64,000 bases of DNA from Candidatus Binatia bacterium (GCA_035544215.1 DATKHY010000004.1:62001-126000), one strand, 5' to 3'. Positions 1 to 64,000 are shown, numbered from the stretch's first letter. Numbers and translations: made by a program. Notes: generated by a model from the sequence alone, not told the origin.

Positions 1-340
1 CGTGCACACGCTCGAGCGGCACGCGCAGCGAGCGGTGCAGGAACGTCTCGAGGAGACGATGGCGCCGCACCATCGCTACGGCCAACTTGTTGCCGCGCCG
101 CGTCAGGCGCAGCGGGGAGGAGGGCGTCGAATCCGCCTCGAGCAAGCCGTCCTGCTCCAGCTGTCGCTTGGCCTTGCTGACCGAGACGCGGCTCACTCGC
201 AGATAGCGCGCCAGCGCTGCGGCGCGCACCGGCTCGCCGGCGCCCAGCTGAAAGATCGCCTTCACGTAGTCTTCTCGGGCGCGCGAGTGCGAGCGGTCCG
301 TGCCGACCATCAGGAGATCCGGTTTGCCTTTGTTAGCCAT
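1..340 (-). CDS. DtxR/MntR-type metal-dependent transcriptional regulator (N-terminal part, cut by window edge)
   Basis: The first 113 codons of a gene that runs off the left edge. The translation starts MANKGKPDLLMVGTDRS and goes on with SRAREDYVKAIFQLGAG, then a winged helix-turn-helix (RAAALARYLRVSRVSVSKAK and a following RRGNKLAVAMVRRHRLLE). This is the DtxR/MntR N-terminal pattern: an EDYVKAI helix, a recognition helix rich in VSRVSVS, and a metal-site-like helix RHRLLETFL. Family members repress metal uptake or efflux genes with Mn(II) or Fe(II) as co-repressor. The metal-binding and dimerisation domains lie outside the window, so metal identity cannot be judged. ATG at 338-340 has no clear Shine-Dalgarno and sits inside an inverted repeat, which suggests autoregulation. 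Confidence 0.72.
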   Translation of the reverse strand, partial: MANKGKPDLLMVGTDRSHSRAREDYVKAIFQLGAGEPVRAAALARYLRVSRVSVSKAKRQLEQDGLLEADSTPSSPLRLTRRGNKLAVAMVRRHRLLETFLHRSLRVPLERVH

Positions 341-363
341 GGGTAACGCTAACCATGGTTAAC
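332..363. promoter_or_regulatory. 32-bp operator-like inverted repeat over the regulator start codon
   Basis: The 32 bases read almost the same on both strands (26 of 32 positions symmetric). Each half contains the palindrome CCATGG flanked by TTA/TAA bases (GTTAGCCATGGG and CTAACCATGGTTAAC). Alternating GTTA/TAAC arms resemble operators of DtxR/IdeR-class repressors in general form, although the exact IdeR consensus is not present. It covers the ATG of the DtxR-like gene and lies upstream of nothing else, so autorepression is the simplest reading. Confidence 0.55.
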
Positions 364-408
364 AGGGTTTGGGGCGGCGCGCCGTCGCCCCTTCCGCTCG
401 ACTTTTTG

Positions 409-2235
409 CTAGCCGGCCTTGAGCAGGGTTACGCTTCGCTTGGGGTCGATCAGCTTGAGCTTGCCGCCCGGCACCGGCCGGGCGCCCTCGACGATGAGCG
501 CGCGCACCTGTATCGGCGTGAGCGACGGATCGATCGCGAACAGCTTGGCCGCGAGGTTGGTCACGTTGGGAGACGCCATCGACGTGCCCGAGAACTTGAC
601 CGTGTAGCCCTGCGGGATCTTGCTCGGCACGTGGTAGCCGTCGGCGTAAACGGCGACGGTCTGCCCATAGCTCGTGAAGCCCGTCGGATCGCCGGCCTGG
701 TTGACGGCGCCCACGGTGATGAGGTTCGGATAGACGAGCGACGCGGGAACGTCCTGGGCGAATGCCGCGTCGTTGTCGCCGTTGCCCGCTGCGGCGACGA
801 ACAGCGTGCCCGGCGTGCGTGCGATCATGTTGGCGACCGCGGTGCGCCAAATCACGTAAAGGGCTTTGGCCTTCGCCTCCCGCTGTTTGGCGTCGCCGGC
901 CGGATCCGTTTTCGCCAGCCACTGCTCGAACTCGCTCACCTGGTCGCCCCAGCTCATGTTCACGACGCGAACGTCGTTATCGCGGAAGAACGCGCCGATG
1001 AGCGCGAAGTTGGCGGCCATCCGGTTCGCCCACTCGACGGTCGGCGCGAACGCGAGGTTCGGCAGATTGTCGTCGAAGCGCGCGACGACGATGCGCGCCC
1101 CGGGATTCCCGCGCGAGGCGATGCCAGCAACGTGCGAGCCGTGCGAATACTCCCCGACGAAGTCCATCTCGTGCTCGAAGGCCTCGTCCTGCGCGACGTT
1201 GAGCGAGCGCAGGTATGCCTGCGCCGCCGAGGCTTCGGGCGAGACGATGCCGCTCTGCATGTCGCTCGTGCCGGTCATTAGGTTCACGAGCTTCGGATAG
1301 TCGGCGGCGACATTCGCGGGCAACGGATAGGTATCCGACGTCGACGGCGTGCCGTCGTCGGCGAACGCGAGGCCGTGCTGTTGCGCGGAATCTCCGCCGT
1401 ACATCAGCCCCGGATAATCGTGCGGATCGACGCCGGAATCGAGGATGCCGATGCGCACCGGCATTTTGACCTGCGAGGCGCGCAGCGTCACGTCGCGCGC
1501 GGCCCAGATGTCGGGCTTCATCACGTTATGCCTGGCGATGTATGCGTCGAGGATCTTCGCGTCGACCGGCAGGAACGGCAGCAGCGCCAGCTGCGCCCGC
1601 GTCTGCACCAGATCGCGAGCCGAAGGCCCGTCGAGCGTGCCAGTCTTGGCGGCGATCGGATCGAGGTCGTGGCCAACCCGGCCGACGATTTGATCGCGCG
1701 TTGCGACGGGCTCGAAGCCGGCAGTCGCCTTTACCGAGTCCTGGACGACGCTCCACGGCAGCGGCGCGACGGCCGCGCGATCGGCTGCGGCAAAAACCGC
1801 GTTCAGCGAGGTCCCGCTAGTCTTCTGAGCGGTGAGCGCGTTTACGTAGACGAGTTGTAGCCTTCCGGCAAGCAACGCGCGATCGGGCTTGCTCTGCACC
1901 GCGCGCAGCTGCGCGACTGTTCCGCGTGCGCCCGCGGCGTCGCCCGCGAGGACCTGCCCGGCCAGCCGCGTCGACAGATACTCGCTCAACGTGGCCTTAT
2001 CCCGAATCTCATACGTCGCCAGCGTTCTATTGACGTCGCTTTCGACCGCTCGCAGAAACGCCGCGAAGGTCGCATCCGAGGCGACGACGAGCTGCGACGG
2101 CGGCGTCGCCATGGAATAGGAAAAACGCGGGAGCTGCGTCTCGTCGGTGACGACGGTGCGAGCGGTTTGCGCGGCGGCCGGGTTCGCGAGGCCGACGAGG
2201 CACGCCAAAATAGAAAAACAGATGCCGCGAATCAC
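409..2235 (-). CDS. Secreted subtilisin-like serine protease (S8 family)
   Basis: 608 residues with a Sec signal peptide (hydrophobic core at about residues 5-20, ending ANPAAAQ). A region of about 235 residues of unknown function precedes the protease domain. The catalytic triad is visible: Asp266 in RIGILDSGVD, His365 in YSHGSHVAG and Ser552 in FSGTSMASP, with the oxyanion Asn in AAAGNGD. This predicts an active extracytoplasmic endopeptidase. The start is GTG, preceded by AAAGGG 3-8 nt after the dnaB stop, so it may be co-transcribed with dnaB, which is an unusual partner. The long N-terminal segment could be a propeptide or an interaction domain; it does not look like a standard I9 inhibitor. 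Confidence 0.9.
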   Translation of the reverse strand: MIRGICFSILACLVGLANPAAAQTARTVVTDETQLPRFSYSMATPPSQLVVASDATFAAFLRAVESDVNRTLATYEIRDKATLSEYLSTRLAGQVLAGDAAGARGTVAQLRAVQSKPDRALLAGRLQLVYVNALTAQKTSGTSLNAVFAAADRAAVAPLPWSVVQDSVKATAGFEPVATRDQIVGRVGHDLDPIAAKTGTLDGPSARDLVQTRAQLALLPFLPVDAKILDAYIARHNVMKPDIWAARDVTLRASQVKMPVRIGILDSGVDPHDYPGLMYGGDSAQQHGLAFADDGTPSTSDTYPLPANVAADYPKLVNLMTGTSDMQSGIVSPEASAAQAYLRSLNVAQDEAFEHEMDFVGEYSHGSHVAGIASRGNPGARIVVARFDDNLPNLAFAPTVEWANRMAANFALIGAFFRDNDVRVVNMSWGDQVSEFEQWLAKTDPAGDAKQREAKAKALYVIWRTAVANMIARTPGTLFVAAAGNGDNDAAFAQDVPASLVYPNLITVGAVNQAGDPTGFTSYGQTVAVYADGYHVPSKIPQGYTVKFSGTSMASPNVTNLAAKLFAIDPSLTPIQVRALIVEGARPVPGGKLKLIDPKRSVTLLKAG

Positions 2236-2244
2236 AAGGCCCTT

Positions 2245-3612
2245 TTACGGGCTGGGATAGTGCGACTCATCCCCGTATGGCAAAAACAGCGTATATTCGC
2301 GCTGGAAGCGCAGCTTGACGGCGCCGGTCGGCCCGTTGCGATGCTTAGCGATGATGAACTCGGTGAGGTCCGGCTCGGGAGTCTCCGGATTGTAGTAACC
2401 GTCGCGATACAAGAACGAAACGACGTCCGCCTCCTGTTCCAACGAGCCGGAATCGCGTAAATCTGCCAGCATCGGGCGCTTTTCGCTGCGGATCTCGACG
2501 CCGCGGTTGAGCTGCGCGAGCGCGATGATCGGCACGGCGAGATCCTTGGCGGTCATCTTCAGCGAGCGGCAGATCTCCGAAAGCTCCTCATTACGGTTGG
2601 TGTTGCGCGAGAGCGCCGCGGGCCGGACCAGTTGCAGGTAGTCGATGAAGATCGCCGCGAGTCCAACGGTGGACTTCAGGCGGCGACAGCGGCTGCGCAC
2701 GTCGCTAATCGTCAGCGCGCCGAGGTCGTCGAGATAGAGCGGCAGCTCGTTGAGCTCGCCCATCGCGCGCGAGATGTCTTCCCATTGATGGGCCTTGATG
2801 TTGCCGCGGCGCATGTCGTTCATCGAGATGCGCGCCTCGGCGCAGATCAGGCGCTGGATCAGCTCGCTGTTAGACATCTCGAGCGAGAAGAACGCGATCG
2901 GCTCCGCCTCGACGCGAGCCGCTGCGACCGCCATGTTGAGCGCGAACGACGTCTTGCCCATGCCCGGCCGCGCCGCGATGATGACGAAGTTGCCCGGCTG
3001 GAATCCGGTGGTCATCGCGTCGACGTCACGATAGCCCGACGTGAGACCCGTTCGATCGCCGCGCTGGTGGAACAGCCTATCGATGTGGTCGAACGCGTCC
3101 TTCATCAGGCGGCTGACCGGCATGAACTCCGTGACGCCGCGTCGCTCGCCGATCGTGTAGACGAGCTGTTCGCTGCGGTCGAGCGCCTGCGCTACGTCCT
3201 CTTCGCCTTCGTAGCCGAGCTGCGTGATCTCCGTGCCGGCGTGGATCAGCGAGCGCAGGACGGACTTCTCGCGAACGATCGTCGCGTAGTAGCGGGCCGA
3301 ACCCGCGGTCTGTACCGTGTCCATCAGCGCGCTGATGTACGAGAGGCCGCCGACGCGCTCGAGAACGTTGCGGCGCCGCAGCTCCTCGCCGACCGTGATC
3401 TTATCGAGCGGCTCGCCGCGCTCGTAGAGTTCGTACAGCACGCCGAAGATCGTCTCGTGCACGTGCGCATAGAAGTCGCTCGGGCGAACGATCTCGCCGA
3501 CCGCGGCGAACATCTGTCGGTCGACGAGCACGGAGCCGATGACCGCCATCTCTGCCTCGAGGTTGTGCGGCGGGATGCGGTCGATGGTCGACGGAAGCGG
3601 TTGTGCGGTCAT
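2245..3612 (-). CDS. dnaB: Replicative DNA helicase DnaB
   Basis: 455 residues, normal for the family. The N-terminal domain starts with PPHNLEAEMAVIGSVLVD, followed by the RecA-like ATPase with Walker A ARPGMGKTSFALNMA near residue 215 and downstream motifs FFSLEMS and IFIDYLQLV, plus the DnaB-type ending with AKHRNGPTGAVKLRF. It is the hexameric 5'-3' helicase that unwinds DNA at the replication fork. No intein interrupts the Walker region, which is a common insertion point in dnaB. It follows rpsR-rplI-lon on the same strand, as in the classic ribosomal/replication cluster. Confidence 0.97.
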   Translation of the reverse strand: MTAQPLPSTIDRIPPHNLEAEMAVIGSVLVDRQMFAAVGEIVRPSDFYAHVHETIFGVLYELYERGEPLDKITVGEELRRRNVLERVGGLSYISALMDTVQTAGSARYYATIVREKSVLRSLIHAGTEITQLGYEGEEDVAQALDRSEQLVYTIGERRGVTEFMPVSRLMKDAFDHIDRLFHQRGDRTGLTSGYRDVDAMTTGFQPGNFVIIAARPGMGKTSFALNMAVAAARVEAEPIAFFSLEMSNSELIQRLICAEARISMNDMRRGNIKAHQWEDISRAMGELNELPLYLDDLGALTISDVRSRCRRLKSTVGLAAIFIDYLQLVRPAALSRNTNRNEELSEICRSLKMTAKDLAVPIIALAQLNRGVEIRSEKRPMLADLRDSGSLEQEADVVSFLYRDGYYNPETPEPDLTEFIIAKHRNGPTGAVKLRFQREYTLFLPYGDESHYPSP

Positions 3613-3703
3613 GGCCGCGTGCGGAGTCCGGCGCCCCGGTGGTGAAGGCCTTGTGAGCCCCTTGTGGGTTGGCTGTGCATAGCCTCGATTTTATGGGGAC
3701 AGT

Positions 3704-3722
3704 GTGCCACACGTAGTGGCAC
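3704..3722. other. Perfect 7-bp hairpin in the lon-dnaB gap
   Basis: GTGCCAC, loop ACGTA, GTGGCAC. It has no T-run on either side, so it is not a classical terminator. It lies just downstream (in the direction of transcription) of the oxidase remnant and about 90 nt before the dnaB start. It could be a processing site, or the old terminator of the gene whose tail remains at 3728-3799. Confidence 0.4.
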
Positions 3723-3727
3723 TCGCC

Positions 3728-3799
3728 TCACCCCTGTGCGGGCGGAATCGACTGCGGATAGCGGAAGACGTTGTCCGGGTCGTATTTGAGAGTTGCGCT
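3728..3799 (-). pseudogene. C-terminal remnant of a BBE-domain FAD-linked oxidase
   Basis: Directly after the lon TAG stop, in the same reading frame, 23 codons and a TGA encode a peptide containing KYDPDNVFRYPQSIPPAQ. This matches the end of berberine-bridge-enzyme-like FAD oxidases, whose C-terminus typically reads LKxxYDPDNVFRxNQNI. No other part of such a gene is present. The piece looks like the scar of a deletion that joined the lon 3' end to the last codons of an oxidase gene. A chance match is unlikely because YDPDNVFR is diagnostic, but the segment is short. Confidence 0.6.
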
Positions 3800-5734
3800 C
3801 TAGCGCCGCGACGAGGTTTTTCGACGGCGTGACAGCTCGCGCAACACGTGCTCAACGCTTGCAACGCCGGCGACCTTCAGCCCGGCTAGCACGCGGTCGA
3901 CTTCGCGCAGGTTCTCGCGCGGCAGCAGCACCGTTCGCATCCCCGCCTGACGCGCGGCGTAGAGCTTTTCCACGATGCCGCCCACGGCGCGCACCTTGCC
4001 CTGAATCGAGAGTTCGCCCGTCACCGCGACGTCTTGCGGCAATGGCGTCCGCGTGACCGCGGAGTACAGCGCGAGAAAGATCGCGAGGCCCGCCGATGGT
4101 CCGTCGATGTTGCCCCCGCCGACGACGTTGATGTGCAAATCGAAGTCGGCGGTGTCGAGGCCCGTCATCGCGCGCAGCACGCTCGTCGCGTTGAACACCG
4201 AGTCCTTGGCCATCGATCCGGCCGTGTCGTTGAAGCGGATCGTGCCCTTGCCCTTCAGCGATGCGGGAAATGCGACCGCCTCGATCTCGATGATGCTTCC
4301 GAGATGGTGCAACACGCCCAGTCCAAAGCTCTTGCCGATCTCGCGCCTCGCGCGGCCCTTCACCAGCGTGTGCTGCACGAGGCGGCTCGCGCGCACGACC
4401 GCGTGCACGTCGTCCTCCGTGATCGACGGCTTCTTCACCGCGCCGTCGACGTGGCGGCCCGGATGCAGGCGATACAGCGCTTGGCCGTAGGCGTCGGCAA
4501 CGATCTGCACAGCCTTGCGCCCCTCGATCGTGTATGACGCCACCAGCTGCACGACGCGCTGCGCGGCGCGCGCGCCGAGGCGCTTGATCGCGCCCGTCAC
4601 GATCGAAACGATCTGATGCTGCGTTAGCGGCGCGAAAAAGATCTCCGCGCAACGCGAGCGGATCGCCGGATCGATGTCGTCGGGGTCGCGCGTCGTCGCG
4701 CCGATCAAAATGAAGTCGGCGGGCGCGCCCTCGCGGAACAGCCGCTTTACGTATTCCGGCACGTTCGGCGCGCTCTCGTCGTAATACGACGACTCGAACG
4801 TCACGCGCTTATCCTCCAGCACCTTGAGCAGCCGCAGCTGCAGCGGGCCGTCCATCTCGCCGATCTCGTCGATGAAGAGCACGCCGCCGTGAGCGCGCGT
4901 CACCAGCCCGAGCTTCGGCTCGGGAACGCCCGCGTCGGCGAACTCGCGCCGGCTTCCCTGATAGATGGGATCGTGCACGCTGCCGAGTAGCGGATTGACC
5001 GTCTCGCGCGGATCCCAGCGCAGCGTCGTGCCACTGGCCTCGACGAACGGCGCGTCCTTCGCGAATGGCGTGTAGGGCCGCGACTTTGCGACCTCGAGTA
5101 CGAGACGCGCGACCGTCGTCTTGCCGACGCCCGGCGGTCCGTAGAGGATCGTGTGCTGCGGATACGGCGAGCTGATCTTCGCCAGCAGCGCGCGGATCGC
5201 GCCCTCCTGTCCGACGACCTCGCGCAGCGTCTGAGGACGCAACTGGCGCAGCGCGGACGCCGCGAGGCTGCGCTGCGAGAGCGCGTTGAGCTCCTCGAGC
5301 TTAGCCTGCGATGCCGGCGTCTCGGGGCCGCCTGTTTCGCGCAGCGCCTCGAGCTTGAGATCCTTGACGTACTCCTGGTGGCGCTCGGTCATCTTCTCGT
5401 TGACGCGCTTGTCGATCGAGTCTTCGGCGTGGCGCTGCGCGATGACGTCGGCCATCGCCTCCTCGATCTCCGCGAGCGTCTTGCGCTGCTGCGCGCGCGT
5501 CGTCGCGCGCTCAAGAGTCGGATCTTCGAAGACGAGGCGCTGCAGCCCGCACAACCGGTCGGGCAGGTTCTGCGAGCGCATCATCTTGAGGGCGTTTACC
5601 TTGCCCGCGCGCAGCACGACCTTGTCCTGGCCGAGTACGGACGACAGCATTTCGTACAGGGCGCCGACGTAACGGCTCATCTCGTCTTCGACGCCGAACT
5701 TGCGGCGAAAGCGCGCCGCATAAACCTGGGGCAT
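3800..5734 (-). CDS. Lon-family ATP-dependent protease (LonB/LonC-like)
   Basis: 644 residues. A helical N-terminal region of about 160 residues replaces the usual Lon substrate-binding domain, so this is not classical LonA. The AAA+ module has Walker A GPPGVGKT (199-206) and Walker B GGVLFIDEIGEMD (283-295). The protease domain shows the Ser-Lys dyad: Ser547 in DGPSAGLAIF and Lys590 in GGIVEKLYAA. It should degrade damaged or regulatory proteins in the cytoplasm. It begins 3 nt after the rplI stop, so it is coupled to ribosomal protein expression. The last residues run into the oxidase remnant frame, so the present C-terminus may itself be altered. Confidence 0.9.
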   Translation of the reverse strand: MPQVYAARFRRKFGVEDEMSRYVGALYEMLSSVLGQDKVVLRAGKVNALKMMRSQNLPDRLCGLQRLVFEDPTLERATTRAQQRKTLAEIEEAMADVIAQRHAEDSIDKRVNEKMTERHQEYVKDLKLEALRETGGPETPASQAKLEELNALSQRSLAASALRQLRPQTLREVVGQEGAIRALLAKISSPYPQHTILYGPPGVGKTTVARLVLEVAKSRPYTPFAKDAPFVEASGTTLRWDPRETVNPLLGSVHDPIYQGSRREFADAGVPEPKLGLVTRAHGGVLFIDEIGEMDGPLQLRLLKVLEDKRVTFESSYYDESAPNVPEYVKRLFREGAPADFILIGATTRDPDDIDPAIRSRCAEIFFAPLTQHQIVSIVTGAIKRLGARAAQRVVQLVASYTIEGRKAVQIVADAYGQALYRLHPGRHVDGAVKKPSITEDDVHAVVRASRLVQHTLVKGRARREIGKSFGLGVLHHLGSIIEIEAVAFPASLKGKGTIRFNDTAGSMAKDSVFNATSVLRAMTGLDTADFDLHINVVGGGNIDGPSAGLAIFLALYSAVTRTPLPQDVAVTGELSIQGKVRAVGGIVEKLYAARQAGMRTVLLPRENLREVDRVLAGLKVAGVASVEHVLRELSRRRKTSSRR

Positions 5735-5737
5735 ACC

Positions 5738-6184
5738 CTAAGCCGAAACGACGTCCACGGTGGCCTTGGCCACGACGCTGCGGTGCAGCTTGATCGCGAC
5801 GGGATACGAGCCGAGCGCCTTGATCTGCCCGCTCAGCTCGATCTTGTGCTTGTCGATGTCGACCGACAGCGCACCGGCGATCGCGGCCGCAACGTCGGCG
5901 TTGGTGACCGCGCCGAAGAGCTTCCCGTTGCCGCCGGCCTTGGCTTTGACGGCTAGCTTCGCGGACTCGAGCCGCGCGGCGAGCGCCTTGGCTTCTTCGA
6001 GCTCCTGCAGGTCGCGCCGCTCGCGGGCCTTCTGCTGCGCGTCGCGCTGCGCGAGCGCGCCCTTGCCGGCCTCATCCGCGAGCTTCCGGGGCAGCAGATA
6101 GTTGCGCGCGTAACCGTCGGCGACGTCCACGACGTCCCCACGCTTGCCCAGCGCGGCAACGTCGCGCAAGAGGATCAGCCGCAC
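5738..6184 (-). CDS. rplI: Large ribosomal subunit protein bL9
   Basis: 148 residues, typical length. The N-terminal RNA-binding domain MRLILLRDVAALGKRGD followed by VADGYARNYLLPRKLA is the bL9 signature. It continues into a long charged helix and the C-terminal domain. It binds 23S rRNA near the L1 stalk base. The start is GTG, 7 nt after the rpsR stop. Confidence 0.98.
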   Translation of the reverse strand: MRLILLRDVAALGKRGDVVDVADGYARNYLLPRKLADEAGKGALAQRDAQQKARERRDLQELEEAKALAARLESAKLAVKAKAGGNGKLFGAVTNADVAAAIAGALSVDIDKHKIELSGQIKALGSYPVAIKLHRSVVAKATVDVVSA

Positions 6185-6191
6185 GAAAGGC

Positions 6192-6437
6192 CTATTCCGA
6201 GCCGAACGGGAGGAAGGCGATCAGTCGGGCGCGCTTGACGGCCGTCGTCAGCATACGCTGGTGCTTGGCGCAGTTGCCGGAGATCCGCCGGGGAACGATC
6301 TTGCCGCGTTCGGAGACGTAGCGCTTGAGCCGGGGCACGTCGCGGTAGCTGACCGCGATGGCCCGATCGGTGCAGAAGCTGCATGGCTTACGCTTCGGGC
6401 GCCGCTCTTTGACGGCGCGTTTGAGCTTGGTTGGCAT
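6192..6437 (-). CDS. rpsR: Small ribosomal subunit protein bS18
   Basis: 81 residues. The N-terminus is [15 protein letters not shown], with two cysteines that can form a zinc site (CxxC form of S18). The core [20 protein letters not shown] is the bS18 signature (SGxxxxxQR..AIKRAR). It binds 16S rRNA with bS6. An AAAGGA ribosome-binding site precedes ATG. In most bacteria rpsR follows rpsF and ssb directly; here those two lie about 12.6 kb away at 19013-19932, so rpsR must have its own promoter between 6438 and about 6600. Confidence 0.97.
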
Positions 6438-6604
6438 GGTGTCCTTTCGACTAGGTGGTTGCCGGTCCGGGTGTCCCTGTTCGGGGTCCGGACCCTAGCC
6501 AGGTGACGCCCTAAAAGCGGCCGCCACCACCGACCCCGCGCATCGCACAGGGCTGGATTTTGAACGTATGTTCGGGCCTCCGCGGGTGCGCCCTGCCCAA
6601 TTCA

Positions 6605-6633
6605 ATGACGGCCCGCTCGCAATGGTGTATACT
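6605..6633 (+). promoter_or_regulatory. Probable sigma-70-type promoter of the zinc-ribbon gene
   Basis: ATGACG (6605-6610, 4 of 6 matches to TTGACA), a 17-nt spacer, then TATACT (6628-6633). It predicts a leader of about 90 nt with AGGAG at 6713-6717, 13 nt before the ATG at 6731. The rest of the 6438-6604 gap holds the GGGTCCGGACCC palindrome and, on the other strand, the rpsR leader; nothing else is recognised. Confidence 0.45.
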
Positions 6634-6730
6634 GCATGGGTTACCCAGGTTTCGAGGCCCGCTAGAGTCCAGAAAGCGAGTCGGATCCGGAGAACAAGTC
6701 ACCCCAAGATTTAGGAGATTCGCTCGTTTA

Positions 6731-7039
6731 ATGTATACAGATGAAATGCTCACGTGCGTAGACTGCGGGCAGCAGTTCGCATTTACCGCCGGGGAGCAAG
6801 AATTTTTCGCGATGAAGGGCTTTACCAACAAGCCCAGCCGCTGCACCGACTGCCGCGCCGCACGCAAGGCCGGCCGCTCGTCCAACGGCGGCGGCCGCGG
6901 CGGCGGCGGCATGCGCGAGATGTTCAAAGCCACTTGCAGCCAATGCGGCGGCGTGGCGGAGGTTCCGTTCCAACCGCGCGGCGACAAGCCGGTGTACTGC
7001 CGCGACTGCTTCGCGACTCGCCGGTCGTCGTACCGGTAA
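6731..7039 (+). CDS. Small protein with two zinc-ribbon modules
   Basis: 102 residues. The first module, LTCVDCGQQFAFTAGEQEFF then PSRCTDCRAARK, is the probable zinc-ribbon family (CxxC...CxxC). A Gly/Arg-rich linker GGGRGGGGMRE follows. The second module, ATCSQCGGVAEVPFQPRGDK then VYCRDCF, is the CxxC-x17-CxxC domain. Similar two-module proteins are frequent in Chloroflexota, Armatimonadota and related lineages, and are suspected to bind nucleic acid; no enzyme function is apparent. The frame is open upstream to 6560, but the promoter and AGGAG support the ATG at 6731. A strong terminator follows, so it is a single-gene unit. Confidence 0.85.
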   Translation: MYTDEMLTCVDCGQQFAFTAGEQEFFAMKGFTNKPSRCTDCRAARKAGRSSNGGGRGGGGMREMFKATCSQCGGVAEVPFQPRGDKPVYCRDCFATRRSSYR

Positions 7040-7073
7040 GCCCTTCGCCCGGCAACCGCGCCTAGCATAACCG

Positions 7074-7101
7074 AGAGCCTGCCTCCACGGCAGGCTCTTT
7101 T
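7074..7101 (+). terminator. Rho-independent terminator after the zinc-ribbon gene
   Basis: Perfect 10-bp stem AGAGCCTGCC / GGCAGGCTCT, 5-nt loop TCCAC, followed by TTTT. It lies 34 nt after the zinc-ribbon stop. Confidence 0.9.
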
Positions 7102-7127
7102 CATCTGCCGTACAAATCGCTGCGGCG

Positions 7128-8000
7128 ATGGAGCGGGTAGCACGATATGGCACGGGTGCGGGACTGGCGATCATCCACCTCGTCGCCCTCTGCGCATTTT
7201 TGCCGGCCTACTTCAGCTTGTCCGGCTTCGCCGTCGCCGCGATCATCGCGTATCTCACCGGCGTGCTGGGAGTAACCCTGTGTTATCACCGCGTCCTGAC
7301 GCACCGTAGCCTTCGGCTGCGCAAGCCGCTGGAATATCTCTTCGCCCTCCTTGGCACGCTGGCGCTCCAGGGCGATCCGATTCGCTGGGTCGCCGTGCAC
7401 CGCAAGCACCATGCGAACGCCGACCACGAAGGCGACCCGCACGACATCAGCCTCGGATTCCGGTGGGCGCACGTGGACTGGCTCTACCGTCACAACGTCG
7501 CGATGCCGTCGCCCGAAGAGATCGCCCGCTTCGCGCCGGATCTTTACGCCGACCCCTTCTATCGCGCGCTGCAACATCTCGCGCTTCCGCTGCAGTTGGC
7601 GCTCGCGGCCGCGCTGTTTGCACTGGGCGGCTGGGCGTGGGTGATCTGGGGCGTCTTCGCGCGCCTTGTCTTCAGCTACCACTCGACGTGGCTGGTCAAC
7701 AGCGCCGCACACATGGTCGGCTATCGAACCTTTCGCACCACCGACCGCTCGACCAACTGCTGGTGGGTGGCGCTGCTGTCGTTCGGCGAGGGTTGGCACA
7801 ACAACCACCACGCCTTTCCGTTTTCGGCGCGCCACGGCTTGCGCTGGTTCGAGATCGACATGACCTGGTGGCACGTCCGGGTGCTCGCTTTCTTGCGGCT
7901 TGCTGACCGCATCCGGATCCCGAGCGCGCCGATGCGGCGCCGGCTCGCGTACGCAAACGTGCGTTCGTTCGGCACGCCCGGCGCGGATACGGTATACTAA
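7128..8000 (+). CDS. Membrane acyl-CoA/acyl-lipid (delta-9 type) desaturase
   Basis: 290 residues with four predicted membrane segments. It carries the three histidine boxes of the di-iron desaturases: HRVLTH (54-59), HRKHH (91-95) and HNNHH (224-228). Such enzymes insert a double bond into fatty acyl chains using O2 and reduced ferredoxin or cytochrome b5, which adjusts membrane fluidity. No electron-donor domain is fused. The ATG at 7128 lies 27 nt after the terminator and has no strong Shine-Dalgarno. It ends 4 nt before pqqA. Confidence 0.93.
   Translation: MERVARYGTGAGLAIIHLVALCAFLPAYFSLSGFAVAAIIAYLTGVLGVTLCYHRVLTHRSLRLRKPLEYLFALLGTLALQGDPIRWVAVHRKHHANADHEGDPHDISLGFRWAHVDWLYRHNVAMPSPEEIARFAPDLYADPFYRALQHLALPLQLALAAALFALGGWAWVIWGVFARLVFSYHSTWLVNSAAHMVGYRTFRTTDRSTNCWWVALLSFGEGWHNNHHAFPFSARHGLRWFEIDMTWWHVRVLAFLRLADRIRIPSAPMRRRLAYANVRSFGTPGADTVY
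7993..7998 (+). promoter_or_regulatory. -10-like TATACT just before pqqA
   Basis: TATACT ends 6 nt before the pqqA ATG and overlaps the desaturase stop. If active it would give a leaderless pqqA message, which fits the lack of any Shine-Dalgarno there. The upstream -35 region is weak. Alternatively pqqA is read through from the desaturase transcript. Confidence 0.35.
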
Positions 8001-8004
8001 CCGC

Positions 8005-8112
8005 ATGAATCAGCCTCGCCAACATTGGGAGCGGCCCGACTTTCAAGAGCATCCGCTTGGCGCTGAGGTTACGGCGTACCTGACCTCGCCGGTTCGCAAG
8101 CCGAAACTCTAA
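8005..8112 (+). CDS. pqqA: PQQ precursor peptide PqqA
   Basis: 35 residues: a peptide with HWERPDFQEHPLG followed by AEVTAYL. PqqA is the ribosomal precursor whose Glu and Tyr, three residues apart in an E-V-T-x-Y core, are cross-linked by PqqE and excised to form pyrroloquinoline quinone. Here these are Glu22 and Tyr26 or the neighbouring equivalent in GAEVTAYL. The C-terminal tail TSPVRKPKL is longer than in the 22-24-residue Methylobacterium type. It is directly followed by pqqC, whose reading frame opens across the pqqA stop. Confidence 0.9.
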   Translation: MNQPRQHWERPDFQEHPLGAEVTAYLTSPVRKPKL

Positions 8113-8819
8113 CCGCGCCGACGTCGCGACAGGCATCCCTCGAACTCGTCGACCGGCTCCACGCCGTCGGTGAGGCGCGCTACCACGATAAGCACCCATT
8201 CCATCAGCAGCTCGTCGCCGGCGCGCTCGATCGCGCGCAGGTACAAGCGTGGGTCGCGAACCGCTACTACTACCAGAAGGAGATCCCGGTAAAGGACGCG
8301 GCGATCCTCGCCAACCTGCCGTCGGCAGCGCATCGCCGAGCGTGGATCGCGCGCATCGCGGATCACGACGGCACCGGCGACGGCGAGAGCGGGGGAACGG
8401 CGGCGTGGCTCGCGCTCGCGCGAGCGGTCGGCCTGGACGCGGCGGACGTGCTCTCCGAGCGCGGCGTTGCACCGGGCACGCGCTTCGCAGTGGACGCGTA
8501 CGTGACGTTCGCGCGCACAAAGCCGTGGGTCGAGGCGGTCGCGTCGTCGCTGACCGAGCTCTTCGGACCCCCCGTAATGGAACGCCGCGTCGCGGCGATC
8601 GTCGAGCGATATCCGTGGGTCGATCCCGCCGGCCTTGCGTACTTTCGCAGGCGCATCCCGTTGGCCAAGCGCGACGCCGAGATCGCGCTGGAGTGGGTCT
8701 TGGAGGAGGCTACGACGCCGGAGATCGCGCAGCGTTGCGTCGAGGCGCTGGAGTTCAAATGCGATGTGCTATGGTCCATTCTCGACGCCACCGCGCTCGC
8801 GAGCGGAGTCTTTAAATGA
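8109..8819 (+). CDS. pqqC: Pyrroloquinoline-quinone synthase PqqC, no canonical start codon
   Basis: The frame encodes a full PqqC: RYHDKHPFHQQLVAGALD, VANRYYYQKEIPVKDAAI, the DHDG motif, RFAVDAYVTFARTKPW, SLTELFGPP and the ending FKCDVLWSILDATA. PqqC performs the final cofactor-free oxidation and ring closure of AHQQ to PQQ. The open frame extends back to 8067 but contains no ATG, GTG or TTG before the internal GTG at 8448, which would delete nearly half the protein including active-site residues. The only position matching the expected N-terminus is CTA at 8109-8111, overlapping the pqqA TAA. Non-canonical coupled initiation or a sequence error are the options. It ends ATGA-overlapped with pqqD. 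Confidence 0.85.
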   Translation, partial: LTAPTSRQASLELVDRLHAVGEARYHDKHPFHQQLVAGALDRAQVQAWVANRYYYQKEIPVKDAAILANLPSAAHRRAWIARIADHDGTGDGESGGTAAWLALARAVGLDAADVLSERGVAPGTRFAVDAYVTFARTKPWVEAVASSLTELFGPPVMERRVAAIVERYPWVDPAGLAYFRRRIPLAKRDAEIALEWVLEEATTPEIAQRCVEALEFKCDVLWSILDATALASGVFK

Positions 8820-9079
8820 ACGATGAGTCGCGGCCGCGGTTCGGCAAGGGTGTGAAGCTGCGTCTGGAGGCCGACGGCACGACGATGCTGCTCGTGCCCG
8901 AAGGCGCGCTCGTTCTCAACTCCCCCGCGGCCGCTGCGCTCGAGCTCGTGGACGGCGAGCACAGCGTCGATGAGATTGTGGCCGCAATCGTCGAACGCTT
9001 CGACGTGGCGCTTGAGCGCGCGCACGCGGACGTCCACGAACTGTTCGAACGCTTGAAGGTACGCGGTTTTCTGCAATGA
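8816..9079 (+). CDS. pqqD: PQQ biosynthesis peptide chaperone PqqD
   Basis: 87 residues, the usual size. It shows the RRE-fold pattern: KLRLEADGTTMLLVPEGAL, then LNSPAAAALELVDGEHSVDE and a C-terminal helix EIVAAIVERFDV. PqqD binds PqqA and presents it to the radical SAM enzyme PqqE. It overlaps pqqC by 4 nt (ATGA) and pqqE by 4 nt, so stoichiometric coupled translation is likely. Confidence 0.95.
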   Translation: MNDESRPRFGKGVKLRLEADGTTMLLVPEGALVLNSPAAAALELVDGEHSVDEIVAAIVERFDVALERAHADVHELFERLKVRGFLQ

Positions 9080-10143
9080 TCGCGCCGAGGCCGTTATCAC
9101 TTTTGTGCGAGGTGACGTATCGCTGCAATCTGCAGTGCCCGTACTGCTACAACCCGTTGGCGCTGCGGGAGTATCGCGACGAGCTCGAGACCGAGCAGTG
9201 GTGCGACGTGCTCGGGCAGGCGGCCGCGCTCGGCGTCGTTCAGGCACACTTCTCGGGCGGCGAGCCGACGCTGCGGCGCGACCTCGCGGCGATCGTCGCG
9301 TGCGCGTCCGGCGCGGGCCTGTATACGAACCTGATCACGCAGGGCACGTTCCTGGACGACTCCATGCTAGACGAGCTGCTCGCGAGCGGACTCGACCACG
9401 TGCAGATCAGCGTCCAGGCACCCGAGGCCGCCCTCGCGGATCGCATCGCCGGCGCGACGGCGCACGAGCGCAAGCTGGACGCGCTGCGGCGCGCGCTGCA
9501 GCGCGACGTCGCCGTCACGCTCAACTGCGTGCTGCACCGGCTCAACCACGATGCGATCGGCGACGTGATCGCGCTCGCGCAGGAGCTCGGCGTCCGCCGC
9601 CTGGAGCTCGCCAACGTACAGTTTTACGGATGGGCGTATCGCAATCGCCTGGCATTGATGCCGACGCGCGAGCAGGTCGAGCGCGGCGAGGCCGCCGTCG
9701 CGGCGGCGCGCCAGCGCCTGCGTGGCGCGATGGAGATCGTCTACGTGCTGCCGGATTACTTCGACGAGTTTCCTAAGCCGTGCATGAACGGCTGGGGACG
9801 ACAGTTCATGACCGTTACGCCGAACGGCACCGTGTTGCCGTGTCCGGCGGCGGCGGCGATCCGCACGCTGCGCTTCGAAAACGTGCGCGAGCGCGCGCTC
9901 GGCGAGATCTGGGGCGAGTCGGATTCGTTCCGCTGCTACCGCGGTACCGGCTGGATGCCCGAGCCGTGCCGCTCCTGCGAGCGTCGCGAGATCGACTGGG
10001 GCGGCTGCCGCTGCCAGGCGTTCTTGCTCACCGGCGATGCCGGCGTCACCGACCCGGTCTGCTCGCTGAGCTCCGATCATCACCTCGTCGCGGCGCTGCG
10101 CCACGGCACGCAGGAGCGCAAACTGGTCGCTCGCCGGGCGTGA
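9076..10143 (+). CDS. pqqE: Radical SAM enzyme PqqE
   Basis: 355 residues. The radical SAM cluster motif CNLQCPYC uses Cys17, Cys21 and Cys24. The C-terminal SPASM region has further cysteines (PCMNGWG, LPCPAAA, CRSCERREIDWGGCRCQ, DPVCSL) for auxiliary iron-sulfur clusters. PqqE forms the carbon-carbon bond between Glu and Tyr of PqqA. It is coupled to pqqD by ATGA and to pqqB by GTGA. Confidence 0.96.
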   Translation: MIAPRPLSLLCEVTYRCNLQCPYCYNPLALREYRDELETEQWCDVLGQAAALGVVQAHFSGGEPTLRRDLAAIVACASGAGLYTNLITQGTFLDDSMLDELLASGLDHVQISVQAPEAALADRIAGATAHERKLDALRRALQRDVAVTLNCVLHRLNHDAIGDVIALAQELGVRRLELANVQFYGWAYRNRLALMPTREQVERGEAAVAAARQRLRGAMEIVYVLPDYFDEFPKPCMNGWGRQFMTVTPNGTVLPCPAAAAIRTLRFENVRERALGEIWGESDSFRCYRGTGWMPEPCRSCERREIDWGGCRCQAFLLTGDAGVTDPVCSLSSDHHLVAALRHGTQERKLVARRA

Positions 10144-11072
10144 TCTTCCGGGTCCTCGGTTCGGCCGCCGGAGGAGGCGTGCCGCAGTGGAACTGCGCCT
10201 GCGCGAACTGCTCGGCGGCGCGCGAAGGCCGGCGGCCGCCGCGCACGCAGTCGAGCGCCGCGGTCAGCGGCGACGGCGCGCGCTGGCTCCTGCTCAACTG
10301 CTCGCCCGACGTCGCCGCGCAGATCGAAGCCTTCGCGCCGCTGCATCCTGCACCGCCGCGCGGCACGCCCATCGCCGGCATGCTCGTCACCGACGCGAAC
10401 GTCGACCATCTCGGCGGCCTCGCGGTGCTGCGCCAACACGGCGAGCGCGGCTTCGTCGTGCGCTCGAGCCGAGTCGTCCGCGCGATCGCCGTGGCGCAGC
10501 CCGCGTTCGCCGCCTTCGCTCGGCCGCCGCATCGCTGGCTGGATGCGCCGCTCGGCGCCCCGTGCGACGCCGGCGGCGACGAGGACCTCGTCGGCAACCA
10601 GCTCGCCGCGCGCGCGATCCGAGTGCCCGGCACGACGCCGGGCTACGACGGCCGCCGCAACATGCGCGGCGCCGTAGTCGCCTACGAGATCGCCGATCGC
10701 CCTTCGACTCGCTCAGGACAGGCTCCGTCAAAGGAGAAGCGCCTACTCTTCGCGCCGGTCTTCGCGGAAATTGACGAAACGCTCGAGCGTTCGATAAGGT
10801 CCGCGAGCGTCGCGATCCTCGACGGATCCTTCTACAGCGACGACGAGCTCGTCGCGCAGGGCCTCGCGAGCAAGCGCGCCCGCTCGCTGGGTCACCTTCC
10901 GGTGGGCGGCGCCGGCGGCACGCTGGAAAGACTGCGCGACATTAAGACGCGCGTGATCTTCACGCATCTCAACAACTCCAACCCGATGCTCGATCCCGAC
11001 TCCCCCGCCGCCGCGCGCGTACGCGAGCTCGGCGCCGAGATCGCGTACGACGGGATGGAGCTCACTCTCTAG
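10140..11072 (+). CDS. pqqB: PQQ biosynthesis metallo-beta-lactamase-fold protein PqqB
   Basis: 310 residues from GTG 10140 (GTGA overlap with pqqE). The N-terminus [18 protein letters not shown] and the later [12 protein letters not shown] and [12 protein letters not shown] are PqqB signatures. PqqB is an iron-dependent hydroxylase acting on the Glu-Tyr intermediate before PqqC. A segment around residues 188-200 ([12 protein letters not shown]) is encoded by a dispersed palindromic repeat and looks like an insertion. The gene is last in the operon, whereas pqqB usually follows pqqA. Its TAG stop is shared (CTAG) with the convergent phosphoesterase. Confidence 0.94.
10701..10734. repeat. Dispersed palindromic repeat copy inside pqqB
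   Basis: CCTTCGACTCGCTCAGGACA followed by a partial inverse copy. The core CCTTCGAC-n-GCTCAGG is shared, in inverse orientation, with 38269-38287 and 38816-38834. Read in the pqqB frame it gives PSTRSGQ. Confidence 0.6.
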
Positions 11073-12391
11073 AAGTCGTCGTCAGGCTCGAGATCCGCCT
11101 GCCCGTCGGCGGCAAAGAACGATGCCTGCCGCATCGTCGGGATCGGCTCGAACGGCAGCGCGCTCTGCGAGAAGTCGAAGCAATCCGACAACTGTCCGGC
11201 ACGCGCGTCGGTCGTATTCAGCGAGCGCAGCGCGAACGCGGCTTCCACGAACTTTAGGATGCTTCCGAACTCGTACTGCTGGTGCGACACGTAGTCGTGC
11301 TTGGCCCACGGCGAGATCACTATGAACGGCACGCGCGGGCCGAGCCCCATGCGATCGAGCTGGGGCGGCGCGACGTGATCGTACCAGCCGCCCCAGTCGT
11401 CCCACACGACGAAGATCGCGGTGCTTCTCCAATCTCGGCTCTCGCCGATCGCGTTGACGACCGACGCGACCCACTCCGGGCCGTACGAGCCTGCGCCGCG
11501 CAGGCCCACGTCCTTCTTCGAGCTGTGAAACGGCAGCGCGTGATCGGAGTTCTGCATCTTCGGGACCACCCACGTAATCGACGCGATCTTTCCGGCCCGC
11601 GCGTCGTCGAGCACCCGCGTCTCCGGCGAGACGACGTTACGCCAGCGCGATGAGTACCGGATGTGCGCGATCGCGTCGAAGGCCGACCAGATGCTGCCCA
11701 GGCGATTGATCGCCGGCGCGTAGTAGCGCCAGCTCACGCCCGCGGCGCTCGCGACGTCCGCGATGGTCGGAAAGTCGAGGCACGGAAAGATGCCCGGGTC
11801 GATCTCTTGCCCGTCCGGCGCCATCAGCGCCACGCGCGCGTAGAGCGGCGAGTCGCAACCCCAGGCGAAGCGCGTCGTTCCGACGTGGTTGGGGTTGCTC
11901 GCGGTGTACGCGGCCTGCCCGGCGATCAGATACAGGTGCGCGGGGAAGCTTGGGCCCGTGTTGGATTGAAACATCCGATCGCCGAACGTGAAGCGCTCGG
12001 CCATGGTCCAATACGGCATCACCTGGCTCTCGGGCACGTAGGCGTAGGGGAAATCCCGGGGCTGCCGCGGATACGTGGCGACGCTCGCGAAGCCGTCCAT
12101 CCGCCCGCCGTCGTATTCCGTTACCCAGGCGCGATGCTGATGGTCGACGTCGGCGGGATAACCCAGGTCAACGGGGCGCAGCGAGACGGGACCGATGCGC
12201 CGCTCTCCGAACCTTACCGTATCGGCGCCCGGAAAGCCGTTGAAGAGGTTATCGACACTGCGATTCTCCTGCACGATGATGACGACATGCTTGATGTGAG
12301 TGCGCACGTCGCTAACGAACCGACCGTTCGTCGCTCCCATGGCGAGCCACGCGAGTGCCAGCGCGGAGGCTTTCGAGGGCGTGCCGCTCAT
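11069..12391 (-). CDS. PF04185-family phosphoesterase (acid phosphatase/phospholipase C-like)
   Basis: 440 residues with a weak N-terminal hydrophobic stretch ([14 protein letters not shown]). Family motifs: [20 protein letters not shown] near the N-terminus, [41 protein letters not shown] and [20 protein letters not shown]. The family hydrolyses phosphomonoesters or phospholipids, usually outside the cytoplasm, and uses the ENR and DDWGG regions for metal and phosphate binding. It is one of three paralogues here (with 20110-21537 and 35313-36695) but lacks their lipobox and their C-terminal PVDTE. It is divergent from the propeller gene with only 33 nt between starts. Confidence 0.88.
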
Positions 12392-12424
12392 GATTCGTTA
12401 AGTACCCGGGAAGACTGTTAGGGT

Positions 12425-13657
12425 ATGGGCGTGTTGCTTGGACGGCTGGTCGCAACACTCACGATGGCCATGGTGGCATGGACGCAGTTCCGCATGGGTC
12501 CGCAGAACAACCCCGTCGTCGGCGGAGGGCTGCACGCGAGCTGGCGCACCGAGACCGGCGGCCAGATCTCGGCGAGCCCGACGGTCGTCGACGGCACGCT
12601 CTATATCGGCAACAACAACGGTTCGCTCTACGCGCTCGATGCCGAGACCGGACAGATTCTGTGGAAGGCGCATGTCACAAATCCGCTGATGAGCGCGCCG
12701 CTGATTTTCGGCGATCTCGTGATCGTCGGCGAGGGCGATCCGACGAGCCGCACCTCGTCGCCGTCCGAGCCCGTGATGGTCGGTCAGGGCCCAAGCGCGC
12801 TGATCGGTTTCGATCGCGCGACCGGCGCGATCCGTTGGCAGACGAAGCTCGCCGGATCGGCAATGCCCACGCCGGCCATCATCGACGGTGTGCTCGTGCA
12901 TCACGACGGCGCCGGATGGATCAGCGGCCTCGACCCAGCGACCGGCGAGAAGAAATACGCGCGCTCAATCGGATCGATGGCGTCGATGACGGCGATGCTG
13001 CCCGTCGGAAACGGCGACTTCGTCACGTTGGGCGTCGGCACCAACGCCGCGTGGCGACTGCACGCCGATGACGGAACGCTCATATGGCGCAGCTCCTTCT
13101 CTAAAGGCGCCTCCGGCATAGGAGACTGTCCTCCCGTTACCGACGGCGCACGAGTGTTTTGCGATTACGTCTCCCCGGTCTTCCCCGATACTTCGACGGT
13201 CATCGGCAATCTCACCGTCCAGCGCGTCTACGCCCTGGACCTCAACAGCGGCGCGCCCGTCTGGGACGTCGCGCTGGAGAGCGGATCTCTGCCGATCCGC
13301 AATGAGGCCGCCATCCCGCTGCTCGCCGACGGCCTGCTCTACTTAGGAAGCGCGATCACGCCGTGGATGCACGCGCTCGACCCGGCCAGCGGCATGCTCG
13401 TGTGGGAAGCGCCGACGAAGGGCTCGGTCAAGGGCGGCGCGGTCGACGTCGACGGCGTCGTATACTTCGGCGATTTCGGGGGTTATCTGTGGGCGCTCGA
13501 CGCCAAGACGGGTCACGTGGTCGGCGATAAGCTAATGAAAACGCCGTTCAACGTCGGCTCGCCGATCGTCGTCGGCAAGACGCTCGTGATCGGCAGCGAC
13601 TCCGGCGCGGTGATCGCGATCCCACTCGAAGACATCCGCAACTCACACGATTCGTAG
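12425..13657 (+). CDS. Exported PQQ-like beta-propeller protein
   Basis: 410 residues with an N-terminal hydrophobic export segment. Seven blades repeat the tryptophan-docking pattern, for example GSLYALDAETGQILWKA, LIGFDRATGAIRWQT, VYALDLNSGAPVWDV and MHALDPASGMLVWEA. This fold is shared by quinoprotein dehydrogenases and by BamB-type scaffold proteins. At about 410 residues it is shorter than true PQQ dehydrogenases (normally about 600) and has no haem motif, so an enzyme role is not shown. Its closeness to the pqq operon makes a PQQ-binding or PQQ-dependent role conceivable. Start ATG 12425; the alternative ATG at 12463 would damage the signal segment. Confidence 0.8.
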   Translation: MGVLLGRLVATLTMAMVAWTQFRMGPQNNPVVGGGLHASWRTETGGQISASPTVVDGTLYIGNNNGSLYALDAETGQILWKAHVTNPLMSAPLIFGDLVIVGEGDPTSRTSSPSEPVMVGQGPSALIGFDRATGAIRWQTKLAGSAMPTPAIIDGVLVHHDGAGWISGLDPATGEKKYARSIGSMASMTAMLPVGNGDFVTLGVGTNAAWRLHADDGTLIWRSSFSKGASGIGDCPPVTDGARVFCDYVSPVFPDTSTVIGNLTVQRVYALDLNSGAPVWDVALESGSLPIRNEAAIPLLADGLLYLGSAITPWMHALDPASGMLVWEAPTKGSVKGGAVDVDGVVYFGDFGGYLWALDAKTGHVVGDKLMKTPFNVGSPIVVGKTLVIGSDSGAVIAIPLEDIRNSHDS

Positions 13658-13670
13658 GCCGCGCGCCGCC

Positions 13671-13734
13671 GCAACAGAGCCGGGAGAACGTTACGCTCGT
13701 GATGGCTCGGGCGAACGTTGTCCGGCTCTGTTGC
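13671..13734. terminator. Long inverted repeat between convergent genes (putative bidirectional terminator)
   Basis: GCAACAGAGCCGG (13671-13683) pairs perfectly with CCGGCTCTGTTGC (13722-13734). The 38-nt interior can pair further (AACGTT-n-CGC with GCG-n-ACGTT). It sits between the 3' ends of the propeller gene and glnA. There is no clear T-run, so termination is inferred from position and structure. Confidence 0.6.
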
Positions 13735-13750
13735 TCCCTCGGCTCATGAT

Positions 13751-15202
13751 CTAAAAGAGATTCCAGAGGTACTGGTTGTAGACTTCGTGGTGGTACTGCA
13801 CCTCTTGCGCCTTCACGAAAGTTCCGAGTAGGCGCGGGCAGCGATCCGCGCTAGCCTGTTTGAGGTCGGCGTAGCGATTCTTGACGTCAGCGCCGAGCAG
13901 CTTGCCGGTCCACTCTGAGGCGCGGAACGCCGCGAGCGCGTCGTAGATGTTGTCCGGCAGGTAGCGGTCGGCTTGGCGCAGGTTTTTGATGCTGCTCGCC
14001 GTGCCCTCGAGGCCCGTCTTGAACACCGCCAGCATCACCATGTACGGGTTCGCGTCCGGTGCGACCGAACGCACCTCGGTGCGCATGCTTCGCTGGTTGC
14101 CGATCGGGATGCGGACCATCGAGCCGCGATCGATCGCAGAGGCCTTGAGCTGGTTGGGCGCCTCGAAGTGCGGGTCGAGCCGCCGGTACGAGTTGACGCT
14201 CGAGTTGAGCATCAGGCAGATGTCGTTGCCGAGCGTGAGGATGCGGTCGACGAACTTCCATCCGAAGGCGCTGAGTTGCTCGTGGCCTTTCGGCTCCCAG
14301 AAGAGGTTCTTGCCGTTCTTGCTCACCGAGACGTTGGTATGCATGCCGCTGCCGTTCACGCCGACCACCGGCTTGGGCAAGAAGCTCGCCGTCATGCCCT
14401 GCCGCGTGGCGACCTGCCGGCAGATCAGCTTATAGAGCTGGATCTGGTCGGCGGCCGCGGCCACCTCGCCGTAGTTGTAGTTGATTTCGAACTGCGATGG
14501 CGCGACCTCCGGGTGGTCCTTCTCGTTCTGGAAGCCCATCGCGCGCTGCACCTCGGCGACGGTGTCGATGAAGTTGCGCAGCGGATCGCCCGGAAGCGAG
14601 TGGTAGTATCCACCCGTGTTTACGTACTCGAACTTGCCCGTCTCGTGGTAGCGCCGCTCGGCGTCGACGCCTTGGAAGAGGAAGCCCTCGATCTCGTTGG
14701 CGGCGTTGAGCGTGTAGCCTTCCTTGGCGTAGCAGTCGTTGGCGAGCTTCTTGAGCGCGCCACGGATGTCGCCGGCAAACGGCTTGCCATCGCGGTCGAA
14801 CACGTCGCCGAAGACGAGGATCTTGCCCGGCCCGAACACGTCGGCCGGCGCCCAATAGAACGCGCTCCAGTCCAGCGACAGGCGCAGGTCGCTCTCGCGC
14901 TGCGGCGTGAAGCCGCGGATCGAAGAGCCGTCGAACGTGAGGTTGTCGTGGGAACGCAGCAAGAACTTCTTGTCGTAGTCCAACATGTGGAGGCGTCCCT
15001 CGAGGTCGCTAAATAGCACCGTCAGCGCCTTGATGCGCGGCTCCTCCGCCAGGTAGCGCAGTCGCTCTTCCTGCAGCGCGTGGAGCGGCACTCGCTCCTG
15101 GCGCTGCGCCTTTGCACGCAGGTTCAGCTCCTCGAGCTCCGCGTAGGGGAGCGCCAGAAAGTCTCGCAGATCCGCGCCGGTCGGCATCGCGGTCGAATTC
15201 AT
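13751..15202 (-). CDS. glnA: Glutamine synthetase, type I
   Basis: 483 residues. Type I motifs: FDGSSIRGF, the ATP/glutamate site KPVVGVNGSGMHTNVSV with a preceding QFEINYNYG, and NSYRRLDPHFEAP. The enzyme forms glutamine from glutamate, ammonia and ATP and is central to nitrogen assimilation. The adenylylation motif of enteric GlnA (Tyr in NLYDLP) is not visible; the region reads SSIKNLRQADRYLPDNIYDAL, so control by adenylylation is doubtful. ACAGGAG precedes ATG. It has no nitrogen-regulation neighbour in the window. Confidence 0.94.
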   Translation of the reverse strand: MNSTAMPTGADLRDFLALPYAELEELNLRAKAQRQERVPLHALQEERLRYLAEEPRIKALTVLFSDLEGRLHMLDYDKKFLLRSHDNLTFDGSSIRGFTPQRESDLRLSLDWSAFYWAPADVFGPGKILVFGDVFDRDGKPFAGDIRGALKKLANDCYAKEGYTLNAANEIEGFLFQGVDAERRYHETGKFEYVNTGGYYHSLPGDPLRNFIDTVAEVQRAMGFQNEKDHPEVAPSQFEINYNYGEVAAAADQIQLYKLICRQVATRQGMTASFLPKPVVGVNGSGMHTNVSVSKNGKNLFWEPKGHEQLSAFGWKFVDRILTLGNDICLMLNSSVNSYRRLDPHFEAPNQLKASAIDRGSMVRIPIGNQRSMRTEVRSVAPDANPYMVMLAVFKTGLEGTASSIKNLRQADRYLPDNIYDALAAFRASEWTGKLLGADVKNRYADLKQASADRCPRLLGTFVKAQEVQYHHEVYNQYLWNLF

Positions 15203-15363
15203 TCGTCGTCTCCTGTAGTGTAGGACGCGAGTGTATTACTACGACGCTTGCACAAGCGACGGTGCGCGCCTTTGGACAATCGGTAAAACGTTCGGCTTCC
15301 CCGCCCAGCAGGCGTCGAGGGGCTCCGGAGCGGAGGTGAGGCGCCGGAGCGCGTGGCCGCCGC

Positions 15364-16320
15364 TTACTTCAGCGCGTAAAAGAAGCGTACCACGTGGAAG
15401 AACACGGGCGCGGCGAAGATCAGCGAGTCCATCCGGTCGAGGATGCCGCCGTGGCCCTGCACGATCGTTCCGTAATCCTTCACGCCGCGGTCGCGCTTGA
15501 TCGCCGAAAAGACGAGCCCGCCCGCGAATCCAAGCAGCGTGATCAGCAGCGAGATCGCCGCCGCGACGAGCGGCGTGAACGGCGTCATCCACCACAGCGC
15601 CGTGCCGATCGCGGTGGCGGTCAAGATGCCGCCCGCGAATCCTTCCCAAGTCTTGTTCGGGCTCACCGTCGGCGCGATCTTGTGGCGGCCCAGCAGCTTG
15701 CCCCACACGTACTGCAGCACGTCGCTCGCCTGATCGACGATCACGAGGTAGAGCAGCAGCTTCGCGTCCGGTCCGTAACCGGGAATGTCGAGCGTGAGCA
15801 GCGCCGGCGCGTAGCTCAGGCAGTACACGCAGATCATCAGCCCCCACTGGATCTTGGCTGCGCGCTCGAGGAACGATTGCGTGTCGCCGGCCAGCGCCAT
15901 GACGGCCGGCAGAAACAGGAAGGCATAGACGGGAATCACGATCACGAAGCCGGACCAGCGCAGGCTGAGCAGATAGTACTGCAGCGGCGTGAAGATGAAG
16001 AACGTCCAGAAGAGCGTCTGATGGTCGGCGCGCCGCGTCGTGACAAGCGTGATGTATTCGCGCAGCGCCAGGAACGAGATCAGGCCGAAGAGCACGAGCG
16101 AGCCGGTCGGACCGACGACCAGCGTCAAGCCGAAGATGATGCACAGCACCCACCACGTGCGGATGCGCGCATTGAGATTGCCGATCGTCGCGCGCGCTGA
16201 CGGCGCTCGGACCAGGGCTTTGATCGCTAAGCCGATGAGCGTAGCCAGCGCCAGCACGGCGAGGATGCCGCCGAACGCCCAGACCAGCTGCGGGTCGAAG
16301 CGCTGCCCAGCGAAGGTCAT
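15364..16320 (-). CDS. CdsA/YnbB-like phosphatidate cytidylyltransferase
   Basis: 318 residues from ATG 16320, which overlaps the preceding stop as ATGA. About eight membrane segments. The C-terminal signature KRDRGVKDYGTIVQGHGG followed by ILDRMDSL matches CDP-diglyceride synthetases, with VQGHGG in place of the common IPGHGG. The enzyme makes CDP-diacylglycerol from phosphatidate and CTP. Position in a three-gene set with a PlsC-like and a CDP-alcohol transferase suggests a dedicated accessory lipid pathway like E. coli ynbAB rather than the main housekeeping cdsA. Confidence 0.9.
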   Translation of the reverse strand: MTFAGQRFDPQLVWAFGGILAVLALATLIGLAIKALVRAPSARATIGNLNARIRTWWVLCIIFGLTLVVGPTGSLVLFGLISFLALREYITLVTTRRADHQTLFWTFFIFTPLQYYLLSLRWSGFVIVIPVYAFLFLPAVMALAGDTQSFLERAAKIQWGLMICVYCLSYAPALLTLDIPGYGPDAKLLLYLVIVDQASDVLQYVWGKLLGRHKIAPTVSPNKTWEGFAGGILTATAIGTALWWMTPFTPLVAAAISLLITLLGFAGGLVFSAIKRDRGVKDYGTIVQGHGGILDRMDSLIFAAPVFFHVVRFFYALK

Positions 16321-16943
16321 CGCGGCTGCAGCACGCACAGCGCGTCGCGCATCCGCGTGAGGAAGTGCTCCTTCGATTCCGCCGGCTCGATGAACGAGGC
16401 CGAACCAAGGGTGACTCGGCTGATAAACGGCACGGGTAAGAACTCTCCCTTCGGCAGGATACGGTTGAGGTTTTCGATGTAGGCGGGAATTAGCGAGAGC
16501 TCCGGCTTGCGCAGGCACAGGTAGTAGAGCCCGCTCTTGAATGCGCCGACGACCTCGCCGGTGCCGCGCGTGCCCTCCGGAAAGATGATCAGCGAATACC
16601 GATCGCCCATCTCAACTGCGATGCGGTCGATCGTGTCACGAGCGCTGACCTCGCGGCTCGCCCCGCCCTGGCCGCGCGGTATCAGAATCGCGTTGAACAC
16701 GTCTACGGCCATCGCGCGGCGCAGCCCGCGTTCCCAATAGTCTTGCGCGGCGACGGGCCGCGTCTGCTTCCGTAGCCTGCGCGGCAACGACGACCACAGC
16801 ACGACGAAGTCGAGATGGCTGGTATGATTCGCGAAAAAGATGCTCTGCCGTTCGGGCGGCGTTCCATCACGCCAGGTCACCTGCACGCCGCTGATCAGCC
16901 GTGCGCCGGCGGCGATGATGCCCGCGAAAGGCGCCAGATTCAA
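16317..16943 (-). CDS. 1-acyl-glycerol-3-phosphate acyltransferase-like protein (PlsC family)
   Basis: 208 residues from TTG 16943, overlapping the upstream stop as TTGA. The acyltransferase motifs are FFANHTSHLDFVVLW (NHX4D-type catalytic His and Asp) and IIFPEGTRGTGEVVGAFKSG (glycerophosphate binding). It transfers an acyl chain to a lysophosphatidate-like acceptor at the membrane. The frame is open far upstream, but that part overlaps the CDP-alcohol transferase and reads as non-coding arginine-rich sequence. Confidence 0.9.
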   Translation of the reverse strand: MNLAPFAGIIAAGARLISGVQVTWRDGTPPERQSIFFANHTSHLDFVVLWSSLPRRLRKQTRPVAAQDYWERGLRRAMAVDVFNAILIPRGQGGASREVSARDTIDRIAVEMGDRYSLIIFPEGTRGTGEVVGAFKSGLYYLCLRKPELSLIPAYIENLNRILPKGEFLPVPFISRVTLGSASFIEPAESKEHFLTRMRDALCVLQPR

Positions 16944-17593
16944 CGCGCGTTGACCTCGGCGACGATGCGCAGCGTGCGCCGCAGGAGCGTGACGAGCGAC
17001 CCGATCGCCACGATCACGAGCGCGAGCGCGACGATCTGGCCGCGCCAACCCAGCAGCGGCTCGAAGACCGAGAGCACGCAGGCGACGGTCATCACCGCCA
17101 TGCGCTGCGGCTTGGCCAGCGGGCCGATGAAGTAGTGCCGCGCGCCCATCGACGCGCCGAGCACGCGCGCATACGCGGTGAGCACTGCGAGCACGCCGGC
17201 GATCCACCCCAGCTCGCGCCCCCATGTGAAGGCGGTGAGAGAGTAGCCCGCGCCGACCAAGATCGCGAGGTCCGCAAAACGATCCGGCATGTCGTTGAAG
17301 AGCTCGCCGTGCGGCGTCCGGTGTCCGCCCTCGACTGCGACCATGCCGTCGAGCATGTTGCACAACAGGCGCAGCTGGATCAGCGCGGCCGCCGCGAGGA
17401 GCTCGATCGCGCGCGCGACGCCGAAGCTCTGCCCGCTCGCCCACAGCGCGGCCGCAGCGCCGACCGCGAAGACGAGACTCGCTATCGAGATCGCGTCGGG
17501 AGAGATATGCGCGGCGTTGAGCGCACGCGCCAGCGCCTTCGCCCACCCGCGCTCCCGCGTCGCGAGCGGACGGCGCTTGGGATCAGGCGTCAA
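16940..17593 (-). CDS. CDP-alcohol phosphatidyltransferase-family membrane protein
   Basis: 217 residues with about six membrane segments; TTG start. The family motif is D-x2-D-G-x2-A-R-x8-G-x3-D-x3-D. Here it reads CNMLDGMVAVEGG, then GELFNDMPDRFAD: the first Asp is Asn, AR is AV, and the later acidic residues are shifted. This variant occurs in YnbA-like proteins. The family moves a phosphatidyl group from a CDP-lipid to an alcohol; the alcohol here is unknown. It is first in the lipid cassette read leftward. Confidence 0.82.
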   Translation of the reverse strand: MTPDPKRRPLATRERGWAKALARALNAAHISPDAISIASLVFAVGAAAALWASGQSFGVARAIELLAAAALIQLRLLCNMLDGMVAVEGGHRTPHGELFNDMPDRFADLAILVGAGYSLTAFTWGRELGWIAGVLAVLTAYARVLGASMGARHYFIGPLAKPQRMAVMTVACVLSVFEPLLGWRGQIVALALVIVAIGSLVTLLRRTLRIVAEVNAR

Positions 17594-17605
17594 AGCGATC
17601 CGTCA

Positions 17606-18421
17606 TCAACGTGTCGCTAGGAATGGGCGGAAGCAGACCTGCTGGTCCAAGCGCGTTGCGACCGGGCCAAAAGCCAACGTGTGCGCGGCTTGGCTCAGTT
17701 GGCCCATCGGCACAACCGCGCGGCCGAATTGATCCGCCTTCGCATACTGCGGCTCGGCGCCATCCAGGCTCCAGAAGAGTCTTTTTTGTTTTTCATCGAG
17801 CATCACGAACACACCGTCCGATCGGGTGGGCCGCAGTTCTAGCGCGGTGAGCCAAACTGAGGCCGATTCGGGAACTATCATCGCGGACTTGCAGGCGACG
17901 ACGTCGCTACTCGCGTCGAACCAGGCACGCTTCCAATCGAGAGAGGTTGCGAAGTCCACGCCGCAATGGTAGTCGTCGTAATCGGCGACGCGCGGAAGAT
18001 ATCCTGAGGGATTGAGGCCCGGCGGAGCCGTGTCCATGACGTCGCGATCGTGCGACGCTTCGCTTCCCGTGAATACGATGACGTCAGAGCTGCGCTTGCC
18101 GCTATCCAGCCCGAACTCGAAGCGCAGGCCGAGCATGCGGTATTGGCTCGGCGCAACCTTCGCGAGGTCCGCACTGAGCTGCATCTTAGTTTGCTCCGAG
18201 ACGAGTTTCGGATCGTTAAACATAAAGTCGGTGCCGAGGTAGCATGACTTTAGTTGAACGGGCGAAGCCGGCTGACTGATCGGAGCCGGCATCGACGTCA
18301 GGTGTGCGCTCAAGGGCGCAACCTGTGCAGCGAATGCCACGATCGTCAACGCAACCTCCGCGACGAACGTCCGGCGCTTATTCACGCTCTCGCAGGCTCC
18401 TCGAAGAAAAAGGCCCTGCAT
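17606..18421 (-). CDS. Exported protein of unknown function
   Basis: 271 residues. A hydrophobic segment (AEVALTIVAFAAQVAPLSA) predicts a signal peptide; GTG at residue 13 (VNKRRTF) is a possible alternative start that would place it more typically. The mature part has three cysteines (SCYLGTD, YHCGVDF, VACKSAM) and a repeated acidic/aromatic character, with no recognised catalytic motif. It lies between the lipid cassette and the YdeI-like gene on the same strand. No family is recognised. Confidence 0.6.
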   Translation of the reverse strand: MQGLFLRGACESVNKRRTFVAEVALTIVAFAAQVAPLSAHLTSMPAPISQPASPVQLKSCYLGTDFMFNDPKLVSEQTKMQLSADLAKVAPSQYRMLGLRFEFGLDSGKRSSDVIVFTGSEASHDRDVMDTAPPGLNPSGYLPRVADYDDYHCGVDFATSLDWKRAWFDASSDVVACKSAMIVPESASVWLTALELRPTRSDGVFVMLDEKQKRLFWSLDGAEPQYAKADQFGRAVVPMGQLSQAAHTLAFGPVATRLDQQVCFRPFLATR

Positions 18422-18465
18422 ACGCTGGGCGCTTTTTCGTTAGCTTAAAAGGGTCCTCTAAGAGC

Positions 18466-18999
18466 CTAGACGTGGCTCTTGCGTCTACTCTTATTCTTAT
18501 CGACGTGCAGCAGCATATATTCGTAGAAGTTCACGCAGCAGGGGCGCCGTTTTCCCTCAGCAAGCTGTTCGATCGTTCGCGTGATCCGGCGGCCTCGTGT
18601 CTCGGGTGTCTTGGCTCCCTCGATCCAGCGAACCCAGTCGCGCTGGGCGAGCGTCGCGAGGTCCTTCCACAACGCTTGGGCCGCGTGAGATGCGGCGAAG
18701 GCGGCGCGGAGATCGGCTGGGATTTTGAGCTTCGGCTCGGGTCCTAAGATGGCGAGACTCACCGTGTCGCCGACGCCGGCACCGGAGCCCGCGAGCATCG
18801 CTTTGTTCACGCGCAGCGAGCTACTTCCGGACGCGTTCGTGTCTATCGGCGCTCGGAAGGGATGACCGTTAATAGTGCCTTCGATCGTAGCCATCCCGCG
18901 CAGTTTCTTACCGACCGCTTCCGGGACGTTCAGCGCGGTCGAGGAACTGCTCTTCGCCGCTTGCGAATGCCGAGCGAGCCGCGCCTTGAAGCGCAGCAC
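18466..18999 (-). CDS. YdeI/OmpD-associated-type protein with DUF1905 domain
   Basis: 177 residues from GTG 18999, placed 13 nt after the ssb stop; the longer open frame overlaps ssb and is arginine-rich junk. The DUF1905 half has VPEAVGKKLRGMATIEGTI then GHPFRAPID and SLRVNKAMLAGSGAGVGD. The C-terminal YdeI half has KIPADLRAAFAASHAAQALW and ETRGRRITRTIEQLAEGKR. Members are linked in annotation to bacteriocin protection or stress, but the biochemical role is not known. The last 25 residues (CCVNFYEYMLLHVDKNK) are unusual. Confidence 0.75.
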   Translation of the reverse strand: MLRFKARLARHSQAAKSSSSTALNVPEAVGKKLRGMATIEGTINGHPFRAPIDTNASGSSSLRVNKAMLAGSGAGVGDTVSLAILGPEPKLKIPADLRAAFAASHAAQALWKDLATLAQRDWVRWIEGAKTPETRGRRITRTIEQLAEGKRRPCCVNFYEYMLLHVDKNKSRRKSHV

Positions 19000-19012
19000 C
19001 GCCGGGCCGTCG

Positions 19013-19486
19013 CTAAAACGGGATCTCGTCTTCGAGCTCGTCGCCGACGTTGTCGGACCCACCGGCGGCCGGCGCCTGCGCCGGTGCTTGGCTTCGGCCG
19101 CCGCCGTTGTATCCGCGGTCACCCGAGTCGGCGTCGTCGCGGCGCGACGAGAGCATCTGCATGCCCGAGATCACGACCTCGGTCGCGGTTCGGCGGATCG
19201 GCTGGCCGCTCTCGTCCTTGAGCTTCGTATCGTCGTACGAGCGGATCGAGAGCCGGCCCTCGACGAGCACCGGGCTACCCTTCTTGAGATAGGTGTTGCA
19301 AGTCTCAGCGAGCCGCTCCCAGGCGACGATGTCCACGTACATCGTGTCTTCGGGCTTGGCGTCGCGCTTGTTCGGATTCACGGCGATGCGAAACTTCGTG
19401 ACTGCCGATCCGGAGTTGACGTAGCGTATCTCCGGATCGCGTGTCAGGTTTCCGACCAAGATCACCCTGTTGAACGAAGCTGACAT
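19013..19486 (-). CDS. ssb: Single-stranded DNA-binding protein
   Basis: 157 residues. OB-fold start MSASFNRVILVGNLTRDPEI and KRDAKPEDTMYVDIVAWE. A flexible Gly/Ala/Gln-rich linker leads to the acidic tail DELEDEIPF that recruits replication and repair proteins. A perfect TTGACA (minus strand, 19542-19547) lies upstream, so ssb may have its own promoter inside the rpsF-ssb gap, although the matching -10 is weak. Confidence 0.97.
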   Translation of the reverse strand: MSASFNRVILVGNLTRDPEIRYVNSGSAVTKFRIAVNPNKRDAKPEDTMYVDIVAWERLAETCNTYLKKGSPVLVEGRLSIRSYDDTKLKDESGQPIRRTATEVVISGMQMLSSRRDDADSGDRGYNGGGRSQAPAQAPAAGGSDNVGDELEDEIPF

Positions 19487-19581
19487 ACTACACTCTCTTT
19501 CGCCAAAATCTTAAGTTCGGTACGAGACTACGCCCACAGAGTGTCAACTGTATGGCACAGATATTGCCGAACGGCCGCTTT

Positions 19582-19932
19582 TTATGCGGACGCCGGAGGC
19601 GCCGGCGGGGCGGCGGCGGCCAGCGCGGCCATGTGGGTGAGCATCTTCGCGTCCAGCCGGACGACCAGTGCGCGCAACACGTCGTCGTGCAGCTTGAGCT
19701 GCCGTTCCAGCTCCTTAGAAACGCCCGGCTGACTCTTGAACTGCATCACGACGTAGTTGCCCTCGCGGACGTCCTTGATCTCATACGCGAGCCGCTTCTT
19801 GCCGAGCCGCTCGATGCCGGATACCTCGCCGCCCTGGCTCTTCACGATCTCGCCGATCGCATTAGCCCGCTCCTCGACCTCGGCCTCTTCGAGCGACGGC
19901 CGTAGAATATACGTTACCTCGTATTCATTCAT
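19582..19932 (-). CDS. rpsF: Small ribosomal subunit protein bS6
   Basis: 116 residues from ATG 19932 (MNEYEVTYILRPSLEEAEVE); the frame is open upstream but that stretch is not S6. Core motifs GKKRLAYEIKDVREGNYVVM and LKLHDDVLRALVVRLD fit bS6, which pairs with bS18 on the 30S platform. An Ala/Pro-rich tail follows. It is followed by ssb as usual, but the next expected gene, rpsR, lies at 6192-6437. Confidence 0.96.
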   Translation of the reverse strand: MNEYEVTYILRPSLEEAEVEERANAIGEIVKSQGGEVSGIERLGKKRLAYEIKDVREGNYVVMQFKSQPGVSKELERQLKLHDDVLRALVVRLDAKMLTHMAALAAAAPPAPPASA

Positions 19933-20109
19933 CGGCCGCCTTGTTCGCGGGGCCGCGCGCCCCAGCCTGTACGACTTTGAGCTGACCCGGCGCTCGGCCG
20001 CCCGGCAGCCTATGCGGTCCCGCATGCGCCGGCCTCAAGGACTCTGCAAAAACGTTTGGAAGGTCCGGTCCTACCCCGCCCGCGGAACGGTTGCTACGAG
20101 GAGAAAACG

Positions 20110-21537
20110 ATGGTTGCTAAACCCTTGGTGGTCGTCGCATCGCTTACGCTGTTTGTCGTTGCGGGATGCGGGTCGAACGGCGCCCTATCGAACCTCCCGG
20201 CGCAGCATGCGTCGTCCAAGGTGCGTCCGGCCGCGGGACATCCGGTCAGCCAGTACATCAAGAACGTCATCGTCATCATCCAAGAGAACCGCAGCTTCGA
20301 GAACTTCTTCGCCGGGTTCCCAGGCGCCAACGCCCCGACGTTTGGCTGCGTCGGCGGAAATAGCGCGACGCCGTTCCGCGCGCACGCTGGTTCCAGCTCG
20401 GGTTGCCCATCCGGCGACACGCAGGTGCCGCTGCACCCGATTACGTTCGTCGGTCCGGATCTGCGCCACGATTGGGGTTCCTCCATCAAAAGCTGGAACA
20501 ACGGCAGGATGGACGGATTCTGGAAGTACGGCCAACACAAGAGTGGCGCCTATGACGCGTATGCGTACGTATCTCCCGACTTGATCCAGCCCTACATGAC
20601 CCTTGCGGACACGTACGTGCTCTCCGATGAGATGTTTCCGACCGAGTTCGGCGGGAGCTTCACCGCACATCTGACGCTCGTCGCGGGCACCGACGACATC
20701 AGCAATAGTCCGCCGAAGGCAGAGGTAAATTATCCGACGACGCCCGATGGCTGCGACTCCGTGCCGGGCACGACGACTTCGTACATCACCCTGCAACGCA
20801 AGTTGAAAACCAATGGTCCGTTTCCGTGCTTCGACCAATTCAACTCGCTGGCCGAGGTGATGGACGCGGCCAAAGTGTCGTGGAAGTACTACGTGACCCA
20901 ACACGTCGGAGCCGGAAATTGGTCGCCATTCGAGGCGATTAAATACGTGCGTTACGGCCGCGACTGGCGCCGCAACGTCATCTCGCCGCAGACCAAAATT
21001 CTCAGCGATCCCGGGAGCAGTAACCTCGCGTCGGTGAGCTTCGTAACGCCGAGCAAACCCGACTCCGACCATCCCGGCGACAAAAGCGACCTCGGCCCCT
21101 CGTGGGTCGCCAACGTCGTGAACGCGATCGGCGAGAGCCCATACTGGAACACGTCGGCGATCATCCTGCTGTGGGACGACTGGGGCGGCTGGTACGACAA
21201 CGCCTCGCCGCCGCAGCTGGATTTTCGGGGCCTCGGCATCCGCGTGCCGTGCCTGATCATCTCACCCTACTCGCGCGAGACCTCTCCGAGTCATCCGGGC
21301 TACGTGTCGCATACTCAGTACGAGTACGGGAGCATCCTGCGGTTCATCGAGGAGGCCTATAACCTGCCGTACATCGGGCCGGAGAGCCAATTCTACACGG
21401 ACGAGCGCGCGACGCCCCTCGACGACAGCTTCGACTTCACGCAGCCGGCGCGGAAGTTCGTGCCGATTACCCCCAAATACCCGAGGTCGCGCTTCCTGCA
21501 CGAGCCGCCGTCGAACGAGCCGGTCGATACGGAATAA
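20110..21537 (+). CDS. PF04185-family phosphoesterase, lipoprotein
   Basis: 475 residues from ATG 20110 (GAGGAG 6 nt upstream). A lipoprotein signal ends VVAGCGS, so the mature protein should be anchored to a membrane by its cysteine. Catalytic-domain motifs: [70 protein letters not shown] and RVPCLIISPYSRE. It probably releases phosphate from extracellular phosphoesters or phospholipids. Very similar to 35313-36695; both end in PVDTE. Divergent from rpsF with 177 nt between starts. Confidence 0.9.
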   Translation: MVAKPLVVVASLTLFVVAGCGSNGALSNLPAQHASSKVRPAAGHPVSQYIKNVIVIIQENRSFENFFAGFPGANAPTFGCVGGNSATPFRAHAGSSSGCPSGDTQVPLHPITFVGPDLRHDWGSSIKSWNNGRMDGFWKYGQHKSGAYDAYAYVSPDLIQPYMTLADTYVLSDEMFPTEFGGSFTAHLTLVAGTDDISNSPPKAEVNYPTTPDGCDSVPGTTTSYITLQRKLKTNGPFPCFDQFNSLAEVMDAAKVSWKYYVTQHVGAGNWSPFEAIKYVRYGRDWRRNVISPQTKILSDPGSSNLASVSFVTPSKPDSDHPGDKSDLGPSWVANVVNAIGESPYWNTSAIILLWDDWGGWYDNASPPQLDFRGLGIRVPCLIISPYSRETSPSHPGYVSHTQYEYGSILRFIEEAYNLPYIGPESQFYTDERATPLDDSFDFTQPARKFVPITPKYPRSRFLHEPPSNEPVDTE

Positions 21538-21544
21538 CGGCGGC

Positions 21545-21561
21545 TCGCGCGGTCAGCGCGA
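21545..21561. other. Short hairpin between convergent genes
   Basis: TCGCGC, loop GGTCA, GCGCGA, without a T-run. It may end transcription weakly in both directions between the phosphoesterase and the propeller pair. Confidence 0.3.
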
Positions 21562-21565
21562 CGGA

Positions 21566-22726
21566 CTACTGCTCGAGCTCGTGGACGCTATTGTCTTTGG
21601 TGTCCGTATAGAACAGCGCCGTGTTGGCGTCACTCGTTCCGGTAGCCAGCAGCCCGAAAACTTCCTGCGTCGTATCGCTGTTGAGAGTCTTGGTCGCCAG
21701 CACCGTGCCCCCCGCCGAGATCTCGACCAGCGTGTTGCCGCCGGCGCCGTTGGCGACGACGAGGTTGCCGTTGGGCAGCAAAGCGAGTGCCACCGGGGAG
21801 TTTAGCGGCGAGCCGCTGTAGACGAGCGACGCGCACGAGAACTTCTTCTGCTTGCACTTGAACGTCTTACCGCCGGGCTGCACGATGATCTCGCCCGTCG
21901 CCAGCAAGTTGCTCACGGTCGTGACTGCAACGAGCGTATTGTCGACACCGTCGGTGATGTAGAGCGTGTCGTTGCACTTGTTTCCGTGGTTGATCAGCGT
22001 CCCGTTATACTGGATTCCTTCCGGGCCCAAGGCGCCCCAGCCGGATCCGCCGACGTCGAAGCCCGTGATGACGGCCTCCTCTTTCCTGAGGCCGTATAGG
22101 CCGGCGGCGAACTTGACGATCGAACCGGTCTTGGCGTCGCCCTCGAAGATGCTTTCGGGCGCGTATGCCAGGCTGCAGAAAGCGTCGGCGTCGACGACCG
22201 GCTCTTTGATCGGCGAGCCGTACGTCTTCACGGCCTTGGCGTGCTGGTTGAACTTCTCGAGGATGCCGCTGGACAATCCGCCACCGTATACGTTGTCGCC
22301 ATGGCTCACCGCGCCACCGGAGCAACCTTTGATCTTGGCGCTCTGCACGAACCTCGTCGGCGACGAACCCGTCGTGGGATTCAGCAGCTCGATCGTCGTT
22401 CCGTTTCCGGCGGTGCCGGTGGAGTCGGCGAAGTTGCAGACCAGCAGCTGGCCCTTCTTCAAGACACCGAAGCTGAGATGCACTTGCGACAGGTCGCGCG
22501 GACCCTGGTCGCCGTTCCTTGGATCGACCGTCGAGCCGATGACGACGTCCTTCTTGAGCTTATTGAGGATCGAAGTGCTGTCGGTCGCGGGTGCGAGGGA
22601 ACTTTGAGCGCCAAAGGCGTTGTTCGCCCCGGCGCTCGATGGGACGGCGCCGCTGCCGCCGCAGGCAGACATCGCGAGAAGGCCGCCGAGCGCCACCGGC
22701 GCCGGCAATAGGTTGAAGAATCGCAT
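21566..22726 (-). CDS. Secreted lipoprotein propeller-like protein (paralogue A)
   Basis: 386 residues from ATG 22726. The lipobox LAMSACGG predicts a lipid anchor. The mature protein has NHL/propeller-like blades, such as VALALLPNGNLVVANGAGG, NTLVEISAGGTVLATKTL and DTLYITDGVDNTLVAVTTV. No catalytic motif is visible; the fold suggests binding or lactonase-like roles. The frame extends upstream, but that part overlaps paralogue B antiparallel-like and is arginine-rich. It is an evident tandem duplicate of 22732-23898 and starts 5 nt after it ends. Confidence 0.75.
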   Translation of the reverse strand: MRFFNLLPAPVALGGLLAMSACGGSGAVPSSAGANNAFGAQSSLAPATDSTSILNKLKKDVVIGSTVDPRNGDQGPRDLSQVHLSFGVLKKGQLLVCNFADSTGTAGNGTTIELLNPTTGSSPTRFVQSAKIKGCSGGAVSHGDNVYGGGLSSGILEKFNQHAKAVKTYGSPIKEPVVDADAFCSLAYAPESIFEGDAKTGSIVKFAAGLYGLRKEEAVITGFDVGGSGWGALGPEGIQYNGTLINHGNKCNDTLYITDGVDNTLVAVTTVSNLLATGEIIVQPGGKTFKCKQKKFSCASLVYSGSPLNSPVALALLPNGNLVVANGAGGNTLVEISAGGTVLATKTLNSDTTQEVFGLLATGTSDANTALFYTDTKDNSVHELEQ

Positions 22727-22731
22727 CGTGT

Positions 22732-23898
22732 TTATGGCTCCAGTTCGTGGACGTTGTGGTAGGCTGAATCGGTATAGAAGAGCGTCGTGTTCGTGTCGTT
22801 TGTTCCGGCGGCGAGCAGTCCGAAGATCTCCGGCGTCTTGTCGCTGTTGAGCGTCTTGGTCGCGAGCACTTTGCCCGCGGCGGAGATTTCGACGAGTTTG
22901 TTGCCGCCGGCGCCGTTGGCGACGACGAGGTTGCCGTTGGGCAGCAGCGCGAGCGCTACCGGCGACTTCAACGGAGGCCCGCTGTACACGACCTTCGCGC
23001 ACGAAAACTTCTTCTGCTTGCACCTGAACGTCTTGCCACCCGGCAGCACTTGGATCTCGCCCTTCGTCAGCAAGTTGCTCACGGTCGTAACCGCAATGAG
23101 CGTGTCGTCGACGCCGTCGGTGATGTAGAGTGTGTCGTTGCACTTGTTTCGGTTGATGAGCGTCGCGTTATATTGGAGTCCGCCCGGTCCACGGGTGCCC
23201 CAGCCCGCTCCGCCGACGGCGAAGCCCGTGATGACGGCCTCCTCTTTCTGGAGGCCGTATAGGCCGGCAGCGAACTTGACGATCGAGCCGGTCTTGGCGT
23301 CGCCCACGAAGATGCTTTCGGGGGCGTAGGGCAGGCTGCAATCGGCGTCGGTGTCCGCTAGCGGCTCTTCGATCGGCGTTCCGTAGGTCTTGACGGGCTT
23401 CCCGTGCTCGTTGAACTTCTCGACGATTCCGCTCGTCATGCCGGCACCGTACACGTTGTCGCCCGCACTCACCGCGGCGCCGTCGCAGCCATCGATTTTC
23501 GTGCTCTGCACGAACGTGGCCGGCTTCGAGCCCTGCTTCGGATCCAATATCTCGATCGTCGTGCCTTTCCCGGCGGCGCCGGAGGAGTCGACGAAGTTGC
23601 AGACAAGCAGCTGGCCCTTCTTCAGCACGCCGAAGCTCAGATGGACCTGCGACAGCGCACGCGGACCCTTGTCGCCGTTCTTCGGATCGACCGTCGAACC
23701 GATGACGACGTCCTTCTTTAGCTTCTTGAGGATGGACGTGCTGTCGGCCGGCGCGATCAAACCGGCGTCGCCGACGGCAACTTGCGAGAACGCACCGTTG
23801 GCGCCGACGCTCGACGGGACGGCTCCGTTCCCGCCGCACGCCGATGTCGCCAGCAGCGCTCCGACGACGGCCAGCGCGGGGCGTCTATGAAAAAGCAT
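22732..23898 (-). CDS. Secreted lipoprotein propeller-like protein (paralogue B)
   Basis: 388 residues from ATG 23898 (GAGGTTAGG just upstream). The lipobox LLATSACGG is followed by a low-complexity linker. It is collinear with paralogue A over its whole length: both have KLKKDVVIGSTVDP, LSFGVLKKGQLLVCNF, AKTGSIVKFAAGLYGL and VALALLPNGNLVVANGAGG. The two therefore come from a recent tandem duplication. Function is unknown; the secreted propeller fold is the only inference. Confidence 0.75.
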   Translation of the reverse strand: MLFHRRPALAVVGALLATSACGGNGAVPSSVGANGAFSQVAVGDAGLIAPADSTSILKKLKKDVVIGSTVDPKNGDKGPRALSQVHLSFGVLKKGQLLVCNFVDSSGAAGKGTTIEILDPKQGSKPATFVQSTKIDGCDGAAVSAGDNVYGAGMTSGIVEKFNEHGKPVKTYGTPIEEPLADTDADCSLPYAPESIFVGDAKTGSIVKFAAGLYGLQKEEAVITGFAVGGAGWGTRGPGGLQYNATLINRNKCNDTLYITDGVDDTLIAVTTVSNLLTKGEIQVLPGGKTFRCKQKKFSCAKVVYSGPPLKSPVALALLPNGNLVVANGAGGNKLVEISAAGKVLATKTLNSDKTPEIFGLLAAGTNDTNTTLFYTDSAYHNVHELEP

Positions 23899-23988
23899 CC
23901 TAACCTCGCTCGTAGTACGCAGTGAAAGCCCCGCCCTTCGAATCGCCTTTTTGGCCAACCTGCAAGAGCGAGCGACCGCCGTCACCTT

Positions 23989-24726
23989 TCATGTGAAAGT
24001 TCTCACAAAGAAAACTATAGTCATCGCGACGCCGATGGTGACGACGACGACGCGCGCGAACGGCTGCGGCACGCGCCGAAAGAAGCGAGCGCCCAGATAT
24101 CCGCCGGCGAGCGCAATTACGGCCATCGGCAGCGCGAACCGCCAATCGATGATGCGCGCGACGACGAATGGAATCAACGCCACGCCGTTGATGGCCGTGG
24201 CGAGGACGTTCTTGATCGCGTTCTGCGCGTTAAAGCTCGGTAATCCGGAGAAGGCGAGCACCGCAAGCATCAGGATTCCAGCGCCCGCGCCGAAATAACC
24301 GCCGTAGATCGCGATGCAGAACTGCACGCCGAGCTGCCACGGCGCGTGCCGCGGCGCGGCCGGCGCGGCGCGCGTCAGACGTGGGCTGAGGGCGAAGACG
24401 ATCGTCGCGAAGAGCAAGAGCCACGGGATCAGCCGTTGGAACAGCGCCTGCGGCGTGACCAGCAGCAGATACGCGCCGATCAGCGCGCCCACGACGCTCA
24501 CGCTGATGACGGGCAGCAACAGTCCTCGATGCGCCACAACTTCTTCGCGATAGCCGCGCGCGCCGCCGATATTGCCGACCCACATCGCCGCGTTGTTTGT
24601 CGCGTTGGCCGAGATCGGCGGCACGCCCGCGAACACGAGCGACGGAAACGACAGAAAGCTTCCGCCGCCGGCGACGCTGTTCATCGCCCCGGCCGCGAAC
24701 GCGGCGAGTCCGGGAAGTAAGATCAG
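23989..24726 (-). CDS. TauE/SafE-family membrane exporter
   Basis: About 245 residues, seven to eight membrane segments. The family start is GAMNSVAGGGSFLSFPSLVF followed by PISANATNNAAMW, and the second repeat has YGGYFGAGAGILMLAVLAF. Members export sulfite or organosulfonates, or transport other anions. The frame is open far into relA, but the expected N-terminus LILLPGLAAFAAGAM begins at CTG 24726, which overlaps the relA TGA as CTGA. No ATG, GTG or TTG lies close by. The nearest ATG inside the domain would delete half of the first membrane segment. Confidence 0.85.
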   Translation of the reverse strand: MILLPGLAAFAAGAMNSVAGGGSFLSFPSLVFAGVPPISANATNNAAMWVGNIGGARGYREEVVAHRGLLLPVISVSVVGALIGAYLLLVTPQALFQRLIPWLLLFATIVFALSPRLTRAAPAAPRHAPWQLGVQFCIAIYGGYFGAGAGILMLAVLAFSGLPSFNAQNAIKNVLATAINGVALIPFVVARIIDWRFALPMAVIALAGGYLGARFFRRVPQPFARVVVVTIGVAMTIVFFVRTFT

Positions 24727-26885
24727 AGCGCGGTGCGTTCGCGCTTGGTAACGCGATAGACCCGGCGCACGTTCTTGAGCGTTTCGAGCTTCGTCAACAG
24801 CTTGTGCAAATGGTCGAGGTCGCGGATCTGGACGGTGAGGCTGGCCACGGCGACCCCGTCCTTGCGCACGCGCGCGTTGACCGAGCTCACCTGCGTCTTG
24901 AGCTCCGAGAAGACGGCCATGATGTCTTGCAGCAGCTGGGAGCGATCGTCGGCCTCGACCTCGACGTCCACGCCGTGCGTCAGGCCCGCGTCGTCGATCC
25001 ATTGCGCCTGCAAGATCCGCTCCGGAGTGGCGTTCATGTACGCGACGTTGGGACAGTCGGCGCGGTGGATGCTGACGCCGCGGCCGATCGTCACGTAGCC
25101 GATGATCGGATCGCCCGGCACGGGGGAGCAGCACTTCGAGAGCCGTACCAGCACGTCGTCCACGCCGGCGATGCGCACGCCGCTCGACCGGCGCACGCCC
25201 TTGCGCGGCGTCGGCCGGCGGCCGATCTTCGTGAGATCGACGACGTTGTCGTGCTTGAGCTCGTCGCGCAACCGATTGACGACGGCCTGCGCCGAAGCGT
25301 CGCCGAAGCCGATAGCGGCGTAGAGATCCGTTGGGGTCGCGTAGTTCAGACGCGACGCGATGCGTCCGAGCAGCTCGCCGCGCGCGACGTCCGTACGCAA
25401 CCCCGCGCGAGCCAGCTCCTGCTCGAGCGCCTCCTGCCCGGCTAAGACGTTCTCCTCGCGGCGCTCCTTGCGAAACCACTGCTTGATCTTGTGCTTCGCG
25501 CTGGAGGTCTTGACGATCGAGAGCCAGTCCAGCGAGGGGCGGCCGCTGGACTTATTGACGAGGATCTCGCAGATGTCGCCGTTCTGCATCGCGTAGTCGA
25601 GCGGAACGATCCGGCCGTTGATCTTCGCACCGACGCAATGATTGCCGACGTCGGTGTGCACTTGATAGGCGAAGTCCAGCGGCGTGCCGCCGGCGGGTGT
25701 CGAATAGACGTCGCCGCGCGGCGAGAACACGAAGACCTGCGAGTCGAACAGATCGAGCTTGAGGTTTTCCATGAAGACGCGCGAGTCTCGCATGTCCTTC
25801 TGCCACTCCAGCAGCGCGCGCAGCCACGAGAGCTTGTTCTCGAACTGGTCGGCCTTGCCGCCTTCCTTGTAGCGCCAGTGCGCGGCGATGCCGTATTCGC
25901 CGGTGCGGTGCATGTCCCAGGTGCGGATCTGGATCTCGAGCGGTTCGCCGCTCGGGCCCACGACCGTCGTGTGAAGCGACTGATACATGTTGGGCTTGGG
26001 CATCGCGATGTAATCTTTGAAGCGGCCCGGCAACGGCGTCCACATCGCGTGAACGGCGCCAAGCGCCGCGTAGCAGTCCTTCACGGTATCGACGATGATG
26101 CGGATCGCCGTCAGGTCGTAGATCGTCGAGAACTCGCGGCCCTTGCTGATCTTCGAGTAGATCGAGTAGAAGTGCTTCGGCCGGCCTTGGATCTCGGCGT
26201 TGACCTTTAGCGCCTTGAACTCGTCGCGGAGGCGCACGATTGCCGCTTCGACGTCGGCCTCGCGCTCGCGCCGCGTCTTGGCGACGCGTTCCACGATGTC
26301 GTGATAGCCCGCGGGATCGAGGTACCGAAGGCACTCGTCCTCGATCTCCCACTTGATCTTCCATATCCCGAGCCGGTGCGCGATCGGCGCGTAAATGTCG
26401 AGCGTCTCTCGCGCGATCCCCTGCTGCTTGGAGGGCGGCAGGCTCGCGAGCGTCCGCATGTTGTGCAGGCGATCGGCCAGCTTGATGATGATGACGCGGA
26501 TGTCCTTGGCCATCGCGAGGAACATCTTGCGCAGATTCTCGACCTGCGCGTCTTCCTTCGATTGGTACGGAATCCGCGTAAGCTTGGTCACGCCGTCGAC
26601 CAAGCGCGAGATCTCGTCGCCGAACTGCGCCGTGACCTGGTCGTTCGTGATCGAAGTATCCTCGACGACGTCGTGAAGCAGGGCCGCGGCGATCGTCTGA
26701 TGGTCCATCTCGAGGTCGGCCAGGATTCCGGCGACGGCCAGCGGGTGCTCGACGAACGACTCGCCGGACGCGCGGCGCTGGCCCTCGTGTGCCGCGACGG
26801 CGACCTCGTAGCCGCGCATCAGCGCCTCCGCGTCGGCGGAGGTGTCATAGCGGCGGACTCGCTCGATCAGGTCGGTGATGGTCAT
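24723..26885 (-). CDS. relA: Bifunctional (p)ppGpp synthetase/hydrolase Rel
   Basis: 720 residues with full Rel architecture. Hydrolase HD domain: HDVVEDTS with His71-Asp72 and Glu75-Asp76. Synthetase domain: RIIVDTVKDCYAALG, the RFKD motif (288-291) typical of bifunctional enzymes, and YQSLHTTVVGP. Then TGS (about 400-465) and C-terminal ACT (about 645-720). It makes and degrades the stringent-response alarmone. It lies downstream of apt, a pairing conserved in many bacteria. A TATAAT box ends 12 nt before ATG, suggesting a near-leaderless transcript. Confidence 0.96.
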   Translation of the reverse strand: MTITDLIERVRRYDTSADAEALMRGYEVAVAAHEGQRRASGESFVEHPLAVAGILADLEMDHQTIAAALLHDVVEDTSITNDQVTAQFGDEISRLVDGVTKLTRIPYQSKEDAQVENLRKMFLAMAKDIRVIIIKLADRLHNMRTLASLPPSKQQGIARETLDIYAPIAHRLGIWKIKWEIEDECLRYLDPAGYHDIVERVAKTRREREADVEAAIVRLRDEFKALKVNAEIQGRPKHFYSIYSKISKGREFSTIYDLTAIRIIVDTVKDCYAALGAVHAMWTPLPGRFKDYIAMPKPNMYQSLHTTVVGPSGEPLEIQIRTWDMHRTGEYGIAAHWRYKEGGKADQFENKLSWLRALLEWQKDMRDSRVFMENLKLDLFDSQVFVFSPRGDVYSTPAGGTPLDFAYQVHTDVGNHCVGAKINGRIVPLDYAMQNGDICEILVNKSSGRPSLDWLSIVKTSSAKHKIKQWFRKERREENVLAGQEALEQELARAGLRTDVARGELLGRIASRLNYATPTDLYAAIGFGDASAQAVVNRLRDELKHDNVVDLTKIGRRPTPRKGVRRSSGVRIAGVDDVLVRLSKCCSPVPGDPIIGYVTIGRGVSIHRADCPNVAYMNATPERILQAQWIDDAGLTHGVDVEVEADDRSQLLQDIMAVFSELKTQVSSVNARVRKDGVAVASLTVQIRDLDHLHKLLTKLETLKNVRRVYRVTKRERTAL

Positions 26886-26897
26886 GGATATCCCGCT

Positions 26898-26903
26898 ATT
26901 ATA
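26898..26903 (-). promoter_or_regulatory. TATAAT -10 box before relA
   Basis: A perfect TATAAT on the minus strand, 12 nt upstream of the relA ATG. Start of transcription would fall about 6 nt before the ATG. No good -35 is seen 17 nt upstream. Confidence 0.45.
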
Positions 26904-26936
26904 ACGCAGCGGGTCGCGCGGACGCGCCCTAGCGGC

Positions 26937-27419
26937 CTATGGGCTGCTAGCGGGGGAGGGGCTCGGGGCCGGGGTCACAGTCTCGACGTCGAGCCGATTC
27001 TTGAAGAAGATCGTCGCGATCTTGCCCTGAGCGTCGAGCGCGAGCCAGAGGTAAATGTTGCCGGAGGTGCAGCGCATCTGATAAATGTAGCCGCGCGCCT
27101 CGGGCGGGAAGTCGGGCGCGATCCAGTGCCCCATATAGACCTCGTCGATCAGGGGGCCGAGCTGGCCCAGCGCCGTCGACGTCTCCGTGATTTTCGCGTC
27201 GGAGAGCTTGTCCAGCACCTGTTTCGCGTACAGGCTCTTGTTGATGCTCCCGGCCTGCCACTGCACGAACTGCTGGCGCGCGAGTTTGGTGATCACGGGG
27301 TCCGCGACCGGCGTGGGCGTCGGCGCCGGTGTGGGCGTCGAGTGCGGGCGCGCGAAACTCGGCGCCGGCGCCGACACCAGGGCGGCGGTTACGATTGCGG
27401 CGGCGAGGGCGAACCTCAT
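26937..27419 (-). CDS. Small exported protein of unknown function
   Basis: 160 residues with a clear signal peptide (ALAAAIVTAALVSAPAPSFA), then a Pro/Thr spacer (STPTPAPTPTPVADP) and a compact domain (about 42-140) with LARQQFVQWQAGSINKSLYA and a Cys in YQMRCTSGNIYLWLALD. The domain ends in another Pro/Ser tail. It begins 6 nt after apt, so it is co-transcribed. It resembles periplasmic proteins with an RxQFxxWQ helix followed by a beta region, but no named family is assigned. Confidence 0.6.
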   Translation of the reverse strand: MRFALAAAIVTAALVSAPAPSFARPHSTPTPAPTPTPVADPVITKLARQQFVQWQAGSINKSLYAKQVLDKLSDAKITETSTALGQLGPLIDEVYMGHWIAPDFPPEARGYIYQMRCTSGNIYLWLALDAQGKIATIFFKNRLDVETVTPAPSPSPASSP

Positions 27420-27425
27420 CGGCGA

Positions 27426-27938
27426 TCAGTACGAAAGGAAGGTGACGACGTCGTGGCCCGCAAGCTTCTCGCGCCCCTTGAGGTCGGTCAGCTCGACCAA
27501 GAACGCGAAGGCGTCGACGCTGGCGCCGAGTCGTTCGAGGAGCCGGCCAGTTGCGGCGGCAGTGCCGCCCGTCGCGAGCAGGTCGTCCACGACGAGGACG
27601 TGGTCGCCCTTGCCGATGGCATCGGCGTGGATTTCGAGCGCGTTGGTCCCGTATTCGAGCGCGTACTCCTCGCTGAGCTTGTCATGCGGCAACTTTCCGG
27701 GCTTGCGCACCGGGATGAATCCGGCCCCGATTGCGTACGCGATCGGCGCCCCGAGAATGTATCCGCGTGCCTCGACGCCGACGACGTAGTCGATTCCGCG
27801 GCCGCTGAAACGCTCCACGAACAGGTCGATCGTGCGCCGAAAGCCTTGCTTATCTTTCAACAACGGGGTAATGTCACGGAAAAGGATTCCGGGAATCGGA
27901 AAATCCGGGATCGCTCGAATCAGGGTTTCGATCTCCAC
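27426..27938 (-). CDS. apt: Adenine phosphoribosyltransferase
   Basis: 170 residues from GTG 27938. N-terminal IPDFPIPGILFRDITPLLKD and VGVEARGYILGAPIAYAIG are Apt signatures. The PRPP-binding motif is VLVVDDLLATGGTAAA. It salvages adenine to AMP. The frame continues upstream without coding character. Divergent from the small protein at 27990 with about 50 nt between starts. Confidence 0.95.
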   Translation of the reverse strand: MEIETLIRAIPDFPIPGILFRDITPLLKDKQGFRRTIDLFVERFSGRGIDYVVGVEARGYILGAPIAYAIGAGFIPVRKPGKLPHDKLSEEYALEYGTNALEIHADAIGKGDHVLVVDDLLATGGTAAATGRLLERLGASVDAFAFLVELTDLKGREKLAGHDVVTFLSY

Positions 27939-27989
27939 GACGGGACCGGTTACAGTCGGGGGATCGAAGGGCCTGCAGAAAGGATGGAC

Positions 27990-28295
27990 ATGAAGAGACC
28001 GTACGCCCTGGCCGCCGCGATGACTGCGGCGCTCGCCGCGGGCACGGTTGCTCCCGCGCTTGCCAACGGCGCGGGCAGCACCACCACGATCATCGTACTC
28101 AGTGCTGCCGCAGTCGGCTCCGTCCCGCTCATCGTCAACTATAATCACAAGGTCCGCGAGAAACGAGCGGAGGAGCAGGAGGTCGCGCGCCGGCAAGATG
28201 CCTATCGCGACTGGTTCTATCACAAGTACGGCTACTACCCGACCTACGATCAGTTCAGGCAGTGGTACGTGCAGACATACAACACCAACCCGTAG
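27990..28295 (+). CDS. Small exported/membrane protein of unknown function
   Basis: 101 residues. AGAAAGG (27977-27983) touches the first ATG at 27984 and is well spaced for the second at 27990, so MKRPYALAAAM is chosen. A signal peptide (AAGTVAPALA) is followed by one membrane segment (TTTIIVLSAAAVGSVPLIV), a charged helix (VREKRAEEQEVARRQDAYR) and an aromatic end (WFYHKYGYYPTYDQFRQWY). No family is recognised. A terminator follows. Confidence 0.65.
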   Translation: MKRPYALAAAMTAALAAGTVAPALANGAGSTTTIIVLSAAAVGSVPLIVNYNHKVREKRAEEQEVARRQDAYRDWFYHKYGYYPTYDQFRQWYVQTYNTNP

Positions 28296-28311
28296 GCGCT
28301 AACGACGGAAA

Positions 28312-28347
28312 AACGCCGAGCCACTCCACGCGGAACGGCTCGGCGTT
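28312..28347 (+). terminator. Terminator hairpin after the small exported protein
   Basis: 11-bp perfect stem AACGCCGAGCC / GGCTCGGCGTT with a 14-nt loop. It ends in CTCCTT rather than a long T-run. It finishes 6 nt before the next ATG, so the next gene would be leaderless or depend on readthrough. Confidence 0.65.
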
Positions 28348-28353
28348 CTCCTT

Positions 28354-29157
28354 ATGAAACTCGACCTCAGCGAGCCGAGGACGCGGCTGCTGCTCGCCAT
28401 CGCGATCTCCATAGCGATCCACGAGGCGGCCGCCGGACTCGTGCCGCAGGCACTTCGGCGCCCCTCCCCAAGTGCGGAAGTCGTCACGCGCGCGCAGATC
28501 GTGCGCGTCGCGATACGCGCCGTCGCGACGCCGACGCCCCGACCGGTGCGCGTCGCCGAGCGGGTTCGTACCGTTGCGGCAGCGCCGGCGCCGCGCCGTG
28601 CCGCGGCCGCTTCGCGGCAGGTTGCGCAAGCCCCGGTTCATCGTGCCGAACCGCGTCGCAGCGTGCCGCGCTCGCCGTCGCAGGGCCGCCCAGTATGGGA
28701 CGCGGCCGGGAGCGGCAACGGTCACGCCGGCTTCGCGTTAGCCGGTACCGGCACAAACGGCAGCGCCCGCGCGGGCGCAGCCGGCGACGCTGCCGCGCCG
28801 GCGAGCGATACGCGCCCGTGCGGCTTCGTGACATTCTCGGATCCCCACGGCTCGCAGTTCGACTCGCGCACGCGCGGCTTCTGGGTGGACATCCGCATGG
28901 CGGTCCGCTTCTCTGACGGAACGACGCAGTCGATGATTCTCGACTATCCTTGGTACTATCCGAGCGAAGCCGCCAATCCGTGGTCGGACGCGAACCTGCG
29001 CGATCCGAACTTCCCGACGCGCTTCCAGCAGCCGCCGCCCGAAAAGGCGATGGGTGAGCCGCCGCTCGTGCAATACGTCATGGCGCATAGCACTGCGGAC
29101 GGACTCACCCTCTTACGCGATTGCCCCGCGCTATCGCCGGCGGCCGAGACTCCTTAA
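28354..29157 (+). CDS. Membrane-anchored protein with a TonB-like N-terminal layout, unknown function
   Basis: 267 residues. A short cytoplasmic start and one membrane segment (LLLAIAISIAIHEAAAGLV) lead into an Ala/Pro/Arg-rich stalk (about 40-115), a Gly-rich stretch and a C-terminal domain with two cysteines (RPCGFVTFSDPHGSQFD and LLRDCPALSP). The anchor-stalk-domain layout resembles TonB or related transducers, but the C-terminal domain does not match TonB motifs. The conserved-looking DYPWYYPSEAANPW is of unknown meaning. Convergent with the next gene; the last 4 nt overlap. Confidence 0.55.
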   Translation: MKLDLSEPRTRLLLAIAISIAIHEAAAGLVPQALRRPSPSAEVVTRAQIVRVAIRAVATPTPRPVRVAERVRTVAAAPAPRRAAAASRQVAQAPVHRAEPRRSVPRSPSQGRPVWDAAGSGNGHAGFALAGTGTNGSARAGAAGDAAAPASDTRPCGFVTFSDPHGSQFDSRTRGFWVDIRMAVRFSDGTTQSMILDYPWYYPSEAANPWSDANLRDPNFPTRFQQPPPEKAMGEPPLVQYVMAHSTADGLTLLRDCPALSPAAETP

Positions 29158-30176
29158 GTTCCCAGCGCGTTGTCCGGGCTGACGGAGACCGGCCAATCTC
29201 CGGCATTGGTAGTGAGCTTATTGCTCAGCGACGTGCCGTTGGGATAGGCGATGTCCGCAATGACGAACGGGCCGGCGCTGGTCTCGACGCTCACGTACAA
29301 CGTCTTGTTGTCTTTGCTGAGCGCGAGCCCGAACGGGAAACCCGTCACGCTGATCTTCTTCGACGGATTGGTCTGCCCCGCGGGAATGTAATCGATCGTG
29401 TCCGAGGAGTCGTCGAGCACGATGATGTTGCCCGATTTGTCGACTTCGAGAGCGCCCGGCGAGCCGACGTTCAGGTTGAGGTTCTTGCCTGTGGTCGAGC
29501 CGGGAGCGAACTCCTCGACCTCGGTTCCCACCTGTGCGTACAGGTTATCCTTCGAATCGGTCGCCAGATACTCGGGACTGCTGGCGACGCTTATCGTAAG
29601 CGATGGGGATGTCTGGCCCTTCGGATACACGGTGATCGTATCGTTGCCGACGTTGGCGCAATAGACGGTTCCGGCGGCGTCGACGGTGAGGCCGGTCGGC
29701 CGGTTCACGCCGTTGGTGATGGTCAAGAACGGCGTCGTTTGCCCGGCCTTGTACCCGGTGATCGAGTTTTTGTTGCTGCCATTGTAACCGATGTTCGTCG
29801 CGTACACGCTGCCGGACGCGTCGACGAAGAGGCGCTCGGGATTAAAGAGGCCACTGGTGATCTGGCCTTTCTGCGCGCCGGACGAGGAGTAGATCGTGAT
29901 GGTGCTCGTATCGTAGTTGCCCCAATAGATCTTGGTTCTCACCCTGTGATGACGGTCCGGCGAAAACCAGCCCTGAGCGTGCGAGCCGCTCGCGTTCGAA
30001 GTCGTGCCGTGCCCGGCCGCGAGAATGCGATTGTCGCTGACCGTGCGCTTCGCGCCGGGCTGCGCCGCAGGCGCGGAGCCGGTGCTTGGCGGTCCTGCGG
30101 CAGAGCAACCTGCGGCCAGCGTGACGAGTAGGGAAGCCGCCGCCGCGCGACGGCCAATGGAAAGACTGGAGAGCAA
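29154..30176 (-). CDS. Secreted NHL/SMP-30-like propeller lipoprotein
   Basis: 340 residues with a lipobox (LVTLAAGCSA). At least five blades alternate VDASGSVYATNIG, ITVYPKGQTSPSLTIS, VDKSGNIIVLDDSS and LSKDNKTLYVSV. Each blade carries a GQT-x-P element (AGQTTPFLT, KGQTSPSLT, AGQTNPSKK). The fold is a beta-propeller as in gluconolactonase or NHL proteins, but no metal or catalytic residues can be assigned. It is a distant relative of the tandem pair at 21566-23898. Confidence 0.75.
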   Translation of the reverse strand: MLSSLSIGRRAAAASLLVTLAAGCSAAGPPSTGSAPAAQPGAKRTVSDNRILAAGHGTTSNASGSHAQGWFSPDRHHRVRTKIYWGNYDTSTITIYSSSGAQKGQITSGLFNPERLFVDASGSVYATNIGYNGSNKNSITGYKAGQTTPFLTITNGVNRPTGLTVDAAGTVYCANVGNDTITVYPKGQTSPSLTISVASSPEYLATDSKDNLYAQVGTEVEEFAPGSTTGKNLNLNVGSPGALEVDKSGNIIVLDDSSDTIDYIPAGQTNPSKKISVTGFPFGLALSKDNKTLYVSVETSAGPFVIADIAYPNGTSLSNKLTTNAGDWPVSVSPDNALGT

Positions 30177-30223
30177 AGCGAAGTCCTCCTGGCGTTAGTG
30201 AATAGGGATGGCCAGGAGTTTCT

Positions 30224-31108
30224 TTAGACTTTCAGCTCGACCTTTTCGAGGGCGCCCTTCGTCGACACGACGTGGTGATTGAGGCGCAGCTGCTCGGGAT
30301 CCAAGCCGAACGCGAGGCCCAATAGCTGGGGCAGATGGAAAATCGGAACGTCGATCTCTTGCTTGAGGACACGCGCAGCGTCGGGCTGCTGTCCGTCGAG
30401 ATTCAGATGACAAAGCGGACACGGCGTTACGAGGAGGTCGGCGCCCTTCTCCTTAGCCTCGATGATGTGGTTGCCGCCCATCGCGAGCGCCTTGTCACGA
30501 TTGAACGTCAGCATCGGGAAGCCGCAGCACTTCGTCGAGCCGCGATACTCGACGGGCTCGGCGCCGAGCAGCGCGATGAGCTGTTCGAGGTACGTCTTGC
30601 GCTCGGGCCGCTCGCGCAGGCCGAGTTCTTCGACCGGGCGCAGGATGTAGCAGCCGTAGAACGGCGCGACCTTCAATCCGGTCAACTTGCGCTTGATGGC
30701 GACGGCGACGCGATCGATGCCGATGTCTTCGAAGAGCATCCAGAGCAGGTGCTTGACCTTGGTCGTGCCGCCGTAGCGGAAGCCTTGGTCGGCGATCGTC
30801 GCGTTCGCGCGATCCATTCGCGCCGGGTCCCTCTGCAGATGATAGTTGTGATTCGAAAGCACGCCTTGACACGTGCTGCAGATCGTCATGAGATCGGCGC
30901 CTTGCGCCTCGGCCATCGCCAGCATCAACGCGTTGAGCGCGTCGCCGAGCTCGGGATTCTGCTCGCTCAGGACGCCGGCGCCGCAGCATGGCGCCGACTC
31001 GAGCTCGTGCAGCTCGAGACCGAGGGGCTCGGCGATGGCCGTAGCCGACACGTAGAGCTCCGGGCAGGCGCCTTTCGAGACGCAGCCGGGAAAGAACGCA
31101 ACCTTCAC
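30224..31108 (-). CDS. HdrB-like membrane-anchor subunit of succinate dehydrogenase (SdhE type)
   Basis: 294 residues from GTG 31108, which overlaps the sdhB stop as GTGA. Two CCG-type cysteine motifs are present: APCCGAGVLSEQNPEL followed by CSTC, and STKCCGFPM followed by CPLCHLN, as in heterodisulfide reductase subunit B. Such proteins replace the haem-containing SdhC/D anchors in non-classical (type E) succinate:quinone reductases and carry a special [4Fe-4S] cluster. No transmembrane helix is visible, so membrane contact is probably through amphipathic helices. Confidence 0.88.
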   Translation of the reverse strand: MKVAFFPGCVSKGACPELYVSATAIAEPLGLELHELESAPCCGAGVLSEQNPELGDALNALMLAMAEAQGADLMTICSTCQGVLSNHNYHLQRDPARMDRANATIADQGFRYGGTTKVKHLLWMLFEDIGIDRVAVAIKRKLTGLKVAPFYGCYILRPVEELGLRERPERKTYLEQLIALLGAEPVEYRGSTKCCGFPMLTFNRDKALAMGGNHIIEAKEKGADLLVTPCPLCHLNLDGQQPDAARVLKQEIDVPIFHLPQLLGLAFGLDPEQLRLNHHVVSTKGALEKVELKV

Positions 31109-32115
31109 TTGAACCGTCCTCCGACACGTTCGAAAATCGCTTTGATGCGCTTGAACCCTGGAATTTTGTGATGAATCAGCGGCGGGAGCTTGCCGGCGCG
31201 CAGCAGGTTGAACGCGCTCGGAAGCACTTTGAGCTGCTCGACGAAGTTGAAGTAACCGATCGATTTCGGCATCAGCGTCAGCTCGTTGAGCCGTCCGCTG
31301 TCGCGCACGGACTCGGCGAAGGCGTCGGCGTGACGTGTGCCGGGATTGTTCGTGAACCCGGCGTCGACCGCAAGCTTGCGCAGTTTTAAGATCTGTTCTA
31401 GCGGCGCGACGCCCTTGGGGCACTGCGTGACGCACTCGTAACAGTGCGTGCAGTCCCAAATGCCGCCGGACTCGCTGTACTGGCCAAGCCGCTCCTTCGT
31501 CTCCGCGTCGCGCGGATCGCCCGTATAGCGATAGGCCTGCGCGAGCGCCTGCGGCCCGAGGAATTCGGAGTTGACCGCGAACGATTCGCAGTCCATCAGG
31601 CAGGCGCCGCAGCTGATGCAGCTGACCTCTTGGATCAGCTCCTCCATCGCCGCGTTCGGCACGCGGTACTCCTCGTCGGGCGGCGGGACCGGCTGTTTGT
31701 TCTGCAGCCACGGCTTGACCGCGAGGTGCTTCTCCCAAAACGGCGCCATGTCGCAGACGAGGTCGCGGATGACCGGCATGGACGGCGGCGACTCGACGCG
31801 GGTCTTTCCGTCCTTGGTGAACTCCTGCAGCTTGCTCTTGCAGGCGAGATTCGCGTGGCCGTTGATCCACATCGCGCACGAGCCGCAGATCGCGCTGCGG
31901 CACGCGCAGCGCACGGCCAGCGACTGGTCCTGGTACTCCCGGATCTCGATGAGGGCGTCCAGCACGACCGCGTGTTCCGGGAGATCGACGGTGTACGTCT
32001 GATAGCGCCTTGCCGGCGAACGGTTCCAAGGAGGCGGATACGGCTCGCCCGGGATCGCGTTGTCGGCGTAGCGGCCTTCGGGGTTGTAGCGCCCGACTTC
32101 GATCGTAAACTGCAT
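31105..32115 (-). CDS. sdhB: Succinate dehydrogenase/fumarate reductase iron-sulfur subunit
   Basis: 336 residues, longer than the common 235-250 owing to a C-terminal extension of about 80 residues. Cluster motifs: [2Fe-2S] CRSAICGSCAMW with a later Cys in NLACKSK; CISCGACLMDC; CTHCYECVTQCPKG. It passes electrons from the flavin of SdhA to the HdrB-like subunit. It begins immediately after the sdhA stop. Confidence 0.94.
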   Translation of the reverse strand: MQFTIEVGRYNPEGRYADNAIPGEPYPPPWNRSPARRYQTYTVDLPEHAVVLDALIEIREYQDQSLAVRCACRSAICGSCAMWINGHANLACKSKLQEFTKDGKTRVESPPSMPVIRDLVCDMAPFWEKHLAVKPWLQNKQPVPPPDEEYRVPNAAMEELIQEVSCISCGACLMDCESFAVNSEFLGPQALAQAYRYTGDPRDAETKERLGQYSESGGIWDCTHCYECVTQCPKGVAPLEQILKLRKLAVDAGFTNNPGTRHADAFAESVRDSGRLNELTLMPKSIGYFNFVEQLKVLPSAFNLLRAGKLPPLIHHKIPGFKRIKAIFERVGGRFK

Positions 32116-33795
32116 TTAGTAGGTGCGCACCTCGGGCTTCCAGCGTGTGATGGTGACGGGAACGTGCGAAACCTCCGGCTCGCGATCGTCGCGAAGGGTC
32201 AGCACGATGTGTCTCAACCAGTCCGCGTCGTTGCGTTCCGGATGTTCGGTGTGCGTATGCGCCCCGCGGCTCTCCTTGCGCTCGAGCGCGGCCCGGATGA
32301 TCGCTTCGCCGCAGTCCAGCAGATAGCCGAGCTCCAACGCGAACTCGAGCGCCTGATTGAAGACCCTGCCCTTGTCGCCAACGGCGATGCGCTCGTAGCG
32401 CTTCTGGTATTCCTTGAGGGCCGCTAGTGCCTCGCGCAAACCGGCGTCGTTGCGATAGAGCCCGACCTTTTCGTCCATCATCGTCGCGAGCTCGAGGCGC
32501 AGACCGGCGGGCGTGTCGCCGGTGTACGGCCGCTCGAGCAACTCTTGCAGACGGGCCTGCTCAGAAGCCAGCAGATTTTCGCCGCCCGTGCTGGCCGTCG
32601 TGCGCTTCGCGTAGTCGGCCGACGCCTTGCCGGAGCGGCGCCCGAAGACGATCGTGTCGAGCAGCGAGTTCGCGCCGAGGCGGTTGCCGCCGTGGACGCT
32701 GACGCACGCGACCTCGCCCGCCGCGTAGATGCCCGGCACGCTCGTCGCGCCCTCGACGTCGGTCTTGATGCCGCCCATCTGATAGTGCATGCCGGGCCGC
32801 ACCGGGACGGGCTCCTTGATCATGTCGATGCCGAGATAGTCGAGGGCCATCTCGTGAATCTGTGGGAGCTTCTTCAATATGACCTCGGGGCCGAGATGGC
32901 GCAGGTCGAGCAAGACGTTGCCGTCGATGCCACGGCCCTCCGCGATCTCGGTCGCCTCCGCACGCGACGTCACGTCGCGCGCCGCCAGCTCCATCTTGTT
33001 AGGCGCGTAGCGCTTCATGAAGCGCTCGCCCTCGGAGTTCAGCAAGTAGGCGCCCTCGCCGCGTGCAGCCTCCGTCATCAAGAAGCCGCTGCCGGCCAGC
33101 GTCGTGGGATGGTATTGCACCATCTCCATGTCCATCAACGGCGCGCCGGCGCGATACGCGAGCGAATATCCGTCGCCGGTGCAGATCAGCGCGTTGGTGC
33201 TTGGCTCGTAGAGACGTCCGAGGCCTCCGCTGGCGACGACGACCGCCTTGGCGCGTAGCAGGTGCAGCTCGCCGGTGATCATCTCCAGCGCCACGAGCCC
33301 GCGGCACGCGCCGCCTTCCATGAACAGCTTGGTGGCGAACCACTCCTCGTAGACCTTGACGCCGGCCTTGAGGATTTGGTCGTACAGGGTGACGAGCAGC
33401 GCCTGGCCCGTGATGTCGCCGACGAAATACGTGCGCGCCAACGAAGCGCCGCCGAATGCGCGCTTCCCGAGCTTGCCGTCGGGTCCGCGATAGAAGATGA
33501 CGCCCATGTGCTCGAACTCGATGATGTCCGCGGGCGCCTCCTGAGCCATGATCTCCACGGCGTCCTGATCCGCGAGATAATCGCTGCCCTTGACGGTGTC
33601 GAAGGCGTGCGACTCCCAGCTGTCCTCCTCGGAGATCGCGGCGTTGATGCCGCCCTGTGCCGCGCTCGAGTGGCTGCGAATCGGATGCACCTTGGTGACG
33701 ATCGCGACGTCGGCACCGCCGCGTGCCGCCTCCAGCGCCGCCCGCATGCCTGCCAAGCCGGCGCCCAAGATCAAGACGTCGTGATCGCGCGTCAC
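32116..33795 (-). CDS. sdhA: Succinate dehydrogenase/fumarate reductase flavoprotein subunit
   Basis: 559 residues. N-terminal FAD site GAGLAGMRAALEAARGG; the covalent-flavin histidine lies in IRSHSSAAQGGINAA; substrate and capping motifs include SVHGGNRLGANSLLD. It oxidises succinate to fumarate in the TCA cycle, or runs in reverse. GTG start; first gene of sdhA-sdhB-sdhE. The C-terminal helix (LRHIVLTLRDDREP) is normal for the family. Confidence 0.96.
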   Translation of the reverse strand: MTRDHDVLILGAGLAGMRAALEAARGGADVAIVTKVHPIRSHSSAAQGGINAAISEEDSWESHAFDTVKGSDYLADQDAVEIMAQEAPADIIEFEHMGVIFYRGPDGKLGKRAFGGASLARTYFVGDITGQALLVTLYDQILKAGVKVYEEWFATKLFMEGGACRGLVALEMITGELHLLRAKAVVVASGGLGRLYEPSTNALICTGDGYSLAYRAGAPLMDMEMVQYHPTTLAGSGFLMTEAARGEGAYLLNSEGERFMKRYAPNKMELAARDVTSRAEATEIAEGRGIDGNVLLDLRHLGPEVILKKLPQIHEMALDYLGIDMIKEPVPVRPGMHYQMGGIKTDVEGATSVPGIYAAGEVACVSVHGGNRLGANSLLDTIVFGRRSGKASADYAKRTTASTGGENLLASEQARLQELLERPYTGDTPAGLRLELATMMDEKVGLYRNDAGLREALAALKEYQKRYERIAVGDKGRVFNQALEFALELGYLLDCGEAIIRAALERKESRGAHTHTEHPERNDADWLRHIVLTLRDDREPEVSHVPVTITRWKPEVRTY

Positions 33796-33900
33796 GAGCC
33801 TGTTGTTTCCCCTAAAAGCACGGCCACATCCCGAACGCTTGTTCGATGCAATTCTCGATCCATTTCGACTCTTGCGAGCATAGCAAGCCGCCGGCGCGCG

Positions 33901-33921
33901 CCGCTACGTTTTTCGTAGCGG
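33901..33921. other. Perfect hairpin with T5 loop in the sdhA / C11-protease gap
   Basis: CCGCTACG, loop TTTTT, CGTAGCGG. The gap 33796-33989 between two divergent genes holds this and the hairpin at 33960-33986; both have loops containing TTTTTC-like sequence. Not followed by a T-run, so probably not a terminator. Confidence 0.5.
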
Positions 33922-33959
33922 TTCGGTTCCCTAGTTGCTCGCCGTCATCGTCGCAGTAG

Positions 33960-33986
33960 GCCTCCCGACATTTTTCGTCAGGAGGC
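33960..33986 (+). promoter_or_regulatory. Hairpin that masks the ribosome-binding site of the C11 protease gene
   Basis: GCCTCC pairs with GGAGGC and GAC with GTC around the loop ATTTTTC. The 3' arm contains the Shine-Dalgarno GGAGG (33981-33985), 4 nt before ATG 33990. Folding would hide it, as in RNA thermometers or other translational switches. Confidence 0.55.
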
Positions 33987-33989
33987 TTC

Positions 33990-35225
33990 ATGCTGCAAAA
34001 CGTCACCGCGACGCCCGCGCGCCGCTCGCTCGAGTTCGGAATTTATCGGGACGGCGACAACAATCTCGACGCGATCCAGGAGTCCACGCTCTCCCAGGCG
34101 CTACGCACGAGCCGCAGCGATTCGCGCATCGAGTTCACCGTCGAGGACACGACGCGGCTGCGGGCCGACGGCGACGCCGTCGTCTCGGGCCCGTTGCACA
34201 CCGAGCAGTACACGATCGCCGACGGCGACGTGTCGCGCGTGCACCTCGCGCGCGCGCACGAGATGAGCAGCGAGGCGAACCTCGCGCGCTTCGTCGCCCA
34301 CACGCTCGACAACGCACAGGCCAGCGGCGCGCAAACGACCTGGATCGATCTCGTCGATCACGGCGGCGGTGACGGCGGCGGACTCGAGACGCGCGACGGA
34401 CGCTTGATGAGCATGCCCAACATCGCGAAGGCGATCTCCGACGGCGTCGCGCTGCACGCTCAGGAGCATCCCGAGGATGCCGGCCGCAGCGTCGACGGCA
34501 TCGTGGCGAACCAGTGCCTGATGGACACGATGGGATTCGCCGACGCGCTCTCGCACGCGGGCGTGAAGTATCTCGCCGCGAGTCCCGAGACGATGCTCGC
34601 GCCAGGCGTACCCAGCGGCGTCGCGCACGCGATCGCATCGCACGCGCACGATCCCGACGCGATGGCCAAGGCGATTGTCAACGACGTCATGCGCGCGAAG
34701 TACGACGCGGGCGAGCTCGACTTCGGACCGGCCGCGGCGTTCGACGTGCTCGACCTCGATCCGCAAAAAATCGCGCATGCCGAACGCAGCATCAAGCGGC
34801 TCAACGATGACGTCGCGACCGCGGCGCGCGAGACCGGAGTGCGCGGCGCCGTGCGCCAAGACGCGCGCTCGATCGACGGAATGGCGCGCTTCTCCGAGGC
34901 GACGAGCGACATGCCGTGGCGCGCCGACCGGCCCGCGATCGCGTACTACGAGAAGCTGGCAAGCGACGCTCGCCTGAGCGATCGCGTTCGCGGTGACGCG
35001 AAGGCCGCCGCCGACGCGGTGCGCTCGCTCGTACTGTCGCACCGCGAGAGCGACGACTTTAAGGCGTTTGGTGGTTCCGACTATTCCGACGCGGTCGGGC
35101 CGACGGTCCATCTCCCCACGTCACGCCGCCAGATCGACCCGTGGGCCGATGCGGGGGTGACGGAGACCGACAACGCGTTTTATGACGCAGTCGACGAAGA
35201 TGCGATGACCCGAGTCATCACCTGA
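33990..35225 (+). CDS. Clostripain-like (C11) cysteine protease
   Basis: 411 residues. The C11 start is FGIYRDGDNNLDAI. The putative catalytic His124 lies in WIDLVDHGGGDGGG and Cys176 in IVANQCLMDTMGFADAL, with KYLAASPETMLAPG downstream as in clostripain. C11 enzymes cleave after Arg or Lys and are normally secreted; here no signal peptide is seen, so action may be intracellular or follow non-classical export. The C-terminal half (about 240-411) is helical and not typical. Translation may be controlled by the upstream hairpin. Confidence 0.75.
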   Translation: MLQNVTATPARRSLEFGIYRDGDNNLDAIQESTLSQALRTSRSDSRIEFTVEDTTRLRADGDAVVSGPLHTEQYTIADGDVSRVHLARAHEMSSEANLARFVAHTLDNAQASGAQTTWIDLVDHGGGDGGGLETRDGRLMSMPNIAKAISDGVALHAQEHPEDAGRSVDGIVANQCLMDTMGFADALSHAGVKYLAASPETMLAPGVPSGVAHAIASHAHDPDAMAKAIVNDVMRAKYDAGELDFGPAAAFDVLDLDPQKIAHAERSIKRLNDDVATAARETGVRGAVRQDARSIDGMARFSEATSDMPWRADRPAIAYYEKLASDARLSDRVRGDAKAAADAVRSLVLSHRESDDFKAFGGSDYSDAVGPTVHLPTSRRQIDPWADAGVTETDNAFYDAVDEDAMTRVIT

Positions 35226-35312
35226 GTCTGCCGACCCTCAATTCCGAAGGAAGGGCACCTGCCGCGCGGAACTGCATGCGGACAGCCTAGACCTACTTCA
35301 AACGAGGAAATC

Positions 35313-36695
35313 ATGGCCGCCAAACTTCTCGCAGCTATTACCGTGCTGACGATTGCTCTTTGTGCCGGATGCTCTTCCGGCTCGACCTCATCCAGCGCTC
35401 TTCCCACGCAGCCGGTGCAGGGGATCTCTCCGACGGAGCGCAGCCTCGCGAGCAACTACATCAAGCACGTCGTCGTCATCATCCAAGAGAATCGCAGCTT
35501 CGAAAACTTCTTCGCCGGCTACCCGAACGCCGACGCGCCCATGGTGGGCTGGGGCCTGAAGGCCGGCAAGCGAGTCAGGATCAAACTGCATCAAGACACC
35601 TTCGAACTCGAACCGAATCTCGAACACCTCTACCCGGCCTCGATCATCGATTGGGATAACGGGAAGATGGACGGCTTCTCTAAGTGGGGGCAGAACCACA
35701 ACGACGCGGCCTACGCATACATCGAGCGTTCCCAAGTGCAGCCGTACTGGGACATGGCCAATCAGTACGTCCTCGCCGCGCACATGTTCCCGACCGAGTT
35801 CGGGCCGAGCTGGACGGCGCACCTGACGCTCGTCGCCGGTACGGACAACGTTAAACAGAGTCCGCTCTGGGCCGTGTCCGACTTCTCGGATGGTGCCTGG
35901 AACAGCTGCGATTCACCGAAGGGCAGCAAGACCGACGTCATCACCATGGACCGCAAGGAGCATTACTTCGCCGGTCCCTACCCGTGCTTCGACCAATTCA
36001 ACACGATGGCCCAGGATCTCGACCAGAACAGCATCACGTGGAAGTACTACGTGGACAAGATCAAGCACGCCGGTATCTGGTCGCCGTTCGAGGCGATCAA
36101 GTACGTGCGCCGCGGACCCGACTATCAGAACGATATGGTGCAGCCCGAGACGCAGGTGCTTCAGGACGCTGCGAGCGGCAACCTCGCCCAAGTGAGCTGG
36201 GTCACGCCCATAATGGCCGACTCCGACCACCCGGGGTCGCATAGCGATTTGGGCCCCTCGTGGGTCTCGTCGATCGTCAACGCCGTCGGCGGGGGCCCCG
36301 ACTGGAGCTCGACCGCGATCATCCTTTTGTGGGACGATTGGGGCGGCTTCTACGACAACGCAAAACCGCCGAACCTGGACTTCCGCGGCCCCGGCATCCG
36401 CGTACCATGCCTAATCATCTCGCCATACGCCAAGTCGAACTACGTCGACCTTACGCAATATGAGTTCGGCAGCATCCTGAGGTTCATCGAAGAGTCCTTC
36501 AACCTTCCGTACCTGGACCAGCTGTCAGGCTCGTCTTCGTGGCAAGGCTACACCGACAGGCGCGCCAACAGCCTCGACAACGCCTTCAACTTCACTCAGC
36601 CGGCGCGCGCGTTCAAGCGGATTCACTCGAAATACTCCGAGCAGTACATCTTGAGGATGCCGCGCGACACTAATACACCCGTCGACACGGAGTAG
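35313..36695 (+). CDS. PF04185-family phosphoesterase, lipoprotein (second copy)
   Basis: 460 residues; ACGAGGAAATC precedes ATG. Lipobox LCAGCSS. Motifs: VVVIIQENRSFENFFAGYPN, TEFGPSWTAHLTLVAG, SDHPGSHSDLGPSWVS, LWDDWGGFYDNAKPPNLD and RVPCLIISPYAKSNY. The likely role is hydrolysis of extracytoplasmic phosphoesters. Nearly collinear with 20110-21537, and both end in a PVDTE tail. It converges on the helicase with 10 nt between stops. Confidence 0.9.
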   Translation: MAAKLLAAITVLTIALCAGCSSGSTSSSALPTQPVQGISPTERSLASNYIKHVVVIIQENRSFENFFAGYPNADAPMVGWGLKAGKRVRIKLHQDTFELEPNLEHLYPASIIDWDNGKMDGFSKWGQNHNDAAYAYIERSQVQPYWDMANQYVLAAHMFPTEFGPSWTAHLTLVAGTDNVKQSPLWAVSDFSDGAWNSCDSPKGSKTDVITMDRKEHYFAGPYPCFDQFNTMAQDLDQNSITWKYYVDKIKHAGIWSPFEAIKYVRRGPDYQNDMVQPETQVLQDAASGNLAQVSWVTPIMADSDHPGSHSDLGPSWVSSIVNAVGGGPDWSSTAIILLWDDWGGFYDNAKPPNLDFRGPGIRVPCLIISPYAKSNYVDLTQYEFGSILRFIEESFNLPYLDQLSGSSSWQGYTDRRANSLDNAFNFTQPARAFKRIHSKYSEQYILRMPRDTNTPVDTE

Positions 36696-36705
36696 CATAG
36701 GAGTC

Positions 36706-38517
36706 TCAGCGCAGTAGTTCGACTCGGGAGGGATAGATCGGCCGGTTGATGATGCGCTGGAGCGTCATCGCCGGCGCGGTCAGCGCGAGGTTGGAAAACT
36801 GCGCGAACGCCTCCCGAGTCGCCTCGCCCTCCGCGTAGCGCTCGTTGCGCTCCATTTCCACCTTACCGGTGATGGGCAGGAAGCGCACGAAGCGCCCTTC
36901 GTCGTCTTCGCTCACCTCGACGAGGCCGGAATCCGCGAAGACGCGCAGCGCCGCGCCGATCGTGCGGTCCGCCACACGCTCGATGTCCAAGATGCCGGCG
37001 AGCTGCGCGTTGTCGCCACGCACCAAAGCCTGTCGTGAGCCCGTCGCAGGGTGCGCGAGGCTGCGCAGTCCGCGGTAGATCTCGCGCAGCCGCGGCAGCG
37101 GCGGAGCGTCGAGATCGATGAGATACTCGTTGAGCGCGCGGTCGTGTTCGCCGTAGAGCAGATGGATGCGCGCGGGCGCGCCGTCGCGCCCGGCCCGGCC
37201 GGCCTGCTGGTTGAACTCGCCGAAATCGAAGTTGAGGTGGTAGAGCACGACGTTGCGCACGTCGGGCAGGTCGATGCCCTCGCCGAAGGCCGACGTCGCG
37301 ACCACGACGCGCAGGCTCCCCTCGCGAAAGAGCCGCTCCACCTCGAGTCGCTCGGCGTTCGGCATCTTCCCATGGTAGAAGACGACGCCATTGCCCAACG
37401 CTTTGCGCAGGCGCTGCGCGACCTTCGCGACCTCCGGCCGCGAGTTGCAGTACACGATGCCCTTCTCGCGCTCGCCCGCCGCGCCGAACAGGTCGGTGAG
37501 ATAGCCGATCTTGTCCTTGGTGTTGCGCGCGTCGGCGACCTCGAGGTTTTCGCGCACGGTAGGATCGATCACCCACGCGTCGATCTTCAGGTCCTCGACG
37601 ATGCGGCGAAACGCGTCGTCGCGCGCCGTCGCCGTCAGCGCGAGGATCTGCGGCGCTCCGAGCGCCGCGATCGTCGTCGCGAGGCGCGAGTACGCCGGGC
37701 GATGCCGCGACTCGTGCAGGTGGTGCGCCTCGTCGACCACGACGAAGGATGGCGCGCCGCCGCCTTGCAGCGCGTCGCGGTGGAACTCGAGAAACTCCGG
37801 CGTCGCGAGCACGACGTCCCACGCTCCCTCGCGCAGCGCGCGGAAGAGATCCTCGCGCTCCTCGTTGTCGATCGAGCCGTTGGCGCGAAAGCAGCGCAGC
37901 CCGAGCGGATCGAGCGTGCGGCGCAGCGCCTCGTACTGATCGTTGGCGAGCGCGCGCAGCGGATAGACGACGAGCGTCTTGGCGTCGCCACCCAGCGCGC
38001 GCATTGCCGCAGCGAACTGGAAGCAGAACGACTTGCCGCGCCCCGTCCCGAGCACCGCGAGCGTGTTCCTGCCGGCGTCCACTCGCTCGAGCACCGCCAG
38101 CTGCGCGGCGTGCGGCCGCGCGGAGCCGAGCAGCGCCGTGAGCACGGCCTCCTCGGCGTCGAGCTCGCCTCCGCGACGGGCGTGCGCGCGCTCCTGGCGC
38201 CGTCGCGGCGCGAGCGCGCCCGCCGATTCGCGCTCGACGAAGATGTTGACGCCGCGATGCTTGCCCTGCCCTGAGCCTGTCGAAGGGTCTTGCGAGCCTC
38301 CCGTCAGCGACGCGATCCTCGCGCGATAGCGCGCTCCCGCGTCGATTTGTGGCGCGATGTGCGCCGCCATGCGCCGGTTGAAGAATCCGAGCTGCAGGTT
38401 GCCGTAGTGCACGGCGATCGCGTTCGGGTCGTGCGGGTTGTGCGGCTCACGGCGCACCTCGAGCTCCGCGCCGACGCGCAGCCCGGCGATGACGTCTTGG
38501 CGCCCCTCGAACGACAC
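36706..38517 (-). CDS. RecQ-like DEAH helicase with N-terminal HIRAN domain; true start probably further upstream
   Basis: At least 603 residues. HIRAN domain: VSFEGRQDVIAGLRVG and REPHNPHDPNAIAV. Helicase core: GTGRGKSFCFQFAAAMRA (Walker A), VVVDEAHHLHESRH (DEAH), GIVYCNSRPEVAKVA and QQAGRAGRDG (motif VI). HIRAN domains bind DNA 3' ends, and the RecQ-like core unwinds DNA, so fork or recombination repair is likely. GTG 38517 cuts the first HIRAN strand: the same frame upstream reads PYATIGDAPRFHTKIAG directly into VSFEGRQ and stays open into secF without any ATG, GTG or TTG. Two repeat copies (PSTGSGQ, PATGSRQ) lie inside. Confidence 0.85.
   Translation of the reverse strand: MSFEGRQDVIAGLRVGAELEVRREPHNPHDPNAIAVHYGNLQLGFFNRRMAAHIAPQIDAGARYRARIASLTGGSQDPSTGSGQGKHRGVNIFVERESAGALAPRRRQERAHARRGGELDAEEAVLTALLGSARPHAAQLAVLERVDAGRNTLAVLGTGRGKSFCFQFAAAMRALGGDAKTLVVYPLRALANDQYEALRRTLDPLGLRCFRANGSIDNEEREDLFRALREGAWDVVLATPEFLEFHRDALQGGGAPSFVVVDEAHHLHESRHRPAYSRLATTIAALGAPQILALTATARDDAFRRIVEDLKIDAWVIDPTVRENLEVADARNTKDKIGYLTDLFGAAGEREKGIVYCNSRPEVAKVAQRLRKALGNGVVFYHGKMPNAERLEVERLFREGSLRVVVATSAFGEGIDLPDVRNVVLYHLNFDFGEFNQQAGRAGRDGAPARIHLLYGEHDRALNEYLIDLDAPPLPRLREIYRGLRSLAHPATGSRQALVRGDNAQLAGILDIERVADRTIGAALRVFADSGLVEVSEDDEGRFVRFLPITGKVEMERNERYAEGEATREAFAQFSNLALTAPAMTLQRIINRPIYPSRVELLR
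37034..37051. repeat. Decayed dispersed-repeat copy inside the helicase gene
   Basis: CGTGAGCCCGTCGCAGGG, a diverged form of CTGAGCCTGTCGAAGGG (38271-38287). In the helicase frame it gives HPATGSRQ. Confidence 0.4.
38269..38287. repeat. Dispersed palindromic repeat copy inside the helicase gene
   Basis: CCCTGAGCCTGTCGAAGGG, an imperfect palindrome (CCCT...AGGG with CGA/TGAG arms). It encodes DPSTGSGQ between the HIRAN and helicase parts. Confidence 0.65.
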
Positions 38518-38761
38518 GCCCGCGATCTTCGTGTGGAAGCGCGGCGCGTCGCCGATCGTCGCATAGGGGTCGCGCAGGTAGCCGTCGCTTCGCGCGAAGA
38601 GGCGCGCAACGAATTCGTCCGCGCCCGACTCCGCTTCGACGGGCTCGGCGTCGCTCAGGACCGGCGCCTGCGGCGCCGGCCGTTCAATCGAAAGGGGATC
38701 GGCTAGGGCACGAAGTGCCGCCTCGAAGGCAAGCTCCGAGCGCGTGGGCTCGGGGAGCGAC

Positions 38762-40093
38762 CTACTCCTTCGGTTGCTCTGAGCTGCTGGCTTGCTCTGA
38801 GCTTGTCGAAGTTTGCCCTGAGCTTGTCGAAGGGAACGGGTCGAGGTTGAGCGCGATTTCCTCGTGGCCTTGCTCCATCGCGGCGTCGTGCAATCCGGCC
38901 TGCTGCGCGTCGAGCGGATCGAGCGCGCCTTCTTCGCCCACGTACGGCTCCTCGACGGCGATGCCGCCGTCGTCGCGCTTCTTGCGATAGCGCTGCGGCG
39001 CCGCCGGCGCGGCGCTGCGCGCGGCTTTGGCCTTTGCGCGGCGTTCGCGGCGCGCGGCCACGATGTCCTCGCGCGCTACGCCGCCGCGGCTCTGCAGCGC
39101 GGTCGATTCGGAGCGCGCCCGCGCCGTCACCGTGCGGTCCTGGGCGAGCCCGGCGCGGCGGCGCCGCGCGGCCGCATCGAGCTGGCGCTTGCGGAAGACG
39201 AGCACGAGCGGTGCCGAGAAAAAGATAGAGTGGTAACCTCCCGATAAGATGCCGACGAGCAGAGCGAAGGCGAAGTTCTTCAGGCTCGCGCCACCGAGCG
39301 CCAAGAGCGCGACCAGCGTGATGACGACGGTCGCGAGCGTGTTGAACGAGCGCGTCATCGTTTGTTTGATCGACTCGTTGACGATCGTGTCGTAAGCCGC
39401 GCCCGCCATCAGCTTGGTGTTCTCGCGTATTCGGTCGAGGATGACGATCGTGTCCATGACGGAGTAGCCGATAACCGTCAGCACGGCGGCCAGGAACGCA
39501 TCGTCGGCACGCTTGTCGGCCAGCGCGTAGATGCCGATCATCATCGCGGCATCGCGCAGGAGCGCGATGACCGTGACGAGGCCGAAGATATAGTTCCAGC
39601 CGAAGCGGAACGCTATGTAGATGAACTGGATGCTCAGCGCGATCACGAGCGCCCACAGCGCCTTGGTGAGGTACTCGCGCCCGAGCGACGGGCCGACCGC
39701 CGTGATCTGCGACGCCGCGCGATCGACCGGCGCCACCGTGCCGAGCGCATTCCAGACCGGGGTCGAATTGTTGGCGAACGAGGTCTGCGTCTGGATGACG
39801 AACTGCGTGCCGTCGGTGCCGGCGGTCGTGACCGACTCCTCGGTCATGCCGAGGCTCGTCAGGGCCGCCCTGACCTTGTCCGCCGTGGTGGGCTGCGTGA
39901 ATTTCACGGCGATATCGGTGCCGCCCGTGAACGAGAGCCCGAGCCGCAGCATGTGCGACGGCTGGAACCCGTTTCCGCCCTTGAAGCCGTTGTAGATCAT
40001 CGACCCGAGGCCCAGCGCGATCACGAGAAACGAGATCGTCGATACGATGCGGTACCAGCCGACGATGTTCCAGTTGAGCCTGCGGAATAACAT
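38762..40093 (-). CDS. secF: Protein translocase subunit SecF
   Basis: 443 residues; the first about 310 are SecF (MLFRRLNWNIVGWYRI, GLSFTGGTDIAVKFT, RIRENTKLM with SIKQTMTRSFNTL). It has six membrane segments and, with SecD, uses the proton or sodium gradient to complete protein export. An unusual C-terminal tail of about 130 residues is rich in Arg/Lys/Ala (RRERRAKAKAARS) then acidic (EEPYVGEEGALDPLD), and its last residues come from repeat copies (PSTSSGQTSTSSEQASSSEQ). Confidence 0.95.
   Translation of the reverse strand: MLFRRLNWNIVGWYRIVSTISFLVIALGLGSMIYNGFKGGNGFQPSHMLRLGLSFTGGTDIAVKFTQPTTADKVRAALTSLGMTEESVTTAGTDGTQFVIQTQTSFANNSTPVWNALGTVAPVDRAASQITAVGPSLGREYLTKALWALVIALSIQFIYIAFRFGWNYIFGLVTVIALLRDAAMMIGIYALADKRADDAFLAAVLTVIGYSVMDTIVILDRIRENTKLMAGAAYDTIVNESIKQTMTRSFNTLATVVITLVALLALGGASLKNFAFALLVGILSGGYHSIFFSAPLVLVFRKRQLDAAARRRRAGLAQDRTVTARARSESTALQSRGGVAREDIVAARRERRAKAKAARSAAPAAPQRYRKKRDDGGIAVEEPYVGEEGALDPLDAQQAGLHDAAMEQGHEEIALNLDPFPSTSSGQTSTSSEQASSSEQPKE
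38777..38834. repeat. Tandem dispersed-repeat copies at the 3' end of secF
   Basis: A complete copy CCCTGAGCTTGTCGAAGGG (38816-38834), a second CTCTGAGCTTGTCGAAG (38795-38811) and a partial CTCTGAGCTG (38777-38786), spaced about 20 bp. They encode the Ser/Thr/Gln-rich C-terminus of SecF. Confidence 0.65.
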
Positions 40094-40096
40094 CGC

Positions 40097-41473
40097 TTAC
40101 GCTCCCGCCTCCGCCGCCGCACCCCTCGAAAAGATCCCGACGTCGCGGCGCTTCACGCCGTACAGCTCGGGCGTCGTGAGGATATCGTTGTCGACGAGAA
40201 CGTCGACGAAGAAGCGCGTGATGAAGACCGCCGTGAACAGCGAGACGACGGTGCCCCAGAAGAGCGTGAAGGCGAAGCCCTTGACCGTTCCGGTGCCGAG
40301 CAGGTAGAGAACGCCGGCGCCGACGATCGTGGTGAAGTGGCTGTCGAAGACGGCCGAGAACGCGCGCTGGAAGCCGACGCGCACCGCGGCGCGCATCGTC
40401 TTACCGTTCCAAAGCTCTTCCTTGATGCGCTCGAAGATCAGCACGTTCGCGTCCACGGCCATGCCGATCGAGAGCACGAAGCCGGCGATGCCGGGGAGCG
40501 TCAGGTTCGCCTGCGATATCGCGAGGATCGCGAGCATGATCAGCACGTAGATCGCGAGCGCGACGTCGGCCAGAAGGCCCGGCAGGCGATAGACGAAGAT
40601 CATGAACAGCAGCACGAGTCCGAGCCCGAGGGCGGCGGCGCGCATCGATTGGATCAGGTCGAGCTTGCCCAGCGTCGGGCCGATCGTCTCTTTCTCGATG
40701 ATCTCCACGCCGACCGGCAGCGCGCCGGCGTTGAGCTCGTTGGCGAGCGTGATCGTCTGCTCTTGCGTGAAGCTGCCTGTGATCTGACCGCTGTCGTAGA
40801 TCGGGCTCTGGATGATCGGCGCTGAGAGATAGCGTTGGTCGAGGAAGATGCCGAGCGGCTTTTGCAGATTCGACGAGGTGAGCTTGCCGAACTTGGCCGG
40901 GTTCTTCGTCTGGAACGTGATGTCGGGACGGCCGGCCTGGTCGTAGCTGGCCTGCGCCGCCTTGAGATCCTTGCCGGAGTACACGACGTCGCCGCTCTTC
41001 TCGTACGCCGTCTTCGAGACGTAGAGCTCCGCGTCGGCCTTGGCCTTCGCGTTGAGGTTGGGCTGCTGCAGCGCGGCGACGGCGGCGTCGGCCTTCTGCA
41101 CGACGTCAAACGGAACGATCTTGTATTCGAGCACCGCGACCTGCTTGAGCACCTGCTCGGCCTGGTCGGGATTCTTCACGTTGGGAAGCTCGACCAGGAT
41201 GCGGTCGGTGCCGATGTTGCTGATCGACGGCTCGGCGACGCCGAGGCCGTTGATGCGGCGGTCGATCACCTCGCGGGTCTGCGCCTGAACCTGGCTCGTG
41301 ATCTGCGGAACCTCGGCCGTCGGACGCAACTGCAGCAACAGCCGCGCGCCGCCCTGCAGGTCGAGGCCGAGGTGAATCTTCTGCTGCACGGGCCACGCCT
41401 GCCAGATGGAAACTGCGCAAATCGCGACGATGACGAGCGCCTTAAACGGCGCCTTCAGGTTCTTCCAGTTCAT
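40097..41473 (-). CDS. secD: Protein translocase subunit SecD
   Basis: 458 residues. LGLDLQGGARLLLQL is the SecD N-terminal signature. The P1 domain follows, then the SecD/F membrane domain with TLPGIAGFVLSIGMAVDANVL and IFERIKEEL. It precedes secF by 3 nt. Its start overlaps the symporter 3' end by 32 nt, so all are likely translated from one message. Confidence 0.96.
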   Translation of the reverse strand: MNWKNLKAPFKALVIVAICAVSIWQAWPVQQKIHLGLDLQGGARLLLQLRPTAEVPQITSQVQAQTREVIDRRINGLGVAEPSISNIGTDRILVELPNVKNPDQAEQVLKQVAVLEYKIVPFDVVQKADAAVAALQQPNLNAKAKADAELYVSKTAYEKSGDVVYSGKDLKAAQASYDQAGRPDITFQTKNPAKFGKLTSSNLQKPLGIFLDQRYLSAPIIQSPIYDSGQITGSFTQEQTITLANELNAGALPVGVEIIEKETIGPTLGKLDLIQSMRAAALGLGLVLLFMIFVYRLPGLLADVALAIYVLIMLAILAISQANLTLPGIAGFVLSIGMAVDANVLIFERIKEELWNGKTMRAAVRVGFQRAFSAVFDSHFTTIVGAGVLYLLGTGTVKGFAFTLFWGTVVSLFTAVFITRFFVDVLVDNDILTTPELYGVKRRDVGIFSRGAAAEAGA

Positions 41474-43295
41474 TGGAGCCGGTGGAGCTTAGCCTTCCGG
41501 CGGCGCCGGGCCTGCCGTCGGAAGGGGTGGGATTCCAGAGGCGGCGGCCGATCGCGAGCAGCCCGGCGATCGCGGCGACGGCGATCGCGCTCCACACCGC
41601 CCCTTGGACGGGCCGTCCGTAGATGAAGGCCCCCGTCGCAAAGAGCGCGCCGTACACCGAGGCCAGGCCGAGCACCCAGCCGAGCAGCGCGAGCGAGAGC
41701 GAGTCGGGCGACGCGGGAAGGTCACCCAGCCGGCGGACTCGCGCCCAGCCCGGCCCGGCGGGCCGAACCAGGCGGTAGAACGCGGCCAGGACGCCCGCGT
41801 CGACGGGCGGCGTGAGGAACGTGACGGCGAGCCATACGACCGTCGTGATGCCGATCGTGATCAGCAGCGCGTCGACGCTGTCGACGGCGTGGCCGAGTTT
41901 GGCGGCGAGGAAGAACGCGAGCGAGACGACGAACGACGCGGCCATCGCGCTCACCTCGCTCCACGCGTTGATGCGCCACCAGAACCAGCGCAGCAGATAG
42001 ATTAGCCCTGTGCCCGCGCCGATCGAGAGCAGCAGGTTGAACGCGTTCTTCGCGTTGTCGAGCGCCAGCGTGAGCGCGACGCCGACGCCCATCAGCAGCA
42101 CCGTCACGAGCCGCCCGGCGAAGACGAGCTCGCGCTGGCTGGAGCCCGGCCGGATGAAGCGCTGATAGAAGTCGTGCACCAGGTACGACGTGCCCCAGTT
42201 CAGGTGCGTCTCGATCGTCGAGCGGTAGGCGGCGAAGATGCCGGCGACCATGAAGCCGGCGAAGCCCGCCGGCAGGAAGACGAGCATGGCCGGATAGGCG
42301 ATGTCGTTGCCTATCAGATTCGGCGCGACGGTGGGGAAGCGTAGGTGGATGTCGTGCAGCGACGGATAGACGATCGTCGACGCGAGCGCGACGACGATCC
42401 ACGGCCACGGGCGCAGCGCGTAGTGCATCACCTGGAACGCGAAGGTGCCGAAAAGCGCGTCGGACTCGGTGCGCGCGGCGAGCATGCGCTGCGCGACGTA
42501 GCTGCCGCCGCCCGGCTCGGCGCCGGGATACCACACCGACCACCACAAGACTGTGAGCGGGATGACGAAGATCGCGAGCGCCGTCTTCGGGTCGGCGAAG
42601 TTCGGCAGGATAGAGAGCGTGAGCGCGTGGGTTTGCGCGACGTGCGTCACGAGGCCGTGCAGGCCGCCGACGCCCGGCGCGTGGATCGCGAAGTACGCCG
42701 CCGCGAACGCCGAGCTCATGGTGATGCAGAACTGGATCATGTCGGTGACCATCACGCCCCACAGCCCGGCCGTCGCGGCGAAGATGATCGGCACCGCGAC
42801 GCAGATCGCGAGCGTCTCGGCGCGCGGCCAGCCGAACAGAATTCCGGCGATCTTCACGAGCGCGAGGTTGACGGTCGCGATGATCCAGCAGTTGAAGAAC
42901 AGACCCAGATAGATCGCGCGGAAGCCGCGCACGAACGATGCGGCACGCCCCGCATAGCGCAGCTCGTAGAACTCGAGGTCGGTGAGCACGCCCGAGCGCC
43001 GCCACAGCCGCGCGAAGAAAAAGACCGTCGCCATTCCGGTGAGCAAAAACGACCACCAGAGCCAGTTCTCGGCGACGCCGCCGTCGCGCACGAGGTTGGT
43101 CACGAGATTGGGCGTGTCGGTCGAGAACGTGGTCGCGACGAGCGAGATGCCGATCAGCCACCACGGCGCCTGCCGCCCCGCCGCAAAGAACTCGGTGATG
43201 TTGCGCCCGGCGCGCCGCGCCAGCACGATGGCCGGAACGAAGCTCACGCCCAACGATGCGACGACGATGACCCAGTCGAGCGGGGTCAGTCTCAT
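41442..43295 (-). CDS. Sodium:solute symporter (SSF family)
   Basis: 617 residues from ATG 43295 (ATGA overlap with flhA). About fourteen membrane segments in LeuT-like layout; SSF features include NITEFFAAGRQAPWWLIGIS, FSTDTPNLVTNLVRDGG and YPAMLVFLPAGFAGFMVAGI. It couples sodium entry to uptake of an unidentified solute. Location between flhA and secD is unusual. A role in sodium or solute supply to the export apparatus is only speculation. Confidence 0.9.
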   Translation of the reverse strand: MRLTPLDWVIVVASLGVSFVPAIVLARRAGRNITEFFAAGRQAPWWLIGISLVATTFSTDTPNLVTNLVRDGGVAENWLWWSFLLTGMATVFFFARLWRRSGVLTDLEFYELRYAGRAASFVRGFRAIYLGLFFNCWIIATVNLALVKIAGILFGWPRAETLAICVAVPIIFAATAGLWGVMVTDMIQFCITMSSAFAAAYFAIHAPGVGGLHGLVTHVAQTHALTLSILPNFADPKTALAIFVIPLTVLWWSVWYPGAEPGGGSYVAQRMLAARTESDALFGTFAFQVMHYALRPWPWIVVALASTIVYPSLHDIHLRFPTVAPNLIGNDIAYPAMLVFLPAGFAGFMVAGIFAAYRSTIETHLNWGTSYLVHDFYQRFIRPGSSQRELVFAGRLVTVLLMGVGVALTLALDNAKNAFNLLLSIGAGTGLIYLLRWFWWRINAWSEVSAMAASFVVSLAFFLAAKLGHAVDSVDALLITIGITTVVWLAVTFLTPPVDAGVLAAFYRLVRPAGPGWARVRRLGDLPASPDSLSLALLGWVLGLASVYGALFATGAFIYGRPVQGAVWSAIAVAAIAGLLAIGRRLWNPTPSDGRPGAAGRLSSTGSNELEEPEGAV

Positions 43296-45337
43296 GCTGG
43301 CAGCGCGTTCGGTTCGCTCTCTTCGATGACCTCGGCGGGCGCGAGCGTCACCTCGCTCGGCAACTCGCCGTAGGCGTACACGCCGATCCGCAAGCCGCAG
43401 CGCAGTAGGAAATCCGCGAGCATCGGCCGCAGCGCGGCGGTACAAACTACCGCGGCTCGGTCGCGCGGCGTCCGCGTCGCATACGCTTCAATGCGCGCGC
43501 GCACGGCCAGCGCCGTCGCGGGATCGTAAGCGTCGGCGCGGCACCAGCTCGAGACGAGCCGCTGTTCGAACGCCGGATCGAAGATCGCCGGTTCGAGCTG
43601 CGTCACTCCCCTGCGGCGGAGCAAGTCCGGCACGATGGCTCGGCGCGCCGCCTCGGCTAGGTCGCGTGGCTCGTGCGTACCGGTCTCCAACATCGCTTCG
43701 ATCACCGCGATCGGATCGCGCGGCCACGCCGCCTCGCGCAGCAACAGCAAGAACGCGCGATGCAACGAGCCGAACGGCAACGCCTCTCCCCCGACTTCCT
43801 TCACGAGCGCGGGAACCGTTGCGCGCAAGTGCTCGAGCAGCGTCTGCAGCTCCTGACGCCCGACGAACTCCGGCGCATGGACGCGCGCGATCTCCGCCAG
43901 GTGCGATCCGATCACGGAGATGGGATCGAAGACGAGCGCGCCCGCGTTCGCCGCACGCTCGCGCCCTTCCGGTGCGATCCAGGCGGCCGGCAAGCCGTAG
44001 ACCGGCTCCGGCTCGATCCGTCCGCCGAACGACGCGAGAATCGATTGGTCTGCCACCGCGAGCAGCCGCTCGAGCTCGAGCCGCCCGGCGCCGACTAGAC
44101 GATCGCGCACGCGAATTGCGTACGTGCGCGGGTCGCGCGCAAGGTCGTCGCGCAGCCGCACGCCGGGCAAGACGACGCCGATGTCGGCCGCCAGCGCGCG
44201 GCGCACCTCGCCGATCCGGTCCAGCAACGCGTCCGAGAACGGCGGCGCGAGCAGCGGCGCCAGATCCGCGCCGATCTCTACGGCGATCGGATCGACGCCG
44301 ACCAGACCGAGCGCGAGCTCGGGACGGCGCATCGCGTTGCGCTTGATGCGATCGCGCGCGTCGGCGGCTTCGGCTTCGCGGCGCGAGCGACGACGCTGCG
44401 CACCCGCGGCCATGACGAAGGCGCTCGCGCCGAGCGCCGCAAACAGCGGCCGCGGCAGCGCGGGCACCAGCGCCAGCGCGAGCAACAAGCCGCCCGCGCT
44501 ACGCAGGACGTCGGGACGCGAGAAGAGCTGAGCCGCGAGGTCGGCGCCCAGAGCGCCGTCCGACGCGACCCGCGTGACCATCATGCCCATCGCGGTCGAG
44601 ATCAGGAACGCGGGTAGCGTCGTGACCAGCGCGTTGCCGATCGAGAGCAGCGCGAACGTATTGAGCGCGTCGAGCGGTGAGAGACCGTGGTAGGCAATGC
44701 CGACGATGACGCCGCCGGTCAAGTTCAGGGCCACGATGATCAGCGCCGCGATCGCGTCGCCTTTGACGAACTTGCCGGCTCCGTCCATCGCGCCGTAGAA
44801 GTCCGCCTCCCGCTGCACCGCCTCGCGCTTGCGCCGCGCGCCTTCCCCGTCCAGCGCTCCGGCGTGCACGTCCGCGTCGATCGCCATCTGCTTGCCAGGC
44901 ATCGCGTCGAGCGTGAAGCGGGCCGCCACCTCGGCGACGCGCTGCGAGCCGCTCGCGATGACGACAAACTGAATCGTCACCAGGATCGCGAAGACAATCA
45001 ACCCAACCACCAGGTTTCCGCGTACGACGAAGGCGCCGAACGCGGGAATGATCGCACCCACCGCCCCGGGGGACGCTCCCGACGTCAGGATCAAGCGCGT
45101 CGCCGAGACGTCGAGCGAGAGCCGAAAGAGCGTCGCGATCAGAAGCGCCGGCGCAAAGGCGGAAAACTCGAGCGGTTCCTCGACGGTGACGGAGAGCAGG
45201 AGCACCAACGCCGAGCCGAAGATGTTGACACCGAGCAGCAAATCGAGCAGCCATGGCGGCAGCGGCACGATCAGGATCGCGACGACGGTCAGCAGGAGAC
45301 CCGCGAACGCGTAGACCGCGCTCTTGCGCGACGTCAT
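43292..45337 (-). CDS. flhA: Flagellar/type III export gate protein FlhA
   Basis: 681 residues from ATG 45337 (ATGA overlap with flhB). The N-terminal membrane domain has NIFGSALVLLLSVTVEEPLE and SAFAPALLIATLFRLSLDVS, then KQMAIDADVHAGALDGEGAR of the cytoplasmic FHIPEP loop. The C-terminal domain carries GGRIEPEPVYGLPAAWI and PISVIGSHLAEIARVHAPE. It forms the nonameric export gate. Length is normal, so this gene is not reduced like its neighbours. Confidence 0.96.
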   Translation of the reverse strand: MTSRKSAVYAFAGLLLTVVAILIVPLPPWLLDLLLGVNIFGSALVLLLSVTVEEPLEFSAFAPALLIATLFRLSLDVSATRLILTSGASPGAVGAIIPAFGAFVVRGNLVVGLIVFAILVTIQFVVIASGSQRVAEVAARFTLDAMPGKQMAIDADVHAGALDGEGARRKREAVQREADFYGAMDGAGKFVKGDAIAALIIVALNLTGGVIVGIAYHGLSPLDALNTFALLSIGNALVTTLPAFLISTAMGMMVTRVASDGALGADLAAQLFSRPDVLRSAGGLLLALALVPALPRPLFAALGASAFVMAAGAQRRRSRREAEAADARDRIKRNAMRRPELALGLVGVDPIAVEIGADLAPLLAPPFSDALLDRIGEVRRALAADIGVVLPGVRLRDDLARDPRTYAIRVRDRLVGAGRLELERLLAVADQSILASFGGRIEPEPVYGLPAAWIAPEGRERAANAGALVFDPISVIGSHLAEIARVHAPEFVGRQELQTLLEHLRATVPALVKEVGGEALPFGSLHRAFLLLLREAAWPRDPIAVIEAMLETGTHEPRDLAEAARRAIVPDLLRRRGVTQLEPAIFDPAFEQRLVSSWCRADAYDPATALAVRARIEAYATRTPRDRAAVVCTAALRPMLADFLLRCGLRIGVYAYGELPSEVTLAPAEVIEESEPNALPA

Positions 45338-46347
45338 CCCGGCAGCACGTGCGCGCGCAGCAGCGCCGCGACGACCTCCGCGACGGCGACGTAGTGCGTG
45401 TGCGGTATGGGCTCGCCGGCGCGCGTGTCGCGGTAGAGCGCCCGGGCCAGGCCGGCGTTCTCTACGACCGGTACGCCGTGGCCGCGCGCCGTCTCTCGGA
45501 CGCGCAGCGCGAGCTCGTCGACGGCACGCACGAGAACCTTCGGCACGCAGACCGCCGGCGGACGATACTCCAGCGCGACGGCCAGGTGCGCCGGATTGAC
45601 CACGACGAAGGCGGCGTCTTTGACGCGATTCAGGCCGCCGCGGAGCAGCGAGCGGTGCAGCGCGCGGCGGCGGCCGCGCGCGACCGCATCTCCCTCTTCG
45701 TCTCTCGCCTCGCGTTTGCGCTCCTCGAAGCTCATGCGCAACTTCCGCAACCACGCGTTTCGTGCGGCACCGCACTCGGCGATCGAGAAGCACAGTCCGA
45801 CGGCGGCGGCCGCCGCCGCGACGCCCTCGGCTCCCTCCGACGCGCCGGCCGCGGCGCTGCGCCAGCTCGCGGCTCGCAGCAACGCCGCGGCGCTCGTCGC
45901 GATCGCCGGCGTCATGGCGAGGAGCGCGCAGGTGAACGCGAGCGTCGCTCGGAGCGAGTGCGCGAGGGTATCGCGCGAGCAGATCCGCCTAAAGCCCTCG
46001 ACGGGGTTGAGGCGCTCGAACTTCGGTGTGGCCCCGGCAAACGTCACGCCGCCCGTCTGCAGGAAGCCCGCTAACACTCCGGCCAGCGACGCGCCGCCAA
46101 CGACGAGCATCGCGAGCGCTACGACGAGCGCGCACTGCTGCGTGATTACGCCGCGCGTCGCCGCGGCAACGATCGAACCTCCGGCGGCGGCGGCGAGCGC
46201 CGGGGCGGCGGCGAGTGTGGCCGCCGCGGCGGCCGCGAACGAGACATTCGCCGAAAACTCGCTCGACCTCGCGACGTTCCCCTCGCGCCTCGCCTTCGCG
46301 ATGCGCCGCGGGGTTGCTTCGAACGGCTTCTCGGAGGCGTCGCTCAT
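45334..46347 (-). CDS. flhB: Flagellar/type III export switch protein FlhB
   Basis: 337 residues from ATG 46347. Starts SEKPFEATPRRIAKARREGN, the FlhB signature. Four membrane segments, then the cytoplasmic autocleavage region, which reads VVVNPAHLAVALEY instead of NPTH (residues 251-254). Asn and Pro of the cleavage bond are kept; Thr is replaced by Ala. It controls the order of substrate export. Overlaps fliR (ATGA) and flhA (ATGA). Confidence 0.93.
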   Translation of the reverse strand: MSDASEKPFEATPRRIAKARREGNVARSSEFSANVSFAAAAAATLAAAPALAAAAGGSIVAAATRGVITQQCALVVALAMLVVGGASLAGVLAGFLQTGGVTFAGATPKFERLNPVEGFRRICSRDTLAHSLRATLAFTCALLAMTPAIATSAAALLRAASWRSAAAGASEGAEGVAAAAAAVGLCFSIAECGAARNAWLRKLRMSFEERKREARDEEGDAVARGRRRALHRSLLRGGLNRVKDAAFVVVNPAHLAVALEYRPPAVCVPKVLVRAVDELALRVRETARGHGVPVVENAGLARALYRDTRAGEPIPHTHYVAVAEVVAALLRAHVLPG

Positions 46348-47012
46348 CGCACGGCTTCGGGCACGGCGATCGCCGTCATCACGATCGCCGCAGCGAACGC
46401 GAGTGGAAAGGCCAACGTGAAACTTCCAAAGCGAGGGACGACGCGCGAAAGCGCACCGAATGCGACCTGCACGACGAATGCCAAACCGACGGCGGGCGCG
46501 GCGATCTGCAGCGCCACGTCCGCGAAGCCCGTCGCAAAATTCGCCGCAAAAGTGCCCCATGCATACGGATTGAGCACGGCTCCTGGCGGCATCCGCGCGA
46601 AGCTCTGCGCGAAACTTACGAGCGTCAATCGGTACGCTCCCGTGAGAAAGAACGCGCCGGTGAGGGCGAGCGACCAAACTCGTCCGAATCCGCTGGGCGC
46701 GACCAACTGCAGGCTCGGAGCGATCGCCCGAACGCCCACGTAATCATCGACGACGCGGCCCCCGGCATACGCGCCGTCATAGAGCAGCGACGCCGCCATG
46801 CCGAGCGCGCCGCCGATCAGAAACTCACCGGCGAGCGCGACGACCAACGCGCTACCGTCGTCGGGGACGATCGCCCTCACGCCCGGTGCGACGGCCATCG
46901 CGAGGAGCAGCGCGAATCCGGCGCGCAGCGGAGCCGGCACGCTCGGATGCGAAAACCCAGGCGCGCGAAAGACGAATCCCACGCAGCGCGCCAAAACGAG
47001 CAGCTCCGTCAT
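46344..47012 (-). CDS. fliR: Flagellar/type III export protein FliR
   Basis: 222 residues from ATG 47012 (TGATG with fliQ); usual length about 260. Membrane segments and motifs ARCVGFVFRAPGFSHPSVPA and EFLIGGALGMAASLLYDGAY with LALTGAFFLTGAYRL correspond to FliR. It forms the export channel core with FliP and FliQ. It is somewhat short, in line with the compact cluster. Confidence 0.9.
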   Translation of the reverse strand: MTELLVLARCVGFVFRAPGFSHPSVPAPLRAGFALLLAMAVAPGVRAIVPDDGSALVVALAGEFLIGGALGMAASLLYDGAYAGGRVVDDYVGVRAIAPSLQLVAPSGFGRVWSLALTGAFFLTGAYRLTLVSFAQSFARMPPGAVLNPYAWGTFAANFATGFADVALQIAAPAVGLAFVVQVAFGALSRVVPRFGSFTLAFPLAFAAAIVMTAIAVPEAVR

Positions 47013-47281
47013 CAGCGGCCGGCGTCGAGGGCGGGAATGGCGGCGAGCGCGTGATCGAAGAGCCCGGCGAGCAGGCGCATCGCCGGAGCGCCGAACAGCG
47101 CGACGGTCAAGCCGACGGCCATGACTTTCGGCAAGAGCGTCAGCGTCTGCTCCTGCACCTGCGTGGCCGCCTGCACGACGGCGATCGCCGTCCCGACGAG
47201 CGCTGCCACGACCAGCATCGGCAACGCGATTGCCGCCGTCGTCATGAGAGCGTCGTGCATCAGCCCGTCGAGCGCATCCAC
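47012..47281 (-). CDS. fliQ: Flagellar/type III export protein FliQ
   Basis: 89 residues, two membrane hairpins. AALVGTAIAVVQAATQVQEQ and TLTLLPKVMAVG match the FliQ/SpaQ signature (QAxTQIQEQTLxFxPK). Four copies surround the FliP/FliR core. It is separated from fliP by metF. Confidence 0.94.
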   Translation of the reverse strand: MDALDGLMHDALMTTAAIALPMLVVAALVGTAIAVVQAATQVQEQTLTLLPKVMAVGLTVALFGAPAMRLLAGLFDHALAAIPALDAGR

Positions 47282-47315
47282 GGCTCAACGGTACAGCGAT
47301 GCGGTTACTGCCGCG

Positions 47316-48215
47316 TTACCGCGTTGTTGTGGAGAACGCCGGTCGCCACGCGCTGGCGGCAAGCAGCGACGACACGATCGCCCGCGTCGCCGGCGAGCGA
47401 TTCAGCGTGTAGAAATGGATGCCGGCTGCACCGCCGAGCAGCAGCTCCAGCGCCTGCATCGACGCGTAGGCGACGCCGAGGTCTTCTACGGCCTTGTCGT
47501 CACCCTTGCGCGCTTCCATCTCCACGCTAAGTTTTGGCGGAATGCTCGCGCCGCACATAGCAACGAAACGCTGAATCTGCCCGAAGTTCGTGATCGGCAT
47601 CAGTCCCGGAAGCATCGGGAGTTCGATTCCGGCAGCGCGCGCGCGGCGCTCGAACTCGAAGAAATGGGCGTTGTCGAAGAACAACTGCGAGACCAAGAAG
47701 TCGGCGCCCGCATCGGCCTTGATCTTCAGGTTGACGAGGTCGTCCTCGAACGTCGGGGCCTCCGGATGCTTCTCCGGATAGCACGCAGCGCCGATGCAGA
47801 AGTCGTAGTTTCGCTTGAGCATCGCGATAAGGTCGCTCGCGTGCGCGAAGCCGCCCGGCGACGGCTCGAAGGTCGCGCCCGCCGGCGGATCGCCGCGCAG
47901 TGCGAGCACGTTTTGGATCCCCGCTCGCGCCAGGTCGTCGAAGAGGGAGCGGAGCTCTGACCGGTTCGCGCCGATGCACGTCACGTGCGCGACGACGGTC
48001 AGGCCGATCTCCTGCTGAATCTGTTTCGCGAGGGCCACCGTGCGAGCGCGGGTCGACCCGCCGGCGCCGTACGTGATCGAAACGAAGGACGGACGCAGCG
48101 GCTGAAGCGCCGCGATCGTGTCGAAGAGGCGGCGCGATCCGGCGTCGTCTTTCGGTGGAAAGAACTCGAAGGAGAAAAATGGTCGCTGCGTCGCAAGTGC
48201 CTCGCCTATGCGCAT
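47316..48215 (-). CDS. metF: Methylenetetrahydrofolate reductase MetF
   Basis: 299 residues. FFSFEFFPPKDDAGSRRLFD, FVSITYGAGGSTRARTVALA, HVTCIGANRSEL and FLVSQLFFDNAHFFEF are MetF signatures; it is an FAD-dependent TIM-barrel enzyme making 5-methyl-THF for methionine synthesis. It sits 9 nt after fliP and 34 nt before fliQ, on the same strand, breaking the fliP-fliQ-fliR string. There is no functional reason known for this place. Confidence 0.95.
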   Translation of the reverse strand: MRIGEALATQRPFFSFEFFPPKDDAGSRRLFDTIAALQPLRPSFVSITYGAGGSTRARTVALAKQIQQEIGLTVVAHVTCIGANRSELRSLFDDLARAGIQNVLALRGDPPAGATFEPSPGGFAHASDLIAMLKRNYDFCIGAACYPEKHPEAPTFEDDLVNLKIKADAGADFLVSQLFFDNAHFFEFERRARAAGIELPMLPGLMPITNFGQIQRFVAMCGASIPPKLSVEMEARKGDDKAVEDLGVAYASMQALELLLGGAAGIHFYTLNRSPATRAIVSSLLAASAWRPAFSTTTR

Positions 48216-48224
48216 GGCGGCCCT

Positions 48225-48884
48225 TTATCGAAAGCTCGCCGCAACGCCTCCGCAGAGCAGTGCCCAGCCGTCGACCATCACGAACAAGAGCAGCTTCACG
48301 GGCAGCGAGACTACCGGCGGACTGAGCATCATCATGCCGAGTCCCATCAGCATCGCGGCTACGGCCAGGTCGATGGCGACGAAGGGCAGATACAGCGCGA
48401 AGCCGATCGCGAACGCGTTTCGCAACTCGCCGACGACGAAGGCCGGGACGAGGACGCTCAGTGGCGCGTTCCGCTCGGGCTCCGGCCTGCGCCGCGCGAT
48501 CCGCTCGAAGAGCGCCACGTCGGCGGCCCGTGCCTGACGCAGCATGAAGGAACGCAGCGGGCCGGTTGCGCGCGCGAGCGCGCGCGAAGCCGAGATCGTC
48601 CCCTTCGAGTATGGCACGACCGCATCGCGCGCGATACGCTGCCCTGTCGGCGCCATCACGACCAGGGTCAATACGAGCGCCAAGCCGGTCAGCACCGCGT
48701 TGGGCGGGAGCGCCGAGGCGCCGATCGCCGAGCGTACGAGCGATAGCACGACGACGATCCTCACGAACGACGTGCACATAACGAGGAGCAGCGGCGCAAG
48801 CGAAAGCACCGTGAGGCTGACGAGGAGCTGGAGTGGCACGGCCGCATGCCGGCCTGCCGCTCCGACGAACGCGTCCAGCGACAT
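48225..48884 (-). CDS. fliP: Flagellar/type III export protein FliP
   Basis: 219 residues. Motifs LLLVMCTSFVRIVVVLSLVR and LLSVLVPAFVVGELRNAFAI-like (LSVLVPAFVVGELRNAFAIG) plus MLMGLGMMMLSPPVVSLPVK are diagnostic. FliP normally is about 245 residues with a cleaved signal peptide; here the start LDAFVGAAGRHAAVPLQ lacks a clear signal. It is the core of the export channel. It overlaps the fliN stop (TGATG). Confidence 0.94.
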   Translation of the reverse strand: MSLDAFVGAAGRHAAVPLQLLVSLTVLSLAPLLLVMCTSFVRIVVVLSLVRSAIGASALPPNAVLTGLALVLTLVVMAPTGQRIARDAVVPYSKGTISASRALARATGPLRSFMLRQARAADVALFERIARRRPEPERNAPLSVLVPAFVVGELRNAFAIGFALYLPFVAIDLAVAAMLMGLGMMMLSPPVVSLPVKLLLFVMVDGWALLCGGVAASFR

Positions 48885-49147
48885 CAGAGCGCGAATAACT
48901 CCGTGATGCGCAGCCCGAAGTTCTCTTCGATCGCGACGATCTCGCCGCGCGCGATGGGCCTATCGTTCGCGAGTAGGTTGACGGGATGATTCGCAGCGCG
49001 ATCGAGCTCGACGATCGACCCGGTACCAAGCTTGAGGATCTCGGCGACCGACATGGTTGCGCTCCCGAGCTCGACCGTGAGACGCAATGGGACGTGCATG
49101 AGTACGCCCATGTTAGCCGGCTCTCCAGGTTTTTCGAATGCGCTCAC
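48884..49147 (-). CDS. fliN: Flagellar C-ring protein FliN
   Basis: 87 residues, equal to the SpoA-type domain alone. MHVPLRLTVELGSATMSVAE then ILKLGTGSIVELDRAANHPV and GEIVAIEENFGLRITEL are typical FliN. With FliM it forms the C-ring that serves the export apparatus and rotor. GTGA overlap with the fliM-like gene. Confidence 0.93.
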   Translation of the reverse strand: MSAFEKPGEPANMGVLMHVPLRLTVELGSATMSVAEILKLGTGSIVELDRAANHPVNLLANDRPIARGEIVAIEENFGLRITELFAL

Positions 49148-49944
49148 GCGGGCTCTTGGATCGATTGCGTTGCGATCGCGTAGCGGCCGTTACGGACCCC
49201 GCAAACGCCGCGGGCCAGCCGCCGTCCTGCCGTCGCCAGCGAGCACCGGCGCATATCGTCGGGGCGGATAGGGAATATCGCTCCGACGGCGATCCCGCCG
49301 ACAGCGGCGGCCCGAGCGCTGCCCAGATCGATCGCCGCTACGGCCCTGACGCGCACGTCGGCGAGATGCGCGAGCTCCAGGCCGCCGCGCGGTTCAGGTG
49401 CGGGATCGCGCGAAAGCGCGATCCCGATCCGCGCCTCCACCGGTCCCTCCATCGACATCTCAAAAAACGTGACGAATCCATCTATCGCGGCGACGCGCTC
49501 GACGGCACGGCCCTCGCGCACTCCGCACACCGCGATCAGGTTCGCCGCGATGGCATTGGCCGCGCGGTCGACGATGTCGCGCTCGATTGGAGAAAGTGTC
49601 CGAGTGTCTGCGGCCGAGGGCTCGCCGAAGACCGCGCTTGCGAACGCGATCGCGTCGGCCGCGCGCAGAACGATGGCGGCGTCGGCGACGCTGCCGCGAA
49701 CCCGATACATCATAGCGTCGAGCGCGATCGCGTCCCAGGCGCGCGGATCGGGGATGACCGGCTCGAAGAGCCGGAGCGTGACGTGCGCGCCCAGCAGTGC
49801 GGTTAGGGTTTCGCGTATGCCGTTGGCCACGATGCACGCGGCGCTGGCCGGCAGCGACGAGCGCCGTTCGAACCGCACCTCCCGGACACGCTTTCCCGTA
49901 TTCGACCGGTTTCGGCCTACGGGTGCGAAGCCGAGCGACTTCAT
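49144..49944 (-). CDS. FliM-like C-ring protein, shortened
   Basis: 266 residues; FliM is normally about 330. The middle and C-terminal SpoA-like parts are traceable (DDRAANAIAANLI-like in IVDRAANAIAANLIAV, and VRVRAVAAIDLGSARAAAVG), and it precedes fliN in the normal order. The N-terminal CheY-binding motif (LSQxEIDALL) is absent; the protein starts KSLGFAPVGRNRSNTGKRV. Sequence conservation is low, so it is assigned partly by position. Coupling to chemotaxis is doubtful. Confidence 0.7.
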   Translation of the reverse strand: MKSLGFAPVGRNRSNTGKRVREVRFERRSSLPASAACIVANGIRETLTALLGAHVTLRLFEPVIPDPRAWDAIALDAMMYRVRGSVADAAIVLRAADAIAFASAVFGEPSAADTRTLSPIERDIVDRAANAIAANLIAVCGVREGRAVERVAAIDGFVTFFEMSMEGPVEARIGIALSRDPAPEPRGGLELAHLADVRVRAVAAIDLGSARAAAVGGIAVGAIFPIRPDDMRRCSLATAGRRLARGVCGVRNGRYAIATQSIQEPA

Positions 49945-50660
49945 TTGACGAGGTCCATGGCGGTCTTTCCAAGATGCGCCTTTGCAGTTTCCGCGGCTTG
50001 GAGCGCGTCGAAGGCGAGGTAGGCGTCCTTGAGCCGGATCAGGCTCTTGTCGATATCGATGCGGCTCCGATCTCTTTGCATCGTCGCGAGCGGCGCGAAG
50101 CGTTCGTTGCCCGGCAGGCCGATCTCGGGCGCGACGCCGGGCGGCGCTTGCATCTCGTCGCCGTCGCCGCCGAGCCTGGTTCCGGTCGGAAAGCGCGCGA
50201 GAGCGAGGCGTCCGACGACGACGCGCTGTGATTCGCGCGTCCCGGTGCGCGGATCGATCGTTTCGCGACGGTAGACGAAGCTGCCGTCGCGCTCGATGTG
50301 CGCCTCGCGAACGCGTCCTAGCGATTCGTCCACCGGATCCACGCGCAGCTGCGCCGGCGCATCGCCGGCGGCGCGCACGCCGCAGACCGGCCGCCCGCTA
50401 CCGTCGACGAGCGTGCCGTTGCGCAGCGCGAACGATCCGTCGCGCGTATATGAGGTCGTCCCCCGGTCATCAGTCGTGATGAAATACGCGTGATCCGGGG
50501 CGCTGACCACCAGCGGATCGAGCGCGAAGTCGGAGGCGGCAGAGGGCGTCAAAACGTCGTCGTGCTCGGGCACCGCTCCGGGCGTAAACGCCCGTCGCAC
50601 GTCGGCGGCGCGGTCGGTGATTCTATCCAGCGCCGCGCTCATCGCGGCGTTCAGAAACAT
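49941..50660 (-). CDS. Flagellar rod protein of the FlgF/FlgG family
   Basis: 239 residues from ATG 50660. The central rod-protein signature YTRDGSFALRNGTLVDGSGR is clear, and the C-terminus DALQAAETAKAHLGKTAMD fits the helical end. The N-terminal helix (NAAMSAALDRITDRAADVRR) replaces the usual N-xAN motif. Shorter than FlgG (about 260). It should build the distal or proximal rod. Overlaps the FliK-like gene by 10 nt. Confidence 0.8.
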   Translation of the reverse strand: MFLNAAMSAALDRITDRAADVRRAFTPGAVPEHDDVLTPSAASDFALDPLVVSAPDHAYFITTDDRGTTSYTRDGSFALRNGTLVDGSGRPVCGVRAAGDAPAQLRVDPVDESLGRVREAHIERDGSFVYRRETIDPRTGTRESQRVVVGRLALARFPTGTRLGGDGDEMQAPPGVAPEIGLPGNERFAPLATMQRDRSRIDIDKSLIRLKDAYLAFDALQAAETAKAHLGKTAMDLVK

Positions 50661-51214
50661 CTGCGGTCTCCCCGCGAGCGGAGCTCGATTCCTATACCTC
50701 GTGCGGCCAGCGCGACGCGCGCTTGTGCAAGCGCGCGCGCGACTGCCTCGCTTAGATGCGGACGGCACAAGGCGATCAACGTCGTCCGATTTCCCTTCGT
50801 TTGCAAGACGACGTGGATCCGCGCGCTGCCGCGGCCCACCGAGAACGTTGCCCGCCGCAACGGAGCGCCCGCGAAGGCGCTCTCGATCGCGCGCGCCAGC
50901 GGCGGGCGCGGCGGGCGAACCTCGCGCGGCCCGCGGCACTGCACGTCCATACACGCGCGCGTCTTCTTGGTCGAGTGCGCACGCGGCGCGGTTTCCAATC
51001 GCGCCTGCGCGGGGCCGAAGCGCACCGCCGGAAACCCACTGCGCGGCTGAGCTATGCGCGAGCTACGCGCCGGCATCGGCGATTCGCTTGCCGCTGCGGC
51101 CGCCGCGTCGCGCTGCAGCCGTAGCGCGGCATACCATGCCTGCGAAAGAACCCGTCGATCGATCGCCGCAAGCGGCGCCGCCAGAATGCTCACTTCCAGT
51201 TGCTGGGTCATCAT
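50651..51214 (-). CDS. Unassigned protein in the flagellar operon, possibly FliK-like
   Basis: 187 residues from ATG 51214 (an alternative in-frame ATG lies at 51211). The first about 110 residues are Ala/Arg/Pro-rich and probably disordered. The C-terminal part (ATFSVGRGSARIHVVLQTKG, TTLIALCRPHLSEAVARAL and ALAARGIGIE) has the beta-beta-alpha pattern of the FliK hook-length domain (L..G.V.V.....v...f......R..L...L..L...L...G). Assignment is a pattern-level guess supported by position only. Confidence 0.45.
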   Translation of the reverse strand: MMTQQLEVSILAAPLAAIDRRVLSQAWYAALRLQRDAAAAAASESPMPARSSRIAQPRSGFPAVRFGPAQARLETAPRAHSTKKTRACMDVQCRGPREVRPPRPPLARAIESAFAGAPLRRATFSVGRGSARIHVVLQTKGNRTTLIALCRPHLSEAVARALAQARVALAARGIGIELRSRGDRRCF

Positions 51215-51279
51215 GGCTCGATAATGGCAGCGGGCTATGAGCTTGCGTTGGTCGCGAGGTTGCCGAGTTGAGAACGACG

Positions 51280-51816
51280 TTAGTTGCCGCGCGACCGCAG
51301 CCTGCGATAACGATTCAAGACGACGCGCACGTAGTTTCGGGTTTCTGCATATGGCGGAACTCCACCGTATCGTTCCACGGCCGCAGGCCCGGCGTTGTAC
51401 GCGGCGATCGCGAGCTCGACGTCGTGAAAGTGATCGAGCAAGCCGCGCAAGTAGCGTGTGCCGCCTCGAACGTTCTGTGCCGGATCGTACGCGTCGATCA
51501 CTCCGAGGCTCGCGGCGGTCTGCGGCATCAGCTGCATCAGGCCGCGCGCGCCGGCGCCGGAGGTTGCGCCGGGGTCGAACGCCGATTCGCTTTGGACGAC
51601 GGCCTCGACGAGCCTGGGATCGACGCGAAACTCGGCGGCGCTCGCGCCGATCATGTGGTCGATCGACACGTGCGAAACGTCGGTCGCCGGCCATTTGTCG
51701 CGCGTCTCGAATGCCCGATCGAGCGTCGTCGTAAACTCGCGGCCGGATGCGCCGGGCCCGGCCGCGATCGCGTCGATCCGTCGCCGAACCGCCGCCAGCT
51801 CGTCAGCGATCTCCAT
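51280..51816 (-). CDS. Lytic transglycosylase (SLT domain) of the flagellar operon
   Basis: 178 residues. Catalytic Glu77 in VVQSESAFDP, then GARGLMQLMPQTAASLG, AIAAYNAGPAAVERYGG and TRNYVRVVLNRYRRL are SLT-family motifs. It opens peptidoglycan so that the rod can pass. It has no signal peptide, consistent with export through the type III apparatus or with a missed processing signal. Its start overlaps the fliI end by 14 nt. Confidence 0.93.
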   Translation of the reverse strand: MEIADELAAVRRRIDAIAAGPGASGREFTTTLDRAFETRDKWPATDVSHVSIDHMIGASAAEFRVDPRLVEAVVQSESAFDPGATSGAGARGLMQLMPQTAASLGVIDAYDPAQNVRGGTRYLRGLLDHFHDVELAIAAYNAGPAAVERYGGVPPYAETRNYVRVVLNRYRRLRSRGN

Positions 51817-52852
51817 CGACTTCCTCCAGGAGCGCCGCGAGCTCGAAGAGTCGCGATAGCGTCGCTTCCGAAGCGCTGCTCCCGCCTGCTTGACGCAAGA
51901 AGCCCTCGATTCGAGACTCGGCCGCTACGGCGACGCGTCCCGCGCGGTCGACCGGTTCGATGCCGAGCGTTCGCGCGTCGTCAACGCGATCGAGCAACGC
52001 GATCGCCTGCCGAAGACGCCGCGCGGCGCGCAGATGCCTCTCGTCGGCCACGTCTTCCATGGTGCGGCTGGTGCTGTGCAGCACGTCGACTGCGGGGAAC
52101 CTGCCGGACTGGGCGAGGCGCGTCGAAAGCGCGATGTGTCCATCCAGCAGCGAGCGCGCCGCTTCGCTTACGGGATCGCGGTCGTCGCCGTCGGCGAGCA
52201 CGGTGGCGAAGAGTGTGATGGAGCCAACGTGCAGTTGCCCCGCAACTTCGACCAATCGCGCCAGCTCCGCGAAGACGCTGGGTGGAAAACCACCGCGCCC
52301 GGTGCTCTCGCCTGCGGCGACCCGGATCTCGCGCAGCGCCGCAGCAACGCGCGCGAGGCTGTCGACGACCAAGACGACGTCGAGACCTCTACTCCGCAAG
52401 GCGCGAGCGTGCGCGACCGCGACCCGGCACGCCGCGACGCGTTCGTTCGCCGCGCGGTCGCTCGTGGCGCAGACGATCGTGTTACGCTCGCCGCGCAGTG
52501 CGATCCAGCGCTGGGCCTCGCGGCCGCGCTCGCCAACGAGTGCGACGACCACGGCGTCCGCGGCACAGCCGTTCACGATGGTCTCGACGAAGACGCTCTT
52601 CCCGCTCCCCGGAGCGCCGAAGATTCCGACGCGCGCGCCCCGCCCGATCGTCAGCAATCCGTCCACGACGCGAATGCCGGTCCACAACGACACGGCGACC
52701 GGCGCGCGCTCGTTGGGAAGTGGCGCGCGCGGCTCCAGGGCAACGCGCGCGCCGCGTAACGTGGGGCCGCCGTCGAGCGGCGTACCGAATGCGTCGATCG
52801 CGCGCCCGAGCGCACAGGTTCCCAGGTCCAGCGCGTGCGGTACGGTCGTCAC
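51803..52852 (-). CDS. fliI: Type III export ATPase FliI lacking the N-terminal domain
   Basis: 349 residues from GTG 52852 (GTGA overlap with fliH); FliI is normally about 440. Walker A GIFGAPGSGKSVFVE, Walker B VVLVVDSLARVAAALRE and GRGGFPPSVFAELARLVE are present, and the C-terminal domain is intact. The protein opens at DLGTCALGRAIDAFGTPLDG, which aligns with the linker after the N-terminal beta-barrel. About 90 residues that form the barrel crown are thus missing; upstream sequence in this frame is antisense-like and overlaps fliH. Confidence 0.9.
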   Translation of the reverse strand: MTTVPHALDLGTCALGRAIDAFGTPLDGGPTLRGARVALEPRAPLPNERAPVAVSLWTGIRVVDGLLTIGRGARVGIFGAPGSGKSVFVETIVNGCAADAVVVALVGERGREAQRWIALRGERNTIVCATSDRAANERVAACRVAVAHARALRSRGLDVVLVVDSLARVAAALREIRVAAGESTGRGGFPPSVFAELARLVEVAGQLHVGSITLFATVLADGDDRDPVSEAARSLLDGHIALSTRLAQSGRFPAVDVLHSTSRTMEDVADERHLRAARRLRQAIALLDRVDDARTLGIEPVDRAGRVAVAAESRIEGFLRQAGGSSASEATLSRLFELAALLEEVDGDR

Positions 52853-53307
52853 GCCGACGCTTGCAGGATCGCGTGCAAACGCGAATCCATGCGTAGATCG
52901 ATGGTTCCGCTGTGCAGCTCCAGCACGGCGTCCCCCCGGCGAAGCTCGCCATCGGCGACGATCGTGACCGGCAGATCCGCAAGCACGTCGACGTCGGCCG
53001 GATGTGCGCGGAGCGCCAGCGCCTTCTCGCCCGCGAACCGTTTCAGCGCGCCGGCAACGATTGCGGCGACGTCGGCCGGATCGATTCTCAGTTCGCGCGC
53101 GAGCACGGCGCGGGCGATCTCCGGCAGCAGGCGCGCAACCGCCGCGTCGACGGCGTCCGCCAAGCCCGCGCGAAACCGGCGTGCTGCCCGAATGGCTTCT
53201 TCGCATTCGCTTCCCGTGCGCGTAACGCTAGGGACCTCGGCTGCGGCCTCGGGCTCGCGCGGCGTCGGGCGCAAGAACGCGTCCAGCGGAACGAACTCGT
53301 CACGCAC
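52849..53307 (-). CDS. fliH: FliH-like regulator of the export ATPase
   Basis: 152 residues from GTG 53307, overlapping the fliF end by 8 nt; usual FliH is about 230. The C-terminal half matches FliH/SctL (HPADVDVLADLPVTIVADGE and LRRGDAVLELHSGTIDLRMD), and EAIRAARRFRAGLADAVDAA forms the helical middle. It tethers FliI to the C-ring and gate. The shortened N-terminus parallels the loss of the FliI N-terminal domain. Confidence 0.85.
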   Translation of the reverse strand: MRDEFVPLDAFLRPTPREPEAAAEVPSVTRTGSECEEAIRAARRFRAGLADAVDAAVARLLPEIARAVLARELRIDPADVAAIVAGALKRFAGEKALALRAHPADVDVLADLPVTIVADGELRRGDAVLELHSGTIDLRMDSRLHAILQASA

Positions 53308-54772
53308 GCGGGCGCAGCAGCTCCTGAGCGTCCTCGAGCAGCGGCGAGTGCCGGCGCTGCATGCGACTAACGATCGCTTCGCGCTCGTGAAGAGGATACA
53401 GCTCGAGCACGGCGCTCGCGGTCGCCGCCGGCAACGCGCTGATGATCGCCGCGGCCGCATGCGGCGGCTCGCGCTCGAGCATCGAGCGAACGCGACCGGG
53501 CGCAAAGCCTTCCGCGTCCTTCGACGCGCGCGCGAGTATGGCGCGCTCGGCCAGCTCTTGTATCAGTGCGGCGACCGGTGGCAGCGCGAGCCGAGTGCAG
53601 GCGACGAGCCCGAGCGTTAGGATGACGGCCGGCGCGAGCGGCACGATCGTGCCGTATAGCAGCCACCACGCGTCTTTGCGTGCAACGAGAGCGCGGCGGA
53701 AGTCCACGGCTTCGACCGCCAGCGTGTCGCCGCGGCGCGCGTCGTAGCCCACCGCGGCTGCTGCGAGCTCGCGGACTTTCGCCAGATCGAGCGCGCGCGT
53801 TTCGTCGACGAACACGGCCGTCGAGACGCGCTTGATCGCGCCGGCCGCCACGCGCGAGACGAGCTCGCGCGTCTCGCTTCCACGATCCTCGCCTTGCTCG
53901 ACGTGACGATAGCGTTTGCCGCTTGCGTCGTAGCTTTCGCTGCGGCGCACCGCGGCGATCGCCTGCGCGCTCACCGGCGCGCGACGCACGTCGTGTTCGG
54001 AGTATTGCGTGCCGTCGTATTCGGCGCGTACGCGCACGATCGACGCGCCATCGCCGAATGCGCCGTCGAGTGCCGATTGGAGGGAGCGCTGCAGGTCGGC
54101 GGCGGCATCGCCGGCACGAGGGTCGTCGGCCAGCGCGACGCCGCGGTCGTCGAGAATCGTGACGCGCGAAGGCAGCAATTGCGGCACGCTCGCCGCCACG
54201 AACGCGCGAATGCCGGCTACGGCTTCGTGCGACAGCTGCGTCCCGGTGCGCAGCCGCAGGCGCACGCTCGCGCTGGTGTCTGCTGCAGCCTCGTCTGCGA
54301 ACTCCGCCGGCTTGCCGGGCGCAACGATGACTCGCGCGTCGTCCACGCCGTCGATGCCGCGCAATCCGGCCTCGATGTCGCCCGACAATCCGGCACGGGT
54401 CTGCGCGTCGACAACCGACTGAGGTGTGAGCACGCCGATGCCGGCCATAGCCTCGCCGGTGCTGAAGAGGTGCTGGTGCGGCACTCCCGCGAGCGAGAGT
54501 CGCAGCAAAAGATCGTTGCGGCGCGCCGCGTCCACAATCACGTTGTCCGACGTCGGCGTAAACGCCACATTCCATCCCGCCAACCGTTCTTCGACTTCGC
54601 TGAGCTGCTCGGAATGGAGCGGCTGCGCGAAGAGTGCCGCCCGCGACGCGTGCCCGAGGAATACTCCGCCGATCGCGACTGCGATCACGGCGATCGCGAC
54701 ACCGCTCGCGGCGAAGCGCGCCACCCTCGACAGCGCGTTCCATCGGGTCAGCAACTGCGCCAGCGCAAGCAT
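53300..54772 (-). CDS. fliF: MS-ring protein FliF fused to a FliG-like segment
   Basis: 490 residues. Membrane segments at about 21-42 and 371-392 enclose the periplasmic ring-building part (VDAARRNDLLLRLSLAGVP, VDAQTRAGLSGDIEAGLRGI, DDARVIVAPG). After the second segment the cytoplasmic end (about 425-486) reads VRSMLEREPPHAAAAIISAL, then ASAVLELYPLHEREAIVSRM. This resembles the FliG middle domain (L..EHPQ.iA.iL..L....A..vL..l....r..v..Ri). The next gene is fliH, and fliG is absent, so a FliF-FliG fusion is inferred. The FliG torque domain is not present. Confidence 0.85.
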   Translation of the reverse strand: MLALAQLLTRWNALSRVARFAASGVAIAVIAVAIGGVFLGHASRAALFAQPLHSEQLSEVEERLAGWNVAFTPTSDNVIVDAARRNDLLLRLSLAGVPHQHLFSTGEAMAGIGVLTPQSVVDAQTRAGLSGDIEAGLRGIDGVDDARVIVAPGKPAEFADEAAADTSASVRLRLRTGTQLSHEAVAGIRAFVAASVPQLLPSRVTILDDRGVALADDPRAGDAAADLQRSLQSALDGAFGDGASIVRVRAEYDGTQYSEHDVRRAPVSAQAIAAVRRSESYDASGKRYRHVEQGEDRGSETRELVSRVAAGAIKRVSTAVFVDETRALDLAKVRELAAAAVGYDARRGDTLAVEAVDFRRALVARKDAWWLLYGTIVPLAPAVILTLGLVACTRLALPPVAALIQELAERAILARASKDAEGFAPGRVRSMLEREPPHAAAAIISALPAATASAVLELYPLHEREAIVSRMQRRHSPLLEDAQELLRPRA

Positions 54773-54775
54773 GTG

Positions 54776-55039
54776 CTAGATCTGCATGTTGAGGATGGAC
54801 TGGATCGCCTGCGTGAGGCGCTGTGCGGTGGCCGTCGCGACCGAGAGCGCCACGTCGGCCCGGGCGCGTTCGTAGACGGCCGCTTCGAGCGTTCCGCTGC
54901 CGTACGCGAACGCGTCTTCGGCCCGAGTAGCGCCCGTCAGCGAGTTTCCGACCGCATCAAGCGCGTGCATGAAATCTGCGCCGTCCTCCTGCGCATCCGG
55001 CGCCGCCGGAAGATCCGGGACGATGGGCTCGACCCTCAT
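54776..55039 (-). CDS. fliE: Flagellar hook-basal body junction protein FliE
   Basis: 87 residues, slightly under the usual 100. The C-terminal FliE signature is seen in AVYERARADVALSVATATAQ followed by RLTQAIQSILNMQI. FliE links the MS ring and rod and contacts the export channel. Overlaps flgC as ATGA; 3 nt before fliF. Confidence 0.88.
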   Translation of the reverse strand: MRVEPIVPDLPAAPDAQEDGADFMHALDAVGNSLTGATRAEDAFAYGSGTLEAAVYERARADVALSVATATAQRLTQAIQSILNMQI

Positions 55040-55368
55040 AGCCGTTCCAACTCGATCGTCCGCTCGGCCAGCGTCTTCCCGACGTCGAAGATCGATGCGT
55101 CCGATTCGTATGCTCGCGAGGCGTTCATCACGGCGATCATCTCGGTCAGGATGTCGACGTTCGTGCCTCGCTCGTTGTGCGTGCCTTCAAACTCGACGCG
55201 CGCATCGCCGTCGTCGGAGTCGATCACGCGAAAGTCGGGAATCATGCGGGCGTAGTCGGCGTTCGGTCCGGCCGCCTCCGCTGCGGCGACGTTGCGAGCG
55301 GCGACGTCGAGCGCAGCCCGTTGCGCGTCCATGCCGCTGGCTGCCGCATCCAACAAGTCAATCGTCAT
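55036..55368 (-). CDS. flgC: Proximal rod protein FlgC, short form
   Basis: 110 residues against the usual about 135. N-terminal SGMDAQRAALDVAARNVAAA matches the rod-protein N-terminus; the end GTNVDILTEMIAVMNASRAY followed by ESDASIFDV is the FlgC C-terminus (V.EMv.MI.A.RaYEAN). Overlaps flgB by ATGA. Confidence 0.88.
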   Translation of the reverse strand: MTIDLLDAAASGMDAQRAALDVAARNVAAAEAAGPNADYARMIPDFRVIDSDDGDARVEFEGTHNERGTNVDILTEMIAVMNASRAYESDASIFDVGKTLAERTIELERL

Positions 55369-55583
55369 TTGGCCACCGCCTTGATCTCCTCGAAGCGGGC
55401 CCGTTCGACTCCGAGCAGCGCCTCGGTGAAGATCGCGGCTTGCGCGGTCTGCGCCATCGCGGCGTCGGCGGAGCGCCCCGGCGCCACGCCCGAGTTCGCG
55501 CGGGCCACGGCGGCCTGCGCGTCGCGCAGGCGCATGTGGGCGGCGGTCATGGCCTCGCGAAGTGAGTCTCCAACGTCAAACAT
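55365..55583 (-). CDS. flgB: Proximal rod protein FlgB, very short form
   Basis: 72 residues against about 130. MFDVGDSLREAMTAAHMRLR and the C-terminal helix AQAAIFTEALLGVERARFEE fit the two helical ends of FlgB, while the middle, normally about 60 residues, is nearly absent. Assignment rests on position before flgC and fliE. It is the first gene of the long leftward flagellar operon; no sigma-28 or sigma-54 consensus was recognised in 55584-55750. Confidence 0.7.
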   Translation of the reverse strand: MFDVGDSLREAMTAAHMRLRDAQAAVARANSGVAPGRSADAAMAQTAQAAIFTEALLGVERARFEEIKAVAK

Positions 55584-55753
55584 GCGCCCATCGTATCGAG
55601 GCGGTTTGACTGCCGGGCATACCCGAATTTGCCGAAATATGTCGTGAGAGCGGGATGAAGATTAAGTTGGAACGGCCTAATTAAGGGGTAAGAATAGGGT
55701 TGAAACCGCTTTCGCTGCCCGGTCCGCAGGGTAGAGAGGAGTGGGCACTACGC

Positions 55754-55759
55754 TATAAT
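55754..55759 (+). promoter_or_regulatory. TATAAT -10 box before the YXWGXW gene
   Basis: A perfect TATAAT 22 nt upstream of the GTG at 55782. Transcription would start near 55766, after the ATG at 55758, so translation must begin at the GTG, which has AAGGAGG (55771-55777) in front. No good -35 is seen. Confidence 0.55.
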
Positions 55760-55781
55760 GGTGTCCGGAAAAGGAGGAAAC

Positions 55782-56966
55782 GTGCGAATTATAAGATCGC
55801 TTCCCGCAATCATCGCGGCAATACTCATCACCGCAATACCGCTGCCCTCGCTGGCACAGTTCACCGTCGGCGTAGGCTTCACGATCGGCTCGCCACCGCC
55901 GCCGCTGCCGGTCTATTCCATGCCTCCGGCGCCCTACCCGAACTATCAGTGGACCCCCGGATACTGGGCCTGGGGACAAGCCGGTTATTACTGGGTGCCT
56001 GGAGTCTGGGTGGCTCCGCCCGCCGTGGGGCTCCTGTGGACCCCGGGCTACTGGGGCTACTCGGGCGGCAACTATGGCTGGAACGGCGGCTACTGGGGCG
56101 CGTCGGTGGGCTTCTACGGCGGCGTTAACTACGGCTTCGGCTACCCCGGCACCGGCTTCTACGGCGGAACGTGGTCCGGAGGCAACTTCAACTACAACAC
56201 GGCCGTAGTCAACGTAAACCGAACGGTCATCCATAACACGTACAACAGGACCGTCATCAACAACTACAACACCAATCGCGTGAGCTATAATGGCGGCCAC
56301 GGCGGCGTCACCGCCCGGCCGACGACGGCGCAGATCGACGCGCGGCGCACCGGCCGCGTTCCGACGACCGCTCAAGTGCAAACGGCGAAAGTAGCGGGTC
56401 AGGACCGCAACCTCTACGCCAACGTCAACAAGGGCAAACCGCCCGTGACCGCGTCGTCGAAACCGCTCACCGATCCGAAGCAGCTCCCGAAGTATGCGCC
56501 GGTAACAACTGCCGACAAACAGGCCGCGCAGGCGAGCATGAAGGGAACTTCGGCTAACAAGGCGCCGACGACCATGAATAAGGCTCCGACGACTACCAAC
56601 AAGGCTCCGACGACCACGAACAAGATGGCGCCCGAACACAAGGCGCCGACTACCGCCAACAAGGCGCCGACGACCACCCAAAAGCAGCCTCCGGCGCAAC
56701 CGGCGCACAAGCAGCCGCCGGCGAGCAACACGATGAGCTCGGCGCATCACAAGCCCGCGAACTCGATGCAGGCGCAGCCGATGCATAAGCAGCCTCCCAG
56801 CGGTGCGATGCACAGCCAAGGCAGCATGCATCAGGGAGGCCAGCGTCCGCCGCCGGGTGGCGGCCAAGCGCATCCTAACGGCGGCGGCCAACGTCCGCCG
56901 GGCGGAGGCCAAGCGCATCCGAACGGTGGCGGCGGCCAAGGTAAGAACAAACCGCCGCGCGGTTAA
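55782..56966 (+). CDS. Secreted YXWGXW-type repeat protein with low-complexity tail
   Basis: 394 residues from GTG 55782. A signal peptide (SLPAIIAAILITAIPLPSLA) is followed by a Pro/Tyr/Trp/Gly-rich domain (QWTPGYWAWGQAGYYWVPGV and GYWGYSGGNYGWNGGYWG) and an Asn-rich segment (VNVNRTVIHNTYNRTVINN). The second half is low complexity: six or so KAPTT units (NKAPTTTNKAPTTTNK), then Pro/Gln/His-rich repeats (GGGQAHPNGGGQRPPGGGQ). YXWGXW proteins are common in environmental Gram-negative bacteria and have no proven function; a surface or envelope role is likely. Strong promoter, RBS and terminator mark a single, well-expressed gene. Confidence 0.8.
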   Translation: MRIIRSLPAIIAAILITAIPLPSLAQFTVGVGFTIGSPPPPLPVYSMPPAPYPNYQWTPGYWAWGQAGYYWVPGVWVAPPAVGLLWTPGYWGYSGGNYGWNGGYWGASVGFYGGVNYGFGYPGTGFYGGTWSGGNFNYNTAVVNVNRTVIHNTYNRTVINNYNTNRVSYNGGHGGVTARPTTAQIDARRTGRVPTTAQVQTAKVAGQDRNLYANVNKGKPPVTASSKPLTDPKQLPKYAPVTTADKQAAQASMKGTSANKAPTTMNKAPTTTNKAPTTTNKMAPEHKAPTTANKAPTTTQKQPPAQPAHKQPPASNTMSSAHHKPANSMQAQPMHKQPPSGAMHSQGSMHQGGQRPPPGGGQAHPNGGGQRPPGGGQAHPNGGGGQGKNKPPRG

Positions 56967-56984
56967 AAGGTCCGTTCACAAAGC

Positions 56985-57019
56985 GCAGGGACCCGGATTC
57001 GGGTCCCTGCTTCTTTTTT
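56985..57019 (+). terminator. Strong rho-independent terminator after the YXWGXW gene
   Basis: Perfect 10-bp stem GCAGGGACCC / GGGTCCCTGC, loop GGATTC, then TTCTTTTTT. It separates convergent genes and ends 8 nt before the DUF3810 stop. Confidence 0.93.
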
Positions 57020-57027
57020 GGAGACTC

Positions 57028-58071
57028 TTAGCGCGCGATCGGCAAGCCCTGGGCGTCGAGCGGCACGCCGAGCATCAGGCGCGTCACCTCGTCGTAGTTC
57101 GCGACGCCGGCCGCGATGCGGTTGGTCTTGAGATAGGCGTTATACGTTCGCCACGACCAATGCGCGAGCAGCGCGTTGATGTGCCGCGCGTTGCGCCGAC
57201 GCAGGGCCGCGAAGTCTTGCCAAATCAGCGGCACGAACTCGCGATGCGCGTAGTGCCGCTTCTGCGGAAGATACAAAAAGAGCTCGAACCATCCGGAGTA
57301 CTGCACCGCCGGATCGGGCGAACGCAGGCAGGTCACAACTGCCAAGTAGTTGGCCTCGTCCTCGCGCGCGTAGGCGGCGTCGTGACTCCACTCGTGCGCC
57401 AGATCGAAGGGCCGCTCGAACCAGAGCAAGTCCGAGGCCGTCGCGACGTTGAGGGTGAGCGGGTTGACGAAGCCGCTCGTCCCGGTCGCGACCATGAACG
57501 GGTCGGCCAGGGTCGGCTTCGGCGGCCCGACGCGCGGGGACCAATCGTCGCCCGCGCGCTGCACTGCAGGCTGCCACGTCGCGCGCAACGCCTCGACATC
57601 GAGCGGCTGCGCGGAGCGCGCGTGCGCCGCCGCGGCGAGCGCGTTCATCTGCGCCATCGCGCGCGCGCGTAAGATCGCAGCGGCGGCCGGCGTTACGCGC
57701 TCCGGATAAAACTGCACGCGCGCCTCGAGCGGCGCGCGCGCGTAGTTCCATCCCCAGCTCAGCTCGAACCACACCGCGTAGATCCCGACGACGGCGGCGC
57801 AGCTCAGGAGCAGCGCGCCGAAATCGGCCGCGCGCGATCGCGAAGGCGCGCGAAAGAACTGCACGGCCAGCGCGACGATCGCGGCGACGCCGAGCAACGC
57901 GGCCGCGTCGCCGAGCGACCACGGCAGCGGATGCGTGAGGGCGAATGCGAAATGCTCCCACCCCGGATAGGCGCCGTTGACGTACGCGCGCTCGATCCAG
58001 CCGGGTGATGGTTGAAACAGCAGTGCGAGCGCGCCGAGCGCGATCGCGATGAGCTTGGCGGCGGTCTTTAG
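57028..58071 (-). CDS. DUF3810-like membrane protein with HExxH motif; no canonical start codon
   Basis: About 347 residues. The N-terminal membrane segment (KLIAIALGALALLFQ) is followed by WSLGDAAALLGVAAIVALAV and a third segment. The zinc-protease-like site PFDLAHEWSHDAAYAREDEA lies near residue 226, with later QYSGWFELFLYLP. DUF3810 proteins carry such an HExxH and are suspected metallopeptidases. The first ATG/GTG/TTG in frame is TTG 57897, which would remove the first 58 residues including a membrane segment. The frame opens at CTA 58069-58071, overlapping the rpsI TAA. Confidence 0.75.
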   Translation of the reverse strand, partial: LKTAAKLIAIALGALALLFQPSPGWIERAYVNGAYPGWEHFAFALTHPLPWSLGDAAALLGVAAIVALAVQFFRAPSRSRAADFGALLLSCAAVVGIYAVWFELSWGWNYARAPLEARVQFYPERVTPAAAAILRARAMAQMNALAAAAHARSAQPLDVEALRATWQPAVQRAGDDWSPRVGPPKPTLADPFMVATGTSGFVNPLTLNVATASDLLWFERPFDLAHEWSHDAAYAREDEANYLAVVTCLRSPDPAVQYSGWFELFLYLPQKRHYAHREFVPLIWQDFAALRRRNARHINALLAHWSWRTYNAYLKTNRIAAGVANYDEVTRLMLGVPLDAQGLPIAR

Positions 58072-58466
58072 CGTTTGCTGTACTGGAACCGCTTGCGCGC
58101 GCGCTTGCGGCCGTACTTCTTCGACTCTTTTTCGCGCGGATCGCGCGTCAGGAAGCCGTTGCGCCGCAGCGGCTCTTTCAGCGACTCGTCGATCGCGAGC
58201 AGCGCGCGCGCGATGCCGTGGCGGATCGCGCCGGCCTGCCCGGCGATGCCGCCGCCCTCTGTCTTGACCGTGACGTCGAAGCGCGAACCGCTCTGCGTGG
58301 CTTCCAGCGGCTGACGCACGATCTGGAGCAGCTGCGATCGCGAGAAGTAGTCGTCCAGCGCCTTGCCGTTGACCGTGATCAGACCCTGCCCGAGGGCGAG
58401 CTTCACGCGCGCGACGGCGCGCTTACGGCGACCGGTGGTTTGAACGACGTCGCTGACTTGATCCAA
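58068..58466 (-). CDS. rpsI: Small ribosomal subunit protein uS9
   Basis: 132 residues. TTGRRKRAVARVKLALGQG, GGGIAGQAGAIRHGIARALL and the basic end YGRKRARKRFQYSKR are the uS9 signatures; the C-terminal arm reaches the ribosomal P site. Follows rplM by 9 nt, the universal gene pair. Confidence 0.98.
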   Translation of the reverse strand: MDQVSDVVQTTGRRKRAVARVKLALGQGLITVNGKALDDYFSRSQLLQIVRQPLEATQSGSRFDVTVKTEGGGIAGQAGAIRHGIARALLAIDESLKEPLRRNGFLTRDPREKESKKYGRKRARKRFQYSKR

Positions 58467-58475
58467 CGAGGACTC

Positions 58476-58910
58476 CTATTTCGAAACCGGAAGCGGCGCG
58501 GGGTTCTGCGCGCCGTGCGGATGCTCCGCTCCGGCGTAGACGTTCAGGCGGCGCAGCTGCACGTCGCGCATGCGGTTGGTCGGGAGCATGCCGCGCACGG
58601 CCTTTTCGATCAGCCGCTCGGGGTGCTTGTCCGCCATCTCGCGCGCCGTCTGCACCTTCAGGCCGCCGGGATAGTTGCTGTGGCGATAATAGAGCTTCTG
58701 CTTCCACTTCTGGCCGCCGAGCTCGACCTTCCCGGCATTGACGACCACGACGTGATCGCCGTCGTCGATGTGCGGCGTCCAGGTCGGCTTGTGCTTGCCC
58801 GAGAGTGTGCGCGCAATGCGGACGGCGAGCGTGCCGAGCCGCTGGCCCGCCGCGTCCACAATATACCAACCATGGGCGGTCTGAGCCGTCGTCTGCTGAT
58901 AGGTGCGCAC
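58476..58910 (-). CDS. rplM: Large ribosomal subunit protein uL13
   Basis: 144 residues. HGWYIVDAAGQRLGTLAVRI, GDHVVVVNAGKVELGGQKW and GMLPTNRMRDVQLRRLNVYA are uL13 signatures. It is an early assembly protein of the 50S subunit. It lies 12 nt after truA, as in many bacteria. Confidence 0.98.
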   Translation of the reverse strand: MRTYQQTTAQTAHGWYIVDAAGQRLGTLAVRIARTLSGKHKPTWTPHIDDGDHVVVVNAGKVELGGQKWKQKLYYRHSNYPGGLKVQTAREMADKHPERLIEKAVRGMLPTNRMRDVQLRRLNVYAGAEHPHGAQNPAPLPVSK

Positions 58911-58922
58911 AACCCACGTATC

Positions 58923-59741
58923 CTACGGGAAAGGCGTAAGCCCCGTCAAGGCGCCGCCCGCTGCGGACGGCCCGAAGGGCGGGAGCTCGGCGAAGGAATC
59001 GTACCCGGCGTAGCGGACGCCGGCGAGAAAGAGGCCGTGGGCGGGCGCGGTCGCGGCGGCGATCGGCCGGTCGGGCTGCCGCAAACCCTCGGCCAGCTGC
59101 TCCGGCCTGCGGCGGCCGCTTCCACACTCGAGCAGCGCTCCGACCGCCGCCCTCACCATGTGGCGCAGGAAGCCGTTGGCGGCCACCTCGATGCGCAGCA
59201 AGGCCCCGCGCGGCTCGATCCGCAGGCGCACGATGCGGCGCACGGCGGGTCCCGCCGCTCCGGCGATCAGGGGCCGAAAGTCGTGCTCGCCGACCAGGCA
59301 TGCGCCGGCCGCTCGCATGGCCGCGAGGTCGAGGGGACGCGCTACGTGATAGGCGTAGCGCGCCAGCAGCGCGCTGCGGTCGCGCCGGTTCAGGATGGCA
59401 TAGACGTACGTCCGCTCGAGCGCCGAGAAGCGCGCCGAAAAATCGCTCTCCACCTCCGTGGCGTCGCGGACGCTGCAGTCCCGCGGCAGCAGGGCGTTGA
59501 GCGCGACTGCCAGGCGTTCCGGCTCAAACGGCCGGCTCGCCGAGAACGAGACGACCTGTCCGCTCGCGTGCACGCCCGCATCGGTTCTGCCGGCGCCCGT
59601 GATCTTGATCGGCTCCTCGAAGAGTTTCGCGAGTGCGCCCTCCAGCGTGCCGGCGACGGTGCGCAGGGCCGGCTGCCACTGAAACCCGCAGAACTCCGTG
59701 CCGTCGTATTCGACGGCGAGACGCAGGTCGATCGGGATTAC
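58923..59741 (-). CDS. truA: tRNA pseudouridine synthase TruA; no canonical start codon
   Basis: About 272 residues if begun at GTA 59739-59741. The N-terminus RLAVEYDGTEFCGFQWQP and the catalytic Asp54 in GAGRTDAGVHASGQ are typical, then NGFLRHMVRAAVGALL. TruA modifies positions 38-40 of tRNA. An in-frame TAG at 59742-59744 closes the frame directly upstream. Between it and the conserved RLAVEYDG the codons are GTA ATC CCG ATC GAC CTG, with no ATG, GTG or TTG; the first such codon (59573) would delete the catalytic Asp. GTA overlaps the stop of the acid phosphatase. Confidence 0.9.
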   Translation of the reverse strand, partial: VIPIDLRLAVEYDGTEFCGFQWQPALRTVAGTLEGALAKLFEEPIKITGAGRTDAGVHASGQVVSFSASRPFEPERLAVALNALLPRDCSVRDATEVESDFSARFSALERTYVYAILNRRDRSALLARYAYHVARPLDLAAMRAAGACLVGEHDFRPLIAGAAGPAVRRIVRLRIEPRGALLRIEVAANGFLRHMVRAAVGALLECGSGRRRPEQLAEGLRQPDRPIAAATAPAHGLFLAGVRYAGYDSFAELPPFGPSAAGGALTGLTPFP

Positions 59742-60430
59742 CTAGTGGCTGCGGCCGTGAAGCGCGCGCGTCGCAGCTCGGCGCGCGCGAGCGCGAAGTC
59801 GCGGCTGAACGAAGCGTCGTGCATCATCACGTACGCGGCTAGCGTGCCGGCCGTCCATCCCGACGCGATGTCGGTCGGATAGTGCAGCCCCATCAGGATG
59901 CGGTTCGCCGCGAAGATGCGCGCCTGCGAGAAGATCGCGTAGCGGTGCTCGGGCAGCAGCTGCGACAGGACGATCGCCGACGACGACGCGAACGCGGCGT
60001 GTCCGCTGGGATACGAGGGCTTCTTTCCGGTTCCGTCGGGGCGCGGCCGCTCCCAGTACTCCTTCGCCGATGCGACGAGCCGTTGCACGTCGGCGCCGAT
60101 GTGATCGAAGAACGCGGCGGTCAGCGGCAAGCGCTCGGGCGTGAAGCCCGCTCCGACCGACGGCGCAAAGAAGAAGACGCTGCGCGCGGACGCCTCACGC
60201 GCCTCGAGCAGCTGCGCCGGGCTGCGCGTCGCAACGACCGCGTTCACCGCAGCGATGTCCGCACGCGCCTCGGGCGAGCCGGTCTCGGGCGGCGGCGGCA
60301 AAAACGTCGTGAGGTCGATGCGGCGCGGGTCGAGATAGTAATAGCCGGTCGGTGTCTCGGGCGACAGCGGCGCGAGCGCCGTCGCAAAAAGCACGAGCGC
60401 GAGGATCGCGATGCGCTGCGGCGTCGTCAT
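59738..60430 (-). CDS. Exported acid phosphatase (PAP2/class A family)
   Basis: 230 residues from ATG 60430 (ATGA overlap with lysS). Signal segment RIAILALVLFATALAPL. Phosphatase motifs: KEYWERPRP, PSYPSGHAAFASSSA and ANRILMGLHYPTDIASG, which match the KX6RP, PSGH and SRX5HX3D boxes. It hydrolyses phosphomonoesters in the periplasm or outside. The open frame continues upstream within lysS without coding sense. Confidence 0.9.
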   Translation of the reverse strand: MTTPQRIAILALVLFATALAPLSPETPTGYYYLDPRRIDLTTFLPPPPETGSPEARADIAAVNAVVATRSPAQLLEAREASARSVFFFAPSVGAGFTPERLPLTAAFFDHIGADVQRLVASAKEYWERPRPDGTGKKPSYPSGHAAFASSSAIVLSQLLPEHRYAIFSQARIFAANRILMGLHYPTDIASGWTAGTLAAYVMMHDASFSRDFALARAELRRARFTAAATR

Positions 60431-61923
60431 CCGTGTTGACGTTGCAGCGGGAAGAGCAGCACTTCGCGTATCGAGCGTTGATTGGTCAGCAGCATGACCA
60501 GCCGATCGACGCCGACGCCGATCCCCGCGGTGGGCGGCATGCCGTACTCGAGCGCGCGCACGTAGTCCCAATCCGGCTCGGGGATCTCCTCGTTGCCGGC
60601 GAGTCGCTCAGCGACTTGCGCGTCGAAGCGCGCGCGCTGGTCGTCGGGATCGTTGAGCTCGGTAAACGCGTTGGATATCTCCATGTTGCCGCAGAACAGC
60701 TCGTAGCGGTCCGCGATCTCGGGATCGTCCGCGCGCCGCTTCGCGAGCGGCGAGATCACGACGGGATAGCCGGTGACGAACGTCGGCGCGACAAGATTCG
60801 GTTCGACGATGCGCTCGAAGATCTTGTCGAGCGCGTGGCCGTGAGTCGGCGAGGCCGGCAGGCCGAGCTCGTCGAGGATCCCCGCCGACGCCGCGGCGTC
60901 GAGCAGCCGTGCGCGCGTGAATTTTCCGCCCCCGAACCGCGCCATCGCGTCCAGATACTCGACGCGCGCGAACGGCCTCGCGAACGAGATCGTCGCGTCG
61001 CCGTGCGGCAGGTCGGTGCCGCCGTCGGTGGCGATCGAGACGAGATTCGCGATCAGCGCCTCGTTGAAATCCATCATGTCGGACACGTCCCAATACGCCG
61101 CGTAGAGCTCGAGCATCGTGAACTCGGGATTGTGGGTCGTGTCGATGCCCTCATTGCGGAAGATGCGCCCGATCTCGTAGACGCGCTCGAGCCCCGCCAC
61201 GATCAGACGTTTGAGGTTCAGCTCCGTGGCGATGCGCAGCTGCATCGCCTTGTCCAGCGCGTTGCAGTGCGTGACGAACGGCCGCGCCGCGGCGCCGCCC
61301 GCGAGGTGCAGCAGCGTCGGCGTCTCCACCTCGTAGAAGCCGTGCGAATCGATGAAACGCCGCATCTCCGCGACCAGCCGGCTGCGCATGACCAGGGCGT
61401 CGCGCACGTCCGGGTTGACGATCAGGTCGAGGTAGCGCTGGCGGTAGCGCTTCTCGACGTCTTGCAGACCGTGCCACTTGTCGGGCAGCGGTCGCAGCGC
61501 CTTGCCGATCGCGCTAAACTTCGTGACGTGGAGCGTCAGCTCGCCGAGCTTGGTGCGAAACATGTAGCCGCGCACCGCGACGAGATCCCCGCGATCGAGA
61601 TCGCCCCAGTCGGCGAAGGCCTCGTCGCCGACGTCCTGCTTGCGCACGTAGAGCTGCAGCCTTCCGGTGCGGTCGCCGAGGTCCGCGAAGATCGTCTTGC
61701 CCATCGTGCGCTTCGTGAGGATCCGGCCCGCGAGGCTCCAGGCTTCGGCGGCCGCATCCTGTCCCGCCTCGAGAAAACCGTAGCGCTCCGATAGCTCGGC
61801 GGCGGTCGCGTCCACGTCGGCGCGCCGCTGCGCGAACGGATCCTTCCCCCGAGAACGCAAAGCGGCCAGATTCTCACGTCTGGCCGCCACGAGCGCTGCT
61901 TCGGTCTTGCCGAATTCTTCCAA
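60427..61923 (-). CDS. lysS: Lysyl-tRNA synthetase, class II
   Basis: 498 residues. OB-fold anticodon domain (SLAGRILTKRTMGKTIFADL), then class II motif 2 (RIFRNEGIDTTHNPEFTMLE) and motif 3 (GIGVGVDRLVMLLTNQRSIR). It charges tRNA-Lys. TTG start, 12 nt after greA; the greA-lysS order is conserved in several phyla. Confidence 0.97.
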   Translation of the reverse strand: MEEFGKTEAALVAARRENLAALRSRGKDPFAQRRADVDATAAELSERYGFLEAGQDAAAEAWSLAGRILTKRTMGKTIFADLGDRTGRLQLYVRKQDVGDEAFADWGDLDRGDLVAVRGYMFRTKLGELTLHVTKFSAIGKALRPLPDKWHGLQDVEKRYRQRYLDLIVNPDVRDALVMRSRLVAEMRRFIDSHGFYEVETPTLLHLAGGAAARPFVTHCNALDKAMQLRIATELNLKRLIVAGLERVYEIGRIFRNEGIDTTHNPEFTMLELYAAYWDVSDMMDFNEALIANLVSIATDGGTDLPHGDATISFARPFARVEYLDAMARFGGGKFTRARLLDAAASAGILDELGLPASPTHGHALDKIFERIVEPNLVAPTFVTGYPVVISPLAKRRADDPEIADRYELFCGNMEISNAFTELNDPDDQRARFDAQVAERLAGNEEIPEPDWDYVRALEYGMPPTAGIGVGVDRLVMLLTNQRSIREVLLFPLQRQHG

Positions 61924-61935
61924 GAAGATTCCTAC

Positions 61936-62460
61936 TTACGAAGCTTTCTTTGCGGCCTTTTTCGGTGCGTTGCTCTTGATGGATTCGATCTTGTATTTAA
62001 CGAGCCCGCGCGGCGTGGCGACGTCGACGGTCACGCCCTTTTTGTGGCCCATCAGGGCGCTGCCCAGCGGCGATTCGTTGGAGATGCGGCGATTCGGCGG
62101 ATCGGCCTCGGCCGAACCGACGATCGAAAACTCGTAGTTCTCGTTGTTCTTGAGGTCCTTGACCCTGACGACCGCGCCGAGATGCACCTCGTCGGCGACG
62201 TACTCCGACTCGTCGATGATGCGGGCGTTACGAATCATCGCCTCGAGCTTCAGGATGCGGCCCTCGATGAACGCCTGCTCCTGCTTGGCGTCTTCGTATT
62301 CCGCGTTTTCGCTCAGGTCGCCGTACTCTTTGGCCTGACGGATGCGATCGTTGACCTCTCGCCGGTGGACGCTCTTGAGCTCGTCGAGCTCATGCTCCAG
62401 CTTCGATAGACCTTCCGCGGTCAGGACGATCTCCTTGTCGTTCAACCTATAGACCCTCAC
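61936..62460 (-). CDS. greA: Transcription elongation factor GreA
   Basis: 174 residues from GTG 62460. The coiled coil LTAEGLSKLEHELDELKSVH with EYGDLSENAEYEDAKQEQAF is diagnostic; its acidic tip enters the RNA polymerase channel and rescues backtracked complexes. C-terminal NRRISNESPLGSALMGHKKG is the FKBP-like part. A Lys-rich tail (APKKAAKKAS) is extra. Preceded by a 129-nt structured spacer. Confidence 0.96.
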   Translation of the reverse strand: MRVYRLNDKEIVLTAEGLSKLEHELDELKSVHRREVNDRIRQAKEYGDLSENAEYEDAKQEQAFIEGRILKLEAMIRNARIIDESEYVADEVHLGAVVRVKDLKNNENYEFSIVGSAEADPPNRRISNESPLGSALMGHKKGVTVDVATPRGLVKYKIESIKSNAPKKAAKKAS

Positions 62461-62589
62461 CGGGGTTCAAGGGCGAACCCCACAGCACGTAACGGCGTAT
62501 TCTCCAACGCTGGCGCGGTTTGTTCTAAGGGGGCCGCTTCAAGGCCTCCTGCACTACGGGAGGCCTGCCACGGGGCAGCATACCCAGTC
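62461..62589 (-). ncRNA. Structured intergenic segment before greA (candidate leader or small RNA)
   Basis: Read on the minus strand it holds AGGCCTCC / GGAGGCCT (8-bp stem, 9-nt loop), CAGCGT / ACGTGCTG, and GGGGTTC-GCCCTT-GAACCCC directly before the greA start. ACTGGG at the 5' end can pair with CCCGGT at the 3' end. This multi-hairpin layout could be a greA attenuator or a 6S-like RNA. No known family consensus is matched with certainty. Confidence 0.3.
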
Positions 62590-63495
62590 TCAATCCGCCT
62601 TAACGACACGGGGTTTCAGCCGCAGCTCGTGCAGCACGCGCTCGTAGTCCGCCGGCACGACCTCGCTCCACGCCTTCCCCAGCAGCGCGAGCAGCGCCGC
62701 CTCGAGAACGTTGGTTCCAAACGACCGGCCCGCGAGATCCGGCGTCGTCGTGATCAGCATTCGTATGCCGCGCGCGGTGAGCTCCTCGACGTTGCCTTGC
62801 GTGACGGTGTTCGTCAGGATGATCTTCCCGTCCAGCCGCTCGGGCATGAACTGGCGCATGAAATGGAAGTCGCCGGCGACGATGTCGGCGTCGTGATAGT
62901 ACTGCGGATATTTCGGCTCCGGCGGCTTCTCTTGTTTCTTTCCGGTCGGGTAGAAGAATTGAAACGGCAGCTTGCACGCGTCGGGAAGATACTTCTCGGC
63001 CATCTTCTCGAACTCGTGCAGGTCGCGCACCGGCATGTCCTTGTCGAGCGCGAAGATGAAGTCGCCGAACAGCACGTCGGCGCCCGCGTCCACGAGCGCC
63101 TGCGCCATGCCGAAGCGATCCAGCGCGCTGACCATCAGCACACGCGTCCCACGCAGATCGATCGCGAGGTCGTCTTGCATGAAGCGCACGGCCTCGCGTT
63201 CCAGCGTGTTCTTCAGCCCGCTGCCGTCGACGATAGGCGTCACCTTGGCCGCCTCGAGCAGCCGGAGTCCGTCGCGCAGCGCGTAGCGATGTCGCCCGGC
63301 ATAGAGATACACGTCGATGCCGCCCAAGCCGATCGCGTCGACGTTGCCGTCGAGCTCGCGCACTTTGGCGATCGCCGCATCGAGCTTGCCGTCCATACCT
63401 ACCCGGGAGATGTCGAACTCTTCGCCCAGGAAACTCACGTGGGCACGATGGTCGCGACTGCTGGAACCCAGCGATACCGAGACGACGGTTTTCAT
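62590..63495 (-). CDS. Quinate 5-dehydrogenase-like protein
   Basis: 301 residues from ATG 63495 (ATGA overlap). MKTVVSVSLGSSSRDHRAHV, LDAAIAKVRELDGNVDAIGL and GGIDVYLYAGRHRYALRDG, then ADVLFGDFIFALDKDMPVRD and LTNTVTQGNVEELTARGIRM. Similar proteins are annotated as quinate 5-dehydrogenase in deep-branching bacteria, but I see no classical Rossmann GxGxxG, so the enzymatic name is doubtful. Always-coupled partnership with the next gene suggests a joint role in acyl or shikimate-type metabolism. Confidence 0.65.
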   Translation of the reverse strand: MKTVVSVSLGSSSRDHRAHVSFLGEEFDISRVGMDGKLDAAIAKVRELDGNVDAIGLGGIDVYLYAGRHRYALRDGLRLLEAAKVTPIVDGSGLKNTLEREAVRFMQDDLAIDLRGTRVLMVSALDRFGMAQALVDAGADVLFGDFIFALDKDMPVRDLHEFEKMAEKYLPDACKLPFQFFYPTGKKQEKPPEPKYPQYYHDADIVAGDFHFMRQFMPERLDGKIILTNTVTQGNVEELTARGIRMLITTTPDLAGRSFGTNVLEAALLALLGKAWSEVVPADYERVLHELRLKPRVVKAD

Positions 63496-64000
63496 GGAGT
63501 CGCTCCGCTCAGCGCCTCTGCCGCGGCGCGGGTGGCGGCGAGTCTCTCGGGCGTGATGGCCGCGTCGAAGGCGCGCATGTCGGCGAGCGAAAAGCCGCAA
63601 CGCTCTGCCATTTCCGAGATCTCGACGACGCGCTCGAGGCTGATGCCGCGGCCGAGCGTGTACGGCTCCAAGCGTCCCTCGAGCGCGAGGATCATCGTCT
63701 CGCTCATGCATGCGAGCGCGGTGCGCGGCGGGAGGTTCAGGTCGAACTCCGTGCCGGGCTCGCGCACGCGGTCGAAGCGCGGACTCCCCGGCACGACCAT
63801 GTTGCCGCCCTCGACGACGAGGACGTCGGGGCGCTGCTGCGCGACGCGGCGGCTGACGTCGTGCGGCAGCGACAGCTCGCAGACCACGGCGCCCGTCTGC
63901 AGGTCCTCCGGCTCGATTACGTCCTGCGTCGAGGTCGTGGCGGTCAGGATCAGGCGCGCCGAACGCACGGCCGACGTCAGATCGGTCGTGTGTTCGCTCG
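63492..64000 (-). CDS. Acyl-ACP reductase/shikimate dehydrogenase-like protein (C-terminal part, cut by window edge)
   Basis: The last about 168 codons of a gene continuing past the right edge. ARLILTATTSTQDVIEPEDL, GAVVCELSLPHDVSRRVAQQ, DVLVVEGGNMVVPG and CMSETMILALEGRLEPYTLG with AERCGFSLADMRAFD match the C-terminal half of fatty-aldehyde-forming acyl-ACP reductases and related NAD(P)-binding proteins. The catalytic cysteine here would be that in ACMSETMILA. Overlaps the next gene by ATGA. The N-terminal half is needed to tell reductase from shikimate-dehydrogenase relatives. Confidence 0.7.
   Translation of the reverse strand, partial: SEHTTDLTSAVRSARLILTATTSTQDVIEPEDLQTGAVVCELSLPHDVSRRVAQQRPDVLVVEGGNMVVPGSPRFDRVREPGTEFDLNLPPRTALACMSETMILALEGRLEPYTLGRGISLERVVEISEMAERCGFSLADMRAFDAAITPERLAATRAAAEALSGATP

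Follow-up and report, generated by a model that had tools for sequence, protein, structure and literature searches.

Palindromic repeats inserted in genes of a Candidatus Eremiobacterota bacterium and a candidate GIY-YIG nuclease partner

Few repeats are as common in bacteria as REPs. Short palindromic repeats of this general kind are dispersed through the window (the whole 64-kb stretch of DNA that was analysed), which derives from a soil bacterium belonging to Candidatus Eremiobacterota, and some lie inside protein-coding genes. Judging from sequence comparisons, the copies in the window are probably REP-type mobile hairpins whose movement, as we infer it, is served by a small GIY-YIG nuclease.

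Palindromic inserts in coding genes

An earlier note on this DNA had described a core, CCTTCGAC-NN-GCTCAGG, dispersed in pqqB, in a helicase gene and at the end of secF. The repeat is real at all three places: the window holds three exact matches, whereas shuffled sequence yielded none (mean 0.13 with three mismatches tolerated), and the 3.23-Mb assembly to which the window belongs (9 contigs) has 19 core copies, compared with zero for a reversed-letter control. Within the secF array (Table 1), an exact core (38817-38833, minus strand) and a copy with two mismatches (38796-38812, minus strand) can be distinguished, and the steps from unit to unit are 18 and 21 nt.

Table 1. Repeat copies in the window and the genes that host them
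Feature	Position	Strand	Basis
pqqB, host of the first copy	10140..11069	+	ORF, codon-model gene call, orthologues in the family
pqqB in-frame insert RPSTRSGQA, 27 nt	10698..10724	+	missing in 13/13 orthologues; core 10701-10717
helicase gene, carries two inserts	36706..38517	-	ORF; orthologues in 61/61 genomes
helicase insert DPSTGSGQG, in frame, in a variable loop	38263..38289	-	core 38270-38286; most orthologues without it
helicase older decayed insert PATGSRQ	37030..37050	-	six extra residues (PATGSR), common only to congener G007
secF, gene hosting the array	38762..40093	-	ORF, codon-model gene call
SecF C-terminal tail array, three core-like units (PSTSSGQTSTSSEQASSSEQPKE)	38762..38833	-	repeat units 38774-38832; translation

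Alignment with orthologues that lack the inserts, which the note had called for, shows the copies in pqqB and the helicase to be insertions of 18-27 nt. The pqqB gene has gained nine codons (RPSTRSGQA) relative to 13 orthologues, and the helicase has gained inserts at two loops. At the PATGSR site, congener G007 reads SSTGSGQ and every other aligned orthologue is without the insert. At the same position of the DPSTGSGQG loop, which varies in length, congener G008 has a decayed copy, and in another genus (g52) this loop contains a copy that looks independent (APSTSSGQA). The inserts therefore differ in age, as had been proposed from the decayed helicase copy, which is a genuine insert at a site that only G007 also has. 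The note had further reasoned that the same residues in distant orthologues would mark the inserts as ordinary protein sequence; this refutation fails because distant orthologues are without them, the g52 copy being the sole, independent-looking exception.

Structure, reading frames and distribution of the repeat

The full element is a hairpin of ~26-28 nt, GTCAYCCT-TCGACNNGCTC-AGGRTGAC(A), in which the loop is fixed (TTCGAC-NN-GCTCA) and the stem varies by compensation. In a free-arm search for TTCGAC-NN-GCTCA (loci from other collections, n = 233), stem pairs 1-3 were complementary in 222, 223 and 203 of the 233 loci, against 179, 141 and 114 expected under independence, and single-strand folding gave a z of about -3.9 with a predicted loop of 11 nt. 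Compensatory stem change and folding thus indicate that pairing and loop are conserved, not a fixed word. Most copies end in (N)GTC-AT, where AT is the first part of the stem and GTC is able to pair with GAC at the opposite end; 3' of the stem the consensus reads GACA, with no CCA-like unpaired tail, and its ends carry no GTAG tag. The better copies in congener G003 have the form GTCATCCTTCGAC-AR-GCTCAGGATGACA. Partial units in tandem often come after them, and one copy is at times nested in the loop of another. Two loci that are 89% identical (L036 and L126) differ by a nested 24-nt insertion. These comparisons show that copies nest and build tandem arrays.

All four sites in the window read as PST/PAT-x-SGQ/SRQ, and the earlier note had claimed this same frame for every copy. 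The claim holds in the window but not in three congeneric genomes (G000, G003 and G011), where a census of 151 copies based on codon-model gene calls found 113 to be intergenic and the remaining 38 to lie within genes or at their ends, the latter group in several frames. LRQAQ was the commonest frame (17 of the 38 gene-touching copies), followed by PSTGSG closed by the element's own TGA (8, so that eight genes end on an element-borne stop codon), internal PSTxSG (5), LSLSK on the opposite strand (4), FDKLR (2) and PEPVEG-stop (2). In the full palindrome (..GGATGAC) a TGA closes the PST frame, whereas right-arm variants with GGRCAR leave it open; the window copies are such variants, and these subtypes can be read as PSTxSGQ because the TGA stop of GGATGAC is lost. 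Since the LRQAQ and FDRLR frames are both open in the full palindrome, yet LRQAQ and FDKLR occur at a ratio of 17:2, selection for the hydrophilic reading is suggested, with rows that are non-independent owing to arrays and paralogues. The idea of selection for a harmless hydrophilic insert is therefore sustained as a bias among frames, not as a single universal frame. Several LRQAQ copies lie directly 3' of the lipobox cysteine codon in lipoproteins (L023, L298 and L306).

The copy number of the core is 7-121 in each of the 18 genomes of the genus, 0-26 in 19 further genera of the family and 0-1 in 23 further genomes from the order, class and phylum, a pattern of a burst in the genus and patchy occurrence in other genera. 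Among the matches listed, an exact 28-mer spans about ten phyla; these matches include at least Nitrospirota, Nitrospinota, Bacteroidota/Ignavibacteria, Spirochaetota and Alphaproteobacteria, and also Patescibacteria, Calditrichota, Neomarinimicrobiota and Syntrophaceae. Many of the 28-mer carriers among the matches listed are MAGs, and the cultured Stygiobacter is included. Carriage by phages was rejected, a 25-mer being present in only 15 of 2.9 million viral contigs. An apparent replication-strand bias of the copies in G011 was dropped, as the reverse-pattern search had supplied the minus copies. The sampled parts gave no convincing match to a dif site, and the GC-skew map of G011 had too weak a signal to be of use.

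A GIY-YIG nuclease gene bracketed by the repeat

The earlier note had suggested looking for a REP-type (RAYT) transposase. Its domain, Y1_Tnp (PF01797), was detected in none of 41 genomes (18 from the genus, 19 from further genera of the family and 4 more from the order), the window's own genome included, while control genomes were positive; a RAYT/Y1 transposase was thus rejected as the mover in the genus and in the sampled family and order. What lies beside the repeat instead is a nuclease gene of another kind. When ORFs around copies from many phyla were clustered, a single small gene recurred near the repeat across phyla, and it encodes a single-domain GIY-YIG nuclease (PF01541 at E ~1e-16 or better over residues 4-76 of ~100; phmmer match to 1zg2 at E 2.6e-12). 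Y17, G19, R27, H31 and E65 are invariant in an alignment of these proteins (A1), and the conserved tyrosine, arginine and glutamate presumably have the catalytic roles typical of the fold. At loci L170, L111, L184, L289, L113 and L215, elements bracket the gene in the order '< gene >', and at several of these the element provides the C-terminus or stop of the nuclease.

Across 60 relatives, the GIY-YIG genes form two groups, GIY-A and the housekeeping GIY-B. GIY-A is present in 13 of the 18 genomes of the genus and 6 of the 19 other genera of the family, and inverted repeats bracket it at 19/19 loci examined in genus and family, versus 0/9 for GIY-B (L355-L363) and 0/703 for ordinary genes in sampled stretches of G011. 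The gene is found in several distinct genomic contexts within the genus, and in other genera (G022, G025, G026, G027 and G036) its bracket consists of the local repeat variant. The unit of the window's own genome is located outside the window (C3:617997-618269, L345). The arrangement is thus REPtron-like: a repeat that is dispersed in the genome flanks a single nuclease gene on both sides, in inverted orientation. Median copy number is 21 with GIY-A versus 0 without it (p 1e-7, not corrected for ancestry), a signal driven by the genus, as outside it the association reaches only p 0.048. GIY-A went undetected in five congeners that carry 7-42 copies (two of these genomes are 95% complete), and G022 and G027 have GIY-A without the core, carrying their own repeat variants instead.

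GTCAT-type hairpins form the bracket of most high-scoring GIY genes in 43 genomes of other phyla that were picked for carrying the 28-mer. Bracketing by inverted copies includes Nitrospirota and Bacteroidota, and in a Thermodesulfovibrionales MAG the bracket of one such gene is TGTCATTCCTGCGAAAGCAGGAATCCAG, a classical CGTC form. The gene is flanked in the same way by dRS3-type repeats in Neisseria gonorrhoeae and by CGTC-type repeats in Azospirillum lipoferum 4B, Shinella, Novosphingobium aromaticivorans and Sphingobium. No bracket was found for four yazA/yhbQ-type controls (Bacillus, Listeria, Klebsiella and Radiobacillus, with scores at shuffle level), nor a clear one for clade members in Photobacterium, Planktothrix and Rhizobium tumorigenes. 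The partner shares its single GIY-YIG domain with UPF0213/COG2827 (YazA, YhbQ; PDB 1zg2, 1ywl); however, YazA/YhbQ and the Eremiobacterota housekeeping paralogue are without bracketing repeats and lie across a deep branch, the tree separating a REP-side clade from housekeeping GIY-YIG proteins (support 93/68, from few columns). With a cut-off of 14 or more on the inverted-repeat score, 38/57 REP-side loci qualified versus 0/18 housekeeping loci (p 1.8e-7). This effect size is biased upward, since the first GIY profile derived from genes next to repeats and genomes chosen for the repeat contributed ~25 of the 57 loci. Approximately one third of the REP-side clade is without a strong bracket. 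In a sample not selected for the repeat (the order around an alphaproteobacterial MAG), 12/29 loci had clear inverted repeats. The brackets at these alphaproteobacterial loci are mostly, not all, of the GTCAT type.

Comparison of close relatives shows the GIY gene and its repeats to be present or absent as a block. In A. lipoferum 4B they lie between sufB and sufC, and three Azospirillum congeners with flanks 95-97% identical have neither. The Sphingobium unit is found in TomTYG46 and TomMM7A and is absent in TomTYG72, while TomTYG74 keeps a single hairpin that resembles the outer halves of the two REPs. The empty-site junctions of both genera are too diverged to call a target-site duplication.

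Mode of spread and relation to known systems

We propose that the GIY-YIG nuclease would recognise the hairpin or cruciform and nick or cut the extruded hairpin, after which repair or strand transfer could seed copies elsewhere, also in trans. The nuclease would thereby have the role that RAYT/TnpA-REP has for GTAG REPs. Insertions in genes would be retained only if the frame is open and they fall in a loop, at a protein end or in the tether of a lipoprotein.

The main rival explanation is homing: the gene would be a free-standing homing endonuclease that landed in REP pairs and hitch-hikes there, not moving the repeats. GIY-YIG is a classical homing-nuclease fold, and inverted REP pairs are common, such that landing between two copies would look alike; some insertion sequences are also known to target REPs (PMC1525189). 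We nevertheless regard homing as unlikely, given that the bracket repeat of each lineage matches its own local family and that the empty sites (three Azospirillum and Sphingobium TomTYG72), although few, are without both gene and REP. Because these sites have neither, the REPs appear to come with the gene.

Less likely still, another enzyme (a DDE or serine transposase) or host repair copies the hairpins, and the link to GIY-YIG genes reflects no more than the sharing of intergenic islands. Such a reading would accommodate the congeners that retain many copies without GIY-A, and nesting and tandem growth would fit replication slippage at hairpins, but it does not account for the unbracketed housekeeping GIY genes and ordinary genes, and ORF clustering gave no second small mobile-type family beside the repeat across phyla. 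An origin by point mutation, as DNA uptake sequences or some other signal selected by the host, is very improbable for the repeats: a short conserved word does occur in many genes and intergenic regions, but the copies are 18-27-nt insertions relative to orthologues with compensatory stems, their numbers are very uneven inside one family, and the empty sites contradict this origin. Finally, P, S, T, G and Q-rich short stretches are common in linkers, but we give almost no credence to PST-x-SGQ being ordinary low-complexity protein sequence with a chance likeness in DNA, as the shuffle expectation and the reversed-pattern control are both 0, nearly all orthologues are without the residues, and copies occur in other frames and between genes.

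Beyond the window, we lean towards the view that, across bacteria, single-domain GIY-YIG nucleases with inverted-repeat brackets take the place of RAYT as the dedicated mobilisers of GTCAT/CGTC-type REPs (dRS3 among them), and that the in-gene inserts of the window are their non-autonomous offspring. The CGTC-tagged REPs, which include Neisseria dRS3 and Rickettsia RPE-4 and RPE-6 (Di Nocera et al., 2013, PMC3733652), have stems of 8-9 bp and loops of 4-5 nt and rarely form tandem arrays, and the 2013 survey reported no dedicated transposase for them and left the mover open (PMC3733652). The GIY-YIG nuclease is a candidate for the enzyme that they were said to lack. Like these REPs, the element described here is a short hairpin starting with (C/T)GTC-AT that occurs between genes and in frame within them, patchily in several phyla, with no adjoining Y1 transposase. 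Unlike them, it has a short inner stem, an 11-nt predicted loop, no CCA tail and common tandem arrays, and because of the differences in stem and loop size and in the tail we do not file it as a member of the CGTC group.

Inverted palindromes around one small nuclease gene, together with many solo copies, are also typical of GTAG REPs/REPINs and their RAYT 'REPtrons' (PMC2817692, PMC3116915, PMC6006769); the enzyme here, however, is GIY-YIG and not an HUH tyrosine transposase, with neither a GTAG tag nor PF01797. The likeness to Rickettsia palindromic elements that the earlier note had drawn is apt, as in both cases palindromes read in frame have entered unrelated proteins, whose loops and ends or tails tolerate them (for Rickettsia, per PMC3733652), but the inserts here are shorter (18-27 nt), probably differ in sequence, are accompanied by abundant intergenic arrays and have a candidate enzyme. 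With GIY-YIG homing endonucleases of the I-TevI type, the partner has in common the catalytic fold and the notion of a nuclease spreading its own DNA; it differs in that there is no intron or intein and that the unit is bounded by hairpin repeats, which also spread by themselves. Literature searches found no link between GIY-YIG and REPs, dRS3 or palindromic repeats (open-access articles and few subscription journals, no preprints) and nothing relevant on the inserted peptides or the core DNA strings (open-access articles, no preprints), and we claim novelty for a GIY-YIG/palindrome class of mobile element within the open-access literature, preprints excluded.

With a small GIY-YIG protein and a defined flanking hairpin in hand, the question of how CGTC REPs move becomes directly testable. 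If the proposal is true, REP mobility would gain a non-HUH enzyme and REPs would be tied to the fold of structure-specific and homing nucleases; it would also help account for the entry of short inserts into proteins, as loops, lipoprotein tethers and stop codons, in many phyla.

Copies within host genes

In several lipoproteins, copies of the element lie directly C-terminal of the lipobox cysteine, where they are read as LRQAQDD, and the position just past this cysteine is a tolerated insertion site that has been used repeatedly. At eight other loci (L019, L028, L035, L260, L261, L291, L294, and L303), translation of the host gene terminates at the TGA of the element itself, such that the protein ends in PSTGSG or PSTSSG. 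The helicase loop carrying the insert in the window is occupied by the same element in another genus (L065); these insertions look separate, hinting at a target preference of the element or a tolerant site common to both.

Positions of repeat copies and related features
Feature	Locus or contig	Position
Post-lipobox copies	L023	2765, 9165, 1238
Post-lipobox copy	L298	5699
Post-lipobox copies	L306	1043, 2432
Helicase-loop copy	Window	38263-38289 (-)
Repeat-free region	G011:C1	1048510-1748509
dnaA	G011:C1	1447372
Single hairpin	L413	about 925-965
Second GIY-A copy	G000:C6	12448-12695

Repeat-free region around dnaA

All 121 repeat copies of the congener G011 fall outside the 0.7 Mb surrounding dnaA, which contains none. 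Similarly, contig C7 of the window's own genome has no copies past 1.09 Mb, the part in which its dnaA is located (1.417 Mb).

GIY-YIG units and their repeats

The window's own genome encodes a second copy of the single-domain nuclease GIY-A, apparently broken across two frames and probably a decayed unit. In Sphingobium sp. TomTYG74 (L413), one hairpin occupies the site of a whole GIY unit (gene plus REPs) in relatives. It looks like it is composed of the outer halves of both REPs, and is possibly how solo REPs arise. In a Neomarinimicrobiota sequence (L380), a quite different hairpin repeat (GGTTGCTTCGGTACGCC..) brackets a GIY-YIG gene; thus, the pairing of GIY-YIG genes with repeats may not be confined to GTCAT-type repeats.
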